From Shewanella sp. CG12_big_fil_rev_8_21_14_0_65_47_15 (GTDB lineage Bacteria; Pseudomonadota; Gammaproteobacteria; Enterobacterales; Shewanellaceae), in the NCBI RefSeq assembly GCF_002783505.1, contig NZ_PFGL01000022.1, forward strand, positions 1 to 64,000: 64,000 nt of DNA. Direction: 5' to 3'. The position numbers and the translations under genes are program-made. Position 1 is the stretch's first letter. Each line of letters opens with the position of its first letter. A model generated the notes under the pieces. It worked only from the letters and a program-made list of their open reading frames with translations. It ran no database searches and had not been told where the DNA came from. Shown piece by piece: positions 1 through 64,000 of this stretch.

Positions 1-137
1 TGCTAAAAATCACTATTTTTCAATCAAATAGCCTGAATTAATCACTCATTATCCATTTACTCCATACCTTGTCAGCTTTTTCACTGCTAAGTGACTTTTC
101 GTTACTTGAAGGTAATTTGAAAGTGCATTATGTTGTT

Positions 138-205
138 TTAAAATGGATGGCCTGATTTTTGTGCCTTAAAATGGATGGCCTGATTTTTGTGCCTGATTTT
201 TCGCC
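138..205. repeat. 28-bp tandem direct repeat, two copies plus a partial third
   Basis: A 28-bp unit beginning TTAAAATGGATGGCC occurs at 138-165 and again, identical, at 166-193. A shortened third copy (TGATTTTTCGCC) follows to about 205. The repeat sits exactly where the reading frame of the downstream deaminase fragment opens, and a TGA inside the second copy closes that frame upstream. I infer that slippage or recombination here marks the breakpoint that separated the toxin tip from its parent gene. Confidence 0.85.
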
Positions 206-435
206 TAAATGTTACTGGAGCACTTATGGGGACCTCTGCTTCAGCCAGAAAGCCGTGGCATGGAGGCTGTGCAGAAATAGTTTGTTTAGATAAAGCTATG
301 AATGCAGGAGTCGATCCAAGTGGTGGAACTATGCGCGCAGTGAACATAGGAATTTCTGGCAATGGTCATAATACAGTAAAAGAAATTTGCACGTCTTGTA
401 ACGATATTTTGAATTTCTTCGGAGTAAATAAGTGA
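187..435 (+). CDS. Truncated YwqJ-type deaminase toxin domain (orphan polymorphic-toxin tip)
   Basis: This 82-residue ORF carries the core of a YwqJ-family nucleic-acid or nucleotide deaminase, the C-terminal warhead of polymorphic/Rhs-type toxins. Visible are the zinc and catalytic motif HGGCAE (near residues 25-30), the following segment AMNAGVDPSGG, and the second zinc motif CTSC near the end, then a closing FFGV. Family members normally have this domain at the end of a much longer secreted protein. Here the frame is closed by a stop at 181-183, so the delivery part and the domain's first elements are missing. The listed start is a TTG; no ribosome site supports it, so it may not be translated alone. 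It overlaps the next gene by 4 bp (GTGA), as toxin/immunity pairs often do. Family assignment is fairly sure; activity is doubtful. Confidence 0.6.
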   Translation: MCLIFRLNVTGALMGTSASARKPWHGGCAEIVCLDKAMNAGVDPSGGTMRAVNIGISGNGHNTVKEICTSCNDILNFFGVNK

Positions 436-845
436 ATATAGGTTCAATTCTTTGGCCGCTAGACAAGCGTGAAGCGGTCAATTTATATCTTGGATTTTTA
501 ATAAAAATTGTAGAGTACTTTGGATTCCGTTTTTCCAGTGATGGCCCTGATCCTATTTCAATTTCAAAAGCTTATATTGCAGGAACTGTGTCTGAACAGG
601 ATTATAGAGAGTGTGCAAATGTTTGGTGGGCCTATTTGGACGGTAGTGGTGCAATACGTAACTTGACCGATGAGGATGCATTGTTGGCTCGTATAGCGAT
701 TTGCTTGCTATCGGTAACAAAAGAAGATGCAGAAGAACTAGGGGAGCATCTTTCTTGGTTCTTTGAGGTCTTGGAACAAGTAGGGGTAGATATAGATAAG
801 CCTATTGATATGATGGTTAACCATTTCAAATTTACTAAGAACTAA
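432..845 (+). CDS. Putative immunity protein for the deaminase toxin
   Basis: This 137-residue acidic, soluble protein starts at a GTG that overlaps the stop codon of the deaminase fragment, so translation is probably coupled. I do not recognise a named domain. It is rich in helix-forming and aromatic residues (for example WWAYLDG and LSWFFEVLEQ), has no signal peptide and no membrane segment. The role as cognate immunity protein rests on position and size: polymorphic-toxin modules place a small cytosolic immunity gene immediately after the toxin tip. If the toxin fragment is dead, this gene could be kept as protection against toxins from neighbouring cells. It could equally be an unrelated hypothetical. 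Confidence 0.5.
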   Translation: MNIGSILWPLDKREAVNLYLGFLIKIVEYFGFRFSSDGPDPISISKAYIAGTVSEQDYRECANVWWAYLDGSGAIRNLTDEDALLARIAICLLSVTKEDAEELGEHLSWFFEVLEQVGVDIDKPIDMMVNHFKFTKN

Positions 846-1357
846 AAAAACAGGACATATGTGGGCGCTCCTTGTGAGTTAAAGAGAGGGAGCGGACAGA
901 CCAGCAGCCTGAGCAGTCTGGTGATTAGCGAGACGACTGTCCGCCCCATGGCCGCTTCTTGACATCCATGCCATCGCGGTATTTGTGGATCCTTTCACAT
1001 CAGATGGGGCGGCCCAGCATCCAGACGGACTTGCACAACATCCCTATTTAACTGCCAGTTCGCCATCTGATAGGCTGGAGGCCTGAATGTCGTGCAATGC
1101 ACGGGAGACATGAGAACGACCATGACTCTCGTTCATAAACTTGAAGCTCTAGGTTTCTATTCACTGTGTCGATGAGTGAACGCCATGGCAAACCTGCAAG
1201 TGAACATTAGAAAAGGCCAATGTGACAAGCATATCATCCTGTGCAACACAGATTACCAACTACTACAACTTAAGTACTACACTTTAGAGTGGCAATGGGG
1301 ATTTCTATCTGCTTGTTCTATCATAAGCGATAAAAATCAATTATTCGGAATTAAAGC
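846..1357. other. Intergenic region with nested inverted repeats; no supported gene
   Basis: I find no credible protein here; the 68-codon frame at 1176-1382 has no ribosome site and no recognisable features. The segment 861-1140 is unusually structured. Pairs are CGCTCC 866-871 with GGAGCG 889-894, GCGGACAG 892-899 with CTGTCCGC 937-944, ACCAG 900-904 with CTGGT 918-922, CCGCCCCAT 941-949 with ATGGGGCGG 1004-1012, and GAACGA with TCGTTC near 1112-1131. Some pairings exclude each other. It could be a structured RNA, a decayed mobile element or an intron remnant. The promoter for the next gene should lie in 1140-1357. Confidence 0.4.
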
Positions 1358-2347
1358 ATGCCATCACGCGAGCAATTGCTAGAAGTAATTAATATTCAGG
1401 CTGAAATAGCCAAGTTAGGGTTAGATTTAGGCGGGGTAATGCAATATGTCGTAGAGCAAACGCTGCCTTTGATTGATGCCGATGGCGCCGCGATTGAACT
1501 GGTCGAAGATGGCGACATGGTGTACCGGGCGGCTTCGGGCATAGCCACACCTCAGCTTGGTCTACGACTAAAGGTTGACGCTAGTTTGTCTGGTTTGTGC
1601 ATTAAAACGGGAGAAGTACTCGCCTGCACCGATGCGGCAACAGACACCCGAGTCGATCGAGCCGCCTGCAATAAAGTCGGCTTGCGCTCTATGCTGGTCA
1701 TGCCCCTAACATACCAAGGCGCCACCGTTGGTGTGCTTAAAGCCGTATCGCGGCATGTCGGCAAGTTTCAACAACCGGATATCACACTGCTGAATATGCT
1801 ATCGGAAGTCGTGGCGGCCGCCATGTATTTTTCGGTCAAATACGATAGCGACAATTTGTTTTTCAAAGCCACCCACGACAGTATGACTGGCCTTGCCAAC
1901 CGAGCATTGTTTATGGACCGACTGCACAATGCGGTCGCACGGGCGAAGCGCGAACAACTCTCCACTGGTCTGTTGATGATGGATATGGACGGACTGAAAC
2001 AGATCAATGATAAGCATGGTCACCGCGCCGGAGATGCCGTGCTGTTAGAGTTTGCCAAGCGCCTGCAACAGACAACCCGCGACACAGATCTCGCCGCCCG
2101 ACTAGGCGGGGATGAATTTGGGATCATTCTAACGCCGCTAGAAAATCCAGAGGCAGTTACAGCGGCGCTCCTGCGTATCGAAGCGGCCATGGTGCCACCT
2201 CTGACATTTGAAGACAGCAACTACCAGTTACAAGTCAGCATTGGTGCCGTCGTATTGCCACAGGACGGTATGGAACCCGACAAACTGCTGGAACTGGCCG
2301 ATCAACGCATGTATGCGATGAAACATGTACATAAAAAGAGGTCTTAA
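1358..2347 (+). CDS. GAF-domain diguanylate cyclase
   Basis: This 329-residue cytosolic protein has an N-terminal GAF sensor domain (about residues 15-155) and a C-terminal GGDEF domain (about 170-325). The catalytic motif RLGGDEF is intact (G250-F254), and an RxxD inhibitory-site motif (RDTD) ends five residues before GGDEF. It should make cyclic di-GMP from two GTP under feedback inhibition by its product. What the GAF domain senses cannot be read from sequence. The ATG start has only a weak ribosome site (GGAATTAAAGC). The gene stands alone, with no partner for an operon. Confidence 0.9.
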   Translation: MPSREQLLEVINIQAEIAKLGLDLGGVMQYVVEQTLPLIDADGAAIELVEDGDMVYRAASGIATPQLGLRLKVDASLSGLCIKTGEVLACTDAATDTRVDRAACNKVGLRSMLVMPLTYQGATVGVLKAVSRHVGKFQQPDITLLNMLSEVVAAAMYFSVKYDSDNLFFKATHDSMTGLANRALFMDRLHNAVARAKREQLSTGLLMMDMDGLKQINDKHGHRAGDAVLLEFAKRLQQTTRDTDLAARLGGDEFGIILTPLENPEAVTAALLRIEAAMVPPLTFEDSNYQLQVSIGAVVLPQDGMEPDKLLELADQRMYAMKHVHKKRS

Positions 2348-2483
2348 AAGTAGGGCCTGCCTACCCTAACGTGAAACGGATAACCTATTGCTGAAGTAAG
2401 AATAACGTACTGATAGCAAAGCCATCCCCCCAATTGCTGCTACACTCAAATTCTGCGCAATATCTCTACAAAAGGATTTGTTT

Positions 2484-4010
2484 ATGGCGATTGCCTGCGT
2501 CAATACCCGAGCCAGTTGTGGGGTCGAAGCCCCCGAAGTCACGGTTGAAGTCCACCTCAGCAATGGCCTCCCCGCATTCAACCTAGTAGGATTGCCCGAA
2601 GCCTCAGTCAAAGAAGCGCGCGAGCGAGTGCGTAGCGCGCTGATCAATGCGGGGTTTGAGTTCCCAATGCGCAGAATAACCGTCAACCTTGCGCCAGCGG
2701 ACTTGCCTAAGCAAGGGGGGCGCTACGACTTACCCATAGCCATTGGTATACTCGCGGCCTCGGAGCAAATACCCGCTAACAGTCTCAAAAATACCGAGTT
2801 TGTCGGTGAGTTAGCCCTATCGGGGCAAATTCGGTACTGCCAAGGACTACTGCCTGCGATTATTGCGGCCAAACGTCAGGACAACACCTTGATTTTACCG
2901 CTAGAGAATCGCCACGATGCCGAGCTGGTCGGCTATCACAGGGTATTTTTTGGCTCGCATTTACAAAGCCTCGCAGCCTTTTTGCTCGGCCAAGCACCAC
3001 TGCCAGCACTCGATAGCCACCTCGAATGGGTGAGCGAAGCCGCGCCAGAGTCAGAGCATTGTCTAAGCGATGTGATAGGCCAATATCAGGCAAAGCAAGC
3101 GCTGGAGATTGCCGCCGCGGGCAACCATAATTTGCTGATGTTAGGCCCACCGGGAACCGGCAAAACTATGCTGGCGAGCCGCATGATGGCGCTGCTCCCC
3201 AGCTTAAGTTATGAAGAAGCCTTAGAAGTCGCCGCAATTCACTCAGTTGCTGGGCTCGATATCAAGCCGCAACATTTTTTAAAACGTCCCTTTAGGGCAC
3301 CTCACCACACAAGTTCATCCATCTCCCTCGTTGGCGGCGGCAGCATACCTAAACCAGGAGAAATATCCCTCGCCCATCGCGGCGTATTATTTCTAGATGA
3401 AGTGGCTGAATTTCCACGTAAAGTCCTCGACTGCCTACGTGAACCTATGGAGACGGGCGAAGTGGTGATTTCCCGCGCCGCCGCTAAACTCACCTTTTTA
3501 AGTCGTTTCCAATTGATCGCCGCCATGAACCCTAGCCCCAGCGGCGATATAGATACCCATAACCGCGCTACCCCAGATCAAGTGCAGCGTTACCTTGCTA
3601 GATTGTCCGGCCCTTTTTTAGATAGATTCGACCTCACCATTGAGGTGCCCAAACTTCCCGCAGGCACACTCACCCAAGCCGCTGTGCCGAGTGAAACCAG
3701 CCAAGAGGTCGCCAAACGAGTCAAGCGCGCCCGGGATATTCAGCTCGCGAGGGCTGGGGTACTCAATAGCGAACTCTCGGGTAAGCAACTCAAACTGTTC
3801 AGTGGCCTAAGCGAGGCCGATCTGATTTTTCTAGAACAAAGTGTGGTTAAACTTGGGCTCTCAGTGCGCAGCTTTCATCGTATACAAAGGGTTGCCCGCA
3901 CTATTGCCGACCTCGAACAAACGCCAAATACCGAAAGGCGTCACTTAGCCCAAGCCTTAGGTTATCGCGCCATGGATAGGCTGTTAGCGCGATTATCCCA
4001 GCAGTATTGA
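2484..4010 (+). CDS. comM: YifB/ComM family Mg-chelatase-like AAA+ ATPase
   Basis: Members of this family form hexameric AAA+ helicases; ComM promotes branch migration during natural transformation and homologous recombination. The protein (508 residues from this start) has an N-terminal ChlI-like domain, then the ATPase core with Walker A GPPGTGKT (about 221-228) and Walker B VLFLDE (about 301-306), and the C-terminal Mg-chelatase domain. I chose the ATG at 2484, which has AAAGGA seven bases upstream. The TTG two codons earlier is unlikely. The next gene is 100 bp away, so it is probably monocistronic. Family is certain; the role in transformation in this organism is inferred. Confidence 0.93.
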   Translation: MAIACVNTRASCGVEAPEVTVEVHLSNGLPAFNLVGLPEASVKEARERVRSALINAGFEFPMRRITVNLAPADLPKQGGRYDLPIAIGILAASEQIPANSLKNTEFVGELALSGQIRYCQGLLPAIIAAKRQDNTLILPLENRHDAELVGYHRVFFGSHLQSLAAFLLGQAPLPALDSHLEWVSEAAPESEHCLSDVIGQYQAKQALEIAAAGNHNLLMLGPPGTGKTMLASRMMALLPSLSYEEALEVAAIHSVAGLDIKPQHFLKRPFRAPHHTSSSISLVGGGSIPKPGEISLAHRGVLFLDEVAEFPRKVLDCLREPMETGEVVISRAAAKLTFLSRFQLIAAMNPSPSGDIDTHNRATPDQVQRYLARLSGPFLDRFDLTIEVPKLPAGTLTQAAVPSETSQEVAKRVKRARDIQLARAGVLNSELSGKQLKLFSGLSEADLIFLEQSVVKLGLSVRSFHRIQRVARTIADLEQTPNTERRHLAQALGYRAMDRLLARLSQQY

Positions 4011-4110
4011 CACAATAAATGTTAACAAATGCCCCGACCAGCTGACCGATGATTGAGCCAAAGGCCGACACCGAGTAACATAGGCCTCCAATTTTTGTCA
4101 GGGGGCGCTA

Positions 4111-5007
4111 ATGGTGACGCTGCTTTCACAGATCAAAGGCTGTATAGCCTTCTTAGGCTATGTCGTTAATACGATTTTTTGGGCGATCCCCATTATCTTG
4201 GGCAGTGTGATCAAACTTATCCCCTTTGCTCCACTAAGAACGGCCACCAGCTATGTGCTCGATTTTTGCGCCAGTGCCTGGATTAGCGTTAATGGTGTCA
4301 TTGAGCGTTTGCTGCATCCGGTGAAAATCGAGCTGACGGGCGATACTCAATTTTCAACCAAAGAGTGGTACATGGTGATCGCTAACCACCAATCTTGGGT
4401 GGATATTTTGATCCTGCAGCGCATATTTAACCACAAGATCCCCTTCCTCAAATTCTTCTTAAAGCAGGAACTGATTTTTGTGCCCATACTCGGGCTAGCT
4501 TGGTGGGCACTGGACTTTCCTTTTATGCGCCGTTATAGCACAGCGCAGCTTAAAAAAAATCCCAAGTTAAGGGGTAAAGATATTGAAATCACACGTAAAG
4601 CTTGCGCTAAATTTAAGGCTAAGCCGGTGAGTGTGATGAACTTTGTCGAAGGGACACGTTTCCACAAAACTAAGCATAAGAAGCAAAACTCTCAGTTCCA
4701 ACATTTGTTAAAACCCAAAGCGGGTGGCATGGCCTTCGCGCTATCGGCCATGGGAGACCAGATCCATAGGCTAGTGGATGTGGCTATCTACTACCCCGAT
4801 CACGTTCCTAGCTATTGGGATTACCTGACAGGCAAGCTGCCAAGCGTTAAAGTGCACATTAAAATATCCGATATCGATCCCGCCATGCGCGGGGATTATA
4901 TGAATGACCGCAATTTCAAAATTGGCTTTCAAGAACAGTTAAATCAGCTCTGGCTCACTAAGGATAGCGTGATAAGCCAACTCGCTGGCCAAGTGAATAA
5001 AGAATAA
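4111..5007 (+). CDS. PlsC/YihG-like acyltransferase (first of a tandem pair)
   Basis: This 298-residue membrane-associated protein belongs to the glycerolipid acyltransferase fold. An N-terminal hydrophobic segment (about residues 10-40) anchors it. The catalytic NHxxxxD motif is present as NHQSWVD (N92-D98), and the substrate-binding EGTR motif lies at E180-R183. It resembles E. coli YihG more than the essential PlsC and probably moves an acyl chain onto a lysophospholipid. The start follows AGGGGGCG. A paralogue begins 13 bp downstream, so the two are one transcription unit and look like an old gene duplication. Acceptor specificity is unknown. Confidence 0.88.
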   Translation: MVTLLSQIKGCIAFLGYVVNTIFWAIPIILGSVIKLIPFAPLRTATSYVLDFCASAWISVNGVIERLLHPVKIELTGDTQFSTKEWYMVIANHQSWVDILILQRIFNHKIPFLKFFLKQELIFVPILGLAWWALDFPFMRRYSTAQLKKNPKLRGKDIEITRKACAKFKAKPVSVMNFVEGTRFHKTKHKKQNSQFQHLLKPKAGGMAFALSAMGDQIHRLVDVAIYYPDHVPSYWDYLTGKLPSVKVHIKISDIDPAMRGDYMNDRNFKIGFQEQLNQLWLTKDSVISQLAGQVNKE

Positions 5008-5020
5008 GGGTAGCGCCAAT

Positions 5021-5962
5021 ATGTTGAATTTTCTCCCCGGTCCCGTGCTGTTTATTCTCAGCTTGAGCTTACTTATCATTAATACCGCCTTTTGGGGCTC
5101 GCTCGTCTGCCTCGGTGGATTAGTGAAAATACTAATGCCAGTGCAAGGGGCACGTAATGCGGTGACAGCACTAATGAACCGTTTTATGTGGGCGTGGGCG
5201 AGCTGTAATGGCGGCATCTTATTTTTGATCGCCAAAATCGAATGGGATGTTCAAGGGCTTGACGGACTTGATAAAAATGGTTGGTACTTGCTGATCAGCA
5301 ACCATCTGAGTGGTTTTGATATCGCGGCGCAAACTTACTTGTTGCGTAACCATATCCCTATGCTGAAGTTTTTCCTCAAGAAAGAACTCATCTATGTGCC
5401 CATTATGGGCCTAGGTTGTTGGGCGCTGGATATGCCATTTATGGACAGAACCAGCCCGGCAAAACTCAAAAAGAACCCTAAGCTTAAGGGGAAGGACTTA
5501 GCCACGACTCGCCGTGCCTGTGAAAAATTTAAGAATATGCCTACCTCAATTATCAACTATGTTGAGGGCAGCCGTTTTACCGAGGATAAGCGCCAGCGTC
5601 AGGATTCGCCCTATCAATATTTATTACGTCCCAAGGCCGGAGGCATCGCCTTTACCCTGTCGGCCATGGGCGAGCAATTTACCAATCTGTTGGATGTCAC
5701 CTTAGTGTATCCAGATGCCCCGGACGATATTTTGTTCGGGGTGATGAATGGTAAAGTGAATAAAATCATAGTACGAGTGCGGGCTCTACCCGTTCCCCAG
5801 GTCGATGCTAACCGTTATTTTTCCGAGTCCGAATACCGCGTCGAATTTCAGCGCTGGTTAAATCAGCTTTGGACTGAAAAAGATCAGCAGATCCATTGCC
5901 TGCTCCATAGCCAGCAAATACAAAGCGATAGCGCCACCAGCACCAATCATACCGCTCATTAA
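5021..5962 (+). CDS. PlsC/YihG-like acyltransferase (second of a tandem pair)
   Basis: This 313-residue protein is a clear paralogue of the gene before it. It keeps the same layout: an N-terminal hydrophobic anchor, the catalytic NHxxxxD motif as NHLSGFD (N94-D100), the block PKAGGIAF, and EGSR (E182-R185) in place of EGTR. Both paralogues share the sequence around KFFLK(K/Q)ELI(Y/F)VPI and the KKNPKL(R/K)GKD segment. Since both catalytic motifs are intact, neither copy looks dead. They may differ in acyl donor or acceptor. A short hydrophilic tail after residue 300 is unique to this copy. Confidence 0.88.
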   Translation: MLNFLPGPVLFILSLSLLIINTAFWGSLVCLGGLVKILMPVQGARNAVTALMNRFMWAWASCNGGILFLIAKIEWDVQGLDGLDKNGWYLLISNHLSGFDIAAQTYLLRNHIPMLKFFLKKELIYVPIMGLGCWALDMPFMDRTSPAKLKKNPKLKGKDLATTRRACEKFKNMPTSIINYVEGSRFTEDKRQRQDSPYQYLLRPKAGGIAFTLSAMGEQFTNLLDVTLVYPDAPDDILFGVMNGKVNKIIVRVRALPVPQVDANRYFSESEYRVEFQRWLNQLWTEKDQQIHCLLHSQQIQSDSATSTNHTAH

Positions 5963-6018
5963 GCGACTTCCCCGAAGATATTTCCACTTAGTTGCCTTAT
6001 CAAAATATATCCAAGCTA

Positions 6019-6048
6019 CCTCAAGATACGAGTTTTAGTATCTTGAGG
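6019..6048. terminator. 11-bp perfect inverted repeat downstream of the acyltransferases
   Basis: CCTCAAGATAC (6019-6029) pairs perfectly with GTATCTTGAGG (6038-6048) across an 8-nt loop. It begins 57 bp after the second acyltransferase. There is no T-run after the right arm, so it is not a canonical intrinsic terminator. It may be a dispersed hairpin repeat or a 3'-end stabiliser. Confidence 0.45.
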
Positions 6049-6156
6049 CAGATATCACTCCCATGCCGCTAACAGTATTACCCCCATTATGACTTTGTTG
6101 GACTCAACCCTGCCCCAGAGAAAAACGCGTCTCGTTTTAGCGAACAAAAACTATAA

Positions 6157-6168
6157 ATTGTTGACAAT
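6157..6168. promoter_or_regulatory. GntR-type operator, site 1
   Basis: The 12-mer ATTGTTGACAAT has perfect ATTGT/ACAAT arms and fits the TGTNNACA core typical of FCD-subfamily GntR operators. It is the most distal of three copies before the GntR gene, 119 bp upstream of site 2. I infer that the adjacent GntR protein binds it. Confidence 0.65.
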
Positions 6169-6286
6169 TTATCATTTAAAATTTTAAAAAAAAAATTAAT
6201 TAAATTACATTTAAACATAAAGCACATATAAATCAAATAAATAATCACGACGCCTCTATAATATAGACTCATGTCTAATTCGCCAT

Positions 6287-6298
6287 ATTGTTGACAAT
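6287..6298. promoter_or_regulatory. GntR-type operator, site 2, overlapping a predicted -35 box
   Basis: The same 12-mer as site 1 (ATTGTTGACAAT), extended here by AT on both sides into a longer palindrome. It contains TTGACA (6291-6296), a perfect -35 hexamer. A bound repressor would therefore occlude RNA polymerase. Confidence 0.72.
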
Positions 6299-6319
6299 AT
6301 GCCGATAGAGGTCTATTTT
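6291..6319 (+). promoter_or_regulatory. Predicted sigma-70 promoter of the prp operon
   Basis: TTGACA at 6291-6296 is followed after exactly 17 bp by TATTTT at 6314-6319. Transcription would begin near 6326, inside operator site 3. A second -10-like TATAAT at 6257-6262 has no obvious -35. The position between two operators suggests tight repression. Confidence 0.6.
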
Positions 6320-6325
6320 TTCTCC

Positions 6326-6337
6326 ATTGTCGACAAT
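6326..6337. promoter_or_regulatory. GntR-type operator, site 3, at the predicted start of transcription
   Basis: ATTGTCGACAAT is a perfect palindrome, differing from sites 1 and 2 only in the two central bases. Its centre lies 39 bp from that of site 2, close to four helical turns, so proteins on both sites could sit on the same face of the DNA. It overlaps the predicted transcription start and lies just before the regulator gene. Confidence 0.72.
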
Positions 6338-6347
6338 CCTCTGAATA

Positions 6348-7121
6348 GTGATGCGCTATATGTTAAAGCAAGACGCGAGGTTCCCTATTGATGACACCCC
6401 AAGCCAAATGGCCGATAAGGTGAAATCTGTGACTACCGAAAAGACCTCGACCACATTAGCCGATCAGATTTTGGTGCAGATCCAAACCAGCATCATCAAG
6501 GGCGAGTTGCCAGCGGGCAGCAAGATTAACGAACAAGCACTGGCCGAAAAATACGGCATCAGCCGCGGCCCGACCCGCGAAGCCCTACAAACCTTAGAAA
6601 GACAACGCTTAGTCGTGCGTGCCCCCCATATTGGCGCCCGCGTTGCCCAACTGACGGTTAGCGAACTTAACGATTTATATCAACTGCGTAGCGTACTCGA
6701 AGGCATGGCCTGTGAACTGGCCGCCAGCCGTATCACCCCAGAGCAACTCACCAAGTTAGAAGATCTGCTCGCGGCTCAAGAAGCGGCGCTGATTAAGGGG
6801 GATACCTATTTCCAAGAGGAAGGTGATGTCGATTTCCACTACCAAATCATTCAAGCCAGTGGCAATAAGCATCTGCAGGAAACCTTAATCGGTGGCCTGT
6901 ATCACCTACTGCGGATGTACCGTTACCAATGCACTAATCAGAATCGCCCCGTTAAAGCCATTGCCGAGCACAGACGCATAGTGGAAGCCATAGCCCAGCG
7001 CGATGGTGAACTAGCGGGACTCCTCATGCGCCGCCATATAGAACAAGGCCGCAAAAATACCGAATTACGTTTGATTGAATTGCAAGCCAATGCCGCCGCT
7101 AAAGACACCTTAGCCAACTAA
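6348..7121 (+). CDS. GntR family (FCD) regulator of the 2-methylcitrate operon
   Basis: This 257-residue protein has an N-terminal winged helix-turn-helix (about residues 36-100, with [25 protein letters not shown]) and a C-terminal all-helical FCD ligand domain (about 110-240). FCD proteins bind small carboxylates, so a 2-methylcitrate-pathway intermediate is a reasonable inducer. It is the first gene of the prp operon and lies behind three matching operators, so it probably represses its own operon. The start is uncertain: GTG at 6348, ATG at 6351 or 6360, or ATG at 6408. None has a clear ribosome site. Many other bacteria use a sigma-54 PrpR activator instead; none is seen here. Confidence 0.88.
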
Positions 7122-7173
7122 CGCTAAGTACATGCGGCCCAATATGCCTATAGAAAAGATAAGGACAAAGACC

Positions 7174-8052
7174 ATGACACAAAGCGCAGGATTACGTTTT
7201 CGCCAAGCCCTCGCCAACGCTAAACCGTTGCAAATCCTTGGTACGACCAATGCTTACTTTGCCTTAATGGCAGAGCAAACTGGCTTTCAAGCCCTTTACC
7301 TCTCTGGAGCCGGTGTCGCTAACGCCTCCTACGGTTTACCCGACTTAGGCATGACCTCGATGAACGACGTGCTGATCGATGCGGGCCGCATCACCTCGGC
7401 AACCCAATTGCCGCTATTGGTCGATATCGACACTGGCTGGGGCGGCGCATTCAATATCGCCCGTACCATTAAAGAGTTTGAAAAAATTGGTGTTGCCGCC
7501 GTACACATGGAAGACCAAGTATCACAAAAACGCTGTGGCCATAGACCCAATAAAGCCGTAGTCAGCACAGAAGAAATGGTGGATCGCATTAAAGCCGCCG
7601 TCGATGCCCGCACCGATCCTAACTTTGTGATCATGGCGCGTACCGATGCGGTCGCCGTTGAGGGCTTAGAAGCTGGGATCGAGCGCGCCAAAGCCTATAT
7701 TGCCGCCGGTGCCGATATGATTTTCGCCGAAGCCTTAACCGAGCTAGACCAATACCGCCACTTCAAGGCCCAGGTTAACGCACCGATCCTAGCGAATATG
7801 ACCGAGTTCGGCCAAACCCAACTATTTAATAAAGAAGAACTCGCCGAGGCGGGCGCCGATATGGTGCTGTATCCCCTAGGCACTTTCCGTGCGGCCAACC
7901 AAGCGGCATTGAAGGTGATGCAAGCGCTGATGAATGACGGTCATCAACGCAATGTATTAGACACTATGCAGAGCCGCACGGATCTGTATAAGTATTTGGG
8001 CTACCACGCCTTTGAAGACAAGTTAGATCAACTGTTTAACCAAGATAAATAA
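7174..8052 (+). CDS. prpB: 2-methylisocitrate lyase
   Basis: PrpB cleaves 2-methylisocitrate to pyruvate and succinate, the last step of the 2-methylcitrate cycle for propionate. From the ATG at 7174, which has AAGGA eight bases upstream, it is 292 residues, the usual family length. The isocitrate lyase/PEP mutase signature KRCGH lies at 119-123 with the catalytic Cys121, and DIDTGWGG carries the metal-binding aspartates. An upstream frame extension to 7132 is unlikely. It is 52 bp after the regulator gene and heads the enzyme genes of the operon. Confidence 0.95.
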
Positions 8053-8190
8053 CCGACAAGCTGCAACCCTACCGGAGAGAGGCCTTAACCTAAGTGTATG
8101 GCCTTAATCCACACTGCAGCCTTAACCAATAAAGGTGGGCCATCCAATAGGCCCGCAATAATCACTCAGAGTTAACGGAAGGGAAGAATT

Positions 8191-9318
8191 ATGTCAGAAG
8201 CTAAAAAGTTAAGTGGCGCGGGATTACGTGGCCAGAGCGCAGGGGAAACCTCATTAAGTACAGTGGGCGTTTCAGGCAGTGGTCTCACATACCGTGGTTA
8301 TGATGTGAAGGATCTGGGCGAAAACGCCACCTTCGAAGAAGTTGCCTACCTTATTCTTTACGGTGAACTGCCAACCCAGGCCCAATTAGACGCCTATAAG
8401 AGCAAACTCAAAGGTCTGCGCGGTCTGCCACAGGCATTAAAAGAAGTGTTAGAGCGCATTCCAGCCGACACTCACCCAATGGATGTGATGCGCACTGGCT
8501 GTTCTATGTTGGGTAACTTAGAAGCCGAACATAACTTTAGCGAACAGAGTGAAATTGCCGACCGTTTACTGGCCGCTTTCCCATCGATCATCTGTTACTG
8601 GTATCGCTTTAGCCACGATGGTGTACGTATCGATACCGAAACCCAAGACGAGCAAATTGGCGCGCACTTCCTGCATTTATTACACGGTAAAGCGCCGTCT
8701 GAATTGCATGCTAAAGTGATGGACGTATCGTTGATTCTTTATGCAGAACATGAGTTTAACGCATCAACCTTTACCGCGCGCGTCTGTGCTTCCACCCTGT
8801 CTGACATGCATTCCTGCGTGACAGGTGCTATCGGTTCACTGCGCGGCCCGCTGCATGGCGGCGCGAACGAAGCGGCCATGGAACTTATCCAAGATATGAA
8901 AGATGAAGCCGATGCCCGCGATATTCTGATGGGTAAGTTAGAGCGTAAAGACAAGATCATGGGCTTTGGTCACGCGATTTACCGCGAATCGGATCCACGT
9001 AACGCCATTATCAAAGAATGGTCTGAAAAGCTGGCCGCCGATTATGGTGATGATCGCCTCTACCGCGTATCGGTAGCCTGTGAAGCCCTGATGTGGGAAC
9101 AGAAAAAACTCTTCTGTAATGCTGACTTCTTCCACGCCAGCGCTTATCACTTTATGGGCATTCCGACTAAATTGTTTACCCCTATTTTCGTGTGTTCACG
9201 GGTAACGGGTTGGGCGGCGCATGTGATGGAGCAACGCTCTAACAACCGCATCATTCGCCCAAGTGCCGATTATGTGGGCGTAGCACCCCGTAAAGTGGTG
9301 CCGATTGCTAACCGTTAA
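8191..9318 (+). CDS. prpC: 2-methylcitrate synthase
   Basis: PrpC condenses propionyl-CoA with oxaloacetate to 2-methylcitrate. This 375-residue protein shows citrate-synthase-family blocks: RGYDVKDL near the N terminus, LHGGANEAAM and GFGHAIYRESDPRN with the active-site histidines, and the C-terminal RPSADYVG. The length fits the short PrpC class and not the longer hexameric GltA. A good ribosome site (GGAAGGGAAG) precedes the ATG. The 138-bp gap from prpB holds no gene. Confidence 0.95.
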   Translation: MSEAKKLSGAGLRGQSAGETSLSTVGVSGSGLTYRGYDVKDLGENATFEEVAYLILYGELPTQAQLDAYKSKLKGLRGLPQALKEVLERIPADTHPMDVMRTGCSMLGNLEAEHNFSEQSEIADRLLAAFPSIICYWYRFSHDGVRIDTETQDEQIGAHFLHLLHGKAPSELHAKVMDVSLILYAEHEFNASTFTARVCASTLSDMHSCVTGAIGSLRGPLHGGANEAAMELIQDMKDEADARDILMGKLERKDKIMGFGHAIYRESDPRNAIIKEWSEKLAADYGDDRLYRVSVACEALMWEQKKLFCNADFFHASAYHFMGIPTKLFTPIFVCSRVTGWAAHVMEQRSNNRIIRPSADYVGVAPRKVVPIANR

Positions 9319-9383
9319 TGTTTAAAAACATGAACTGGCGCTAAGGCGTCAGTTTCTCTTTAAGATCTCCAATAGATCATGTG

Positions 9384-12002
9384 ATGAGCACCGATGTTAT
9401 GAGCACTATCATAAATACCCAGTACCGCAAGCCCTTACCAGGCACTGCACTCGACTATTTCGATACCCGTGAGGCCGTTGAGGCCATTGCCCCCGGCAGC
9501 TATGCTAAGCTCCCCTACACCTCACGCGTGCTGGCGGAAAACTTAGTCCGCCGCTGCGATCCAGCGGTACTCACCGACTCGCTGAAACAGATTATCGAAT
9601 CTAAGCAAGAACTGGATTTCCCTTGGTTTCCCGCCCGCGTGGTCTGCCACGATATTTTAGGCCAAACCGCCCTCGTCGACCTTGCGGGTCTGCGTGATGC
9701 CATTGCCGCCAAGGGGGGCGATCCGGCCAAAGTTAACCCTGTAGTACCAACCCAACTGATTGTGGATCATTCCCTCGCAGTGGAATACGGCGGTTACGAT
9801 AAAGATGCCTTTGCAAAAAACCGCGCCATCGAAGACAGACGCAACGAAGACAGATTCCACTTTATCAATTGGACTCAAAAGGCCTTTAAAAACATCGATG
9901 TTATCCCGCAAGGGAACGGCATCATGCATCAAATTAACCTAGAGCGTATGTCACCTGTAGTGCATGCTCGCGACGGTGTCGCCTTCCCGGATACCTTAGT
10001 CGGCACCGACAGCCATACACCACACGTTGATGCACTCGGCGTTATCGCCATTGGTGTCGGTGGCTTAGAAGCCGAGAGCGTGATGCTAGGCCGCGCATCC
10101 TATATGCGCCTGCCAGACATTATCGGTGTCGAGCTAACGGGCAAGCCGCAAGCTGGCATCACGGCGACCGACATCGTACTGGCGCTTACCGAATTTTTAC
10201 GCGCACAAAAAGTGGTGTCCTCTTATCTAGAGTTCTTCGGCGAAGGCGCTGCGGCGCTGACACTGGGCGATCGCGCCACCATTTCGAACATGACGCCTGA
10301 ATTTGGCGCCACCGCCGCCATGTTCTATATCGATCAACAAACGCTGGATTATTTGACCTTAACCGGCCGCGAAGCCGACCAAGTCAAACTGGTTGAAACC
10401 TATGCTAAAACTGCAGGTTTGTGGAGCGATGACTTAAAACAGGCCGAATATCCACGCGTATTACACTTTGACCTCTCGTCAGTGGTACGCACCATTGCCG
10501 GCCCGTCGAATCCACATGCTCGGGTGCCAACCTCGGAACTCGCCGAGCGCGGCATTAGCGGTGTGGTCGAAAACGAACCTGGCCTAATGCCAGATGGCGC
10601 CGTGATTATCGCCGCCATCACCAGCTGCACTAACACCAGCAATCCACGTAACGTGATTGCCGCCGGCCTAATTGCCCGCAACGCCAACGCCAAAGGCTTA
10701 AGCCGCAAACCTTGGGTCAAAACCTCACTGGCCCCCGGTTCCAAAGCGGTACAACTCTATTTAGAAGAAGCCAATTTATTACCCGAGCTTGAGCAACTTG
10801 GCTTTGGGATTGTCGGCTTTGCCTGCACCACCTGTAACGGTATGAGCGGCGCGCTGGACCCTGTGATCCAAAAAGAAGTGATCGACCGCGATTTATACGC
10901 CACCGCCGTATTATCGGGCAACCGTAACTTCGATGGCCGCATCCATCCCTATGCCAAACAAGCCTTCTTGACATCGCCACCATTGGTGGTCGCCTACGCG
11001 ATTGCCGGCACCATACGTTTCGATATCGAAAAGGATGTGCTGGGATTAGATAAAGACGGCAACCCAGTCAAACTGATTGATATCTGGCCATCGGATGCAG
11101 AAATCGATGCCGTGATTGCATCAAGCGTCAAGCCCGAGCAGTTCCGCAAAGTGTACGAGCCCATGTTTGATTTAGCCGTCGATTACGGCGAGCAAATCAG
11201 CCCACTGTACGACTGGCGCCCACAGTCTACCTATATTCGCCGCCCCCCTTATTGGGAAGGCGCATTGGCTGGAGAGCGCACATTAAAAGGCATGCGACCG
11301 CTAGCGGTGCTGGGTGACAACATCACCACAGACCATTTATCGCCATCGAACGCCATTATGATGGACAGCGCCGCAGGCGAATATCTGCACAAAATGGGCT
11401 TGCCGGAGGAAGACTTTAACTCCTACGCCACCCACAGGGGCGATCACTTAACCGCCCAGCGCGCAACCTTTGCCAACCCTAAGCTTAAAAACGAAATGGC
11501 GCTGGTTGATGGCAAGGTACAGCAAGGCTCACTAACGCGTATCGAACCCGAAGGCCAAGTCATCCGCATGTGGGAAGCGATTGAAACCTATATGGAACGT
11601 AAGCAGCCGCTGATCATCATAGCGGGCGCCGACTACGGCCAAGGATCGTCCCGCGACTGGGCCGCCAAAGGCGTACGTTTAGCGGGTGTAGAGGCCATTG
11701 TCGCCGAAGGTTTCGAGCGTATTCATCGCACTAACTTAGTGGGTATGGGCGTGCTGCCGCTGGAGTTTAAAGCCGGTGAAAACCGTGCAACCTATGGCAT
11801 AGATGGCACCGAAGTGTTCGATGTGCTCGGCACGCCAGCGCCAAGGGCAGATTTGACTGTCGTTATCAACCGTAAAAACGGTGAGCGCATCGAAGTGCCA
11901 GTAACCTGTCGCCTCGATACCGCCGAAGAAGTGTCGATCTACGAGGCGGGCGGCGTATTGCAACGCTTTGCTCAGGACTTTTTAGAGTCAAACCTGAAGT
12001 AA
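9384..12002 (+). CDS. acnD: Fe/S-dependent 2-methylcitrate dehydratase AcnD
   Basis: AcnD dehydrates 2-methylcitrate to 2-methyl-trans-aconitate and, with PrpF, replaces PrpD. The protein is about 872 residues, an aconitase-A-type enzyme. The three cysteines that hold the 4Fe-4S cluster are visible: SCTNTSNP (C416) and ACTTCNG (C482, C485), numbered from 9381. The swivel domain begins near residue 690, with GADYGQGSSRDWAAKG. The start is ambiguous among GTG 9381, ATG 9384 and ATG 9399; the last gives MSTIINTQYRK and may be the real one. Such oxygen-sensitive enzymes depend on Fe/S assembly. Confidence 0.95.
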   Translation: MSTDVMSTIINTQYRKPLPGTALDYFDTREAVEAIAPGSYAKLPYTSRVLAENLVRRCDPAVLTDSLKQIIESKQELDFPWFPARVVCHDILGQTALVDLAGLRDAIAAKGGDPAKVNPVVPTQLIVDHSLAVEYGGYDKDAFAKNRAIEDRRNEDRFHFINWTQKAFKNIDVIPQGNGIMHQINLERMSPVVHARDGVAFPDTLVGTDSHTPHVDALGVIAIGVGGLEAESVMLGRASYMRLPDIIGVELTGKPQAGITATDIVLALTEFLRAQKVVSSYLEFFGEGAAALTLGDRATISNMTPEFGATAAMFYIDQQTLDYLTLTGREADQVKLVETYAKTAGLWSDDLKQAEYPRVLHFDLSSVVRTIAGPSNPHARVPTSELAERGISGVVENEPGLMPDGAVIIAAITSCTNTSNPRNVIAAGLIARNANAKGLSRKPWVKTSLAPGSKAVQLYLEEANLLPELEQLGFGIVGFACTTCNGMSGALDPVIQKEVIDRDLYATAVLSGNRNFDGRIHPYAKQAFLTSPPLVVAYAIAGTIRFDIEKDVLGLDKDGNPVKLIDIWPSDAEIDAVIASSVKPEQFRKVYEPMFDLAVDYGEQISPLYDWRPQSTYIRRPPYWEGALAGERTLKGMRPLAVLGDNITTDHLSPSNAIMMDSAAGEYLHKMGLPEEDFNSYATHRGDHLTAQRATFANPKLKNEMALVDGKVQQGSLTRIEPEGQVIRMWEAIETYMERKQPLIIIAGADYGQGSSRDWAAKGVRLAGVEAIVAEGFERIHRTNLVGMGVLPLEFKAGENRATYGIDGTEVFDVLGTPAPRADLTVVINRKNGERIEVPVTCRLDTAEEVSIYEAGGVLQRFAQDFLESNLK

Positions 12003-12095
12003 CACTCGCGCTAAAAAGGCGGTCATGCCAATTGAGCATCACCGCCTTTGATATCGACACTAACCTGTATCGCTATTCCCCTTGGAGTTAATAGC

Positions 12096-13307
12096 ATGAG
12101 TAACAATCTTTTCCCGCCCCAAATCAAAGTCGCCGCAACCTATATGCGTGGCGGCACCAGCAAGGGCGTATTTTTCCGACTGCAGGATTTGCCTAAAGCC
12201 GCACAAGTTGCTGGCCCTGCTCGTGATGCGCTACTGCTGCGAGTGATTGGCAGCCCAGATCCTTACGGCAAACAAATCGATGGCATGGGCGGCGCCACCT
12301 CGAGCACCAGTAAAACCGTGATTTTATCCAAAAGCACTCAGGCCGATCACGATGTGGATTACCTGTTCGGCCAAGTGGCTATCGACAAACCCTTTGTCGA
12401 TTGGAGCGGTAACTGTGGCAATTTAACCGCTGCCGTCGGCGCTTTCGCCATCAGCAATGGTTTAATTGATGCGGCACGTATTCCACAAAATGGCATTTGT
12501 ACCGTGCGAATTTGGCAGGCCAACATAGGCAAAACCATTATCGCCCATGTGCCCATCACTAAAGGTGAAGTGCAGGAAACCGGTGATTTTGAGCTCGATG
12601 GTGTGACCTTTCCCGCCGCCGAAGTGCAAATCGAGTTTATGAACCCGGCTGCCGACGAAGATGCCAATTCTAACGGAGGGAGTGGCAGCATGTTCCCTAC
12701 GGGCAACGTCGTCGATGTGCTAGACGTGCCGGGGATTGGCAGTTTTAAGGCCACTATGATCAACGCAGGCATTCCCACCATATTTATCAATGCAGAGGAT
12801 TTAGGCTACACAGGCACTGAGCTGCAGGATGATATCAACGGGGATAACGCCGCGCTGGCTAAGTTTGAAACCATTCGCGCCTATGGGGCTGTGCGTATGG
12901 GCTTAATTTCACATATTGATGAAGCCATTACACGCCAACATACACCTAAGGTTGCCTTTGTCGCTAAGCCAAAAGCCTATGTGTCATCGAGCGGAAAATC
13001 GGTGGCAGCAGAGGATATCGATTTATTAGTGCGAGCCCTGTCCATGGGCAAACTGCACCACGCCATGATGGGCACGGCGGCGGTAGCAATTGGTACTGCA
13101 GCGGCGATCCCCGGCACCTTAGTCAACTTAGCCGCAGGTGGCGGTCAAAAAAGCGCGGTGCGTTTCGGCCATCCCTCAGGCACCTTACGGGTTGGCGCAG
13201 AGGCGTCAATGGTTGATGGCGAATGGACAGTGGTTAAAGCCATTATGAGCCGCAGCGCCCGGGTGCTGATGGAAGGTTCAGTACGCGTACCGAGCGAGTG
13301 TTTCTAA
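12096..13307 (+). CDS. prpF: AcnD-accessory protein / 2-methylaconitate isomerase PrpF
   Basis: PrpF isomerises 2-methyl-trans-aconitate to the cis form so that it can re-enter the cycle. The protein is 403 residues from the ATG at 12096, which has GGAG eight bases upstream; an upstream TTG frame is not credible. It has the diaminopimelate-epimerase-like fold signature: MRGGTSKGV near the N terminus, GGATSSTSKT, SGNCGNLTAAVG, and the C-terminal MGTAAVAIGTAAAIPG. It lies 93 bp after acnD, its usual partner. A Ser/Gly-rich insertion (DANSNGGSGSMF) interrupts an otherwise conserved loop. Confidence 0.95.
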   Translation: MSNNLFPPQIKVAATYMRGGTSKGVFFRLQDLPKAAQVAGPARDALLLRVIGSPDPYGKQIDGMGGATSSTSKTVILSKSTQADHDVDYLFGQVAIDKPFVDWSGNCGNLTAAVGAFAISNGLIDAARIPQNGICTVRIWQANIGKTIIAHVPITKGEVQETGDFELDGVTFPAAEVQIEFMNPAADEDANSNGGSGSMFPTGNVVDVLDVPGIGSFKATMINAGIPTIFINAEDLGYTGTELQDDINGDNAALAKFETIRAYGAVRMGLISHIDEAITRQHTPKVAFVAKPKAYVSSSGKSVAAEDIDLLVRALSMGKLHHAMMGTAAVAIGTAAAIPGTLVNLAAGGGQKSAVRFGHPSGTLRVGAEASMVDGEWTVVKAIMSRSARVLMEGSVRVPSECF

Positions 13308-13362
13308 TCGTTTATCTGGTTTTAGATTTAATCGCTAAAGGCGCACAAGGAAGATAACTCAA

Positions 13363-14226
13363 ATGAAAAAAACAACGGCATTACGACAAATGCTGAGTGG
13401 TAGCGATATTCACGTCGCACCCGGTGTTTACGATGGTATGACCGCACGTTTAGCCGAACAAACGGGTTTTAAGCTGATTTACGCCAGTGGTGGCGCGATT
13501 GCGAGAAGTTGTGGTTTCCCCGATATAGGCATGCTGAGCTTTAGCGAAGTGTTGCATCGACTAGAACAGATGGTCGAAGTGACCCAAGTGCCCATCATTG
13601 CGGATGCGGATACTGGATTTGGTAATGCCATCAATGTCAGTCGTACAGTGAAAGCCTTTGAGCGAGCGGGTGTCGCAGCATTGCACTTGGAAGATCAAAC
13701 CTTTCCAAAGCGTTGCGGCCATCTGAATGATAAATCTTTGGTGAGTACCCAAGAAATGGTGCACAAGATCCGTGTCGCCAAAGATAGTCAAACTGATCCA
13801 GATTTTATCTTAATTGCCCGCACGGATGCGATCGCCGTTGAAGGATTCGACGCTGCGATAGAACGCTCACAAGCGTATTTAGCGGCAGGTGCCGACGTGA
13901 TTTTTGTCGAAGCGCCCGAAACCGTTGAGCAAATTGATCTAATCGCTAAGCATATCAAGCAGCCTAAGCTCATCAATATGTTCCACAGCGGTAAAACACC
14001 GCTGGTGTCGAAGGACAGACTGCAAGCATTGGGATACAAGTTCATTATTATTCCCTCTGACTTACAGCGAGCGACAATCCATGCTTGTCAGCACACCTTA
14101 CGCACCATTCTCGAGCAGGGTGACAGTGGCAGCATTGCCGAGCAGATGGTGTCGTTTGCAGAGCGTGAACGGATCATAAACACACAAGCATATTTAGATC
14201 TTGATCTCGGTTATACCCATAACTGA
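13363..14226 (+). CDS. Second isocitrate lyase/PEP mutase superfamily protein in the prp operon
   Basis: This 287-residue protein resembles PrpB (shared DADTGFGNAINVSRTVKAFE and KRCGH at 116-120 with Cys118) but diverges in the active-site loops and in the C-terminal half. Carbon-carbon lyases of this superfamily include methylisocitrate lyase, dimethylmalate lyase and oxaloacetate decarboxylase. The catalytic Cys and metal-binding Asp residues are present, so it is likely active. It follows prpF by 55 bp and is the last gene before a strong terminator, so it is co-transcribed. It could be a PrpB variant for a related methylated acid, or an oxaloacetate decarboxylase. The substrate is unknown. 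Confidence 0.85.
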   Translation: MKKTTALRQMLSGSDIHVAPGVYDGMTARLAEQTGFKLIYASGGAIARSCGFPDIGMLSFSEVLHRLEQMVEVTQVPIIADADTGFGNAINVSRTVKAFERAGVAALHLEDQTFPKRCGHLNDKSLVSTQEMVHKIRVAKDSQTDPDFILIARTDAIAVEGFDAAIERSQAYLAAGADVIFVEAPETVEQIDLIAKHIKQPKLINMFHSGKTPLVSKDRLQALGYKFIIIPSDLQRATIHACQHTLRTILEQGDSGSIAEQMVSFAERERIINTQAYLDLDLGYTHN

Positions 14227-14260
14227 GATGCACCCGCTATAGCCTTAAAATAGTTTAACC

Positions 14261-14300
14261 AAAGACCTTGCTTTCCCCCTTCCGGCAAGGTCTTTTTATT
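14261..14300 (+). terminator. Intrinsic terminator of the prp operon
   Basis: AAAGACCTTGC (14261-14271) pairs with GCAAGGTCTTT (14285-14295) across a 13-nt loop, followed by a T-rich tract (TTTTTATTTTAT). It lies 35 bp after the last lyase gene and ends the operon. Confidence 0.88.
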
Positions 14301-14552
14301 TTATGTATACATATACCTTCCACAAAAGAACGGCTAATTGTATGTTGGCATACTGTAAAAAATGCTAAGCTTCCTAGGCCGTATAAGAATAATAAACATA
14401 TTAATACCCTGTAAGAACGCCTATGTTGCGCTGATCTACCTTTGTTTTTACTGAATGGGTCTATTTGCTCGGTTATACGCTAGCCCCCAATAAAACCAAG
14501 GTGAACAATACCCACGCTATGGGGATAAAAGGGTTATTTGATAGGGGTAAAT
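14301..14552 (+). other. Intergenic promoter region of the sensor gene
   Basis: About 250 bp, AT-rich at first, with no coding potential on either strand. It should hold the promoter of the large sensor gene. I see no clear operator or hairpin, and no copy of the GntR operator found upstream of the prp genes. Confidence 0.5.
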
Positions 14553-17500
14553 TTGAGTCTACAAATCCATCGGCTAGTGCTAATCACTCTTTGTGCCCTG
14601 AGTTTATTTAGCTTTTCACTCAAAGGGGTTTCCCAACCTTTAAGTGCTGCTAACACTCAACTGAAGTTTGAACATATTCGCAGCGAGAACGGGCTCAATC
14701 AAAACACTATCACCAGTCTATTTATGGATAGTGCTGGCATGCTTTGGATTGGCACTCAAGATGGTCTGCATGGCTACAATGGCCATAACTTCAACCTATT
14801 CATCCACTCCCCTAATGATCCTACCAGCATTTCTGAAAGTTATGTTTCAGATATTATCCAAGATGCCGATGGCTACATCTGGGTGGGCACCTTTAGCCAA
14901 GGGGTAAATCGGCTCGATCTCAAGACTGGCTCCTTTGAACGTTTTGGGCTAGAGCAAGGATTAACAGATCTTAGGGTGACTAGACTCAATATCGTTGGTA
15001 ATACCCTCTGGATTGGCACTCAAGGTGGGCTATTTTCCCTATCAACCAGAACGCAGCGGATCAGCCAAGTCAACTTAGGCAACAGTGTCGAGCCCTATAT
15101 CACCAGTCTCGCCAATGTTGAAAATACCTATTTGCTCACGGGGACACAGAATAGCGGCACCTTTGCAGTGAGCAGTAACACTATTACCCGCCTCAATGTG
15201 CCGCAAAACTTGACCGCCCATCAAATTAAAGCCAATTCGACACGTTCCATCACCTTAGCGCTCGGTAATCAACTATGGCACTACGATCTCATCAGCCAAC
15301 AGGGTGAAGTGCTATGGCAAACCGAAAATAACACTGCTTATATTAAAGATTTTATCCAAACGCCCCTCGGACGCTTCTGGGCAGTGGGTCCAGAGGCGGG
15401 CCTCATCCAACTGGATAGAAAGGGAGGACAGTTAGCGGCCACCTATCATAAATACGATACCAAACGCGCAGACAGTATCAGTGAAAACAATATATTAAGT
15501 CTGTTACAGGATCCCTTTGGTAATCTATGGCTCGGCGCCAGCTACTCAGGGCTCAATAAGATCAACACTCGCCGCCAGTATTTCCAGCATCTATTTGAAT
15601 ATACTACCGAGTTACCGCAACAGAGTAATAATATTCGAGCGCTATTTCGCAGCCAGGATGGTGCACTCTGGATAGGTACTGAAGGTGCAGGCCTTAAACG
15701 GCTTCCCCCCAATAGCCATCAGTACCAGTATTATTCGTCTCACTTTGCTAAGGCACTCGGGGTCGAGCTACCTAATTTAAATTTAATACTGCGCGATATT
15801 ACCCAAGATAAGCAGGGGAGCATTTGGTTTGCCAGCAACTATGGTTTAGGGCGATTAACCCCCAATGGAAAGTTCACCCTACTTAACGTCAGCAACAGTC
15901 AAGATCAGACCTCGGAGGCAAACTATATCCGCAGTATAGAAATGGATGGCCAAGACAGGCTTTGGATTGCCACTTCCCACGCCCTCTATCGCAAAATCAC
16001 TGATAAAGATGAGTTTATCTCTGTGCCGCTCACCGATATTGAAGGCTTTTATCCTGCACAAAATATATTAGTTACCCTTAGAGCAGACAAAAACATCCTG
16101 TGGATAGGTTCACTCAATGGGTTAGTTAAGCTCGATATGCAAACGGGATTGGGCCAAGCGTTTACCCATCAACCCGATGACAAAAACAGCATTATCAATA
16201 ACCGTGTACGGGATGTTTTGATCACCGCCAATGGGGATACTTGGTTTGCTACCCATGGCGGGATCAGCAAGCTCTCATCTAATGCCCCCAATGCGGGTTT
16301 TAGCCACTACACCCGCGAGCAGGGGCTGCCCAGTGATACTATCTATGCTCTACTCGAAGATGAAAAACATGATATTTGGTTTAGCAGTAACGCTGGGGTT
16401 GGCAAGCTGAATCCCATGACTAACAAGATTATCAATTTCAATGAGCAAGAAGGCCTGCAGGCATTGGAGTTTAATGGTGGCGTAAAACTCAAGGACCATG
16501 ATGGTGACCTCTGGTTTGGTGGTATCCATGGCATAAACCGCTTTAATCCCAAGACCATTCCCGATCAACGGGATGAGGCCAAAGTGGCTTTAACCGCCTA
16601 TAAGATCGCAGGCAAAAACCACACAATTTTAGATCTAAGCCGCCCCCCTCAAATCGTGATGCACTACGATGATCAACTGGTGAGTTTTGAAGTGACCTCA
16701 TTGGACTTTAGCTATACGGGTAAAAACCGTTTTAGCTATTTCCTTGAAGGTTTTGATAATCAGTGGCACGACTTACCCTCCGGCAATGAAATCACCTTTA
16801 CCAATATTAACCCTGGAAAATACGTGCTACATGTTCGCCATTCCCTGCAATACAACGGTGAAGGCACTTATGCGCTACTCGTCGACCTAAGAGTGCAGGC
16901 CCCTTTCTATCGCACCCAGCTTGCCTATGTCTTTTACTGTCTCATCGCTGTTATCTTATTGATTTGGTTTATCCTCTGGCGCAAACGAAAACGCCAACAG
17001 CAACAAGAGTTTGAAACCAGTATCCGCGCCTCGGAGGAACGCCTCAAACTCGCCCTATGGGCATCTGGTGATGGGATGTGGGACTGGAATATCAAAGAGA
17101 ACCGAGTCTACCGCACGAATATGGACAGCTCTATTCCCCAGTGGAGCGGCCATCATCTGTTACATGAAAGCATCCATCCCGAGGATAGAGAAAAATTTAA
17201 ACATGAGTTAGCCGAACACCTGCAAGGCCGCACGCCTTTTTTTGAGGTCGAGTATCGCATTGAACGCTCTCCCGGCAATTGGATTTGGATCTTAGAACGC
17301 GGCAAAGTGGTAGAGAGTGACGGTAATCATCAAGCCATACGCATGACGGGCACAAGCCGCAATATCACTTCCCGTAAACTGATTGAGAATGAGCTAATAC
17401 TCTCCTCTCAAGTACTCAACAGCATGAACGAGGCCGTAGTTGTGGCGAGCTTAGATTATCGTATCCGCTCGGTGAATCCGGCGTTTTGTGCCATTACGGG

Positions 17501-19073
17501 TTATACGGAGCGCCAAATCTGCGACAAATATTTGGTGCACTTAGCCTATAGCAGGCAACAAAGGGGCCTATTTAACAATATAGAACAACAGCTATTACGC
17601 CATAAACATTGGGTCGGTGAGATTTGGATCCGCAATAAGGGACGCAAGGCACTGTTAGTCTGGCTTGAGATCAACCAAGTCATAGACATTAAAGGCGAAA
17701 CCAGCCATTTTGTCGCAGTATTTACCGATATTACCGAGCGTAAAAAAGCCGAAGAAGATCTTCGTTTTTTAGCCAGTTTCGATACCTTAACTGGCCTGCC
17801 TAACCGCACTCTTTTCCAAGATCGGCTCAATCACGCCATTTCCCAGGCCCATAGGTCGAATAACATCGTTGCCCTGCTGTTCTTAGATCTCGACCGATTC
17901 AAACATATCAATGATTCTATGGGTCACCATATAGGCGATCTGCTGCTCAAAGCGGTCGCAGTACGACTGCAAAATGCCGTGCGGGAAGGTGACACGGTTG
18001 CACGCTTAGGGGGCGATGAATTTACCATTATTTTAGAAGGCGTCGCCAAAACTAAGGCGGCAACACTGATATCGGAAAAATTACTACGGGCCTTCCAAGC
18101 TCCCTTCTTACTAGATGATAAATCCTTGACCATCTCAACCTCGATAGGAATTAGTCTCTATCCTAACGACGCTGACAATGCAGACTCATTAATTAAGTTT
18201 GCCGATACCGCCATGTACCACGCTAAGTCCTTAGGTAGAAATAATTTTCAGTTTTATACCCACGAGCTAAATGAGATGGCCACCCGCCATGTACAGCTCG
18301 AAGCTGGGTTAAAACAAGCTATTTCACGCAATGAGCTGAGCCTAGTTTATCAACCTAAGTTCTCCCTGCGCGATGGTTCACTCACGGGCTTAGAAGCCTT
18401 GCTACGCTGGCATCATGCAGAGCTTGGCCCGATTTCTCCGGTAGAATTCATTCCTTTGGCTGAGGAAACGGGCATCATTAATCAAATTGGTCTCTGGGTG
18501 ATTAACCACGCCTGTCAACAGTTAGCCCAATGGAATGAATTGGGCTTTAAAGACTTCAGCATGGCCATTAACCTATCGGCCCGCCAACTCAAAGCAGATA
18601 TTATTTCGACGATTGAAGTGGCACTCGCGGTATCGGGACTGCCAGCTCAATCACTCGAACTCGAACTGACCGAATCGATGATCATGGGTAATCCACAGGA
18701 ATCTGTGACTATTTTGGCGAAACTAAAAGCCCTAGGATTAACCATTGCCGTAGACGATTTTGGCACAGGTTATTCAAGCCTGAGTTACCTTAAACGTTTC
18801 CCCATCGATACCCTAAAAATTGATAGGGAGTTTGTCCGTGATATCACTAACGATCCCGATGATGCCGCCATTACCAGCGCCATTATCGCTCTGGCACACA
18901 GTCTCGAACTCAATGTAGTTGCAGAAGGGGTAGAAACCCAAGAGCAGCTCAATTTCTTAGCCCTACAGGGTTGTGATCAGGTTCAAGGGTTCTTACTCAG
19001 TAAACCCCTTAGCGCGAAAGATTGTCTCGTACTGCTCGGTAATCAATCTAAGCCATTGTCGCAGCAGTCCTAA
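14553..19073 (+). CDS. Two-component-propeller sensor with PAS, GGDEF and EAL domains
   Basis: A very large (about 1506 residues) envelope-spanning c-di-GMP enzyme. After a signal peptide comes a periplasmic beta-propeller made of Reg_prop repeats (MLWIGTQDGL, YIWVGTFSQG, TLWIGTQGGL and others, about residues 50-690), a Y_Y_Y domain, one membrane segment (about 790-815), two PAS/PAC modules, then GGDEF and EAL. GGDEF is intact (RLGGDEF, about 1153) with an RxxD I-site. EAL is intact too (EALLRW at about 1281, with NLSARQL, ELTESM, DDFGTGYSS and EGVET). It could therefore make and degrade c-di-GMP. I chose TTG 14553 with AGGGG five bases upstream; TTG 14538 is the alternative. It follows the prp operon but has its own promoter region. 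Confidence 0.92.
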   Translation: MSLQIHRLVLITLCALSLFSFSLKGVSQPLSAANTQLKFEHIRSENGLNQNTITSLFMDSAGMLWIGTQDGLHGYNGHNFNLFIHSPNDPTSISESYVSDIIQDADGYIWVGTFSQGVNRLDLKTGSFERFGLEQGLTDLRVTRLNIVGNTLWIGTQGGLFSLSTRTQRISQVNLGNSVEPYITSLANVENTYLLTGTQNSGTFAVSSNTITRLNVPQNLTAHQIKANSTRSITLALGNQLWHYDLISQQGEVLWQTENNTAYIKDFIQTPLGRFWAVGPEAGLIQLDRKGGQLAATYHKYDTKRADSISENNILSLLQDPFGNLWLGASYSGLNKINTRRQYFQHLFEYTTELPQQSNNIRALFRSQDGALWIGTEGAGLKRLPPNSHQYQYYSSHFAKALGVELPNLNLILRDITQDKQGSIWFASNYGLGRLTPNGKFTLLNVSNSQDQTSEANYIRSIEMDGQDRLWIATSHALYRKITDKDEFISVPLTDIEGFYPAQNILVTLRADKNILWIGSLNGLVKLDMQTGLGQAFTHQPDDKNSIINNRVRDVLITANGDTWFATHGGISKLSSNAPNAGFSHYTREQGLPSDTIYALLEDEKHDIWFSSNAGVGKLNPMTNKIINFNEQEGLQALEFNGGVKLKDHDGDLWFGGIHGINRFNPKTIPDQRDEAKVALTAYKIAGKNHTILDLSRPPQIVMHYDDQLVSFEVTSLDFSYTGKNRFSYFLEGFDNQWHDLPSGNEITFTNINPGKYVLHVRHSLQYNGEGTYALLVDLRVQAPFYRTQLAYVFYCLIAVILLIWFILWRKRKRQQQQEFETSIRASEERLKLALWASGDGMWDWNIKENRVYRTNMDSSIPQWSGHHLLHESIHPEDREKFKHELAEHLQGRTPFFEVEYRIERSPGNWIWILERGKVVESDGNHQAIRMTGTSRNITSRKLIENELILSSQVLNSMNEAVVVASLDYRIRSVNPAFCAITGYTERQICDKYLVHLAYSRQQRGLFNNIEQQLLRHKHWVGEIWIRNKGRKALLVWLEINQVIDIKGETSHFVAVFTDITERKKAEEDLRFLASFDTLTGLPNRTLFQDRLNHAISQAHRSNNIVALLFLDLDRFKHINDSMGHHIGDLLLKAVAVRLQNAVREGDTVARLGGDEFTIILEGVAKTKAATLISEKLLRAFQAPFLLDDKSLTISTSIGISLYPNDADNADSLIKFADTAMYHAKSLGRNNFQFYTHELNEMATRHVQLEAGLKQAISRNELSLVYQPKFSLRDGSLTGLEALLRWHHAELGPISPVEFIPLAEETGIINQIGLWVINHACQQLAQWNELGFKDFSMAINLSARQLKADIISTIEVALAVSGLPAQSLELELTESMIMGNPQESVTILAKLKALGLTIAVDDFGTGYSSLSYLKRFPIDTLKIDREFVRDITNDPDDAAITSAIIALAHSLELNVVAEGVETQEQLNFLALQGCDQVQGFLLSKPLSAKDCLVLLGNQSKPLSQQS

Positions 19074-19092
19074 AGGACAAACTGTGGACATA

Positions 19093-19125
19093 AAGAAGGC
19101 TCCCTAGGGAGCCTTCTTGTTGCAT
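19093..19125. terminator. Bidirectional terminator between the sensor gene and ilvE
   Basis: AAGAAGGCTCCC (19093-19104) and GGGAGCCTTCTT (19107-19118) form a near-perfect 26-bp palindrome between two convergent genes. A short T-containing stretch (TTGTTGCATTTTTT) follows on the plus strand. Confidence 0.8.
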
Positions 19126-19135
19126 TTTTTATCGT

Positions 19136-20227
19136 TTAAGGCGCGATACGCTCGACACGCTTGACCCAGCCTTCGGGGCCTTTGATATGGCCCTTTTGGA
19201 TCTCGGTATAAAGTTTGTAAATGCGCTGAATATGCTCACCCACTTCGCCATTGCCGACAGTCACAACGCGACCATCTTCAAAAATATAGGAACCCACAGC
19301 AGAGACCACGGCCGCAGTACCAAATCCCCCCGCCTCGATAATTTCGCCGGACTCGATATCGGCAATAAACTTATCTAGCATCACGGTTTCTTGGCGAATT
19401 TCGCAGCCGAGCAACTCACCCAATTCCATAATGGATTGCGAGGTAATGGATTTTAAGATGGTATCGGTGAAGGTCGGGATAATCACAGTGCCGTCTTTCA
19501 GAATATGGAAGTGGTTCATCGCGCCCGCTTCTTCAATCTGTTGATTGGTAGAATCGAGATACAGCACTTGGGATGCTCCAAACTGCGCCGCCGCTTTACC
19601 CGCACGTAATGAGGCAGCATAGTTACCCGCCGCCTTAGATGCCCCGGTCCCGCCCGATACCGCGCGGTGGTAGGTTTTACTGATCAGTAAGCGTATGCCT
19701 TTATTCACGCCCGCAGCGTAATAGGCACCACTTGGGCTTAGTACTACGCAGAAGGTATAGCGAGAACTGGGGCTAACGGAGAGTCGATCTTCGGTCGCAA
19801 AAATAAAGGGACGAATGTATAAACACGCACCTTCTTGCATCGGAAACCACAGGCGGTCGACATCGATCAAGGCATTGATCGCATCGATTTGCATCTGCTC
19901 ATCAATATTCGGAATACAGACGATATCGGCGGAGCGATTCATCCGCTCGGCGTTTTTATTGATACGGAAAGTATAGATCTCACCATCTTCATGCATAAAG
20001 GCCTTCGCGCCTTCGAAGATTGACTGACCATAGTGTAATGCCATTGCTCCCGGCGCCATTTCAAATGGACCATAGGGCACAATTCGCGGATCACGCCATT
20101 CGCCATCGCGGTAATCCATTAAAAACATATGATCGGTTCTGAGGCTACCGAAGCCCACATTCCCCTCGGGCTTGAATTGCTCAGTACGGCGCTCGGACGC
20201 AGGTTTTAAATTATATTTTATTTCCAT
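19136..20227 (-). CDS. ilvE: Branched-chain amino acid aminotransferase
   Basis: This 363-residue fold-type IV PLP enzyme transaminates Leu, Ile and Val with 2-oxoglutarate. Blocks seen include HYGQSIFEGAKAF near residue 65, GGTGASKAAGNYAASL around the PLP lysine, EAGAMNHFHI, and EAGGFGTAAVVSAVG near the C terminus. Length and motifs match the BCAT group that is longer than E. coli IlvE. It is convergent with the sensor gene and has no operon partner. TTG or GTG alternatives are unlikely because the ATG is preceded by AAGGTGGTATGCG. Confidence 0.94.
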   Translation of the reverse strand: MEIKYNLKPASERRTEQFKPEGNVGFGSLRTDHMFLMDYRDGEWRDPRIVPYGPFEMAPGAMALHYGQSIFEGAKAFMHEDGEIYTFRINKNAERMNRSADIVCIPNIDEQMQIDAINALIDVDRLWFPMQEGACLYIRPFIFATEDRLSVSPSSRYTFCVVLSPSGAYYAAGVNKGIRLLISKTYHRAVSGGTGASKAAGNYAASLRAGKAAAQFGASQVLYLDSTNQQIEEAGAMNHFHILKDGTVIIPTFTDTILKSITSQSIMELGELLGCEIRQETVMLDKFIADIESGEIIEAGGFGTAAVVSAVGSYIFEDGRVVTVGNGEVGEHIQRIYKLYTEIQKGHIKGPEGWVKRVERIAP

Positions 20228-20344
20228 CGCATACCACCTTGATTACTGAACAAGCAGACTAGGGAGCGATAGGAATAAAGTCAAGGGGCTAATGCCAATG
20301 GCAAGTATTTTTGCCACAATAGGATCGAACTCCCGATGAGATAA

Positions 20345-20509
20345 GCCTATTTCCTCAAACTCAAAACCGAGGCTTCTTGGGCGTTTACCATTATCGAACA
20401 AGGCTTAGCCCAACAAGATATTGAGACTATCGCCACCGCACTCTCAAAACAATATGGAGAGCATCCGCCGCTTGTCCCGGCACATTTAATGGAATACTTA
20501 TTGCGCTAA
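20345..20509 (+). pseudogene. Fragment of a decayed gene (C-terminal about 55 codons)
   Basis: An open frame without a start codon, preceded by an in-frame TAA, encodes an ordinary-looking protein end. Segments include TEASWAFTIIEQGLAQQD and PPLVPAHLMEYLLR, then a TAA at 20507-20509. Codon use matches neighbouring real genes. I read it as the surviving 3' end of a deleted gene; I do not recognise the family. It fills part of the 407-bp gap between ilvE and the RidA gene. Confidence 0.5.
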
Positions 20510-20542
20510 AAATATGTAGGCTTAGATAGAGTGTGTTAGGAG

Positions 20543-20574
20543 GATAAAAATCCACCGAGTCATGACACTCGGTG
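20543..20574 (-). terminator. Terminator of the RidA-family gene
   Basis: CACCGAGT (20553-20560) pairs with ACTCGGTG (20567-20574) across six bases. On the minus strand the hairpin is followed by GGATTTTTATCC, a short T-run. It lies 60 bp past the end of the minus-strand RidA gene. Confidence 0.6.
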
Positions 20575-20634
20575 ACAGGATTCGAAATAGGGATCGAAAC
20601 AGGTTTCTAAACTGGACGAAAAATAGCTTAACGC

Positions 20635-20988
20635 TTAAACCGCAACCGCCGCAATCACAGAAACTTCAACCAAATATTCCGGCTCGGCAATGGCTGCTTG
20701 TACGCAAGCGCGGGCTGGCGCATGACCCTTAGGCACCCAAGCATCCCATACCGTATTCATCGCATCGTAGTCATTCATATCTTTCAGATAGAGAGTCGCA
20801 GACAATAAATGCTCCCGCGAACTCCCCGCCTGTATGAGCAAACTATCGACCTCCTCTAGCATAGTCGTAGTTTGCTCGGTGATATTTTGATATTTGTCCT
20901 TCGCCACTTGGCCACACAAATACACAGTGCCTTGATGAATGACTGTGCTACTCATGCGGGTGCCAATGTCTAAACGGATAATGCTCAT
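20635..20988 (-). CDS. RidA/YjgF/YER057c/UK114 family protein
   Basis: This 117-residue protein belongs to the Rid family of trimeric imine/enamine deaminases. The conserved [10 protein letters not shown] segment, the [13 protein letters not shown] block and the arginine-bearing [10 protein letters not shown] are all seen; the arginine sits where RidA's substrate-binding Arg lies. It is a shorter, divergent member and not the canonical RidA. Rid proteins remove 2-aminoacrylate-type products of PLP enzymes; ilvE is 400 bp away on the same strand. It is separated from the antiporter gene downstream by 79 bp, so they may be co-transcribed. Confidence 0.85.
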
Positions 20989-21067
20989 ATTGATGCTCTC
21001 TTAAATCAGTACACTTGAAAAAGGGTTCGGCTCAAATCGAATCGGCCATTTTAGCGATAAACAGACT

Positions 21068-22576
21068 TTATGTCTGCGCTACTAACCTAGGCCAAGGTGG
21101 ATAAAAACGTGCCATCAAGGCAAATAATCCTAGGCTACTGCTCACCACGGCCAGCCACACTAACGGCGTTGCCACGGCTAAATTGACTAATTGATATCCA
21201 ACTAGGGCCGCACATGCCGCGATCAAAGCAAATGGCAACTGAGTTACTACATGGTCATGGGGCAAACAACCGGAACTGGTTGCACTCAGTACACTGGTAT
21301 CCGAAATGGGTGAGCAATGGTCACCAAATACCGAGCCCGCCATCACGGCACCCAATACGGGAAGCAACAAACTAACATCCACAGTGTGGGCAATTTCGCC
21401 GCCAATCGGGATCATAATCGCAAAAGTGCCCCAACTCGAACCGGTAGCAAATGCCATAAGGGCACAGAGCAAAAACATTCCCGCCACCAGCAATTGCGCC
21501 GACAGATACAGCTTGGCCCACGAGGCCAGTAAAGTCGCTACCCCTAAATCTTGGATCACGGCACCTATCATCCAAGTACAAAGCAAAATGGCAATCGCAA
21601 AGGTGATCATACGCACGCCATGACTAAGATCCCCGAATAGCTCAGCCATTCGTCGCCCCGAAACGCTTAGCATGACTAAGGTAACCAGTGTCGCCAGCAG
21701 GCAAGCATTGCGCATAGACGCGCCAATATCGGCCTGAGCTAACCACTCTGCCAGATCCCACGAAACTACCTGCTGTGCCCCTGACCACAGGGTTAACCCC
21801 ACCGAAGCCCCAAGCAGGGTTAACATTGGCAAGGCCAATAACCAAGGATTGCCCCCTGTATCCGCCTCGGCAACGATCATCGCCGAAAGCCCCGGCATCT
21901 GAGGGCTTGTATTCAAGGGGCGAAATCCCAACCCAAACCAAGCGACCAGCAGGGATAATCCTAAGGTGGATATGGCGTAAAAGTTGAGTGCAGCGACCTC
22001 AATAAAGGCCTGCAGCGGTGAGATGGGGAGAAAGCTTATCCCCGCGAGCAAGGCCATCACATAGGGGCCCCAACTCGAAAAAGGTAACAAAGCACAGAGG
22101 GGTGAAGCGTTCGAATCAACCAGATAGGCGAGCTGCTCATTGCGAATGCCGTAACGCTGACTCAAGGGCTGACAAACATGACCCACGGCCAAGCAGCTAA
22201 AAATGCCATCGATAAACACCAACCAACCGAGAAAAACGATCCCAAGACGCGCCTGGCGCTCGGTGCGAATTCGGCGATATAACCAATCGCCAAACTGCCC
22301 GACTGCACCACCCCGAGCCAATAACTGTGTCATGCTGCCAAGCAATAGCATGGCGAGCAGAACGTTAAGATGCCACCACTGCCAAGCGCCTTGGCTATAA
22401 AACTGTTTTAGCCCAATTTCGGCTAAGTAGCCGCCGGTTTGCATAATATCGAAATGGGCAATAATCAAGGCGCCGGAGATAATGCCAACCCCGAGCGCTA
22501 TCAAGGTTCGACGTAGCCACAGAGCCAAAATGAGAGTGAGCAACAGGGGAAGTATGGCGAGCAGGCTGGGTGACAT
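21068..22576 (-). CDS. NhaC-family Na+/H+ antiporter
   Basis: A 502-residue inner-membrane protein with roughly eleven to twelve hydrophobic segments. The signature GTSSWGTF-like stretch (ATGSSWGTFAIMIPIGGEIA) and FGDHCSPISDTSVLSATSSG are typical of the NhaC/ArcD superfamily. It probably exchanges sodium for protons, although some relatives move amino acids or organic acids. The gene lies upstream of the RidA gene on the same strand. The start ATG has no strong ribosome site. Confidence 0.85.
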   Translation of the reverse strand: MSPSLLAILPLLLTLILALWLRRTLIALGVGIISGALIIAHFDIMQTGGYLAEIGLKQFYSQGAWQWWHLNVLLAMLLLGSMTQLLARGGAVGQFGDWLYRRIRTERQARLGIVFLGWLVFIDGIFSCLAVGHVCQPLSQRYGIRNEQLAYLVDSNASPLCALLPFSSWGPYVMALLAGISFLPISPLQAFIEVAALNFYAISTLGLSLLVAWFGLGFRPLNTSPQMPGLSAMIVAEADTGGNPWLLALPMLTLLGASVGLTLWSGAQQVVSWDLAEWLAQADIGASMRNACLLATLVTLVMLSVSGRRMAELFGDLSHGVRMITFAIAILLCTWMIGAVIQDLGVATLLASWAKLYLSAQLLVAGMFLLCALMAFATGSSWGTFAIMIPIGGEIAHTVDVSLLLPVLGAVMAGSVFGDHCSPISDTSVLSATSSGCLPHDHVVTQLPFALIAACAALVGYQLVNLAVATPLVWLAVVSSSLGLFALMARFYPPWPRLVAQT

Positions 22577-22755
22577 AAGCCATTCCGATAATAAATAAAA
22601 CCAAGAATACTAACGAGTTAATAACAAATGCAAAAAAACTTGAATTAGAACTCAGTTATCGGACGTTTTTTCGCCAAACGGTAATAATCACTATTCCTTA
22701 TGCTCTTGGCACTGCTAGAATCACAATCCCATCCAGAAACCATAGGACTCTCCAG

Positions 22756-22977
22756 ATGAGCCTTGAATTACTGTCCAAACTGGAAACCAAAATCCAGGCT
22801 GCACTCGAAACCATCGAGCTTCTAAAAATGGAGCTTGAAGAAGAGAAGCAAAAAGCTTCAACCTTGAGTGAGCATAATCAACAACTGAACGAGCAAAACC
22901 AACAACTGCAACAAGAACTCACTTCTTGGAACGAAAAAGTCACTGGACTGGTTGGCCTGCTCAACAGCGAAATCTAA
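22756..22977 (+). CDS. zapB: Cell division protein ZapB
   Basis: A 73-residue, almost entirely coiled-coil protein. Heptads run throughout ([19 protein letters not shown], then Gln/Asn-rich repeats [15 protein letters not shown]). ZapB links the Z ring to the chromosome terminus and bundles with ZapA. Length and N-terminal sequence fit the family. A good ribosome site (GGACTCTCCAG) is loose but the ATG is clear. Its end overlaps the convergent small gene by four bases. Confidence 0.9.
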
Positions 22978-23186
22978 GCTGTTTTGGTTTGATGGTTCTG
23001 CGCTTCAATCAATTCGTTCAATTCTAAAATAGCCTGCTTCACTTTTGGCAGGCTTTTTTTTGGCAATAAGAAACGTCCCTTCTCAAATTCTAATCGTCCT
23101 AAGTCTTTAACCCATATCACGCCAGTCAGGAAAATACGCGCATGCTTAACAATAAGCTTAGGTGCGTAGACAGGGAAAACTCTCAT
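22974..23186 (-). CDS. Conserved small hypothetical protein
   Basis: A 70-residue protein starting [12 protein letters not shown] chose the ATG at 23186 because GGGGG sits just upstream, rather than the more distal 23204. It is basic, with a beta-rich first half and a helical second half ([17 protein letters not shown]). No signal peptide and no membrane segment. I recall homologues only in Shewanella-like bacteria. The last codons overlap the end of zapB on the other strand. Function unknown. Confidence 0.7.
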
Positions 23187-23405
23187 ATGACCCCCTACAT
23201 GCATTCTTGTTGTTTTTAATTACAGTTGTTTGACAGAAAGTTTATCCATTGAGTTTCATCTCCTACGCTCTTTTTTTCGTTCTTTCACACTAAAAACCAT
23301 TAATTATATGATTTAATTGGTTTATATATTTCTTATATATTACCCACTTCAAAGCGCCATAATATTGACACTTGCCATTTTTTTGACGCGCTGCTACATT
23401 GGCTG

Positions 23406-23478
23406 TGTTACTCAGGGTAAAAATGAGCCCTATGGCTCAGGTCCGTACTTTCCGTTATCGGGGGTACGGTTTTTTTTA
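23406..23478 (+). ncRNA. Candidate small RNA or leader ending in an intrinsic terminator
   Basis: Two hairpins lie in tandem: TGAGCC/GGCTCA around a CTAT loop (about 23424-23439) and CCGTAC (23443-23448) with GTACGG (23464-23469), followed directly by eight T residues. That is a strong plus-strand terminator. Yet no plus-strand gene precedes it closer than zapB, 440 bp upstream. A weak promoter (TTGACG, then TGTTAC) would start an RNA of about 60 nt near 23418. The rest of the 450-bp gap (23205-23654) shows no gene. Confidence 0.4.
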
Positions 23479-23558
23479 CCTATTTTTTGCTTATATTTAT
23501 CTAATAAGTTCAATTACTTAATACTAAACTACGTTGCAGTCCATTTTATGTTCCCTTT

Positions 23559-23590
23559 ACCGCAACAAAAAAGGAGCCTAGAGGCTCCTT
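23559..23590 (-). terminator. Terminator of dsbA
   Basis: AAGGAGCC (23571-23578) and GGCTCCTT (23583-23590) form an 8-bp stem with a TAGA loop. On the minus strand it is followed by a T-run (TTTTTTG). It lies 65 bp past the end of dsbA. Confidence 0.8.
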
Positions 23591-23654
23591 CGATAACGGG
23601 TACACTCGATACTATCACTTATGCATAAACAGCAAGATGATAATCAGAAAGCGG

Positions 23655-24263
23655 TTATTTTTTCGCTAAATAGTAGGCGATATCCAACAGCTCGTCGTAG
23701 GACTTAATCGCCCCCGTTTCAACACGATACTTACCATTAACCACTAAGGCAGGAACCCCCGTCAGCTTGGCATTTTCCGTATCACGTTTCATTTTAGCCA
23801 TTTGTGCTTTCACCATAAAAGACTCGGCGGCGGCATCAAAAGCTTTACCATCGACACCATTAGCCACAAAAAGTGCGCGAATATCGGCAAGACTCGTGAA
23901 GTGTTGCTTCTTCTCATGGATTGCAGCAAACAGTGCCGCATCCATTTTATCATCGACATTTAATTGGTGTGCCACGGCAAAGGCACGTGACATTTCGACA
24001 CCCATTTCCTTACCAATAAAATCGACGTGTGCCTGATTGAAAGCCACGTCATCCGGCTTCTCGGCTAAGATTTTTGGTACTACCGTTTTAGAAAAGTTGT
24101 AGCAGTGTGGGCAATAGAAAGAGAAAAACTCAGTGATCTCTGGTTTGGCCGTCGCTGGGCCATCGTTAATCACTGTGTAATGTACACCTTCTTGGTATTC
24201 TACAGCCGACGCAGCCAGTGGTGCCAATAATAGCGCAGCGGCCATAAGTAATACTTTTTTCAT
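23655..24263 (-). CDS. dsbA: Thiol:disulfide interchange protein DsbA
   Basis: DsbA oxidises cysteine pairs in newly exported periplasmic proteins and is re-oxidised by DsbB. This 202-residue protein has a signal peptide (about 1-20, ending AASA), the active site CPHC at C51-C54 within a thioredoxin fold, a helical insertion, and the cis-proline in TGVPAL. It lies downstream of srkA on the same strand, the same pairing as in E. coli (srkA-dsbA), though 122 bp separate the two. The ATG is preceded by AAGGAATTTTC. Confidence 0.96.
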   Translation of the reverse strand: MKKVLLMAAALLLAPLAASAVEYQEGVHYTVINDGPATAKPEITEFFSFYCPHCYNFSKTVVPKILAEKPDDVAFNQAHVDFIGKEMGVEMSRAFAVAHQLNVDDKMDAALFAAIHEKKQHFTSLADIRALFVANGVDGKAFDAAAESFMVKAQMAKMKRDTENAKLTGVPALVVNGKYRVETGAIKSYDELLDIAYYLAKK

Positions 24264-24385
24264 GAAAATTCCTTAAATCAATTGTATAAATGAGCTGGAG
24301 CCTAACATATTCTATTTTTCGAGTGTAACTCAAGCCTAAGAGTTCAATCTCATGTCACAAGATACGTCTGTGACATTATTTTTGT

Positions 24386-25426
24386 TTAATAAGGCACTAG
24401 GCTCAGTGGGGGCTCCTCAAGGGCAAAAAGCTGCTCCTTAAAAGCCAAAATCTGTTGCTCCCAATATTTTTCATCCCCAAACCAAGGGAAGTTCATCGGG
24501 AAAGCAGGATCCTGCCAACGCCTGCCAATCCAAGCGTTATAGTGCACCATACGCAACGCCCGCAGCGGTTCAATCAAGGCCAGTTGCCTAGTATCAAACT
24601 CACAAAACTCTTCGTAGGCCTCGAGTAAAATCTCAAGCTGCATAAGTTGTTGCGCTCGATCACCCGTTAGCATCATCCACAGATCTTGGATCGCAGGGCC
24701 CATACGCGCATCATCCAAATCCACAAAACCTGGGCCATCGGGCGTCCATAAAATATTGCCAGGGTGTAGATCCCCATGGAGTCGAATAGCACTAAAACCT
24801 TGGCGTGCCCAGATGGCATTCGCCTTAGCTAACACTTGTTCTACCACAGTAAAAAATGCCACTCGCAGGCTTGTCGGGACCAGCTCAGATTGCTTTAACC
24901 ACGCGAGCGGCTCGGCGCCTAATATTTGCGGATTAAGCGGCTCACGTTCACTGAACGCTTCCTGCCCAGCGTACTGATGCATACGACCGATAAACCGGCC
25001 CACTAATTCCAACTGCTCCAAATTATCGACTTCAAAGGCTCGCCCCCCGAGGGAAGGAAACAAAGTAAACCGAAAACCTTGGTAGTAGTGCAAAGTTTTG
25101 CCTTCTAACACAAGGGGCACCGCCATGGGAATATCTTCAGCGGCTAAGGCAAGCGCATAGTCGTGCTCTTCTTGAATTTGGGCATCGCTCCAGCGATTAG
25201 GGCGATAAAACTTCACCACAAAGCGCAGTCCTTCATCGCTGCGAAATTGATAGACGCGGTTCTCGTAGCTGTTGAGTGCCAGTAGCCCTGTCTCGGGATA
25301 AATGCCAAGGCTCTCTATGGCATCTAAGATCAAATCCGGAGTAAGGGCCTGAAAATGAAACTCAGCCCCCTTGTCGCTCTGACTCACGGATAACGAGTTA
25401 CTTTGGTTAACCAGATTTTGACTCAT
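24386..25426 (-). CDS. srkA: Stress response serine/threonine kinase SrkA (YihE)
   Basis: SrkA is an aminoglycoside-phosphotransferase-fold protein kinase linked to the Cpx envelope-stress response and protection from stress-induced death. The catalytic loop LHGDLHPGNILW and the metal-binding FVDLDDARMGP are clear. I chose the ATG at 25426 (MSQNLVNQ, 346 residues), which leaves two bases after the preceding gene's stop; a longer frame to 25516 overlaps that gene and adds unsupported residues. The arrangement DUF3630-srkA-dsbA is probably one transcription unit. Confidence 0.93.
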   Translation of the reverse strand: MSQNLVNQSNSLSVSQSDKGAEFHFQALTPDLILDAIESLGIYPETGLLALNSYENRVYQFRSDEGLRFVVKFYRPNRWSDAQIQEEHDYALALAAEDIPMAVPLVLEGKTLHYYQGFRFTLFPSLGGRAFEVDNLEQLELVGRFIGRMHQYAGQEAFSEREPLNPQILGAEPLAWLKQSELVPTSLRVAFFTVVEQVLAKANAIWARQGFSAIRLHGDLHPGNILWTPDGPGFVDLDDARMGPAIQDLWMMLTGDRAQQLMQLEILLEAYEEFCEFDTRQLALIEPLRALRMVHYNAWIGRRWQDPAFPMNFPWFGDEKYWEQQILAFKEQLFALEEPPLSLVPY

Positions 25427-25428
25427 AT

Positions 25429-25761
25429 TCAGTTCACTCTTAGGTGAGGTTGCAGCAAAGTGGCTAGGTATTCCAACACCTCGAAATCGGCTTCCCGTTC
25501 GGTCGAGAGCCAGCAAATGTTGCCGTAAAACTCATAATTGAGCCATAACTGGCTGCCTTCAAATTCTAATAACCATTGATGCCTGTCGGCCCCCCACTGA
25601 CGCTCACGCACAGTGCAATCGAGCGCCGCGGCTAAAGGTTCGGCAAAATCGGCGAAACTATCGAAATCGATATCCGCACTAACCGCTAAACTTAAGGCAC
25701 TTCTATCTAAGTTAATGGTATTTAAGCTAATGGCTTTTAGGTGTGTGCTTGGTAATTTCAT
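25429..25761 (-). CDS. DUF3630 family protein
   Basis: A 110-residue cytosolic protein matching DUF3630 as I recall it: a tryptophan-rich second half (RHQWLLEFEG, LWLNYEFYGNICWLS) and an acidic first half. The family is small and mostly from Shewanella and relatives, and its function is not known. It ends two bases before srkA and starts 13 bp after selO ends, so it is transcribed with both. Confidence 0.82.
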   Translation of the reverse strand: MKLPSTHLKAISLNTINLDRSALSLAVSADIDFDSFADFAEPLAAALDCTVRERQWGADRHQWLLEFEGSQLWLNYEFYGNICWLSTEREADFEVLEYLATLLQPHLRVN

Positions 25762-25774
25762 GCTTGTTATCCAA

Positions 25775-27229
25775 TCAACTACTACATGACATGATTAAAC
25801 CTTGGCCCCAGTCCGGTGGACGCTTGGCCAAGTCTTCATGTTCAGCGTGTTCGGCAAAGGGCTGGCTCAGGATCTTTTGCAATCTATGCAAGGGTGCCAA
25901 ATTCCCCTCTTCGACCGCGATAATGGCCTCTTGGGCTAAATAATTACGCAAAATATACTTGGGGTTTACGCTATTACGCTCAGTTTGCCACGCGTTAATA
26001 TCGGCTACAGCACCCAATCGCTGTTGATAGGCCTGATACCAAGCATCAAATTCACTGACATCGATAAAGTCATCCCGCAACGCACTGTGTTTACTGGTCG
26101 GATCTAACTTGCCTAATTGACGCCAAGTCTGGGTGTAATCGAGTCGGTTTTTCTCCATTAACACAGTGAAACGGCCAATAAGCTCCAGATCTTGCTTATC
26201 CTGCTCCACCGTTGGCACCTCAAACGCTGGTAGACCTAATTTTGCCCGCATCAAGTGCAAATAAGGTTGTACTAACGCATCCTGATATTGATTGAGCGCG
26301 GCGATCAGATCATCAGATGGGATCACAGGTGTGAGCGCTTGGGCTAAGCGTTGCAGGTTCCATAGGCCAATTCCGGGCTGCTGGCCAAAGGCATAGCGGC
26401 CTTCGGGATCCGAATGATTACAGATAAAATCTTCTTGGAAAGTATCGAGGAAGGCGAAGGGGCCGAAGTCAAAACTGTCACCCAGAATCGACATATTGTC
26501 CGTGTTCATCACCCCATGGGCAAAACCTATTGCCTGCCAATGGGCTATCATTCTGGCGGTATCTTGTACCACCTGTAAAAACCACGCTTTGTAACCCGAT
26601 GGATCGCAACTCAAGTGCGGATAATGCTGGGCGATAGTGAAATTGAGTAATTGGGTCAGCTTATCGGCGCGGCCACGTTCGCTATGGCAGAAAAATTCAA
26701 AATGGCCGAAACGAATATGACTACGGGCTAAGCGCACTGTGATGGCTGCGGTTTCTTGACTCTCACGCCATACGGGTAAGTCAGAACCAATCACAGCCAA
26801 GGCTCGGGTCGTCGGCACATGTAAATAGTGTAAGGCTTCTGAGACTAAAAACTCCCGTACCGCTGAGCGCATCACGGCACGGCCATCGCCATGGCGCGAG
26901 TATGGCGTAGGACCGCCACCCTTTAGCGCCACATCCCATGCACCATTAGGCCCCATCGCTTCGCCGAGAATGATCGACCGTCCATCCCCTAAACGCGGTG
27001 TATAGCCACCAAATTGGTGGCCGCTATACACTTGGGCATAGTAAGTCGCGCCATCGACGGCGGCATTGCCAGAGAGTCCCAGCAATAACTCATCGGTAGG
27101 CTGAGTTAAGCCGATTAATTGCGCAGCATCGTCGCTCCAAGCAAGCCAATGGGGATGACTGATACCCTGGGGATAGACTTGGGAATAGAACTCAGGCAGC
27201 TGAGTAAAAAAATCCTGTTTGAACTTCAT
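25775..27229 (-). CDS. selO: Protein adenylyltransferase SelO (YdiU)
   Basis: SelO is a pseudokinase-fold enzyme that transfers AMP to protein hydroxyls during redox stress. This 484-residue protein shows the glycine-rich [25 protein letters not shown], the [13 protein letters not shown] catalytic block and DFGPFAFLD. The C terminus ends SCSS, the cysteine version of the CUSS seen in selenocysteine-containing homologues. It is first in a run of minus-strand genes ending with dsbA, and follows the small lipoprotein gene by 10 bp. Confidence 0.95.
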
Positions 27230-27239
27230 CTCTACCCGC

Positions 27240-27545
27240 CTATTGGCTCAAACTCTTACACACCAGCACCGACTTATCATCGAGCCCACAGAGGTGCCCA
27301 CATTGATAAACACCCGCGCCCATATTATCCCCCTGCTTTAAACGCTGCATGCCCAGGGCTTTACTCTGGCATTGTTCTAAGGTGTCGTAATAGCCATGAA
27401 TATCCTCGGTTTGCAGTGGGACCACAGGTAGGGCACTCACATCGTTATAGTAGAACAGGGTCCATTCGGGCGTTTTAGTGCAAGCACTCAAAAATAATAA
27501 CCCCAGCATAAGGAACAGCCTCGGCATGGCAAAACTTAGTTTCAT
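27240..27545 (-). CDS. Small putative lipoprotein
   Basis: A 101-residue protein with a signal peptide ending in the lipobox LSAC (C22). It should therefore be lipid-anchored. Six cysteines in total (for example [17 protein letters not shown]) suggest disulfides in the periplasm. No family recognised. It ends ten bases before selO and is co-directional, so they may share a transcript. Confidence 0.75.
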
Positions 27546-27558
27546 CGTATTAACCCAT

Positions 27559-27581
27559 AAAAAAAGCGAACCTTAGTTCGC
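27559..27581 (-). terminator. Terminator of the 284-residue membrane-anchored protein
   Basis: GCGAAC (27566-27571) pairs with GTTCGC (27576-27581) across CTTA. On the minus strand it runs into seven T residues. It separates the gene at 27660 from the lipoprotein/selO unit. Confidence 0.8.
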
Positions 27582-27659
27582 CTTTTGCGCATTCAGTTAA
27601 CTGGGATTCTACACCGCCTAGGCGGGGGAAATAACCGCTTTTCGTCTAAGGGTTTATCC

Positions 27660-28514
27660 CTACAATACACTATTTGCCTTTGCCTGTGCTTTCTCAATCC
27701 GATTGATACGGCCCTCAAAGCCAGTGACAGTGCCATCGCTCAACCCAAGCTCTAGTGCTTTACGACAAATGACAATGGCGGCATCGAAGGCTTGGGTATC
27801 ATTCAATAAGGTTGCTAATTGAAGGAAACCGGAAGATTTAAGCTCAGTGTTTTTATCTTGCTCGGCGCTGGCCACTTGGAACAGTGCAATATACTCTTCG
27901 GTTAACTGAGCGCCATAGTTAAGGTAATCCGCCGATTTACGCTGCTTGTAGCACTCAGCGACCATATTTTGCAGCGCGGTATAGCGGGCACTGGCTGACA
28001 CCGCACTTTGATATTCTTCAAAGGCCCGAACTAAGGTCACATTCGCCCAAACTCCTGGCGCAACAACCTCGGAACGCGTGCTCGATGCCGGCTCTGCTTC
28101 GACTTTAACGTCCTCTTGGCTGTCAGTTTGCTCATCTGTAGGCGTAGTGCCTAGAATGATCACCGCCTCTTCATTATGAGCCGCAGGCATATCGACTTCG
28201 ATAATATCTGTGTCTATCTCCACCGAAATATTCGCTGGGTCGTCAGTCTCACGGGGCATCAATTCGGCTTCAACTTCGATGATAGGCTCAACTTCCACCA
28301 CGCGAGGGTCCTCTGCCTGCTCAACTGGCTCGGACTCTACCCGCTCGGGTTCAGCAGTCGCGGAGGAAATAGGTGCCTCTTCGGTAGGAACAACAGGTTT
28401 TACCGTGGTCGATTTAGGCTTCATCGCCTCTTGTTCTTCTTTCGCCAAACGCTGGGCGCGAAGAAATAAAAACACCCCAACGGCAATCAGTATTAAAACG
28501 ACAATAACCTTCAT
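27660..28514 (-). CDS. Membrane-anchored hypothetical protein with acidic linker and helical repeat tail
   Basis: A 284-residue protein in three parts. Residues 1-20 form one N-terminal membrane anchor. Residues about 30-160 are a low-complexity linker rich in Glu, Pro, Val and Asp. Residues about 165-284 are helical and look TPR-like (YTALQNMVAECYKQ, AAIVICRKALELGL). The layout suggests a tethered protein-interaction domain in the cytoplasm or periplasm. I do not recognise the family. It has its own terminator and is divergent from the DsrE gene. Confidence 0.7.
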   Translation of the reverse strand: MKVIVVLILIAVGVFLFLRAQRLAKEEQEAMKPKSTTVKPVVPTEEAPISSATAEPERVESEPVEQAEDPRVVEVEPIIEVEAELMPRETDDPANISVEIDTDIIEVDMPAAHNEEAVIILGTTPTDEQTDSQEDVKVEAEPASSTRSEVVAPGVWANVTLVRAFEEYQSAVSASARYTALQNMVAECYKQRKSADYLNYGAQLTEEYIALFQVASAEQDKNTELKSSGFLQLATLLNDTQAFDAAIVICRKALELGLSDGTVTGFEGRINRIEKAQAKANSVL

Positions 28515-28787
28515 TCTTCTTCACCTTTAATGGCAGCTTCCCGCCGGAAGCTGTATCAATTGGCTTACCAGGCCCACATAGCATGTGTGGCTGGCAACGG
28601 GTTCTATCCAAAAATTGAGCAGAGATTAACCGCTATTAAAGTCCATAGTGTCAGTGTAAATCAAGTATTTATGCCTTTTTATACGATCTTACGCTCAAAT
28701 CGTTATAGTAAACTGCTGTAGACTGACGCCTTGCCCCTCCCTTTATCTATGACTTAGAGAATGACTCATTTAAAGTAGAAAAAGCTT

Positions 28788-29147
28788 ATGCAAAAAATAC
28801 TGATCGTCGCCCACGCGAGTCCCTATGGGACTGAAAAACTGTTTAATAGTTTACGCATAGCATTAGCCCTTAAGGATTATGGTGAACAAGCTGTTGATCT
28901 AAAACTATTTTTAATGTCAGACGCCGTATTGGGTGTGCTCAAGCAGCAAACCACACCCGACTTAAGCTATAACCTACAGCAGATGTTCGAAATCCTCTCG
29001 GCGCAGCAAGTCCCGATCCTACTCTGTAAAACCTGCGCCCAAGCGCGAGGTGTGACTGTGGACATGATCATCGATGGCGCACAAATAGGAACATTGCAGG
29101 ATCTTACCCGCTGGACCTTAGATGCCGATAAGGTCATGCATATTTAA
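28788..29147 (+). CDS. DsrE/DsrF-like family protein
   Basis: A 119-residue protein of the DsrE fold, which includes sulfur-relay carriers such as TusCD and peroxiredoxin-like YchN. The N-terminal ILIVAHASPYGTEK block and the C-terminal half containing CKTCAQARG are typical; Cys82 and Cys85 could carry a persulfide. No Tus partner genes lie nearby, so I would not call it TusD. It is transcribed alone or with the next gene 104 bp downstream. Confidence 0.8.
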   Translation: MQKILIVAHASPYGTEKLFNSLRIALALKDYGEQAVDLKLFLMSDAVLGVLKQQTTPDLSYNLQQMFEILSAQQVPILLCKTCAQARGVTVDMIIDGAQIGTLQDLTRWTLDADKVMHI

Positions 29148-29250
29148 AGCATTATTTTGTGCGCATCTTCATAATTTGGCGCTTCTGTTTTGTCAGCGCC
29201 AACTTCACTGCCTATTATGGGATATCCGAGTAACACACTAAGGTATTTCC

Positions 29251-29652
29251 ATGGGTTCAGCTGAACTACTGACGGGTAAACTGCTTTACGAACACCAAAC
29301 GATTGCCGCCATGATGAAAATCTACTGCCGGGCGAAACATCAAGGCCAAGATGCAACGGGTCTGTGTGATGACTGCCTAGCGCTATTAGATTATGCCGCA
29401 ATACGCCTCGATCGCTGCCCCTATGGCCAAAATAAACCAACCTGCAATAAATGCCCAGTGCATTGCTACAAACCCGCGCAGAAGAAAATGGTCAAAGAGA
29501 TCATGATTTTCTCGGGCCCCCGTATGCTGTTACCGCATCCCATTCGCGCAATCAAGCACTTACTGGCAGAGCGGACGCCCGTACCAGAATCTGTCCCCGA
29601 AGCGGCATCCAATCGACATCAACGTATCGCTATTTCACAGAAAAAAGCTTAG
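29251..29652 (+). CDS. ygbA: YgbA family (nitrous-oxide-stimulated promoter) protein
   Basis: A 133-residue cytosolic protein with two clusters of cysteines: C-x15-C-x2-C and C-x8-C-x2-C-x3-C (YCRAKHQ, LCDDCLALL, RCPYGQNKPTCNKCPVHC). This pattern is that of the nitrous-oxide-stimulated-promoter family. In E. coli ygbA is under the nitric-oxide repressor NsrR and aids recovery from nitrosative stress. The spacing suggests an iron-sulfur or zinc site. I could not see a good NsrR box upstream. An 8-bp hairpin (TTGGCGCT/AGCGCCAA at 29176-29202) lies before the gene. Confidence 0.85.
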   Translation: MGSAELLTGKLLYEHQTIAAMMKIYCRAKHQGQDATGLCDDCLALLDYAAIRLDRCPYGQNKPTCNKCPVHCYKPAQKKMVKEIMIFSGPRMLLPHPIRAIKHLLAERTPVPESVPEAASNRHQRIAISQKKA

Positions 29653-29665
29653 TAACACTTTTGCG

Positions 29666-29700
29666 CCTCGAATTTCCCTGTTATAACAGGGCTCGAGGAG
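29666..29700 (+). promoter_or_regulatory. Nested hairpin covering a ribosome binding site
   Basis: CCTCGA (29666-29671) pairs with TCGAGG (29693-29698), and inside it CCCTGTTA with TAACAGGG forms a perfect 16-base palindrome (29676-29691). The right arm contains GAGGAG, the ribosome site of the next gene (ATG at 29707). Folding would hide it, so translation may be regulated. It could instead be a terminator stem. Confidence 0.45.
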
Positions 29701-29706
29701 TCAAAA

Positions 29707-30639
29707 ATGAACGAATTTAATACTTTTTTCGCTCAAGCTTACTGGTGGTTATCATTATTTGGAGGCTTACATTGTCTCGCGTTAGCTATTTATATTCGCT
29801 ATTTTTACCACGCCTATAGTAACCAAAAGCTGCTCGCAGGTTTCTTAAGTCTTATCGCCCTTTACTTCCTCACAGGTATGCTCAATCGCGATAACTCTCC
29901 CATCCCCATACATATTTTATTTAATCTAATTAATCCCATTTATTTCCTACTCATGCCCCTGCTCTATCTATACTGCAAACGCAGCCTAGAGCAAAGCACT
30001 GAACCCATTGGGTTTTCTAGACATTATTGGCCTTCGGTCTTCACCTTGTGTCTTGCCATACTGGATATTGCACTGAGGCTTAATCTGCATAAAGATGCTA
30101 TCTGGTTCCAAGCTGAGTTCTTCCTGTATCGCCAACACATAGATCTTAGCCATTGGGGTTTAGCGCTCCCCTTATTACTCTTTATTCAAACCAGCAGTTA
30201 CTTTGTGGCGCTGTGGTTTCTGTTTCGGCGATACCAACAGCGCCAGCAGCAACCCATTAATGCGCCACAGGAAACCCTAAGATTAATTCATTTCCGTTGG
30301 TTATTTGGCCTGACTTTAGCCATGCTGCTTAACTGGTTAATTCGCGTATTTGTGGTGATACTTCCCTTCTATCTTGGGGACATCCTCACCCCCTTATCCC
30401 ATGCATTGCCGCGTTTAAGCTTACTGCTGAGTTTTTATTTCCTAGCCGCATATGGCCTTAGACAAATTACCCGCACAGCCTACTTAAAAGGTCATATCGC
30501 GGCGCCAGCACCTAAGATTGAGTCCCCAACGACAGAAGTGTTAACGCCAGAGGAATTCGAGTTTATTCAACAGCTTCAGAAAGAATCAAATGAAGCTAAC
30601 CATAAATCTTCCGAGACGCCCCCCGACACTAAGAACTAA
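29707..30639 (+). CDS. Seven-TM sensor-like protein related to membrane AraC-type regulators but lacking an HTH
   Basis: A 310-residue protein with about seven hydrophobic segments from residue 10 to 258, then a cytosolic tail. The membrane part resembles the sensor half of 7TM AraC regulators. Those proteins end with an AraC DNA-binding domain; here only a 55-residue acidic, Pro/Ser-rich tail follows (PTTEVLTPEEFEFIQQLQKE), and no HTH is present. It may be a stand-alone sensor or a shortened relative. Function unknown. Confidence 0.7.
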   Translation: MNEFNTFFAQAYWWLSLFGGLHCLALAIYIRYFYHAYSNQKLLAGFLSLIALYFLTGMLNRDNSPIPIHILFNLINPIYFLLMPLLYLYCKRSLEQSTEPIGFSRHYWPSVFTLCLAILDIALRLNLHKDAIWFQAEFFLYRQHIDLSHWGLALPLLLFIQTSSYFVALWFLFRRYQQRQQQPINAPQETLRLIHFRWLFGLTLAMLLNWLIRVFVVILPFYLGDILTPLSHALPRLSLLLSFYFLAAYGLRQITRTAYLKGHIAAPAPKIESPTTEVLTPEEFEFIQQLQKESNEANHKSSETPPDTKN

Positions 30640-30783
30640 AAGCTCAATTCAGCCTCAAAATTTATATCGCACTCATAAACATATCCACACAAGCTGAACC
30701 TAAGCTGATATTTCTTCAGCTAACGCTGTTATTTGTTATCACAAAGAGTAGTCTGATAGCACAAAGACCCGAGGAGGAAACCT

Positions 30784-31368
30784 ATGAAATCATTTTTAAC
30801 TGTCATTGCCGCATCCATATGCCTGTTCGTAAGCCTTTTTAGCATTCCCGCAGCCCAAGCTGAGGAAAGCTACGATCAAGCCGTAGCCAATTTCCAAAAA
30901 GCGAAAGAAACCAGTAAGTTTTTCGACACCGCCTATGGCTATGCCCTGTTCCCCACTGTGGGTAAAGGTGGCATAGGAATAGGGGCAGCCTATGGTAAAG
31001 GCCGAGTCTACAAGGGCGGTGTTTATATGGGGGATTCTAGCCTGACCCAAGTATCTATTGGGTTCCAGCTCGGTGGTCAAGCCTACAGCGAGATCATCTT
31101 CTTTAAAGATGCTAAATCCTATGATGCCTTCACCAGCGGCACGTTTGAGTTTGACGCACAGGCCTCTGCGGTTGCCATTAATGTGGGCGCAAACGCGCAG
31201 GTGGGTACGACGGGGAATTCTGCGGGTGCTGGACAATCCGGTGGCAATCAATCGGCCAAGGGCGCATACATCAATGGTATGGCGGTATTTACTGCGGCTA
31301 AGGGCGGCTTAATGTTTGAAGCCGCCCTCGCGGGTCAAAGCTTTAGCTTCGAGCCGAAAGCAAATTAA
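30784..31368 (+). CDS. YSC84/SYLF-domain lipid-binding protein
   Basis: A 194-residue protein with a signal peptide (about 1-26, ending AQA) and a SYLF (YSC84) domain. The motifs AYGYALFPTVGKGGIGIGAAYGKG, VSIGFQLGGQAYSEIIFF and the C-terminal KGGLMFEAALAGQ are conserved in the family. Bacterial members are periplasmic and thought to bind lipid. A Gly/Ser/Asn-rich loop (about 148-160) interrupts the domain. Ribosome site GAGGAGG precedes the ATG. It has its own terminator. Confidence 0.88.
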   Translation: MKSFLTVIAASICLFVSLFSIPAAQAEESYDQAVANFQKAKETSKFFDTAYGYALFPTVGKGGIGIGAAYGKGRVYKGGVYMGDSSLTQVSIGFQLGGQAYSEIIFFKDAKSYDAFTSGTFEFDAQASAVAINVGANAQVGTTGNSAGAGQSGGNQSAKGAYINGMAVFTAAKGGLMFEAALAGQSFSFEPKAN

Positions 31369-31393
31369 CGTGAAAAGTGGGATGCTTAAAACT

Positions 31394-31424
31394 AACGGCG
31401 AGCCTCAGTGCTCGCCGTTTTTTT
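31394..31424 (+). terminator. Terminator of the SYLF-domain gene
   Basis: AACGGCGAGC (31394-31403) pairs with GCTCGCCGTT (31410-31419) across six bases and is followed by a run of T residues to 31424. Confidence 0.9.
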
Positions 31425-31511
31425 CAATCTAAAACCTGTCGATCTCAAAGTAAGTCTGTAGCCATAAACCTGAATGGATCACCCAATTTTGCCTTTGGTT
31501 TAGCGTCAAAT

Positions 31512-32123
31512 TTAGTCATGTCCCCAGGGTTTTGGCGGTAAGGCAACGGGCTGGGTTAGATCGAAATCGACTTTAAAATCGCGGTTTTCGCGTTTGAGCT
31601 GATAGCTAAAAGTCGTTGGTGTAATCGCCATATGCCACACATTTGTGACCGACTGAGCTAGCCCATTCTTGATGAAGTTATCTATAGAGTCTTTATCGAT
31701 AGGAAAAGACTGTTTTTGTGTTGTGCCTTCATCCACCGTATCACCGCCATACATAGTCACAGCATCTTCACTCCCGTCTTGGTGCCGATGATCATGTTTC
31801 AGCCTGAGCCCCTGCGAAGTCTTGGTTATCACCCAAGTACGTGAATGGTCATCACCCACATGAAATGGGATCTTAAGCTCGGTATCACTGCACTCACGCA
31901 CATGCATAATCAAGGATTTACCGCTAAAAGCCGAATCAGCGCTATCACCAGAAACCACTTTGCCAGCAAAAGCGTGACCGCAGTGACCGGCAATCTGTGC
32001 AAAAAAGCTTTGCTGCTGTTGCGTTAACATGGATTGAGGGGCAACTTGGGTGGCAATAACAGGCATGGCGAGCAAGCACAGAGCTGTAAGCCCTAAACGC
32101 TGTCGGGTAAGAATGGACGTCAT
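31512..32123 (-). CDS. Secreted hypothetical protein
   Basis: A 203-residue protein from the ATG at 32123 (MTSILTRQRL), chosen because GGAG lies seven bases upstream; the frame is open to 32162. A signal peptide ends around IATQVA. The mature part holds three His-rich turns (GHCGHAF, FHVGDDHSRT, KHDHRHQDG) and two cysteines. It looks like a periplasmic protein. The histidines might bind metal, but no family is recognised. A long hairpin upstream separates it from the acyltransferase-3 gene. Confidence 0.7.
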   Translation of the reverse strand: MTSILTRQRLGLTALCLLAMPVIATQVAPQSMLTQQQQSFFAQIAGHCGHAFAGKVVSGDSADSAFSGKSLIMHVRECSDTELKIPFHVGDDHSRTWVITKTSQGLRLKHDHRHQDGSEDAVTMYGGDTVDEGTTQKQSFPIDKDSIDNFIKNGLAQSVTNVWHMAITPTTFSYQLKRENRDFKVDFDLTQPVALPPKPWGHD

Positions 32124-32157
32124 TGTGTTCTCCATTTTATTCACTAGAAAACAACCT

Positions 32158-32199
32158 AGCATAGGGGGATAAATTCAAACTGAATTATCCCCCTATGCT
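32158..32199. terminator. Long near-perfect palindrome between two minus-strand genes
   Basis: AGCATAGGGGGATAA (32158-32172) pairs with the complementary run ending at 32199, extended inward by ATTCA/TGAAT; only one base bulges in about 19 pairs. On the minus strand the hairpin is followed by TTGTTTT. It comes 24 bp after the end of the acyltransferase-3 gene and before the next gene, so it works as a terminator or attenuator. Confidence 0.7.
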
Positions 32200-32222
32200 T
32201 GTATTAGCAATAACCCAACCTA

Positions 32223-33260
32223 TTACCAACCAATATAGGTACGGGAACGGTTACCTAAATGCTTCTTGATAAAGCGGGCCGTAATAATACTGCCCACCAT
32301 AAGGAAGGTAAAAATCCCCGCAGAAAACAACACACTCGTCACAGCGGAGCCAGGAGGGAAGCGGTAACGTAGTAGTTTAGTGACCACACCAATCAGCATA
32401 TCGAACAGCGGATGGATAAAGAAAATCGCAAAACTCATCTCGGCGATTGCCACCAACCAAGGTAAACGGCTGCGCCCCGACAACCACTCGCAAAAATTCA
32501 ATGTCAGTATGCACAAGCAGAGTTTTTGAATAAACTGCCAATCGATACCATTATATTCAAACGGAGCCTTATGGTAATTACCTATGTGTTGCACTATGTA
32601 ACTCTGTTCAACTAGGCTTACCACCAAGAAAATCATGGCCAATGCACTGAGAATGGAACCGTAGCGCGTCACAATATGTTCATCTTGGGAATATAAAATA
32701 CCGATCAAATAGAAAGGCATAAAATACACTACCGAGTGGATAAAATTGACATTGCCTATGGGCCTGTGGAGCAGAATAGCCACCACACAACTCAGTACAA
32801 ATAGCGTCCAACGCATCTGCTGTGAGCAACGGATAAACCACAAAAACAGCGGCGAAAATAAAAATACCGCCATGATGAAGGGAATATACCAATGCGGATA
32901 CAGGATATAACCGTTGCGCACCGTATAAAATATGCTGAGTAATACTTGGCTAGGCGGCTGCTGTTCCAAAAAAAACCAGCGCAGGCACAGGAAAAATAAT
33001 CCCACTACGGAGACGACCAAGAAGGGATAAAGCACATTTTGTACTTTATTCTTCATAAACTTACCGTAGTCGAAGTCTTGATAGAAAATTCGGTGGAAGA
33101 AGTACCCCGAGATAAACACGAACAAAGCCGTGCCTCCCCTGAGTAAGTTCTCCAGCAGCAGTGGGAACCCTTCTCCAGAGTTATAAATACTGTGACCAAG
33201 TACGATAAAAATAATCGCGATGCCACGCATGTAGGTAAATTCGAGCTGATTTTTTCTCAT
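32223..33260 (-). CDS. Acyltransferase-3 (OafA/YrhL-like) family membrane protein
   Basis: A 345-residue protein with about ten membrane segments. The N-terminal motif LEFTYMRGIAIIFIVLGHS holds the family's conserved arginine and histidine, and the FIHPLFDMLI block near residue 290 is typical. Such proteins O-acetylate or succinylate cell-surface sugars. The gene begins one base before the end of the HEXXH-containing gene, on the same strand, so the two form a unit. The target glycan cannot be named. Confidence 0.85.
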   Translation of the reverse strand: MRKNQLEFTYMRGIAIIFIVLGHSIYNSGEGFPLLLENLLRGGTALFVFISGYFFHRIFYQDFDYGKFMKNKVQNVLYPFLVVSVVGLFFLCLRWFFLEQQPPSQVLLSIFYTVRNGYILYPHWYIPFIMAVFLFSPLFLWFIRCSQQMRWTLFVLSCVVAILLHRPIGNVNFIHSVVYFMPFYLIGILYSQDEHIVTRYGSILSALAMIFLVVSLVEQSYIVQHIGNYHKAPFEYNGIDWQFIQKLCLCILTLNFCEWLSGRSRLPWLVAIAEMSFAIFFIHPLFDMLIGVVTKLLRYRFPPGSAVTSVLFSAGIFTFLMVGSIITARFIKKHLGNRSRTYIGW

Positions 33261-33261
33261 A

Positions 33262-34659
33262 TTAATTCATCGCACAGTAGAGGGTTCGTCCCTCAACAAC
33301 ACTCGCAGAAACCCTTATCGTTCCATGGACTTCCGACTCATTAAATACCAGATACTGCCCTTCACGCTGGAAGGGAAATGCCAAAGGTAACAGAGTTGCC
33401 GCCTCAATGCCCTCACAATAATTTTGTAAGGGCACATCTAATAACGCACTACCACTCACATTTAAGTTACTGAATTGTGAACTCATCCCTAGATAAGCTT
33501 GGGTTATATCACCTTGATAAGGCACAACATAAAAGCCAGAGCGGATATCACCCACATCGATAAAGCTACTGCTATCACTCACACTCGGCATCACTAATAA
33601 GGGCACCTTAGGATCCTGCACATCCTTGAGCAACTGTGCCAATTTTTGCTCGGTCGCGGGATAATAGGCCAACATGTCTTGCAAACGTTTCTTTTGCAAA
33701 CGATTTTGCCCGACGGGTGGAGTGATAGGTTTAACGCGATTGAGCAACACATCCACGGGTAGCATGCCCGACATGACTGACTCTTTCCAGACATTGGGGT
33801 CTTGGGTTAAATCCAACAATACTCCCGCCAATGCCCCGATATTTTCGGCTTCGGCGCTCCAACCGCCTAACATCTGCTGTTGCTGGTAGTAGTTGTGGAC
33901 ATACTGCAACAGTATCGGTTGATATTCTAGGTGGCTTTGGTTTTGGCTTACAAAACGTGCCCCTGCGACTAACTCCACATACTTGGCACTGCCTTCGACT
34001 AAGTCATTTAAATAGCTGACTCTGTCCTCATTGGGCGCGGCTTGACGCCACACTTGCAACCAGTATGCCGCATATCCCAACTGCACCGTTTGCTGCTCGG
34101 GCTCAGTTAATGCCGCCATCAAGGCATTGAATAGCTGTAGGCGATAAAAGCGTGCATCTAGGTTAAGCGGAAATACTTCACCTTCGTAGCGACGCCCTTC
34201 CTCTAGCACTCGCCATTCGGATTGGGCATAAAAATGAAACGCCTCATGCACACTGTTGCCAGCCCAAATCACAAAAGGCAAATCGGCAGTTTTTGTCGTG
34301 CTATCAAATTGAATCGTGGGGGACTCGAGCTGAATAAGCACCCCTGCCTGCCCTTGATATTGGGGAAAACCAAAATTAATCGACAAGCCCGAGTGCAAGT
34401 TAACCGACTCTAACACACTGTTGTCTTGGAGAATTTCACCACCGGGTTGGCGTAACCAAACATTGCCAGCATAACTAAAGAGATGCACTTTATCGTCGAG
34501 GCGAAAACCCGGCCATAGGGTTTCACTACGGCGACTGGTTTGAGCCATAAAATCGAGGTATAGACGGGCGAGTTGTTCCGGAGAGGCCTTATCGGCGAAC
34601 GCAGGGGTAGCGGCAGAGACTCCTAAAAACCATAGGAACACTACCATAATATTTTTCAT
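33262..34659 (-). CDS. Secreted protein with HEXXH motif, possible zinc metallopeptidase
   Basis: A 465-residue protein with a signal peptide (about 1-22, ending AFA). The motif HEAFH lies at H138-H142, in a helix-like context (NSVHEAFHFYAQ). VEGSAKY at 221-227 offers a glutamate (E222) at a plausible distance for the third zinc ligand of gluzincins. I know of no named family with this sequence, so protease activity is inference. It is directly upstream of the acyltransferase-3 gene and tightly spaced, so a joint envelope role is likely. Confidence 0.7.
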   Translation of the reverse strand: MKNIMVVFLWFLGVSAATPAFADKASPEQLARLYLDFMAQTSRRSETLWPGFRLDDKVHLFSYAGNVWLRQPGGEILQDNSVLESVNLHSGLSINFGFPQYQGQAGVLIQLESPTIQFDSTTKTADLPFVIWAGNSVHEAFHFYAQSEWRVLEEGRRYEGEVFPLNLDARFYRLQLFNALMAALTEPEQQTVQLGYAAYWLQVWRQAAPNEDRVSYLNDLVEGSAKYVELVAGARFVSQNQSHLEYQPILLQYVHNYYQQQQMLGGWSAEAENIGALAGVLLDLTQDPNVWKESVMSGMLPVDVLLNRVKPITPPVGQNRLQKKRLQDMLAYYPATEQKLAQLLKDVQDPKVPLLVMPSVSDSSSFIDVGDIRSGFYVVPYQGDITQAYLGMSSQFSNLNVSGSALLDVPLQNYCEGIEAATLLPLAFPFQREGQYLVFNESEVHGTIRVSASVVEGRTLYCAMN

Positions 34660-34836
34660 TTATTTGCCTAAACACACACAATGGGTTCACAAAACAGCGC
34701 TAGCATATAGCGCAATCAAGCAATAGTGAAACGTTTGCAAAAAAATATTTTTTCCTTAAAAAAGCTAAGGTAAAACCCAATCGGCGACTGCTAATAAAAT
34801 CATATTTTTAGCTTATGAGATGCGCTATTTGCGCTA

Positions 34837-35022
34837 CTAAGACTTAGGCTCTGCAGGCTTATCGCCAAACCACAGCGCTAACTTATCCGCCGCTTGGGAT
34901 TTCACCTCATCATCAATATAGAGCATGACCATGGTCAGCGCCGCAGCTAAGGCCCCCAAGTCATAGGTAAAGCCCACTAAAGGCGTCAAGTCAGGGATCA
35001 CATCTGCCCTAAATGCCCAAAT
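34837..35022 (-). pseudogene. C-terminal remnant of a DUF1232/YkvA-like protein
   Basis: On the minus strand an open stretch reads IPDLTPLVGFTYDLGA, then LYIDDEVKSQAADKLALWFG, and stops at a TAG (34837-34839). PDLTPLVGFTYDLG is the hallmark of DUF1232 membrane proteins (compare PDFTPVVGY-DDLG). The frame is closed upstream by a TAA just beyond 35022, and there is no start. It is therefore the last third of a deleted gene. Confidence 0.65.
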
Positions 35023-35406
35023 GTGAGAAAAAAACGGTTATTTTTGCAATCCTTAAGCATGCCTGTGATTTTGTAAAGAGAAAATATGCATAAAAACGCA
35101 AGGGTGCCGTGCGGTATAAATCAAGATATCTATTGTAATAGCCTTTTAATTAAGATTAGCAAGACAGCATAAGATATTTTATGCAAATAACATCATTAAA
35201 ATAATGCTGACAATATTTATTTTCATAATTTAGACAAAGATACTTAAGTATTGTTGAGTCAATTTAATATTAATAAAATAAGTTAAATTTAAGACCTGAT
35301 TATTAAAAAGTAAGACATAGGTCATGATTTTATTTATAACTCACATATAAACTCCACTCCGTAATAAAAACCTAACTATTTTCTCTAAGTCATAATGGAG
35401 TCGTAT
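35023..35406 (+). other. AT-rich region upstream of the speFL leader
   Basis: Very AT-rich, with no coding potential, between the DUF1232 remnant and the leader ORF. The promoter of the speFL-speF unit should lie here. TATAAA-like hexamers are seen near 35345-35356, but AT content makes single boxes untrustworthy. Confidence 0.5.
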
Positions 35407-35511
35407 ATGAAGAGGAAATCTAAAATCATGGCGCATATTAGGCGCACGCGGCATATAATGATGCCAAGCCAACGTGACTATTTCGATCACGCCTTTATCT
35501 TCCTCCGCTAA
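35407..35511 (+). CDS. speFL: SpeFL ornithine-sensing leader peptide
   Basis: A 34-codon ORF ending in TAA at 35509-35511, with AATGGAG six bases before the ATG. The peptide has HIRRTRHIM at residues 10-18, aligned position for position with HIRRTTHIM of E. coli SpeFL, then FD at 26-27 and a final Arg34 as in SpeFL. Its length is also identical. In E. coli the nascent SpeFL chain captures free ornithine in the ribosome tunnel, stalls at its end, and blocks Rho-dependent termination so that speF-potE is transcribed. Here it lies 310 bp upstream of speF on the same strand. Identity is strong; mechanism is transferred from the family. Confidence 0.88.
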   Translation: MKRKSKIMAHIRRTRHIMMPSQRDYFDHAFIFLR

Positions 35512-35820
35512 TCCTGCGTAGGTAGTAGACCAACTAACAGGTAAAAAGTGGTATTACCCTTATAGACTTACACACTTATTTTACTGCTTATTAAGGTTTA
35601 TTGTCTCGCCCCCAATCAAAGCATTCTTTTGTTAGTGCAGTAAAGTTGCGGCTAAGTCATTCACTTGGAATAAATTTATCTCTTTTATTCTAAAGCGACT
35701 GGTTACCTCATCATCTCTGCATACGGAATAGCCATATCTAAATTAATGCCATTAATATTTTTTAATTAGGTATAGGCACTGTTGTATCCAAAGCTTTTTA
35801 AAGTAAAAGGGAAATTAACG
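35512..35820 (+). promoter_or_regulatory. Leader between speFL and speF, candidate Rho-termination region
   Basis: A 309-bp untranslated stretch between the leader peptide and speF. In E. coli the equivalent region has a Rho loading site that is blocked when a ribosome stalls on speFL. I see a weak GGTAA/TTACC hairpin about 40 bases after the leader stop, and C-rich stretches such as CTCGCCCCC. No strong T-tract terminator is present, which fits Rho dependence. Inferred. Confidence 0.5.
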
Positions 35821-37983
35821 ATGAAATCATTAAAAGTTGCCGCCAGCTTATCTGTTAGATCTTGTTTTGATATCGACAGAGAAGTGGTCAATGTATTAAC
35901 CACAGATTTTTGCGATGTGGGAGCGGCTGTAGTCTCAGTTGATGATGTTAAGAATGGTATTGTTGAAAAGATTAAAAACACCGGATTAAAACTGCCGATT
36001 TTCGTTTCAGTTTGCTGTGAAGAAACCTTCCCAGATGATGTTTGTTCATCGATTACAGGGGTATTTGAACTCTGCGGTGATAATACCGATTTCTATGGTA
36101 AACAGGTAGAAACCGCAGCTCAAAAATATGAGCAAGCGTTATTGCCGCCTTTCTTTGGCACACTGAAAAAATACGTGGAAATGGGTAACTCCACCTTTGC
36201 CTGTCCTGGTCATCAGGGCGGTCAATTCTTCCGTAAACATCCCGTAGGTCGCCAATTTTTCGACTTCTTCGGCGAAACGATTTTCCGTGCAGATATGTGT
36301 AATGCCGACGTGAAATTAGGAGATTTACTGATCCATGAAGGCGCTCCACTCGATGCGCAAAAATACGCCGCCAAAGTCTTTAATGCCGATAAAACCTACT
36401 TCGTACTCAACGGCACTTCATCATCAAATAAAGTGGCCACTAATGCGCTATTAGCGAAAGGCGATTTAGTCCTATTCGACCGCAATAACCACAAATCCAA
36501 CCACCACGGCGCGTTAATTCAAGCGGGTGCAACACCAATTTATTTAGAAACCGCCCGTAACCCCTTCGGCTTTATTGGCGGTATCGACGCCCACTGCTTC
36601 CAAGAATCCTATTTACGGGAACAGATCCGTGCCGTTGCGCCAGAACGTGCCGATGAAAAACGTCCGTTCCGTTTAGCGATTATCCAACTGGGCACCTACG
36701 ACGGCACTATCTACAATGCTCGCCAAGTAGTTGATCGTATTGGTCATCTATGTGATTACATTCTGTTTGATTCGGCTTGGGTTGGCTATGAGCAGTTTAT
36801 TCCCATGATGAATGACTGCTCGCCACTCTTACTCGAACTAACCGCCGAAGATCCCGGCATTATCGTGACTCAGTCGGTACATAAACAGCAGGCAGGCTTC
36901 TCACAAACCTCACAAATCCATAAAAAAGATAAGCATATCAATGGCCAAGCCAGATATTGCAACCATAAACGTTTCAACAACGCCTTTATGATGCATGCAT
37001 CCACCAGCCCCTTCTATCCGCTGTTTGCCGCCTTAGATGTGAACGCGAAAATGCACGAAGGCGCGAGCGGTCGTTACCTGTGGCGTGAAGCGGTAAAAGC
37101 GGGTATTGAAGCTCGAAAGTTACTGCTCAAAAAATGTAAATATATCAAACCATTCGTGCCAACTATGATAGATGGTCGCCTATGGCAAGATTATGAAACT
37201 GAACAAATGGCCGATGACTTACGTTTCTTCGAATTTGAACCCGGCCAAAAATGGCACTCCTTCGAAGGTTATGAAAAAGGCCAATATTTCGTCGACCCTT
37301 GTAAGTTCCTATTAACTACGCCGGGTATCGATGCGCAAACCGGCAAATATACTGAGTTTGGTATTCCAGCAACTATTTTGGCTAACTTCTTACGTGAAAA
37401 TAATATTATCCCCGAGAAGTGCGACTTAAATTCGATTTTATTCCTGATGACGCCAGCGGAAGATATGGCAAAGATGCAACACTTAGTGTCGCAAATATCT
37501 CGCTTCGAGAAATTAGTCGATGAGGATGCTCCACTAGCGGAAGTCTTACCTAATGTCTATAACGCCAATAAAGCCCGTTATAAAGACTACACCATTCGTC
37601 AACTCTGCCAAGAAATGCATAACCTTTATGTCAGCCATGACGTAAAACAGCTGCAAAAAGAAATGTTCCGCCAGGCGCATTTCCCGAGAAAAGTGATGGA
37701 CCCACAGGAAGCGAATCTCGAGTTTATCCGCGGCAAAGCGGAATTAGTTCCATTATCACAAATTGAGGGCAGAATTGCCGCCGAAGGTGCACTGCCCTAT
37801 CCACCTGGGGTGTTATGTATGGTACCAGGGGAAATATGGGGTGGCGCGGTGCAGCGTTATTTCTTAGCCCTCGAAGAAGGCATCAACTTATTACCCGGAT
37901 TCTCACCCGAATTACAGGGGGTTTATCTCGAAAATACCCCAGAAGGAAAAATCCAAGCCTTAGGTTATGTATTAGCTAAATAA
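35821..37983 (+). CDS. speF: Inducible ornithine decarboxylase SpeF
   Basis: SpeF decarboxylates ornithine to putrescine with PLP, consuming a proton, and is induced by low pH and ornithine in enterobacteria. From the ATG at 35821 (AAAAGGG nine bases upstream) it is 720 residues, close to E. coli SpeF. The wing domain, the PLP-binding SVHKQQAGFSQTSQ with Lys355, and PACPGHQGG-like TFACPGHQGGQF are present. An upstream frame to 35782 is not needed. It precedes potE by 84 bp. Confidence 0.95.
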   Translation: MKSLKVAASLSVRSCFDIDREVVNVLTTDFCDVGAAVVSVDDVKNGIVEKIKNTGLKLPIFVSVCCEETFPDDVCSSITGVFELCGDNTDFYGKQVETAAQKYEQALLPPFFGTLKKYVEMGNSTFACPGHQGGQFFRKHPVGRQFFDFFGETIFRADMCNADVKLGDLLIHEGAPLDAQKYAAKVFNADKTYFVLNGTSSSNKVATNALLAKGDLVLFDRNNHKSNHHGALIQAGATPIYLETARNPFGFIGGIDAHCFQESYLREQIRAVAPERADEKRPFRLAIIQLGTYDGTIYNARQVVDRIGHLCDYILFDSAWVGYEQFIPMMNDCSPLLLELTAEDPGIIVTQSVHKQQAGFSQTSQIHKKDKHINGQARYCNHKRFNNAFMMHASTSPFYPLFAALDVNAKMHEGASGRYLWREAVKAGIEARKLLLKKCKYIKPFVPTMIDGRLWQDYETEQMADDLRFFEFEPGQKWHSFEGYEKGQYFVDPCKFLLTTPGIDAQTGKYTEFGIPATILANFLRENNIIPEKCDLNSILFLMTPAEDMAKMQHLVSQISRFEKLVDEDAPLAEVLPNVYNANKARYKDYTIRQLCQEMHNLYVSHDVKQLQKEMFRQAHFPRKVMDPQEANLEFIRGKAELVPLSQIEGRIAAEGALPYPPGVLCMVPGEIWGGAVQRYFLALEEGINLLPGFSPELQGVYLENTPEGKIQALGYVLAK

Positions 37984-38067
37984 CGAATATTGGCTGCGGC
38001 GTTAAATAACCCCGCGCTGCGGCCAGTTTCACACTTTATTATAAGTCACATAAATTAGGTCGTTATT

Positions 38068-39387
38068 ATGAGTAAATCAGAGAATAAAATTGGTGTCGTC
38101 CAATTAACGATTATCACTATAGTCAATATGATGGGTTCGGGCATTATCATGTTGCCCACTCAGTTAGCCCAAGTGGGCACTATTTCGATTTTATCTTGGC
38201 TGGTCACTGCCGCAGGTTCTACTGCGCTGGCCTTTGCCTTTGCTAAATGCGGTATGTTCAGTAAAAAATCCGGTGGTATGGGTGGTTATGCCGAGTATGC
38301 CTTTGGCCGCAGCGGCAACTTTATGGCCAACTATACCTATGCGGTTTCGCTGCTCATCGCCAACGTGGCCATTGCCATCTCGGCAGTGGGTTACGCCGCC
38401 GTATTGCTCGAAGTCAACTTAAGCCCGATGGCGATTTGTCTTGCCACCATTGGTGTACTTTGGTTGGCGACTGTCGCCAACTTTGGCGGAGCCCGCATTA
38501 CGGGTCGTGTCAGTAGCGTGACTGTGTGGGGAATTATTCTGCCCGTCATAGGTGTATCTTTGATTGGTTGGTTCTGGTTTGATATCGACCTCTACAAAGG
38601 CGCATGGAACCCGCATGAACTGCCCTTTTTCAAAGCCTTAGGCGGTTCAATCGCGATGACCTTATGGGCATTCCTCGGCTTAGAATCGGCTTGTGCTAAC
38701 TCAGAAACAGTTGATAACCCAGAGAAAAATGTCCCTATCGCCGTCATGGGCGGCACCTTAGGCGCGGCGCTTATCTACATTGTTTCGACTAACGTAATTG
38801 CCGGTATTGTCCCCAATGCCGATCTTGCCAGCTCGAACGCACCCTTCGGTTTAGCCTTTGCGCAAATGTTTAACCCTGTAGTCGGTAAGATCGTGATGGC
38901 CTGCGCCATTATCTCCTGTACCGGTTCGCTGCTCGGCTGGCAGTTCACCATTGCCCAAGTATTTAAAGCCTCGGCCGATGAAGGTTTCTTCCCGAAAATC
39001 TTCTCTAAGGTCAGCAAGGCCGATGCGCCAATTTGGGGTATGACTATTATCGTCTCAATCCAGACTGTGCTGTCACTGATGACCATTAGCCCCTCGTTAA
39101 GCAAACAGTTTGAAGCCTTAGTCAATCTCGCAGTTGTGACTAACATTGTGCCCTATATTCTGTCGATGGCCGCCCTTGGGGTGATGCAAAAGCAACTAAA
39201 AGTTCCAGCAAATAAAGCCCGCGTCGCAAACGTGATCGCCGTGATTGGCGCCCTATATAGCTTCTACGCCCTTTATAGTTCAGGTGAAACGGCGGTGATG
39301 TTAGGTGCAATATCCACCTTCTTCGGCTGGACAATTTACGGGGTGATCTCCAATAAAACCCCAACCGCCAAGATCACCACGGCGTGA
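38068..39387 (+). CDS. potE: Putrescine-ornithine antiporter PotE
   Basis: PotE brings in ornithine in exchange for the putrescine made by SpeF. The 439-residue protein has about twelve membrane segments of the APC superfamily. The N-terminal NMMGSGIIMLPTQL motif and LGLESACANSETVDNPEKNVP are characteristic of the PotE/CadB group. It is directly after speF on the same strand, as in E. coli. Start ATG is preceded by ATTAGGTCGTT. Confidence 0.94.
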   Translation: MSKSENKIGVVQLTIITIVNMMGSGIIMLPTQLAQVGTISILSWLVTAAGSTALAFAFAKCGMFSKKSGGMGGYAEYAFGRSGNFMANYTYAVSLLIANVAIAISAVGYAAVLLEVNLSPMAICLATIGVLWLATVANFGGARITGRVSSVTVWGIILPVIGVSLIGWFWFDIDLYKGAWNPHELPFFKALGGSIAMTLWAFLGLESACANSETVDNPEKNVPIAVMGGTLGAALIYIVSTNVIAGIVPNADLASSNAPFGLAFAQMFNPVVGKIVMACAIISCTGSLLGWQFTIAQVFKASADEGFFPKIFSKVSKADAPIWGMTIIVSIQTVLSLMTISPSLSKQFEALVNLAVVTNIVPYILSMAALGVMQKQLKVPANKARVANVIAVIGALYSFYALYSSGETAVMLGAISTFFGWTIYGVISNKTPTAKITTA

Positions 39388-39508
39388 GTACAGCTCCCTA
39401 GGGAGTCTCACCCATTCATACATAAGCAACTTAACACCCATCCGTCTTCAGGGATCTTAGGCCACAGCGCCTAAGGTCCCCAGACAAAACTTGCCTAATT
39501 TAGGTGGA

Positions 39509-40666
39509 ATGATGAAAAAAACATGTCTCGCTTTAATGCTACCTATGCTACTGGCAGCCACCAGCGGCCAAGCAGTTGAACTCTACAAAGATTCAAAAAA
39601 CACATTAGATTTAAACGGTTGGTTAGGATTCGCGGCACTAAATGACAGCCACGACACCTCAGTGATCGACGATTCATCCAGAGTACGCTTTAGTTTTGAG
39701 CGCAGCGAAAAACACGGCTGGACCGCCTTTGCCACTACGGAATGGGGCATAAATATGGTCTCCAGCGACGACAGCCTAGTCATGCAAGGCGGTAAACTCG
39801 CCGCCGAAAAAACCGATGATTTCCTCTATAACCGCTTAGGCTATGTCGGTATGTCCCACGATGACTGGGGTAGCCTCAGCTTTGGTAAACAATGGGGCGC
39901 CTACTACGATGTCGCTGGCACCACAGATCTGCCTAACGTCTTCGCCGGTTATAGCGTAGGTGCCTACGCCTTTAGCGATGGGGGTTTAACGGGTACAGGC
40001 CGTGCCGATTCCGCCTTTATTTACCGTAATAGTCTTGGCCCAGTGCAAATTGCCCTGCAATACGCCGCCAAAACCAATGGCGAGGTCACCTTGAAAAACG
40101 ATGACGGCAGCGAAATGGCTAATTCAGAACTCAATTTCGACAGCAGTTACGGTGCCAGCCTGACCTACTCACTCACCGAAAAATTTAAGTTGCTCGCCGG
40201 TTTTAACCGTGGCGATTTTGAAGGCCACCTAGTTAATACCCAAGTTGATGAAACCAATGAGATTGTCGGCATCGGTGCCATGTACGGTGACTATTATCAC
40301 TATGCGGAAAATCGCGAGGCGAGTGGTCTCTATGTCGGCTTTAATGCCCATCAGAGTAAGAACAATGAACTGGTTGGCGGCGATCTCTACGATGCCAAGG
40401 GTGCAGAGCTGATGACGGCCTATCAATTCGATAATGGCTTTGTACCTATGCTGGTGCTCAGCTATCTGGACTTAGACACGGATGCAACTACACCTATCCA
40501 AGGTAATTGGACCCGCCAATTTGCCATGCTGGGCCTGCACTATCGTTACAGCAAGGATACTGTGATGTTCGCCGAAATGAAGCTAGATTTCAGCGACATG
40601 GACGATGCAGCCCAAGAAGCACAGCAAGATAACGGCTTTGCCGTAGGGATTAACTACTTCTTCTAA
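39509..40666 (+). CDS. Gram-negative porin
   Basis: An outer-membrane beta-barrel of about 385 residues with a signal peptide (MKKTCLALML...SGQA). Features are short alternating hydrophobic strands, aromatic girdles, the KQWGAYYDV and YNRLGYVGM blocks typical of general porins, and a terminal Phe (NYFF). The start is ATG 39509 or the next codon; AGGTGG lies just upstream. It sits 121 bp after potE with no intervening terminator of the usual type, so it may be part of the speF transcript. The pore's substrate is not known; a cation or ornithine path is possible. Confidence 0.85.
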   Translation: MMKKTCLALMLPMLLAATSGQAVELYKDSKNTLDLNGWLGFAALNDSHDTSVIDDSSRVRFSFERSEKHGWTAFATTEWGINMVSSDDSLVMQGGKLAAEKTDDFLYNRLGYVGMSHDDWGSLSFGKQWGAYYDVAGTTDLPNVFAGYSVGAYAFSDGGLTGTGRADSAFIYRNSLGPVQIALQYAAKTNGEVTLKNDDGSEMANSELNFDSSYGASLTYSLTEKFKLLAGFNRGDFEGHLVNTQVDETNEIVGIGAMYGDYYHYAENREASGLYVGFNAHQSKNNELVGGDLYDAKGAELMTAYQFDNGFVPMLVLSYLDLDTDATTPIQGNWTRQFAMLGLHYRYSKDTVMFAEMKLDFSDMDDAAQEAQQDNGFAVGINYFF

Positions 40667-40696
40667 GGCTGGGACTAGTTAGATATTGAGGAATAC

Positions 40697-40728
40697 GGCT
40701 CACATTACTCATATCCGTGAGCCTTTTT
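40697..40728 (+). terminator. Terminator 1 after the porin gene
   Basis: GGCTCAC (40697-40703) pairs with GTGAGCC (40717-40723), followed by five T residues. It ends the speF-potE-porin unit. Confidence 0.82.
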
Positions 40729-40812
40729 GAGACTGAGGCGCGGTGCACGTTCCGTCTACAAACGCTCACCACTCTCTCATTGGATGGTCCGCTGGTTTAC
40801 CATCACCTCTAC

Positions 40813-40847
40813 GCCACTCCAAATGGGTTTACTGGAGTGGCTTTTTT
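40813..40847 (+). terminator. Terminator 2 after the porin gene
   Basis: GCCACTCCA (40813-40821) pairs with TGGAGTGGC (40833-40841), followed by six T residues. It is a second, stronger terminator, just before the convergent ygiQ gene. Confidence 0.85.
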
Positions 40848-40872
40848 ACGCTCGCAGTAACCATCTCGCCCG

Positions 40873-43260
40873 TTACTTGGCTGGCTGACGTCCCGATGAA
40901 GCCTTACCACCCCGAGCCTTATCAGCTCGAGATTGTGCGCCGCCCTTAGCTTGACCGGCTCCCGCCTTAGCACTTGGCTGGCCGAATGGCGCCTTGGCCC
41001 CAGGACGGCTCGACTTAGGCGAATTTGGTTTGGCGGATGTGGGCTTGCCCCCTTTAGCGCCAACCTTTGACTCGGTATTACCCTGCCCTTGGGCTGCACC
41101 TTTCGCCGCACCTTTAGACTTGCCATCGCCCTTACGTTCATCGAACTGATTACCCGAGAAGCGTGTCAGGGCTTTTTGCCCTTGGTTAGCATCCTTCATC
41201 CATTTTGGTCCGCGCTCATTACGTCCTTCCGGCGGTACCAGATGATTCGGGCTATTACCGATCAAGTCTTCACGCCCCATGGCAATCAAGCCTTCACGGA
41301 TAATAGGCCAACCGGCTGGGTCATGGTAACGCAGCAGCGCCTTATGCAGGCGGCGTTGGCGGCCCTTCTTCGGCACAGGCACGACTTCGCTGGTGTGCTT
41401 GACGTTTTTCAGCGAGTTTAACTCGGTATGATAAATGGTCGTCGCATTTGCCATCGGTGAGGGATAGAAGTTTTGCACTTGGTCGAGCTTGAACTTACGC
41501 TCCTTCAACCACAGGGCGAGGTTCAACATATCCTCGTCGGTCGTGCCCGGGTGCGCCGAAATAAAGTAAGGGATCAGGAACTGCTCTTTACCCGCTTCCT
41601 TGGAAAACTTATCGAATAGCTCTTTAAACTTATCGTAGGCGCCCATGCCGGGTTTCATCATCTTGCTGAGCGGCCCTTCCTCGGTATGCTCGGGGGCGAT
41701 TTTTAAATAGCCGCCCACATGATGTTGCACTAACTCTTTGACATAGGCGGGATCTTCGATCGCCAAGTCGTAACGCACACCCGAGGCGATCAAAATTTTC
41801 TTAATGCCAGGCACGGCGCGGGCGGCGCGGTACAAGTCGATCGTGTGTTTATGATCTGTGCCTAAGTGGCCGCAAATCGAGGGGAACACGCAGGATAAAC
41901 GGCGACAGGTTTTCTCCGCTTTCTCGCTAGTACAGCCGAGGCGATACATGTTGGCAGTGGGGCCGCCTAAATCGGAAATCACTCCAGTAAAGCCAGGCAC
42001 TTTATCCTGAATATCTTTGATTTCTTTGATAATAGATTCTTGCGAACGGCTCTGAATAATCCGTCCTTCGTGTTCGGTAATCGAGCAGAATGAACAACCG
42101 CCAAAACAGCCGCGCATAATGTTGATCGAGGTTTTGATCATGTCATAGGCAGGGATTTTTTCCTTGCCATAGATAGGATGTGGTACACGCTGATAGGGTA
42201 AATCGAATACCGCATCCATCTCATCGGTATTGAGCGGCCAAGCGGGTGGATTGACCCATACACCACGGTCACCATGGGGCTGGAATAGCGCGCGGGCGCA
42301 GCCGGGGTTTTGCTCTTGATGCAAAATCCGTGAGGCATGGGCGTATAAGTATTTGTCCTCAGAGACCTTTTCAAAGGCTGGCAAAAGCACATAGGTTTTA
42401 TCCCATGGCTTAGGTCGTGCAGGCTGCACGCTGATAGGTTTTGGCGCCTCGTTATCGAAGATCTTCACATCCGAAGGGCCAGATAAATTGGCACAACCGA
42501 CATCGTCGGCACCATAGGGATTCGGGATAGGATCAATTTTATGTAACTGATCGATCTTGCGGGAATCCATGCCGCGCCATTCGGGCATAGGTTCGCGGCG
42601 AATAACCGCGGTACCTCGCACATCGTGCAGATCGTTAATCGACTCACCCGCCGCTAAACGGCGCGCCACTTCGGCCAGTGGGCGCTCGGCATTGCCGTAC
42701 ATCAAAATGTCGGCCTTGGCATCGAAAATCACGCTGCGACGCACTTTGTCCGACCAATAATCATAGTGAGCAATACGGCGCAGACTCGCCTCTATGCCAC
42801 CGATAACCACGGGCACATCTTTAAAGGCTTCTTTACAACGCTGGGTATACACAGTGACCGCGCGGTCGGGGCGCTTACCGCCCACATCACCCGGAGTATA
42901 AGCATCATCACTGCGGATCCGGCGATCGGCGGTGTAGCGGTTGATCATCGAATCCATATTGCCGGCGGTGACACCAAAAAACAGATTCGGGCGACCTAGT
43001 TGCATAAAGGCATCTTTGCTCGACCAATCGGGCTGGGAAATAATTCCCACGCGATAACCCTGGGCCTCTAGCATACGGCCGATGACCGCCATACCAAAGC
43101 TGGGGTGATCCACATAAGCGTCACCTGTGACAATAATAATGTCGCAGCTATCCCAGCCGAGCTTATCCATCTCCCTGCGGGACATAGGTAAGAAAGGCGC
43201 AGTGCCATAGCACTCTGCCCAATATTTGGGATGACTAAACAGTGTGGATTCAACTTGCAT
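40873..43260 (-). CDS. YgiQ family radical SAM protein
   Basis: A 795-residue protein. It has an N-terminal B12-binding-like domain, then a radical SAM core with the iron-sulfur cluster motif CxxxCxxC as CFGGCSFC (C385, C389, C392), followed by a conserved C-terminal domain. The last 95 or so residues are low-complexity and basic (rich in Lys, Gly, Ala, Ser and Pro). The family is widespread but its reaction is not established. Comparatively long because of this tail. ATG start has weak ribosome site support. It is convergent with the porin gene. Confidence 0.9.
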
Positions 43261-43367
43261 CGATTTTGACCCGAAAGCGTAATGTCAAACAAAGGCACAG
43301 CGAAAAAAACGCCGCGCCTATTTAGGGACGCGGAGTATAGCAGGCAAAAGTGGTTAAGTGCGATTAA

Positions 43368-43391
43368 AAAAACACCAATCAAGGTGTTTTT
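43368..43391 (-). terminator. Terminator of the MAPEG-family gene
   Basis: AAAAACACC (43368-43376) pairs with GGTGTTTTT (43383-43391) across six bases. On the minus strand it runs into T residues. It lies 82 bp after the MAPEG gene. Confidence 0.78.
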
Positions 43392-43472
43392 CAGGGTATT
43401 TCCGCCTAGGCAGCAATACCCTTAAATCGGCTATGGATATGGCTTAGGGGCGAGGGAGCTATGCCATGGCGC

Positions 43473-43871
43473 CTATAGGCTCTGTGCAAAATGCACTAGG
43501 TTCACCAAAGCCAGCGCAATGATCACGACCCAGGTCAGTAACACTCCCCAGAAACGACCAAAATGATAACCGCCCTTGCCTTGAGTAAGGCCAATAGCAT
43601 GGAGTAACCGCGCCACAATCCACACAGTACCAAAACAGTGCAAATAGAATGCGGCTAAACCCCCCATTTCCGCGAGCATCATTAGGATCAATGCGATAGG
43701 TGCATTTTCAATCAAATTAGCATGGACACGCCCCGCCAACACTAGAACGCTATTGCCGCCATCACCCAAACCAATTTTTTGGCTTCGTCTTAATTTCACC
43801 ACCCGATAGGCCAAAGCAACTATCAATAAACCCGTCAAGCTGGCGTACAAACCAGTAACCATCAAAGGCAT
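43473..43871 (-). CDS. MAPEG family membrane protein
   Basis: A 132-residue inner-membrane protein with four hydrophobic helices, as in MAPEG (eicosanoid and glutathione metabolism) proteins such as E. coli YecN. The helix-loop block GGNSVLVLAGRVHANLIENAPIALI is the family signature. I chose ATG 43871 (MPLMVTGLYA), preceded by GAGGAAA, over the frame opening at 43955. The function of bacterial members is mostly unknown; glutathione transferase activity is possible. Confidence 0.85.
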   Translation of the reverse strand: MPLMVTGLYASLTGLLIVALAYRVVKLRRSQKIGLGDGGNSVLVLAGRVHANLIENAPIALILMMLAEMGGLAAFYLHCFGTVWIVARLLHAIGLTQGKGGYHFGRFWGVLLTWVVIIALALVNLVHFAQSL

Positions 43872-44029
43872 GTTCCATTTCCTCGTCGAAAAAAATCGAC
43901 TATAGCCCGAACCGCAAAATTTCAGCAATTTATTTGTATTAAGGTTAAAAGCCATTAACCTTTTAGCGACAAGATAGGTTAATATGCGCCCGTGCTCCCT
44001 AACAACTTTAGAAACAGTGAATACCCCGA

Positions 44030-45250
44030 TTGGATAACGAAGAGTTTATCGAAAAGCGTAAATTTATCATAAAGCTAGGTAAGGCTTTACATAAATTTGG
44101 CACACCCGCTTACCGCCTTGAGACCCATCTACAAACCGTAGCGCGCACCTTAGGTATCGAAGGGTATTTTCTGATCTCGCCAACGTCGATGACCTTTGTA
44201 TTACAGCACGATACAGATCAAGAATATAACCATGTGGCTAGGGTTAAACCCGGCGAACTCGATTTAGGCTCACTCGCCCGCACCGATGAGTTAGTCGATG
44301 AACTCACCTCGGGCAAACGCACCCTAGCCGAAGCCTTAGACAGGCTCGAAGAAATCGCCAATAAGCCCAACCCCTATGGCCCAGCATTAACCTGTTTTTC
44401 CTTTGGCACCTCGGCAGCGGCCTTCGCCATGTTGATGGGCACAGGTTGGAACGATGTGTTTTGGTCGGGCCTATTGGGCCTGCTCGTTTACGGCTTTGTT
44501 TACCGTGCCGAACGTTCGGCCCGCATGACCGAAGTGCTTGAGCCCTTTGCCACTATCACCTGTGCCATTGCCGCCTGCGCCATTGCCCGCATCGACCCTA
44601 ATATCAATATTCCCGTGGTGATCCTCTCCTCGATCATCATCTTTATTCCCGGTTTAGCCTTAACCTTAGGCCTAGCAGAACTGGCCGCACGGGATTTAAT
44701 CTCGGGCACGGCGCGGATTATGGATGCTAGTATGCTGTTGTTTAAGCTGTACTTTGGTGCTGTATTGGGAATGGCAATTGGTAAAGCCTTCTTTGGCGAA
44801 GCCATTCATATCGAGCCTGAGGGGTTGCCCCGCTGGGCAATTTGGTCGGCGGTGCCCATTTTATCCATGGCACTGGTATTTATCTTCAAGGCTCGCATGC
44901 AGGATTCCCCTTGGGGTGTGCTCGCGGGGATTGTCGCCTTTTTCTCCGCCATGCTGGGCGGGCATTTTTTTGGTGACTCTGTGGGGATTTTCTTTGGCGC
45001 CCTCGCGGTGGGGATTTACTCTAATCTATTCGCCCGTTGGATGAAGGCACCCGCCTCTATCGCCCTGCTGCAGGGGATAGTTATCTTAGTGCCCGGCAGC
45101 AAAACCTATATCGGTCTCAATGCGCTTATTTCGGGCGAGACTATGCTCAACCAATCCCATATTGGCTCGCAGATTTTTTTAATCTTTATGTCGCTGGTCG
45201 CTGGGCTTATCTTCGCTAACGTAGTCGTCCCTCCCAGACGAACATTATAG
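44030..45250 (+). CDS. ThrE-type threonine/serine exporter family protein
   Basis: A 406-residue protein with a cytosolic N-terminal domain (about 1-115; ThrE family, older name DUF1212) and about ten membrane segments in two groups. The family ThrE exports threonine and serine in Corynebacterium, and bacterial homologues may be fused or split into two genes; this one is fused. The start is TTG (MDNEEFIEKR) with no clear ribosome site, so translation may be weak. An in-frame GTG was not found. Confidence 0.85.
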   Translation: MDNEEFIEKRKFIIKLGKALHKFGTPAYRLETHLQTVARTLGIEGYFLISPTSMTFVLQHDTDQEYNHVARVKPGELDLGSLARTDELVDELTSGKRTLAEALDRLEEIANKPNPYGPALTCFSFGTSAAAFAMLMGTGWNDVFWSGLLGLLVYGFVYRAERSARMTEVLEPFATITCAIAACAIARIDPNINIPVVILSSIIIFIPGLALTLGLAELAARDLISGTARIMDASMLLFKLYFGAVLGMAIGKAFFGEAIHIEPEGLPRWAIWSAVPILSMALVFIFKARMQDSPWGVLAGIVAFFSAMLGGHFFGDSVGIFFGALAVGIYSNLFARWMKAPASIALLQGIVILVPGSKTYIGLNALISGETMLNQSHIGSQIFLIFMSLVAGLIFANVVVPPRRTL

Positions 45251-45431
45251 AATAATATGATCCTGGCTGGAGCCCATGCCCAGCCTCATTCTTAAGTTAA
45301 CCTTAAGTAAAATCATCATCTTATTAAAATGTTTCCTTGACTAATTGCCACTTCCTGTGTGTTATTAAATTGTGAATTGCAGAGTGAGTACCATACCGCT
45401 GCAGTCGTCAATTCCATGGGAGTGAGCTTTT

Positions 45432-47075
45432 ATGCAGAAATTCATCCAGTATGCATCCATCCTATCTTGTTGCATTGGCAGCCTAGTGAATGCCGCTAGA
45501 GCAGATGATGCCGCTGACACTGCCCCCCCAAAAAACCAAGAGGCTAAAAACGTCAGCAAGATAGTGGTCGTGAGTAATCCTATCTTTGATGAATCCGCTC
45601 CCGATGCCTTTTTTATTCACCGCTGGGCAAACTACCTGCATATCAACACCAAAGAATATGTCGTTCGAGATAGGCTTACCTTCGGTGAAAATGACCAAGT
45701 CACTCAAAAAGATCTCGACGAATCCCAGCGCCTGCTACGCGCCGAACCCTATATACGTGACGCTAAGATTTATATTGCCGAAAAAGATCCGCAAGCCGAC
45801 ATCACCCCAGAGGATGAATCCATCGTCATCGAGACTTGGGATAACTGGTCATTATTGCCCACGGCGAGTTTTAGCAGTTCGGGAGGCGATACTCGATACT
45901 CCTTCGGGATAAAGGAAGATAACCTGCTCGGCACTGGAATACGCACACGCTTAAAGTACCAGTCCGATGAGTCGCGCACGGGTTACAAATTTGCCTTTGA
46001 AGCCCCGATCAGCATTATCGAACATGGCATAGTCGCCGCCGAGTTTTACGATAACAGTGATGGTCAAGCCAAGCATGTGTATGTGAGCAAACCCTTCTAC
46101 GCCCTTGATACACAAACCATGTACTCGGCGGAGTTTTTGGACGATAGTCGTATCGATACCCTGCGGCAGAACGGCCAAGATCTGAATGAGTTTGCACACA
46201 ATGTCGACTACCTCAACCTGCAGTACGGTTGGTTAATTGATAAAAATACTGACAATCTTTCCCGCGTCATCACAGGCTTTACCCAAGATAAACATGAATT
46301 TGCCAACTTAGACACCTACCCCAACTCTGATCTTCCGCAGGACAGGGACTTTATGTACCCTTGGGTGGCCTATGAGTTTATCCAAGATGATTTTCATGTA
46401 CTGAACAATGTCCATCTGATCACGAATAACGAGGACTTTAATTTAGGCTGGTATCACTATCTGCAATTTGGCATAGAAACCAAAGATATAGAGGATAACA
46501 GCCCCCTCGGCTACCACCTTAAGTGGCAAAGTAGCGCGGGCTACAAGTTTGACGATCAGCTGTGGTTATTCGAAATGGGCGGTTCCAGTACGTTAGGGAC
46601 GACTCAAGCAGACACCTATCAACTCAATGCCCAAGCCGAGTACTTCTACCAAATCAACCCCAAATGGACAGCCTATGGTAAGGCATGGGGCAGCATCTCT
46701 GACAATACTTATCTGGATCTCACAACGGGGCTGGGGGATGAAACCGGCGTGCGCGGTTATCCCAACGATTACCAACTGGGTGACAACCAATGGTTACTGA
46801 CCGCCGAAATACGCAATTACCCCAATATTAATCTGTATCAGTTGGCAGAGCTTGGTTGGGCCGTTTTTACCGATCTCGGTCAAGCCTCGGGTGGACCACT
46901 GGCCGAAAATAACGAAGTCAGTGGCCCACTCGGCAGTGTTGGGATAGGAGCCCGCATTTACTCTTCACGCTCCAGCTACGGCAACGTCGCCCATATTGAC
47001 TTTTCCATCCCCTATACCGGGGGAGATTCGGTGAATAGCTGGGAATGGCGTGTCTTAGTCAAACAAAGCTTTTAA
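45432..47075 (+). CDS. Omp85-like outer-membrane barrel protein
   Basis: A 547-residue outer-membrane protein with a signal peptide ending around NAARA. An N-terminal POTRA-like region spans about residues 40-130, followed by a 16-strand-type barrel. The loop-6 motif VRGYPNDY is the mark of the Omp85 superfamily (BamA, TamA, FhaC use VRGF/Y). It ends in Phe. Family is sure, but it is not BamA: it is far shorter and lacks five POTRAs. Cargo is unknown. No clear partner gene is adjacent. Confidence 0.85.
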   Translation: MQKFIQYASILSCCIGSLVNAARADDAADTAPPKNQEAKNVSKIVVVSNPIFDESAPDAFFIHRWANYLHINTKEYVVRDRLTFGENDQVTQKDLDESQRLLRAEPYIRDAKIYIAEKDPQADITPEDESIVIETWDNWSLLPTASFSSSGGDTRYSFGIKEDNLLGTGIRTRLKYQSDESRTGYKFAFEAPISIIEHGIVAAEFYDNSDGQAKHVYVSKPFYALDTQTMYSAEFLDDSRIDTLRQNGQDLNEFAHNVDYLNLQYGWLIDKNTDNLSRVITGFTQDKHEFANLDTYPNSDLPQDRDFMYPWVAYEFIQDDFHVLNNVHLITNNEDFNLGWYHYLQFGIETKDIEDNSPLGYHLKWQSSAGYKFDDQLWLFEMGGSSTLGTTQADTYQLNAQAEYFYQINPKWTAYGKAWGSISDNTYLDLTTGLGDETGVRGYPNDYQLGDNQWLLTAEIRNYPNINLYQLAELGWAVFTDLGQASGGPLAENNEVSGPLGSVGIGARIYSSRSSYGNVAHIDFSIPYTGGDSVNSWEWRVLVKQSF

Positions 47076-47349
47076 TGCGTTTGTTTATCAGAATACCGCC
47101 CTCAAAAGCGTCCATAATGGGTCTCAGAGGTAGGCTAGGATCCTAAAGTTTAAAGTTAAGTGTATTTAGAATCTGGTATCGCATCCAATACAATTGAAGT
47201 GTATTTATTTGGCTCTATGAGCCGCACTCCTAGTGCTATATCCACGGTATTTATTGAAGCATACATGGTGACCGTGTTAAGTGTTCATATATAAGCTGTC
47301 TATATTAAGGTTTAATGGCATTGATTGAAGCCAATGCCTAAGTGAGTCA
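47076..47349. other. Intergenic region between the Omp85-like gene and the integron cassettes
   Basis: About 270 bp with no gene on either strand. The region looks like the edge of the cassette cluster. It has no T-tract terminator, no clear promoter and no repeat beyond small AT-rich stretches. Confidence 0.5.
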
Positions 47350-47416
47350 ATAGTTCTACCGCCGCAAGGAACGAGCGTCCGGCGCCGCGGGCGCGTTGTA
47401 AATTGCTTTGTTATAG
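47350..47416 (-). other. Degenerate attC-like site after the HNH cassette
   Basis: Read on the minus strand, the HNH gene's stop codon lies within CTATAAC (47410-47416), the position of an attC R'' core site. A GC-rich inverted stretch follows (CGCGGCGCCGG). The matching GTTRRRY end is not seen, so the site looks decayed or truncated, probably at the edge of the array. Confidence 0.5.
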
Positions 47417-47983
47417 CTTTGCATATTCTCTTGCTATTGTTTGATTGATTTCAGTTGCCAACGTTTGAGCCTGACGCATAGTACGTTGTACCGACTCCCA
47501 ATTAGCCCAGTGCTGTTCCCATTTTTCTTTGCCAACCACCGATTCAAAATCAACTTTTGTTGGTTCTAGCCACGTCTCATATTTTTGCAGTTTTTCGATG
47601 CGCTGCTTAAGATCTGGTACGCCTCTAGATTTTGGTGACAACTTTGCAGAGCTTGTAATCCAAGCATGCCAAGGCTTATTGCCCTTTGATTGATTGCACT
47701 TACCGCAAGCAGGAACCAAATTATGAATTTCGGAAATATAGCCCGTTGGCTTTTTGTTAAGCACTAAAGGCCGCAAATGATCCCACTCCGAAGCAGTAGC
47801 CCCACAGTATGCACATTGGAAACTATCGTGATCCATGCCAAGAATATCAAGGGCGTTTTTCACTTGCTCATTTGTCGGAACAATTATCGGAATAATTGAG
47901 TTTATAAATGAATTGGTGATGCTTGACGATCTTCCCGTGATTTTCATCGGGGTTGGCATCCTGAATAATGATAAGTAATCCAT
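47411..47983 (-). CDS. HNH endonuclease, integron cassette gene
   Basis: A 190-residue protein. An HNH nuclease domain lies at about residues 55-105: CAYC (C57, C60), WDHL (D68, H69), HNLV (H87, N88), and CGKCN (C93, C96), the treble-clef zinc form seen in McrA-like nucleases. A helical C-terminal region follows. Such nucleases act in restriction, homing or defence. Its start is 11 bp after an attC site, and its stop lies in another attC-like site, so it is a cassette. Start ATG 47983; ATGs at codons 9 and 13 are alternatives. Confidence 0.8.
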   Translation of the reverse strand: MDYLSLFRMPTPMKITGRSSSITNSFINSIIPIIVPTNEQVKNALDILGMDHDSFQCAYCGATASEWDHLRPLVLNKKPTGYISEIHNLVPACGKCNQSKGNKPWHAWITSSAKLSPKSRGVPDLKQRIEKLQKYETWLEPTKVDFESVVGKEKWEQHWANWESVQRTMRQAQTLATEINQTIAREYAKL

Positions 47984-47993
47984 AACTCTTCAG

Positions 47994-48077
47994 CTATAAC
48001 GCCCGCAGTGCGCGCGGCTTTGTAGTAGAGGCGTAACCGCAACGAAAAAGTCGTCGCCGTCCCTGTGATTGTTAGAC
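47994..48077 (-). other. attC recombination site between the Abi_C and HNH cassettes
   Basis: Core sites GTCTAAC (48077-48071, minus strand) and GTTATAG (48000-47994) bound an 84-bp sequence with imperfect GC-rich inner repeats. The stop codon of the upstream gene lies in the first core site. The second core deviates slightly from GTTRRRY. Confidence 0.72.
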
Positions 48078-48896
48078 TTTTTTGGCATGTAGCACCTCCA
48101 TAATAAAGACCACCAAAGTGTGTGCAGCGTTTACAACAAGCCGTGCCTCTGCAACCACAATACTTGGTGGGTTAGACCCGCGACCATGAGCAGAGCCAAT
48201 GTGAGACCGAAAGGCTCCTACACCATCAATGATTGAAGAAATACCTTTGAGCACTTTGTGCTGATCAGCAGCCAGAGTGACATCGGTATTCAGTGCAAGG
48301 TGTGGCTGAACGATGCCCCACAGTGGCATCACATTAAGTTTACTTGGCATAGCTAGCTCATCGAAGCTTTCGATGTAGAACTTTAGCGTGGCTTCGATAA
48401 TTGAACAGGATGCGGTTACTGATGTGTGAGGATCACTTTGGATATGCTCAATTGCTCTTTCAAATTCCTTTTCAATGGATGAGAAATCACCTGATCTCAG
48501 ATAGTCTTCCAGAGTTTTAGTAATTGGCGTTGAGCCAGCTTTCGTCACGTACCCATTGGTTCGATAGACCAGCTGATTTTTCGCTAATGCGGCATTAATT
48601 CTCGCTTGGCCTTCGGTCACCTTGGTTGATATTGGCCCACCAAAAAGTGAAGAGGAAGGCTCCTGATCCATGTACTCCTGAATCACAGCGCCTAGAACTT
48701 CTAGCGCATCAGTTTTAGGATCTTCGTTGCAGCGCTTTAGCCAGTTACTGCACTTCTTTTCGCAATTACCCTCAGGAACTTCCCCCGGCGCTCCACTTTC
48801 CATAAAGAGCGTATCAAGCTTGGAGTGACTGTGATAATGATCAGCGATTACAAAAGCTACTGCTCCGATAACCGAATTTGGTATTTGATGATTCAA
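48072..48896 (-). CDS. Abortive infection (Abi_C, HEPN-type) family protein, integron cassette gene
   Basis: A 274-residue cytosolic protein. The C-terminal about 120 residues match the Abi_C family: CSIIEATLKFYIE, then VLKGISSIIDGVGAFRSHIGSAHG, then LVVNAAHTLVVFI. The RSHIGSAH segment (R230, H237) is an R-x6-H motif of the HEPN superfamily, whose members are often RNases. These proteins stop phage growth by killing or slowing the cell. The start is TTG, supported by GGAGG seven bases upstream. The gene is flanked by attC sites on both sides. Confidence 0.78.
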   Translation of the reverse strand: MNHQIPNSVIGAVAFVIADHYHSHSKLDTLFMESGAPGEVPEGNCEKKCSNWLKRCNEDPKTDALEVLGAVIQEYMDQEPSSSLFGGPISTKVTEGQARINAALAKNQLVYRTNGYVTKAGSTPITKTLEDYLRSGDFSSIEKEFERAIEHIQSDPHTSVTASCSIIEATLKFYIESFDELAMPSKLNVMPLWGIVQPHLALNTDVTLAADQHKVLKGISSIIDGVGAFRSHIGSAHGRGSNPPSIVVAEARLVVNAAHTLVVFIMEVLHAKKV

Positions 48897-48912
48897 ACTC
48901 GAGCCTCCGTGA

Positions 48913-48993
48913 ACCTAACGCTCGCCACAAACTTGAGCAACGTGTTGCAAGTGGAGCGTCCAAAGGGAGCGATGCTGACTGGCCTTGTTAAAG
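48913..48993 (-). other. attC recombination site between the HEPN and Abi_C cassettes
   Basis: On the minus strand CTTTAAC (48993-48987) and GTTAGGT (48919-48913) are a perfect RYYYAAC/GTTRRRY pair bounding 81 bp with imperfect inverted inner boxes. The HEPN gene's TAA stop lies within the first core site, as is common for cassettes. Confidence 0.8.
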
Positions 48994-49500
48994 GTCACCT
49001 TTAGCAGCCTCATACATTTCATTGTTAAGCTTTTCCAAGACCTCGTCAGTTAAACCGTACTTAATTGCAGCAGATCTAGAAATCGGATTTAAAATGTCTT
49101 CAACTGAATTAAATAACTTAATAGCATCTTCAAGTTCACTTATCATCTTGTTTCTGCCAGCTTCGTTTATAAAATCTAAAGCACGGTCGAAAAAATAGGC
49201 ATGAGCCAACCAGTTTCTTTTTTGCAATGCCAGTGAGAGAGCAATTTCAATATCGCTATCGAGTACACTAATTTCTTTTATTGCACCCAGCAGGCGGCCC
49301 ATAGTTTTCTTCGACAATGCGTCATCAAATCGGTCAAAATCTGCTTCCCATTTTTCACGACTTTCAAACTTAGGCACGTTTTCCTTAAAAAAATCAAAGA
49401 CAATAAGTAACTGAACTATTGATTGCTCAACACATTGTGCTCGGTACATTGCGAGGCCAAAGTATGCGTAGACTTCTTTGCAGTGTTCAGACGTATCCAT
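48988..49500 (-). CDS. HEPN-like protein, integron cassette gene
   Basis: A 170-residue, mostly helical protein (start ATG 49500, AAAGGTT upstream). KRNWLAH places Arg95 and His100 as an R-x4-H motif typical of HEPN nucleases, in the usual place near the end of the core helices; ALQKRNWLAHAYFFD also resembles MAE-type HEPN proteins. I therefore infer an RNase or a toxin-like protein. A TTG-started longer frame exists (to 49545) but is less likely. It is the first gene in the cassette run and its stop is inside an attC core. Confidence 0.7.
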   Translation of the reverse strand: MDTSEHCKEVYAYFGLAMYRAQCVEQSIVQLLIVFDFFKENVPKFESREKWEADFDRFDDALSKKTMGRLLGAIKEISVLDSDIEIALSLALQKRNWLAHAYFFDRALDFINEAGRNKMISELEDAIKLFNSVEDILNPISRSAAIKYGLTDEVLEKLNNEMYEAAKGDL

Positions 49501-49562
49501 CGTAACCTTTAACAGTGTATTACCCGCTCTTCTAATAAAACCCAACCAGAATAGAGTTAGAC

Positions 49563-50007
49563 ATGGGAATAAATGAGTAAATAATGTAATTATGCCAATA
49601 AGTTAACATCAGCATCAGTGGTCTATCAACATTTTTCATCCAGAAAAATCGAGACCTTATTTACCGAGAAGCGTTTTAGCTCGGTAAATAGTATTAGGCA
49701 AAGTGAAAGAGTAATAATTTCAGTTAATTGCATAAGCACCAAGCAAAAAACGATACCTTTAGTTTCGATTTGAAGCCAGTTTATAAATTTCACATTATAC
49801 CTGTGTGTCTAAACAGCGCTTGAGGTTGGAACGCTCCGAGATTTCCTCTTACTAAAGAAATACAGTAAGGTGTAACAAGACTTTGTTTCTTTTGACCAAA
49901 AACTACCGTAAATCAGCTTCTTAGAAAACGTAGAGAGGGTTCGACTCCCTCGCTACGTTTTCAGGAAATTTCAGCTAACGCAGTGCCGACCTACCCTTAT
50001 TTTTATA
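49563..50007. other. Gene-poor region with two conspicuous hairpins
   Basis: No protein is supported here. TATTTACCGAG (49658-49668) pairs with CTCGGTAAATA (49680-49690) across an 11-nt loop. A second hairpin at 49924-49962 is described separately. AGCTAAC (49973-49979) resembles an attC core by sequence only. The stretch lies between the cassettes and the 59-codon small ORF. Confidence 0.5.
49924..49962 (+). other. tRNA T-arm-like minihelix hairpin
   Basis: GAAAACGTAG (49924-49933) pairs with CTACGTTTTC (49953-49962), and inside it GAGGG (49935-49939) pairs with CCCTC (49947-49951) around TTCGACT, which fits the tRNA T-loop consensus TTCRANY. One A:G mismatch separates the stems. The shape is that of an acceptor plus T-arm minihelix without D and anticodon arms. 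It may be a tRNA remnant left by an integrating element. Confidence 0.45.
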
Positions 50008-50187
50008 TTATTGCCACTTTTCATACGCCAAATAACCTAAGTACGCGACTAAAAGAATACGAATTACGATGCTGTAATTGGAATAACCCAGTTTAATTTC
50101 ACTTTGCTCATACTCAACCCAGACTGTTATATCAGGCTGTGCTAAATCAAGTGCTAAATCAGGCCATCCATAGTAAATCAATAACAT
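50008..50187 (-). CDS. Small single-pass membrane protein (59 codons)
   Basis: An ORF of 59 residues from ATG 50187 to TAA 50008-50010. It begins MLLIYYGWPDLALDLAQ, has an acidic middle, and ends in a hydrophobic helix (SIVIRILLVAYLGYLAY). AGGGG lies five bases upstream, within the hairpin at 50191-50208. Codon use is normal. I do not recognise it. It could be the end of a decayed gene, since the neighbourhood looks disturbed, but it is intact as read. Confidence 0.45.
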   Translation of the reverse strand: MLLIYYGWPDLALDLAQPDITVWVEYEQSEIKLGYSNYSIVIRILLVAYLGYLAYEKWQ

Positions 50188-50190
50188 AAT

Positions 50191-50213
50191 GCCCCTAATT
50201 ATTGGGGCTTTTT
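50191..50213 (+). terminator. Plus-strand terminator-like hairpin
   Basis: GCCCC (50191-50195) pairs with GGGGC (50204-50208) and is followed by five T residues. The T-run is on the plus strand although no plus-strand gene lies just upstream. It also overlaps the ribosome site of the minus-strand small ORF. Confidence 0.6.
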
Positions 50214-50240
50214 ACTTATCAGATATCACTAGAGGTAGTT

Positions 50241-50714
50241 TTAAGCTCGGTACACGCTACAACTAAAACAACCAGGATTGGCATTGTGAATTTGGATATA
50301 GCTCACTTCAGCATTTAAAAACTGCTGACGAACCGCATTTGCTAATCCCGTACCCTGTAAAGTCTCGGCGTGCACCATAGCGTGATTGCAATTATAAGCT
50401 CTGATGGATAGTAATCTTGCCGTCAATATCTCTGGGATCTCATTCACATCCAACTCGGCTTGTTCAGCATTTTCTCGAATATAAATGGGGCCAGAAGCGC
50501 GATAAGGCGAATTGACATCGTGATATCTGAAAGGTACTAGTAGCACTCTCTCGCCGATCTCAGCCTCCTTCAGAGAGACCCGGCAAGGGTAACCAGGTTT
50601 AGTATCGGCAACCACCCATCTCGCATTGGCCTGTTCTAGTGCTCGATCACTTAACCCCATCAATCCAGAAAATTGACCCCGCTCTAGCGCTTTTATTTTG
50701 AAGTTTGTGTCCAT
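50241..50714 (-). CDS. DUF1203 family protein
   Basis: A 157-residue protein from ATG 50714 (MDTNFKIKALE). The run GLSDRALEQANARWVVADTKPGYPCRVSL matches what I recall for DUF1203, as does LLSIRAYN and the C-terminal HNANPGCFSCSVYR. The family's function is unknown. A longer frame to 50858 has no support. The gene is divergent from the symporter gene that begins at 50933. Confidence 0.85.
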   Translation of the reverse strand: MDTNFKIKALERGQFSGLMGLSDRALEQANARWVVADTKPGYPCRVSLKEAEIGERVLLVPFRYHDVNSPYRASGPIYIRENAEQAELDVNEIPEILTARLLSIRAYNCNHAMVHAETLQGTGLANAVRQQFLNAEVSYIQIHNANPGCFSCSVYRA

Positions 50715-50932
50715 ATTGGCTACCCGTCGGTTAAAAATACTATGATAGCCATTCGATAGTAGCGTACTCGCCGTTTTCGGAACTCTATCCTCAAAAATGA
50801 CAATCATTTCTTGCGCTATGGCGAACGACTCGCTAGCTTGAGCATGTCCCTGCAGCACGGTGAATTCTCATCATTTGGGCGTACCTTATTGCTAAACAAA
50901 TTCATGATAAAAATAACAATAGGCGCTTACCT

Positions 50933-52129
50933 ATGTGGCAAAAACTCAAACCCTACAAAGATTCAATCGTGCTGCTCAGTGCATTATTACTCGGCGGCGT
51001 GCTCGGTGTCGGCTGGCCAGAAGTGGCACTCAAGCTCAAACCGTTAGGGCAAATATTCCTCAATTTACTGTTTATGATTATCGTGCCCTTAGTGGCGATT
51101 AGTGTGACCTCCTCCATCGCCCGTATGACAGATCTCAAGAAGCTCGGTGCCCTGTTAGTGTCAATCATGGCGGTATCGATAGTGATGGCGATTATCCCCG
51201 CGGTTGGGATTATTGGGCTCGCCTTGTTTTTCGATCCCGCCCAAGGTGTCACCCTAGATCTTAAGCAAACCATAGGCGATACCGCAGGGACTATGGATTT
51301 CGTTGGCCTGCTAACCACCAATGATTTTTCAGGTTTATTGTCAAAATCCAATATCTTAGCTCTGATCATTATGTCAGTGATTGCGGGGATCGCGATTGGT
51401 CAATCGGGGGAGGATGGCAGAAAAGTCTCGGCATTACTCGACAGTTTTAATACCGTTATCATGAAGATAGTGTCGATCATTATGGTGGCGGCCCCCGTGG
51501 GACTGGGTGCCTATTTTGCCGCAACGATGGCGAGCCAAGATCCTCAACTTGTGGTCACCTTTGCCCGCGCCATTGGCCTATTTATGATCGCCTGCTTTAT
51601 CTATCTCACTGTGGGTTCCACCTTTTACGCTTGGCTTGGTGGCGGTGTGCACGGCATCAAACAATTTTGGCGCTTCGCCCTCGAACCCGCAGTGACGGCA
51701 CTCGGCACCACCTCCTCACTGGCCACCTTACCCGTCACCCTAAGAACCGCGCTAAAGATGGGTATTAAGCCCGAAATTGCCGATATCAGCCTGCCATTGT
51801 TGGTCAATTTAAATAAGGGCGGCGCCTCAATCATCACGGCCTTAAAAATCGTATTTATCTACTCGCTATTGGGATTAGATTTCACCGTGGATGTGTTTAT
51901 GGTGACCATTTTGATTTCGGTTTTGTCGGCCTTTATTATTGGTGGAGTACCGGGCGGTGCCTTCCTCGGGGAGATTTTTATCGTCACGACCTTAGGTTTA
52001 CCTATGGAGACTATCCCCATTTTAGTGGTGATAGGGGCGATTACCGATGCGCCTTCAACCGTGATCAACGTAGTACACGATCTCAACGCCTGCCAGATAG
52101 TCGAACGGCTAAACCGCAAACGGCTTTAA
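50933..52129 (+). CDS. Dicarboxylate/amino acid:cation symporter (DAACS family)
   Basis: A 398-residue membrane protein of the Glt/DctA fold. Visible: NLLFMIIVPLVAISVTSSIARM, the serine-rich HP1 hairpin TALGTTSSLATLPVT, NLNKGGASI in TM7 and the HP2 region with PGGAFLGEI, ending with DAPSTVINVV. It moves glutamate, aspartate or C4-dicarboxylates with sodium or protons; which one cannot be read. Start ATG; ribosome site is weak (AGGCGCTTACCT). Terminator downstream at 52147-52176. Confidence 0.9.
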   Translation: MWQKLKPYKDSIVLLSALLLGGVLGVGWPEVALKLKPLGQIFLNLLFMIIVPLVAISVTSSIARMTDLKKLGALLVSIMAVSIVMAIIPAVGIIGLALFFDPAQGVTLDLKQTIGDTAGTMDFVGLLTTNDFSGLLSKSNILALIIMSVIAGIAIGQSGEDGRKVSALLDSFNTVIMKIVSIIMVAAPVGLGAYFAATMASQDPQLVVTFARAIGLFMIACFIYLTVGSTFYAWLGGGVHGIKQFWRFALEPAVTALGTTSSLATLPVTLRTALKMGIKPEIADISLPLLVNLNKGGASIITALKIVFIYSLLGLDFTVDVFMVTILISVLSAFIIGGVPGGAFLGEIFIVTTLGLPMETIPILVVIGAITDAPSTVINVVHDLNACQIVERLNRKRL

Positions 52130-52142
52130 TGCTTTGTCTACT

Positions 52143-52180
52143 GATAAAAATGCCCAGACTAGGGTTTGGGCATTTTATCA
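52143..52180. terminator. Bidirectional terminator between the symporter and the kynureninase-like gene
   Basis: AAAATGCCCA (52147-52156) pairs with TGGGCATTTT (52167-52176) across ten bases. A- and T-runs on each side let it work in both directions between convergent genes. Confidence 0.82.
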
Positions 52181-52187
52181 TCCAACA

Positions 52188-53309
52188 TTATCGATTGGCT
52201 TTTATCACCGCCAATAACTGTTGAATATCGGCCTTATCGTTATAGAGATGGGGCGATACCCGGATCCCCAGACTGCGGGCATCGACGCTGATGTTCGCCT
52301 TAGCCAGGGCCGCCAGCACTTGCGCCTGCTGTTCGCCAAACTGCAATACCAAAGTACCACTGCGTTTATCCGCTTCCCGAGGTGACACTATCTCTTGATC
52401 TAACTCATCCATAATTACATCAAGCAGTAACTGGTTGCACTTGCGCAATTGCTCTGAGCCGATATCGGCAAAATAATGAATGCTGTGGGCGGCAATGGCA
52501 TAGGGCGCGATAGAAGGCGTCCCGCCCCAAAAGCGCAGTGCCGTTGGATGGTAACGAAAATCGTGGATATCGAACTCAAAGGGATTTTCATGGCTAAACC
52601 AGCCTACATCCTTAGGCTGACAACTCGGTAATATGTTGGGATTAACCCACAGATAGGCGGCGCCAGGACCCGCACAGAGCCATTTGACACTCGAGCCGAT
52701 TAAGAAATCAGGCTGTAATTTGGCCAAATTTAATGGAATGATCCCCGCCGATTGCGCCACATCCACCAAACTTAAACAACCTCGCTCCCGTGCCAGCGTG
52801 AATATTTCTGCCAGTGGCGCCTGTTGCCCCGTATTGGAATAGGCATGGCTGACAAACACCAGATCCACATCGGCACTCATATGGCTGTCCCACACATTAG
52901 GGTCGGTAATATCTAACCCCTTAGGGATAAAGCGCAGCTCACAACTGCTTGGCAACGCTTTTTTAAGGGCAAATCCCATGCTCGGAAAATCTTGCTCACT
53001 CATCAGCACAACCGCGTGTTCGCGATTTAATCGGTCGAGGGACATCACTATCTTGGTCAGCGCACTAGAGAGATTGACCTGGGGGCAAAAATCCTTCTGT
53101 TGACCATTAAACAGTTTAGATAGGGCAAAGGTAAAATCATCAATTACAGCCAGCCATTGACCCCAAGGTTCACGCCCTGAGTCCTGCCAAGGTGCAAAAA
53201 ATGCCTCCTTAAAGACTTGTTCTGTCGATTTAAGCGGCCGACCAACGGAGTGATTTAACAGATACCCTGGGCCTGCGAGGCAAAAATCCTTTTTAAAATC
53301 GCTAAACAT
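52188..53309 (-). CDS. Kynureninase-like PLP-dependent enzyme (class V fold)
   Basis: A 373-residue fold-type I PLP enzyme. DVAQSAG with D183 (contact to PLP nitrogen) and SSVKWLCAGPGAAYLW with K209 (Schiff base) fit the kynureninase/class V aminotransferase branch. Its stop-to-start distance from the PrnB-like gene is only four bases, so they are an operon and surely work together. Kynureninase cuts kynurenine to anthranilate and alanine. The actual substrate here may be a tryptophan-derived compound. Not clearly KynU: sequence is divergent. Confidence 0.8.
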   Translation of the reverse strand: MFSDFKKDFCLAGPGYLLNHSVGRPLKSTEQVFKEAFFAPWQDSGREPWGQWLAVIDDFTFALSKLFNGQQKDFCPQVNLSSALTKIVMSLDRLNREHAVVLMSEQDFPSMGFALKKALPSSCELRFIPKGLDITDPNVWDSHMSADVDLVFVSHAYSNTGQQAPLAEIFTLARERGCLSLVDVAQSAGIIPLNLAKLQPDFLIGSSVKWLCAGPGAAYLWVNPNILPSCQPKDVGWFSHENPFEFDIHDFRYHPTALRFWGGTPSIAPYAIAAHSIHYFADIGSEQLRKCNQLLLDVIMDELDQEIVSPREADKRSGTLVLQFGEQQAQVLAALAKANISVDARSLGIRVSPHLYNDKADIQQLLAVIKANR

Positions 53310-53313
53310 CGTA

Positions 53314-54519
53314 TTACCTTAAACTCTCTTTGAGTTTTTTAAGATCATCGTATCGAGTGCGAATATCCGCACGCTGGGCCGCAGCCCGTCTATCACGCAA
53401 CTTTTCTAGGGAGGCTAGCAATACATGTAACGGCGGGCCGCTCGCGGTCACTTTAGCTAAATGCTGCTGCTCCATGCTTGTCGAAGGCTCGGCAATATAT
53501 TTAGTCACTAACTCATTATGGTGCTGAATCGCAGTCTCGCCATGTAATTCACAGACTTCGATAAAGAGTTGTAGATTCGTTTGATACCATTCGTGGCTGG
53601 AATGCTCCATTGACTGTAAAAAATCATCCATCAAGTTAGGCCGACGCATACATTCCCGCAGGATCTGCTGATCCTCCGGCATCATGTATAAAAACTTATC
53701 CACTAGCATCTGCGAATAAGCCGATTCGTTGGCAAAACATAAGCCTAAGGTGAGATCGATAACATTGATACCCGCAAAGTCGCCGGCATTGGCACCACGG
53801 TAAACCACTGAGCCAACCCGATAGGGTTTATAGTATGGACGCACACAATAAAAGAAACGATCAGTATCTAACCGATTGAATAACTGCGTATTTGAATCGA
53901 TAACATCCTGTAATGCTTGCTTGGCAACCCGCAGTAAATCGTGGCTAATAGGGTGAGAAATACCTAAGGGCTGAATTTTTAACAAGGCATCTGCGGCACG
54001 TTTATAGGCCAAGATCCCCTTAGTGTTGTAATCCACAAACAGCTTTTCATCGGGCAAATCGGTAAAACGCTTGTAAATGCCCCTATGGGCGCGGTTATGG
54101 GTTGTCAGATGCGCGGTGGCAAAGCGCGGCGTAACCCCAATAGAGGCGCCGATGTGCATCGCCAATGCCGATGCTTCTGCCAGTGGCGAGGTGGTTTCCC
54201 GCGAGGGTTCGGTAATTTCATGGCGTCGGCAGGCGGCCATATACAACCCTACGTTACCGAGTAAATCGAAGGCACTGTCGAAGCCCTCATCGGTATTGCC
54301 TTCATCGAGCAAGGTTTTTATCAGTTCTCGCCCTTCACACTCCAGCCTCTGTTTCGCTTCATCGCCGATATTGAGCACATTGGCCCGATCCGTTTGTTGG
54401 TAATAAAGCCGTTCAAGCTCGGAGTTTAGCTCGACGAAACGAGTGCGGATCCACTCATCGAAGGCTTGGGTATTAAAGGTTGCAGGTTTCACTTGGGCAT
54501 CCTTGGTTGTTGTTATCAT
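53314..54519 (-). CDS. PrnB/IDO-like haem dioxygenase family protein
   Basis: A 401-residue all-helical protein of the PrnB (DUF1864) family, related to indoleamine/tryptophan 2,3-dioxygenase. PrnB of pyrrolnitrin synthesis rearranges chlorotryptophan. The block YRGANAGDFAGINVIDLTLG (240-259) resembles the substrate-loop region, and HGETAIQHHNEL (H326, H333, H334) is a good place for the haem ligand. It forms an operon with a kynureninase-like enzyme, which suggests tryptophan or indole turnover. No halogenase or prn gene is nearby, so pyrrolnitrin synthesis is unlikely. Confidence 0.82.
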   Translation of the reverse strand: MITTTKDAQVKPATFNTQAFDEWIRTRFVELNSELERLYYQQTDRANVLNIGDEAKQRLECEGRELIKTLLDEGNTDEGFDSAFDLLGNVGLYMAACRRHEITEPSRETTSPLAEASALAMHIGASIGVTPRFATAHLTTHNRAHRGIYKRFTDLPDEKLFVDYNTKGILAYKRAADALLKIQPLGISHPISHDLLRVAKQALQDVIDSNTQLFNRLDTDRFFYCVRPYYKPYRVGSVVYRGANAGDFAGINVIDLTLGLCFANESAYSQMLVDKFLYMMPEDQQILRECMRRPNLMDDFLQSMEHSSHEWYQTNLQLFIEVCELHGETAIQHHNELVTKYIAEPSTSMEQQHLAKVTASGPPLHVLLASLEKLRDRRAAAQRADIRTRYDDLKKLKESLR

Positions 54520-54770
54520 TATTTTAGTAGGTGCACTTTCTAAAGGGCGCGATGTATGCCGACCGTAGGCGTATTTATCAGGCCCGAGTTAACAAGAATG
54601 CTACTTATTGCGCTGCGATTCTAGCCTTAGGTCAAATTTGTGAAAATTCTAATGCCACTTTTTATTTACACCTTGAGCCAGCGCAAATTATCCAACCCCA
54701 TCCCCAAGCAAAATACCCGCAAACGGTTTTCAAGATATCCATAACGGCAAGCGATACAGGGGTAACTCAA

Positions 54771-56114
54771 ATGATTTTGATGGAATTTATGGTGGTCCTA
54801 GGCTGCTTACTGCTAGGTACCCGCTACGGCGGTATGGGGCTTGGGCTTATCAGCGGTATCGGCTTATTTTTACTCACCTTTGTGTTTGGTTTAGCGCCGG
54901 GGCAACCTCCGGTGCAAGTGATGCTGACCATACTCGCCGTGATTGGCTGCGCCGCCGTATTGCAAACTGCAGGTGGCCTCAATGTGATGATGCAATTTGC
55001 CGAGCGTTTACTGCGTCGTCACCCGCAATATATTACGATTCTGGCGCCCTTAACGACTTGGACATTGACCTTTCTCTGCGGCACGGGCCATGTGGTCTAT
55101 ACCATGTTCCCCATCATTTCCGATATCGCACTGAAGAAAAATATTCGCCCAGAACGCCCGATGGCAGTTGCCTCTGTGGCATCCCAAATGGCCATTTGTG
55201 CTTCACCGGTTTCAGTGGCTGTGGTTTCCATGGTGTCCATACTCGCAGCGCAGCAAGGGGTTGGTCATGCCTATACCATGCTGGAAATTTTAATGGTTTC
55301 GGTTCCAGCTTCACTTGGCGGCGTAATGGCAGCCGCACTTTGGAGCCTGCGCCGCGGTAAAGATTTAGATAAGGATGAGGAATTCCAGGAACGTATTAAA
55401 GATCCAACACAAAGAGCCTTTATCTACGACAAGAGCGAAACCCTGCTCAACCGGAGTTTCCCTAAGGAGGCCTATTGGGCCACGGGGATATTCTTTACCG
55501 CCATTGCCGCAGTGGTGTTATTAGGTTCCTTTAGCGAGTTACGCCCCGCCTTTGAGGTTAAAGGTAAAAACACGCTCCTATCGATGAACTTAGTGATCCA
55601 GATGATGATGCTGATTGCCGGGGCATTTATTCTGATGAGCTGCAAAGTCAAACCGACCGAGATAGCCAATGGCCCAGTATTTAAAGCGGGCATGGTAGCC
55701 ATTTTTTCCGTCTTTGGTGTGGCGTGGATGAGTGATACTTTCTTCATCAGCCATATGGAAGTACTGAAGGAAAACCTGTCACATGTAGTGCAAAATCAAC
55801 CTTGGACCTATGCGCTAGTGCTGTTTTTAATCTCTAAATTGGTCAATAGCCAAGCGGCGGCACTCACGGCCATAGCACCTATGGGGCTTGCATTAGGTGT
55901 CGATCCCAAACTCTTGATCGCCTTCCTTCCCGCGAGCTATGGCTACTTTGTGCTGCCGACTTATCCCAGCGATTTAGCCTGTATTGGCTTCGACCGTTCG
56001 GGTACGACTAAGATAGGTAAGTTCATCATTAATCACAGCTTTATCATGCCAGGATTTATCGGCGTCGGTACGGCATCGACCCTAGGTTATCTGTTGGCGA
56101 CAACCTTACTCTAG
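54771..56114 (+). CDS. Dcu-type anaerobic C4-dicarboxylate transporter family protein
   Basis: A 447-residue inner-membrane protein with about twelve hydrophobic segments, matching the DcuA/DcuB family. LLGTRYGGMGLGLISGIGLF and LTFLCGTGHVVYTMFPIISDIA are hallmark blocks. I chose ATG 54771 (MILMEFMVVLG), with AGGGG eight bases upstream; the frame continues to 54531 but the extra 80 residues do not look like protein. Divergent from the PrnB-like operon, so the control region is shared. DcuA/B exchange fumarate for succinate or aspartate. Confidence 0.88.
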   Translation: MILMEFMVVLGCLLLGTRYGGMGLGLISGIGLFLLTFVFGLAPGQPPVQVMLTILAVIGCAAVLQTAGGLNVMMQFAERLLRRHPQYITILAPLTTWTLTFLCGTGHVVYTMFPIISDIALKKNIRPERPMAVASVASQMAICASPVSVAVVSMVSILAAQQGVGHAYTMLEILMVSVPASLGGVMAAALWSLRRGKDLDKDEEFQERIKDPTQRAFIYDKSETLLNRSFPKEAYWATGIFFTAIAAVVLLGSFSELRPAFEVKGKNTLLSMNLVIQMMMLIAGAFILMSCKVKPTEIANGPVFKAGMVAIFSVFGVAWMSDTFFISHMEVLKENLSHVVQNQPWTYALVLFLISKLVNSQAAALTAIAPMGLALGVDPKLLIAFLPASYGYFVLPTYPSDLACIGFDRSGTTKIGKFIINHSFIMPGFIGVGTASTLGYLLATTLL

Positions 56115-56131
56115 CATTGACTTAGCAGATA

Positions 56132-56153
56132 AAAGGCCGAATATTCGGCCTTT
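56132..56153. terminator. Bidirectional terminator between the Dcu-type gene and the tetR gene
   Basis: The 22-bp run from AAAGGCCGAAT to ATTCGGCCTTT is a perfect palindrome at 56132-56153, between two convergent genes. Confidence 0.82.
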
Positions 56154-56166
56154 CTCTTTAAACGAA

Positions 56167-56778
56167 TTAAGCCCGATACATGGCTAAAAACAGCTTAATA
56201 TTCGCGTCGATAATGGCTTGCTGATGATCGTCATAATTTTTCATATGGAAGAGTTTTGGCCAGAAGGCAAATGCCTTAAACATGCCCCAGAACTGAGTTG
56301 AAGCAATAGCAATATCCTCTATTTTTAGTGCCTTATGTGCTACAGCGCCGGCTAGCCAAGCCTCGAGCCCACCCTCTTGCTTAGCGAGCTTTTCCATGGC
56401 TTCGGTCGCTTGGATGGGTGAGCGAATAAATTCAGCCATCACCACCCGCGCCACATCGAGAAACTCAGGCTGCTGATATAAGGTCCAGCATCGGCGGGCG
56501 ATTTGCTGTAATTGATCTTCGAGGCTGACATCGGGATTAAAGGCTAAGGTTGCCGCCTCTTTAGTGCGGGACCATAACTCTGTCGTTGTGGTATCGAACA
56601 GCACTTCCTTGCTCGGAAAATGATTATAAACCGTTCGCTTAGAGACATTTGCACGTAGTGCAATTCTATCCATGCTAGCGCCAACAAAACCATTGACCAT
56701 AAATTCCTCCCGTGAAGCACTGAGGATTGCCGCACGCTTCTGTTGTGAATTCGTCAATTTTACGGGTTTGTCCGCCAT
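56167..56778 (-). CDS. TetR/AcrR family regulator
   Basis: A 203-residue regulator. The N-terminal helix-turn-helix (about residues 14-60: RAAILSASREEFMVNGF, SMDRIALRANVSKRTVYNHFPSKEVLF) is a standard TetR domain; the C-terminal part is helical and binds an unknown ligand. It is divergent from the MBL-fold gene, and a palindrome lies between them. So it most likely represses itself and that gene. Confidence 0.9.
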   Translation of the reverse strand: MADKPVKLTNSQQKRAAILSASREEFMVNGFVGASMDRIALRANVSKRTVYNHFPSKEVLFDTTTTELWSRTKEAATLAFNPDVSLEDQLQQIARRCWTLYQQPEFLDVARVVMAEFIRSPIQATEAMEKLAKQEGGLEAWLAGAVAHKALKIEDIAIASTQFWGMFKAFAFWPKLFHMKNYDDHQQAIIDANIKLFLAMYRA

Positions 56779-56821
56779 ATTCTTTACGCCATAACATTAT
56801 TTGCCGACATTTTACACTATC

Positions 56822-56868
56822 CAGTTTACTTTTACATAATCATATGTAAACTACACTGTGTAGTTTAC
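56822..56868. promoter_or_regulatory. TetR operator between tetR and the MBL-fold gene
   Basis: GTAAACTACAC (56846-56856) and GTGTAGTTTAC (56858-56868) form a 23-bp palindrome with one central T. A further AGTTTAC half-site at 56823-56829 faces GTAAACT at 56846-56852. It lies in the 151-bp gap shared by the divergent genes. Confidence 0.7.
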
Positions 56869-56929
56869 TTTTGGCAAACTTAATGCGACTGAAAACCCCT
56901 TAACCTTACTGCTACTCGGGAGCTTTGCG

Positions 56930-58000
56930 ATGGCCATTTATACCGACACTCATATAAACGCCCAGACTAAGGGCAAACGCTTTCGAAACGAAGCTCCAAA
57001 TACGCGCAGTGGTGAAGGTAATTTACCTACTATTTTATGGCGTTACCTCACCGAGCACATTCCGGATAAAAGCCCGAGCACCGCCTTACCCATTCGTAAA
57101 ATGCGCCTTAATCCCACGGCCGATGGCACGCCTATGTTATATAAAATCAGCCACTCGACCCTGTTATTACAACTCAATGGCCAGTATTGGTTAACCGATC
57201 CGGTATTTTCAAAACGCGCGTCACCGAGCCAAGCGTTTGGTCCAAAGCGATTCCATCAATTGCCGATTGAACTCGATGAAATCCCCGCGTTGGCGGGTAT
57301 TATTCTGTCCCACGATCATTACGATCACTTAGATAAATCCAGTATTTTGGCCCTAGCCGAACGCACCCAAGTATTTATCGTCCCACTAGGTGTTGATAAC
57401 CATTTGATCGAATGGAGTATTCCGGCAAATAAGATAATTGCACTCGATTGGTGGCAGGAAACGCAACAGGGTGGTATACGCTTTATCGCCACCCCGGCGC
57501 AACACTTCTCTGGCCGAGGTCTTAGGGATAAAAACCACACTCTGTGGGCATCTTGGGTCATTCAATCGCCGGAGGTAAAAGTGTTTTTCAGCGGGGACTC
57601 AGGTTATTTTGATGGCTTTAAAAAGATTGGTGATAGGTTCGGCCCCTTCGATCTAACCTTAATCGAAACTGGCGCCTATGATGAAATGTGGGCGGATATC
57701 CACATGCAGCCAGAGCAGTCACTGCGGGCGCATTTAGATCTGCAGGGACGCCACCTTATCCCAATACATAACAGCAGTTTCGATCTTGCACTCCACCCTT
57801 GGTACGAACCGCTAGAGCGACTTGCCGCGGCGACAAAGGCCTATGGGGTGCCACTGCTGACGCCCGAGTTTGGTCAAGGTATCCAGTTAAATGAATTGGC
57901 CCACAGCCCGGCGCTGAACCACGGCTGGTGGAAAAGCTATTTACCTAAGAATAGGCCCGAATTTGAGATCCTTGTGCCGCGCATGGCCACGGATAAATAA
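56930..58000 (+). CDS. MBL-fold metallo-hydrolase (NAPE-PLD/UlaG-like)
   Basis: A 356-residue hydrolase. HDHYDHLD at 128-135 is the zinc-binding motif, with further ligands in TPAQHFSGRG and SGDSGYF, and IPIHNSSFDL near the end. This layout is like NAPE-phospholipase D and RomA proteins. It is divergent from and likely under the TetR gene. The substrate could be a phospholipid or a small ester; unknown. Ribosome site: weak GGGAGCTTTGCG. A strong hairpin ends the gene. Confidence 0.85.
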   Translation: MAIYTDTHINAQTKGKRFRNEAPNTRSGEGNLPTILWRYLTEHIPDKSPSTALPIRKMRLNPTADGTPMLYKISHSTLLLQLNGQYWLTDPVFSKRASPSQAFGPKRFHQLPIELDEIPALAGIILSHDHYDHLDKSSILALAERTQVFIVPLGVDNHLIEWSIPANKIIALDWWQETQQGGIRFIATPAQHFSGRGLRDKNHTLWASWVIQSPEVKVFFSGDSGYFDGFKKIGDRFGPFDLTLIETGAYDEMWADIHMQPEQSLRAHLDLQGRHLIPIHNSSFDLALHPWYEPLERLAAATKAYGVPLLTPEFGQGIQLNELAHSPALNHGWWKSYLPKNRPEFEILVPRMATDK

Positions 58001-58012
58001 TCACTTACGAAT

Positions 58013-58040
58013 AGAGATGGCCCGGCGACGGGCCATCTCT
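58013..58040. terminator. 12-bp hairpin with GCGA tetraloop after the MBL-fold gene
   Basis: AGAGATGGCCCG (58013-58024) pairs with CGGGCCATCTCT (58029-58040) around GCGA, a GNRA tetraloop. No T-run follows (GCATAC), so it may be a stabiliser of the 3' end as much as a terminator. Confidence 0.65.
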
Positions 58041-58219
58041 GCATACTTGAATAATCGCCCCTAACTATGCGATATCGCAGGGTAAAGCATCCTCTAATTC
58101 AGACCTGTGTTTAAGAACACAACGAAAGTAGTAACCTGCCTCTATTTCTGCGCTATGCCTAGACGCTGCTATTCTTCAGGGCATAAAATACCTAGTCCAA
58201 AGTAAGAGAGAAAATATCA

Positions 58220-58804
58220 GTGTTAGCTTGGCTTAAACAACGTCTCCAACGCGATATTCTCCGTTTAGGTCGCCCAGAGCCACAAACCGACTTACGCGCC
58301 ATTTTCCCTCGGGCGCTGATGCCTAGTCTCAGTTTGCCGGACAGGCAAGTTTACCCGCCCATAGTGTCTCTGGCCAAGGATCATATTTTTGGCTATCGAA
58401 TGCATTGTTTACTCACCTACCAAGGCAAAGAGGCGCTGGACACGCTATTGCGCGGGGCTGGCTTTATGGCCTTGCCCGCGGTCACGGAACATTTTAGTGG
58501 TGTTATCGAGCACTCAACCAATGAGACCCGTATATTTTTAAATCAATATATTGATTTTGCAGGTGTTTGTATAAATTTAGTGACCAATAACAACACCTTA
58601 CTCGCGGCGTTAGTGAACTTCAAATCCGCGCCACCCACTCCATGGGAAAGCTTTGCCGATGTCGATCCCGACACTTTAGGTAGCCTGCAAGGCAATATCG
58701 ATTTTTGGTGCAACTATTTCTGGCGGCCCTATTGGTTGTCACTCTCAGCAGCTGAGCGTTTACAGTACCCAGTAAAGTGGCAAGAATTTAGCGATTTTCA
58801 TTAA
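58220..58804 (+). CDS. Conserved hypothetical protein
   Basis: A 194-residue cytosolic protein starting at GTG (MLAWLKQRLQR). No signal peptide or membrane segment. An N-terminal helix is followed by an alpha/beta middle with ordinary composition. The Trp/Tyr-rich end (DFWCNYFWRPYWLSLSAAERLQYPVKW) is distinctive. I do not recognise a family. It is 37 bp upstream of the M23 peptidase gene in the same direction, so the two may be co-transcribed. Confidence 0.7.
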   Translation: MLAWLKQRLQRDILRLGRPEPQTDLRAIFPRALMPSLSLPDRQVYPPIVSLAKDHIFGYRMHCLLTYQGKEALDTLLRGAGFMALPAVTEHFSGVIEHSTNETRIFLNQYIDFAGVCINLVTNNNTLLAALVNFKSAPPTPWESFADVDPDTLGSLQGNIDFWCNYFWRPYWLSLSAAERLQYPVKWQEFSDFH

Positions 58805-58841
58805 AGTAGAAAGCAGCACTAACGCTTAATGCAGGATAAAA

Positions 58842-59354
58842 ATGAAATTAACATCTGTTGGATTAGCACTAGCGTTACTGCTACTTGGCGGTTACTTGAT
58901 CCCTGAGTCACCTGTGATCCCGGTAAAAGGCGCCAGCAGTAAAGACTGGAATAGCCAAACCTTTTGGTATGAGCCCTGGGGCACATCGGGCGTGCATAAA
59001 GGCATAGATATTTTTGCCCCCAAAAATACCCCTGTGATAGCGCCCACACCTATGCTGATTATTTATCGAGGCAACTTCTTCCAGGGAGGTAAGGTCGTGG
59101 TTGGCCTTGGCCCTAAATGGCAGATCCACTATTTTGCCCATTTGGCGGCAATTGCCGCTGATACAAGGTTAATTGCAATGAAAGGAGATCCCCTTGGCGC
59201 CGTAGGTGATACGGGGAATGCCCAGGGCAAACCGGCACATTTGCACTATTCGATTTTAAGTTTATTGCCTAAACCTTGGCTGATAGATACTTCGACCCAG
59301 GGCTATAAAAAAGCCGTTTATCAAAATCCTATTGAGTATCTTAAAGAACAATAA
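58842..59354 (+). CDS. M23 family metallopeptidase
   Basis: A 170-residue secreted or membrane-anchored protein. An N-terminal hydrophobic segment (about 5-21) leads into a LytM/M23 domain with HKGID (H52, D56) and HLHYS (H133, H135) as zinc-binding residues, plus a candidate catalytic His in HYFAH. Such enzymes cut peptidoglycan cross-links or act as EnvC-type regulators; the full set of residues suggests it is active. It is short, with no coiled coil or LysM part. Confidence 0.88.
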   Translation: MKLTSVGLALALLLLGGYLIPESPVIPVKGASSKDWNSQTFWYEPWGTSGVHKGIDIFAPKNTPVIAPTPMLIIYRGNFFQGGKVVVGLGPKWQIHYFAHLAAIAADTRLIAMKGDPLGAVGDTGNAQGKPAHLHYSILSLLPKPWLIDTSTQGYKKAVYQNPIEYLKEQ

Positions 59355-59407
59355 GTTTATATTATTAAGAGTTACATGGAGTTAGTTAGCGTTACCTACT
59401 GCCTTAA

Positions 59408-59593
59408 TCAATGAGTTAATTCGGATACCTCAGGCAGAGGCGCAGTTTCCAGTGGCACAATTTCGATTTGAGCAGCTGCTACTGCTCTATCAGCCTTAGC
59501 TATATATTTGGGTTTATTATTGGTCCGCAGTTTAGCATTAGCTTTTTTCGCCTTGCTTTTTAGGGTTTGGTTAATCTTCTTTTTACGGTTCAT
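59408..59593 (-). CDS. DUF2986 small basic protein
   Basis: A 61-residue protein, very basic at its N terminus (MNRKKKINQTLKSKAKKANAKL) and matching DUF2986 as I remember it (the KPKYIAKADRA segment). The family is found in Vibrio and Shewanella; function unknown. A nucleic acid-binding role is possible from charge alone. It is convergent with the M23 gene. Confidence 0.8.
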   Translation of the reverse strand: MNRKKKINQTLKSKAKKANAKLRTNNKPKYIAKADRAVAAAQIEIVPLETAPLPEVSELTH

Positions 59594-59845
59594 TAGAGCA
59601 CCAAATAGCCGCCAGCCACCTCAAACGTATATTCATATCCCGCTCTGGGTCAGCTTATTGGCGGCAACTGACTGTGATTTGGCCGACATAATAGCTTATC
59701 TAGGTTTTGGGGTTAATCCTCAATTTAAATACACCTCTCACTGCAAGATAAATCACAACTTTTAAATATTGTCGCCTTATCAAGTCATTTCACCTACGAC
59801 ACGGCTAGACAATCGATATCTACTCCCATAGAATTCACGATTAAT

Positions 59846-59864
59846 AAAAATCGTTATCATTTGC
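59846..59864. promoter_or_regulatory. Predicted Fur box
   Basis: The 19-mer at 59846-59864 (AAAAATCGTTATCATTTGC) matches the classical GATAATGATAATCATTATC in 12 of 19 positions, including the central ATCATT. It lies about 75 bp before a TonB-dependent receptor gene, so iron-repressed expression by Fur is likely. Confidence 0.65.
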
Positions 59865-59939
59865 AATGCTATTTAACGGAATGTGCTGATGCCAAGGAAT
59901 TCGGTGTAACACACTTACTCGATCTATGCAGGAAGTTAT

Positions 59940-62108
59940 ATGACGTTCAAAACCTCGTTTGTTGCCCTCGCCGTGCTCGCGGCACTGACCCAATCTGCCG
60001 CAGCACAGGATGCCCCTGACAGTAACAATAAAAATAAAGAAATCGAAAAAATCACTGTCACCGCGAGCCGTATGGATAAGTCTCCAAGCTCGATCCCGAA
60101 TACTGTCACTATTATCGACCGCGTGCAGTTAGAAGAGCAGTTTCGCACCACTAAGGATTTATCCACCATTATCGGTAACTTAGCGCCCAGTTTTTCGCCA
60201 AGCCGTCAGAAGATGAGCAACACGGGTGAAACCCTACGCGGCCGTCCACCACTCATTATGATCGATGGTGTACCCCAATCGAATCCGCTGCGCAGCGGCG
60301 GCCGTTCGGGTCAGACTATCGATCCTGCCATGATAGAACGGATTGAAATTATTCATGGCGCCAATGCGATGCACGGTTTAGGCGCCCAGGGCGGGATCAT
60401 CAACTACATCACTAAAAAGCCATCCGGTGATAACGAGCACCAAGCAAGTTTCGATGTCACAGTGCCGGATTCCCTCGAGTCTAATGGTGTGAGCTTTGGT
60501 GCCAGTTATGCGTTTTCCGGTGAGTCTGAATTTATCGACATGCTAGGCTCCGTCAGCTATCGCAATAATGGGGTTTACTATGATGCTAACCACGATGTTA
60601 TTGGCGTCGATACGACTCAAGGCGAGTCAATGGATAGCCAAAGCGCTGACTTCTTTATCAAACTTGGTCACAATTTTGCTGAGTCACGGCTAGAGCTGAT
60701 GGTCAACCATTACAATATGGAAAACAATGGCGATTGGATGCCCGTAAAAGGCGATATCACCAATGGCATACCGACGGGCGCGGTGGAAGAAAAACAACCC
60801 TGGGAAGCCGCTAATAACCAAGTCACGACCTCTAGTTTGACTTACAGCCACGAAAATATTGCCGGCCAACAACTGAACGTACAGCTGTTTAATCAGGATT
60901 TCCAAGCCATATATGGCGGTGGCTGTAACAAAACCTTCTTCGATCCTGCGTTTGCCAATGACGACCAACTGGTTCAATGTGAAGGCCCTAAGGGTGAGAG
61001 CTGGTACTACGAGCAATCCCGTAACTCTTCGGTCAAATGGGGCTTAAAAACCTCATTGATTGCCAAAAATATTGCCGACACTGGCATAGATGCCGCCTAT
61101 GGCCTCGACCTGTTCCGCGATACCACCGAGCAAGATCTAGTGCAAACTGGTCTTTCATGGGTGCCCGAAAGTACCTATGACAACGTCGCGCCATACTTAC
61201 AATTAGATTATGATTTAATTACCGATTTAACCCTATCAACCGGTGTCCGTTACGAACACGCAACCCTCAATGTTGATGACTATAAAACCCTTTACGGTGC
61301 AGGCAATAAGCAGATTGAAGGAGGTGAAGCGAGTTTCGACGAGACCCTATTCAATATCGGCGTATCCTACAAAATCACCCCAGATATCCGCCTTTACACG
61401 AGCTATAACCAAGGTTTTGGCATGCCGGACATTGGCCGTATCCTGCGTGACGGCAATAGCTTCCCCGGCGAGAACCCCAGCATAGAAGACTCCCTCTCCC
61501 TCGCCCCTATTGTGACGGATAACGTTGAATTTGGTGCCGATTATCAAGGTAAGTACTTGAGTGCTAAGATTGCCTACTACCGCTCAGCCACAGACTATGG
61601 TTCACGCTTAGCCTTAAACAGCGATGGATTTTACGATGTGAAACGGGAAAAGAGCGTTATCGACGGTATCGAGGCTAATGTGACCGCTTACCTAAGCAGC
61701 AACGATGATCTGGGCATGAATATCGCCATCCAGCGGGGGGAATACGATTCTAACGATGACAGCAAAACAGATACCGATCTCGATGGTGCCAACATTTCGC
61801 CAAATCGTATCAACCTGTTCTGGACTCATAACTTCGATAATGAAATGTCGACCCGGGTTCAAGCTAACTACTTTATGGACCGTGATTTTGAAGATGCCGC
61901 GGGGGACAAATACGCCGAGTTTGAGGGTTACACGACGGTCGATGCGTCCTTCGCTATGCCACTCTACACTGGCACCCTAAGCCTAGGCGTACAAAACCTG
62001 TTTAATAAGGATTATTTCAACTACTACTCACAAACCATGGGCACAAATGATCGCTATTTCAAAGGGATGGGACGCACTGCAACTATAGGTTACAGCATAC
62101 CATTTTAA
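59940..62108 (+). CDS. TonB-dependent siderophore receptor
   Basis: A 722-residue outer-membrane receptor. It has a signal peptide (about 1-22, ending AAA), a TonB box (EKITVTA near residue 36), a plug domain to about 160 with GGIINYITKKP, and a 22-strand barrel ending in Phe. The siderophore is not deducible. A Fur box lies upstream. A GA-rich ribosome site (AGGAAG) precedes the ATG. Terminator downstream. No siderophore synthesis or ABC genes are adjacent. Confidence 0.93.
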   Translation: MTFKTSFVALAVLAALTQSAAAQDAPDSNNKNKEIEKITVTASRMDKSPSSIPNTVTIIDRVQLEEQFRTTKDLSTIIGNLAPSFSPSRQKMSNTGETLRGRPPLIMIDGVPQSNPLRSGGRSGQTIDPAMIERIEIIHGANAMHGLGAQGGIINYITKKPSGDNEHQASFDVTVPDSLESNGVSFGASYAFSGESEFIDMLGSVSYRNNGVYYDANHDVIGVDTTQGESMDSQSADFFIKLGHNFAESRLELMVNHYNMENNGDWMPVKGDITNGIPTGAVEEKQPWEAANNQVTTSSLTYSHENIAGQQLNVQLFNQDFQAIYGGGCNKTFFDPAFANDDQLVQCEGPKGESWYYEQSRNSSVKWGLKTSLIAKNIADTGIDAAYGLDLFRDTTEQDLVQTGLSWVPESTYDNVAPYLQLDYDLITDLTLSTGVRYEHATLNVDDYKTLYGAGNKQIEGGEASFDETLFNIGVSYKITPDIRLYTSYNQGFGMPDIGRILRDGNSFPGENPSIEDSLSLAPIVTDNVEFGADYQGKYLSAKIAYYRSATDYGSRLALNSDGFYDVKREKSVIDGIEANVTAYLSSNDDLGMNIAIQRGEYDSNDDSKTDTDLDGANISPNRINLFWTHNFDNEMSTRVQANYFMDRDFEDAAGDKYAEFEGYTTVDASFAMPLYTGTLSLGVQNLFNKDYFNYYSQTMGTNDRYFKGMGRTATIGYSIPF

Positions 62109-62128
62109 GTAAAGGGGTCATTGAACAC

Positions 62129-62157
62129 AAAAAAAGCGCATTAATTGCGCTTTTTTT
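62129..62157. terminator. Bidirectional terminator between the TonB receptor and the Pmp3 gene
   Basis: GCGCA (62136-62140) pairs with TGCGC (62146-62150) with seven A residues before and seven T residues after. It serves both convergent genes. Confidence 0.88.
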
Positions 62158-62182
62158 CACTCTTTTGGAAAATAAATAAAAA

Positions 62183-62350
62183 TTATGCTTTGGTCACCAC
62201 CCAAAGTGCGTGTAATAAACCAGGGAACCAGAAGAGTAAACATAACACTATGTTTATTAATAAATCTTTACCCGCACCCGCCTTCAAAAATACCGCAACT
62301 GGGGGGAGTAAAATCGCAATAATCACTAAGAGTAATTTATTTGTATCCAT
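62183..62350 (-). CDS. YqaE/Pmp3 family small membrane protein
   Basis: A 55-residue ORF from ATG 62350 to TAA 62183-62185, with AAGGA nine bases upstream. It has two hydrophobic helices with the family's motifs PPVAVFLKAGAGKDLLINI and FPGLLHALWVV. Pmp3 proteins stabilise membrane potential in stress, and are common in Shewanella. It is convergent with the TonB receptor gene. The plus-strand reading frame over this region is a shadow. Confidence 0.9.
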   Translation of the reverse strand: MDTNKLLLVIIAILLPPVAVFLKAGAGKDLLINIVLCLLFWFPGLLHALWVVTKA

Positions 62351-62541
62351 AACCGAGCATCCTTAAACGGGGACTATTAGTAAATCAACAGGATATAACT
62401 TCGCAGGAAGACCCTACATTTGCAAATACTTTAGGGAGATAGGCATGTCAGAGTGAGTTTTACCGCTATATGATCCATCATGTTAATCTCAACCGAGAAC
62501 CCAAAAGCCATCTATAGTTAAAGAAAAATCGAATTACCTAA

Positions 62542-63720
62542 ATGACATTTGATCCCCAAGCCCTTTTACTGATTAAGTTTATCTGTCTGCTCACTGGCAC
62601 AGCAGCCATTGCATGGGGGCTTATCGCGCAACCGTTAAAAATAGCCCCCAAAGCCAGCATGCGTTTTTCGCTCGGGAACCTCTTTGTCTTGCTGGGCATA
62701 ATACTCAACACCCAACGCACAGAAGCTGCGAATTATTTTTTCTGGTTTTGGTCCGATATTTTGATTTTATTGGGGTTTCTCATGTTGCGCTGGGGTACAC
62801 AGTATCTCTTTCGGCTCCAACACAGTACAAAATTTGATATCGCTGCCCTCGCAATCACAGCAGTATTGATGTTACTCGTTCCCCCTGACGTTAGCTCTGA
62901 ACGAATCCTCGCCAGCTTATTCTCTGCCAATGCGGCCCTCTCTTTTATCCTGTTGACTAAGGATAATTACCTAGCCACTAAGCGTGATACGGGAAATAGA
63001 GTCGCAACTGCAATGGTGTTGCCTTTAATTGCCATGGCAGTGGTTTTTATCATCCGCTTTTTTATCGCACTCCTATCGCCAGAAAAAGCCCCGATATTTA
63101 TCGCTATGCACACCCAAGCAGCCATTCCTGTACTCTGGTTTTACGTATTCCTCGCCCTTGTGATCAATATTGTGATGATAGGCAACGCACTGACACGCTT
63201 AGTCAGCAAGATCCGAATTCTGGCCGAGCGCGATCAGCTGACGGGTCTCTGGAATCGGCGGGCAATGCAAAAGATGTTGAAAAACACCCATCAGCGCTGG
63301 CTTAGGAACAACGAACCTTACAGCATGGTCCTATTAGACCTAGACCATTTTAAAGATATTAATGATCAATACGGCCACGATGCTGGGGATCTCGCCCTGC
63401 TCACAGCGGCCAGATTATTTGGAACTGTATTGAGGGAAAACGATGCCCTCTGCCGCCATGGTGGAGAGGAGTTTTTAGTGTTATTACCCGCAACCGATGC
63501 CCCCTCGGCTAGGATAGTTGCCGATAAACTACATAAAATCCTCAGGGAAAATCCACTCCACTGGCAAGGAAGAGAGATCAATCTTTACGCTAGTTTAGGC
63601 TATGCCACCATCTACCACGGATGCCAGCCAGATCAGCTACTTATTCAAGCCGATCAGGCCATGTACCACGCTAAATTGGCGGGGCGTGACCGTATCTGCC
63701 AAGCCAACATCATTGAATAG
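62542..63720 (+). CDS. Membrane diguanylate cyclase
   Basis: A 392-residue protein with about six membrane helices (residues 5-215) that form an unnamed sensor, and a C-terminal GGDEF domain (about 225-390). The motif is GGEEF (G307-F311), the active variant, with an I-site RxxD (REND) before it. It should make cyclic di-GMP in response to a membrane signal. Ribosome site is weak. The third cyclase of this window. Confidence 0.9.
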   Translation: MTFDPQALLLIKFICLLTGTAAIAWGLIAQPLKIAPKASMRFSLGNLFVLLGIILNTQRTEAANYFFWFWSDILILLGFLMLRWGTQYLFRLQHSTKFDIAALAITAVLMLLVPPDVSSERILASLFSANAALSFILLTKDNYLATKRDTGNRVATAMVLPLIAMAVVFIIRFFIALLSPEKAPIFIAMHTQAAIPVLWFYVFLALVINIVMIGNALTRLVSKIRILAERDQLTGLWNRRAMQKMLKNTHQRWLRNNEPYSMVLLDLDHFKDINDQYGHDAGDLALLTAARLFGTVLRENDALCRHGGEEFLVLLPATDAPSARIVADKLHKILRENPLHWQGREINLYASLGYATIYHGCQPDQLLIQADQAMYHAKLAGRDRICQANIIE

Positions 63721-63724
63721 AGTA

Positions 63725-64000
63725 TTATCTATCGGGCCAAGCTAAGGCATTGGGCTCTCGCCACACCTCGAGCGCAGCAGTCACAGGCTCGCTGCTAAAT
63801 AGTGCTCCCTGCAGAGGCATATCGAGGTAGGCATAATCCCGCCGTCCACCGATAGCGTCACAGTAGCTAAAATGCAAACTGTAGGCGTGCAGATAACAAC
63901 GATCGGCCCTTTCACCACCATAGAGGTCGTCACCCAAAATGGGCACAGCTAAACTTGCCAAGGCTACCCTCAACTGATGGGTTTTACCCGAATGGGGTTT
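63725..64000 (-). CDS. RluA-type pseudouridine synthase, C-terminal part (cut by window end)
   Basis: The minus-strand frame is open to the window edge and reads HSGKTHQLRVALASLAVPILGDDLYGG, the end of the RluA-family catalytic domain. It makes pseudouridine in RNA. The N-terminal part with the catalytic Asp lies beyond 64000. It starts outside, so its length is unknown. Confidence 0.85.
   Translation of the reverse strand, partial: KPHSGKTHQLRVALASLAVPILGDDLYGGERADRCYLHAYSLHFSYCDAIGGRRDYAYLDMPLQGALFSSEPVTAALEVWREPNALAWPDR

Follow-up and report, generated by a model that had tools for sequence, protein, structure and literature searches.

The three-gene cassette array analyzed here is most probably an integron platform that has been left without its integrase gene and in which the attI site can still be recognized. 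It lies in a stretch of 64,000 nucleotides (hereafter, the window) and, as its sequence shows, retains remnants of such a platform, namely an attI region, a LexA-type box and attC sites, with no coding trace of intI found. The preliminary description had placed the cluster at 47350..49562; the start holds to within a few bases, whereas the end cuts through an attI region that had been missed. Its interpretation as a relic (CALIN) was correct as regards an integrase-free cluster but incomplete, since the array begins at an attI region of the type found on intI platforms. Because this attI is homologous to that of an intI-bearing platform, loss of intI from an integron would explain the locus better than would the insertion of cassettes at a random secondary site. 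The features of the locus are as follows.

47088..50190, strand not assigned: the entire block, to which nothing corresponds next to the flanks in genome G121
49924..49962, strand not assigned: hairpin-forming repeat, outer edge of a block common to several locus-A islands
49510..49860, minus strand: attI-type leader of ~200-350 bp, homologous to the intI-attI intergenic region (alignment, matches, maximum likelihood (ML) tree)
49801..49816, strand not assigned: LexA-type box CTGTN8ACAG, at -307 from the attI end
48919..49512, minus strand: cassette 1, from the attI crossover to the G of attC1
48988..49500, minus strand: ORF1, 170 aa, helical, probable HEPN protein with an invariant RX4H motif (R95..H100)
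48913..48993, minus strand: attC1, 42.0 bits, E = 1.1e-7 with model R1
48000..48918, minus strand: cassette 2, with a plasmid homologue (91% DNA identity) that begins exactly at 48918
48072..48896, minus strand: ORF2, 274 aa, Abi_C (PF14355), C-terminal HEPN fold with invariant R230..H237
47994..48077, minus strand: attC2, 24.8 bits, E = 0.0013 with R1
47354..47999, minus strand: cassette 3, 3' end decayed
47411..47983, minus strand: ORF3, 190 aa, HNH nuclease (PF01844), by profile match and invariant residues
47354..47416, minus strand: attC3, decayed, 9.5 bits, E = 0.22 with R1 (filters off, 2.6 kb); R' GTTRRRY lost
47199..47284, minus strand: degenerate copy of the right end of the locus-A islands, with 6 substitutions and 1 insertion relative to a 40-bp probe

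attC sites of the array

The attC covariance search that had been proposed for the spacers was performed using model R1, built from 27 attC sites hand-picked out of 40 scored candidates; the training stretches lay beside intI genes of the same genus, the window was excluded, and the R and L box pairs were set by hand. The sites attC1 and attC2 were the sole R1 matches at E<=10 in the 64-kb window, and 232,521 bases of control DNA yielded no R1 match at E<=1. Thus, the spacers described earlier as attC-like with paired cores score as attC sites in two cases, while the third, which keeps the left core and lacks the GTTRRRY end, is decayed. With its two R1 matches, the locus corresponds to a cassette array or CALIN in the sense of an integrase-free cluster of two or more attC sites. 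All three stop codons (TAA) were found within a YAAC core, as had been claimed. Both attC1 and attC2 fit R1 over the full length of the model, with some non-standard pairs; the structure prediction of the bottom strands gave no such result, the DNA of the three sites folding no better than shuffled sequences (z = 0.64, -0.46 and 1.10) and the folding energies of attC1 and attC2 not lying below those of shuffles. A home-made attC scorer was too unspecific on the window and was dropped in favor of R1, and Rfam at gathering scores gave nothing in the window.

The attI-type leader and its intI-linked homologues

The leader of the window ends in ...GGGTAATACACTGTTA, with the crossover between G49513 and T49512, so that by sequence the cassettes begin at the crossover of an attI with the boundary G|TTA. 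It aligns to positions -366..0 of the attI region of genome G026 with a score of 138 (the reference, the best of 50 shuffles scored against the copy G115d, was 39). In G026, the homologue of the leader sits between an intact intI and its cassettes (locus L110), and a second copy (L119) lies beside an intI split over two frames. For the G115d copy, the alignment reaches about 44 bp into intI, and a six-codon stub, MATSPF, is kept together with a LexA-type box. All the other leader copies were fetched as well, and no adjoining intI was found by tblastn at any of them. The start of intI was also sought, as 18 bases with up to 5 mismatches, in 27 leader contexts, one from the window and 26 from loci that had been fetched (G029 C83 was left out, and the second locus-A copy of G115 was not counted separately; in the context G029 C6, only 190 bp of contig were available upstream). 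It was found in three contexts, namely the two G026 copies and G115d, with shuffles matching in 2.4% of cases.

The LexA-type box occupies a similar position in all three sequences compared, -307 in the window, -320 in G115d and -323 in G026, where it is the box of the intI promoter. Such a box was present in 24 of 30 intI loci (fixed window) and in three of the 27 leader contexts, one being that of G026 with intI, as against 0.5% of shuffles. The core of the leader was found within 3 mismatches at 2667-2797 of the oriented locus in 8 of 30 intI-linked loci, G026 included. A promoter scan revealed no minus-strand site in the window leader.

Search for an integron integrase

The assembly of the genome that contains the window (4.72 Mb, 72 contigs, 99.99% complete) gave no match to the integron integrase model TIGR02249 over the cut-off. 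The best matches were XerC/XerD-like and other tyrosine recombinases, which were set aside as not being IntI. The absence of an integrase noted earlier therefore extends genome-wide within the 72-contig assembly. No remnant of intI was found near the array, either by tblastn or by a search for a start-codon stub, and the window locus differs from a complete integron in having no intI beside attI. Within the genus, IntI over the cut-off was present in 77 of 129 genomes, and in 6 of the 16 genomes that carry the leader (G015, G026, G069, G107, G119 and G121); the genome of the window, G115 with its five leader matches, and eight more of the 16 had none at the limit used.

Cassette genes and their predicted products

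The three consecutive minus-strand ORFs of the preliminary description were confirmed. The 170 aa of ORF1 are counted from the ATG; an alternative TTG start at 49545 would give 185 aa and would extend the reading frame across the attI site. The RX4H motif of ORF1 is invariant across its relatives, a PDB sequence search gave no match, and the comparison of its fold with HEPN was not decisive, other fold families being possible. ORF2 combines a HEPN fold with an RX4-6H motif, as is characteristic of the HEPN superfamily. It resembles the HEPN/Abi_C abortive-infection proteins (PADLOC AbiJ PDLC02347) in the C-terminal HEPN fold and the invariant R...H, but differs from them in the N-terminal part (about residues 1-98), for which no convincing family match was obtained at the limits used. 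ORF3 matched PF01844 with 27.7 bits, above the cut-off, as expected of an HNH nuclease; the residues invariant in 23 sequences (C57, C60, C93, C96, D68, H69, N88 and N97) correspond to the HNH motif and four zinc cysteines. It is also similar to PtuB models of Septu PtuAB, and no PtuA ATPase partner was matched by the three cassette proteins (for ORF3, among the best 25 of 37 matches) or by the eight genes neighboring the array. Of the gene types proposed earlier (HEPN, Abi_C/HEPN and HNH), that of gene 3 stands and gene 2 is HEPN by fold, whereas gene 1 is a candidate HEPN protein by its motif only. ORF1 and ORF2 look like HEPN-type RNases and ORF3 like an HNH nuclease. The assignment of the genes to defence-type kinds is supported, and the cassettes probably encode intracellular anti-phage effectors, with ORF2 and ORF1 acting as HEPN RNases and ORF3 as an HNH DNA nuclease.

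The origin of the genes as cassettes is borne out by gene 2, the closest plasmid homologue of which is located on pNi1-3 of Shewanella decolorationis (L248; 91% DNA identity). The match of this plasmid to cassette 2 has T48918, the base directly after the crossover G of attC1, as its first base and ends inside attC2, which characterizes cassette 2 as a mobile unit bounded by the crossover point. No attC was recognized by R1 in the pNi1-3 stretch with the gene-2 copy. At all eight genome loci with a relative of gene 1, neither gene 2 nor gene 3 was present in the flanks that were fetched, and the other two genes were likewise absent from the flanks of one plasmid locus with gene 2 and of one viral locus with gene 3. 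Among viral contigs, no relative of ORF2 and a single relative of ORF3 (L249, without an R1 attC) were found, and E. coli genomes gave no match to the DNA of cassette 1 at the limit used. Relatives of ORF1 (67-74%) were observed in enterobacterial chromosomes (L015-L017) without R1 attC sites; a gene of this type may also travel outside cassettes.

These data also bear on the idea of one conserved defence operon, the spacers of which resemble attC sites by chance. The common strand, the short spacers and the nuclease-like nature of all three products would agree with it; however, it is made extremely improbable by the E-values of attC1 and attC2 and by the relatives, for in none of the 10 fetched loci was a gene accompanied by either of the other two in the flanks covered.

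Leader copies in the genus

The search for the leader in 129 genomes of the genus, in each of which up to six candidates were scored, gave 29 matches in 16 genomes, up to five per genome. Two of the matches adjoin intI (one of them frameshifted), one keeps six codons of it, and for the remaining 26 none was found. In 24 copies, the end differs by no more than 2 mismatches from GGGTAATACACTGTTA, and in almost every copy varied sequence then follows; the match in G029 C83 is without this end. Among the copies with an exact GTTA end, 24 in number, the letter after it was G in 16, T in 6 and A in 2, much as after the R' boxes of the 27 attC sites (G 13, T 9, A 5).

Comparison of the flanks sorted the copies into orthologous loci A, B and C. 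Locus A, with conserved flanks, has at least nine leader alleles (G120, G119, G015, G141, G077, G069, G115, G079 and the genome of the window), among which seven different first cassettes were found; loci B and C have at least four leader alleles each. The locus-A allele of the genome of the window lies at a contig end, with the leader about 4 kb from the flank, compared with the usual distance of about 0.7 kb. In the ML tree of 28 leaders (G029 C83 was dropped), groups were formed by the leaders of locus B (97/97), those of locus C (100/98) and the two G026 copies (100/100). The window leader was placed among most of the locus-A leaders (80/88, open fork), apart from the partner at its own locus in G107, and the locus-A leader of G119 fell outside the A group. 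For the most part, the leader copies group by chromosomal locus.

In 23 of the 27 contexts, the first ORF (>=70 aa) begins within 47 nt of the GTTA site. An R1 attC was detected downstream on the cassette strand in 17 contexts, in 13 of them at >=22 bits; among the 10 contexts with no downstream R1 match, three have under 800 bp of contig left. PADLOC matches were obtained for nine of 20 leader-downstream proteins chosen out of 39 listed (SduA, LmuA, ThsB-type TIR, Cap12-type TIR twice, Mrr/PDC-S02, PDC-S31, PDC-S42 and PD-Lambda-3_B), two of the nine belonging to the G026 loci with intI. Among the genes around the window array, one of eight matched, this being a small control, and the choice of the 20 proteins favored longer ORFs. 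The leader loci look like defence hotspots, and defence genes in integrons were reportedly described in 2025. From the comparison of the copies, we infer movement of cassettes at the leaders. It should be noted that in G115 two leaders stand in tandem, 1.7 kb apart (L107, 2278 and 3972), with an R1 attC further on after each.

Integrase-free cassette loci without the leader

Application of R1 to 14 genomes gave 3 to 26 attC sites in each. Outside the leader set, 20 attC loci were considered, two of which end at about 0.9 kb, at contig ends. In 17 of them, nothing matched the leader core when 3 mismatches were allowed, two had a 3-mismatch core match of the kind seen in shuffles (shuffle mean 0.28 per locus), and one had a different attI-type core. 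Because 19 of the 20 loci are without the leader core, most attC clusters in these genomes are leaderless, and the leader as a general feature of integrase-free cassette loci was ruled out. The twentieth locus (L235, G120:C1:2192000-2198500) is a three-attC array behind the core CTAATAGAATGTTA, in a genome with no listed IntI, and is possibly another platform that has lost intI.

Secondary (attG-type) genomic sites can take cassettes, and the window array could likewise be an ordinary CALIN that arose at such a site, the repeat upstream being unrelated or merely a favored target. The 20 loci above are in line with this explanation, as is the abundance of integrase-free cassettes in the genus, where CALINs are reported from 59 genomes and single attC loci, 115 in all, from 41, according to the accessible part of PMC9229058. 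It is nevertheless quite unlikely for the window array, upstream of which the sequence shows homology over 366 bp to an attI linked to intI and contains a LexA-type box near the position of the intI promoter; moreover, at orthologous loci, cassettes start exactly at the end of the leader.

Locus A and the ends of the window block

A search at locus A for a leader allele that is genuinely empty gave none. No R1 attC occurred in eleven leaderless locus-A alleles; five that were inspected (L202, L203, L205, L209 and L211) contained other cargo and no leader core, and an HNH-like protein was seen by eye among the cargo of L203. The left hairpin region is present in the leaderless alleles of G024, G121 and G151, the right end is present in these and in G002, and G029 has neither. 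Leaderless alleles with other cargo imply that locus A has also been filled by other means, so it is a hotspot that cargo has entered in more than one way.

The comparison with a strain lacking the insert, suggested at the outset, was performed with the close relative G121, which holds 44001-47087 and 50191-52200 at 89-91% identity. The two flanks belong to separate contigs there, and next to neither of them is there anything that corresponds to the intervening 3.1 kb. In G120, G024, G015 and G119, the flank genes are 635-648 kb apart (three of these distances were counted across the record start, the record being taken as a circle), which places the block at a rearrangement junction in its own genome, unless the assembly is at fault. 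The junctions 47087 / 50191 thus seem to join distant segments, barring assembly error. In G120 and G024, both flanks are about equally distant from the record start, a possible sign of an inversion around the origin. Insertion of the tRNA type was dropped from consideration, no tRNA being present in the window. In G121, a pair that by eye resembles a DUF1778/GNAT toxin-antitoxin pair, not cassettes, follows the same surface-antigen gene (L051, 3640-4300). Further along the window, 53314-54519 encodes a PrnB-type protein (PF08933, E = 2.4e-210), and 52188-53309 beside it a class-V aminotransferase related to kynureninase; the name PrnB comes from pyrrolnitrin synthesis.

The attI and the cassettes might also have been carried by a transposon-like or recombination-borne island with ends of its own, the integron activity being incidental. 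Consistent with this, the window block shares with locus-A islands 450 bp at the left and, in degenerate form, the right end, and it stands at the junction of segments that are distant in the four relatives. However, the right-end sequence occurs once each in 8 of 60 genomes, its position being that of locus A in six of them, and it is absent from the B and C loci that were fetched; the leaders at other loci have only the attI region in common. Such an island is accordingly regarded as unlikely.

The leader outside the genus and a possible supply of integrase in trans

In a wider search of 394 genomes of the order, where scoring was limited to two candidates in each genome, long leader matches were confined to the genus, and short ones (24-39 bases) were found in seven genomes of other genera. 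Short matches at the attI end occurred in G293 (two) and in G217, the latter 336 bases from a contig end. In G293, which belongs to another family of the order, intI is 83% identical to that of G026, and the attI linked to it lies 340 bp from the intI start and has four attC matches. A solo attI copy 0.9 Mb away agrees with it at 220 of 242 bases over the stretch that runs from -241 up to the crossover; no intI match was present there in 5.5 kb, and an attC was found about 1.8 kb downstream.

The platform may also be part of a distributed integron that is still in use, in which a single integrase, whether resident or acquired, would act in trans to insert and remove cassettes at several solo attI sites. 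Orthologous leaders with different cassettes, the number of leader matches in single genomes, IntI over the cut-off in six of the 16 leader-bearing genomes and the two attI copies of G293, one of them with its resident intI, point in this direction. On the other side, loci in the ten genomes with no IntI at the limit used, among them the genome of the window and G115, cannot be served by such an enzyme at present, and the captures of cassettes could predate the loss of intI; present use is therefore considered possible but doubtful. With the same reserve, it is tentatively proposed that, in the genus and at least one other family, attI has spread or persisted at several chromosomal loci away from intI, and that one integrase acting in trans loads differing, often defence-type cassettes at each of them.

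For the window array, the reading as a platform without its integrase gene is preferred. In this scheme, an IntI now not found in the genome would have recombined attC with the window attI and so inserted the three cassettes; intI would then have been lost, leaving the attI region, the LexA-type box where the intI promoter had been, and three attC sites, two of them good and one decayed. The array would be immobile in its own strain unless an integrase arrives from outside. Within the clade, copies of the attI region would serve as landing sites that lie apart from the integrase, and the presence of the same attI at several conserved loci, with differing cassettes in orthologues, suggests that it has worked as such. 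Traces of intI were found in only three of the 29 genus matches; intI may have been lost at each locus, but some leader copies may equally have spread without it. If this is true, a cell with several mostly intI-less attI copies would have many short, independently placed cassette sites. Dispersed attI sites would then account for part of the integrase-free cassette clusters in the genus, and solo attI sites would probably escape searches keyed to intI and attC.

Comparison with known systems

Among the literature matches listed, with most subscription papers and preprints outside reach, no description of dispersed attI copies was recognized. The attI usually adjoins intI, and delta-attI cassettes have been described for mobile integrons (accessible part of PMC12901181). 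These are similar to the window locus in having attI sequence away from intI; however, according to the same part of that source, a truncated attI replaces the attC of the cassette there, whereas the window has a long attI region before the array. With sedentary chromosomal integrons, the locus shares the attI core, the crossover position, the cassette boundaries, the attC type and the LexA-type box, and it differs from them in that no intI was found at the locus or in the genome, and in the short arrays at several loci. Xanthomonas CALINs, located at seven loci, are likewise integrase-free clusters at few conserved chromosomal positions, and no attI copy is reported for them in the accessible part of PMC12444791; here, in contrast, an attI precedes the cassettes, and these differ between orthologous sites. 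The CALINs and SALINs of the genus, in the accessible part of PMC9229058, are similar to the window array as attC cassettes without a neighboring intI and are common, and attI copies away from intI are not mentioned in that part. The window array differs from them in that it starts at an attI homologous to that of an intI-bearing platform.
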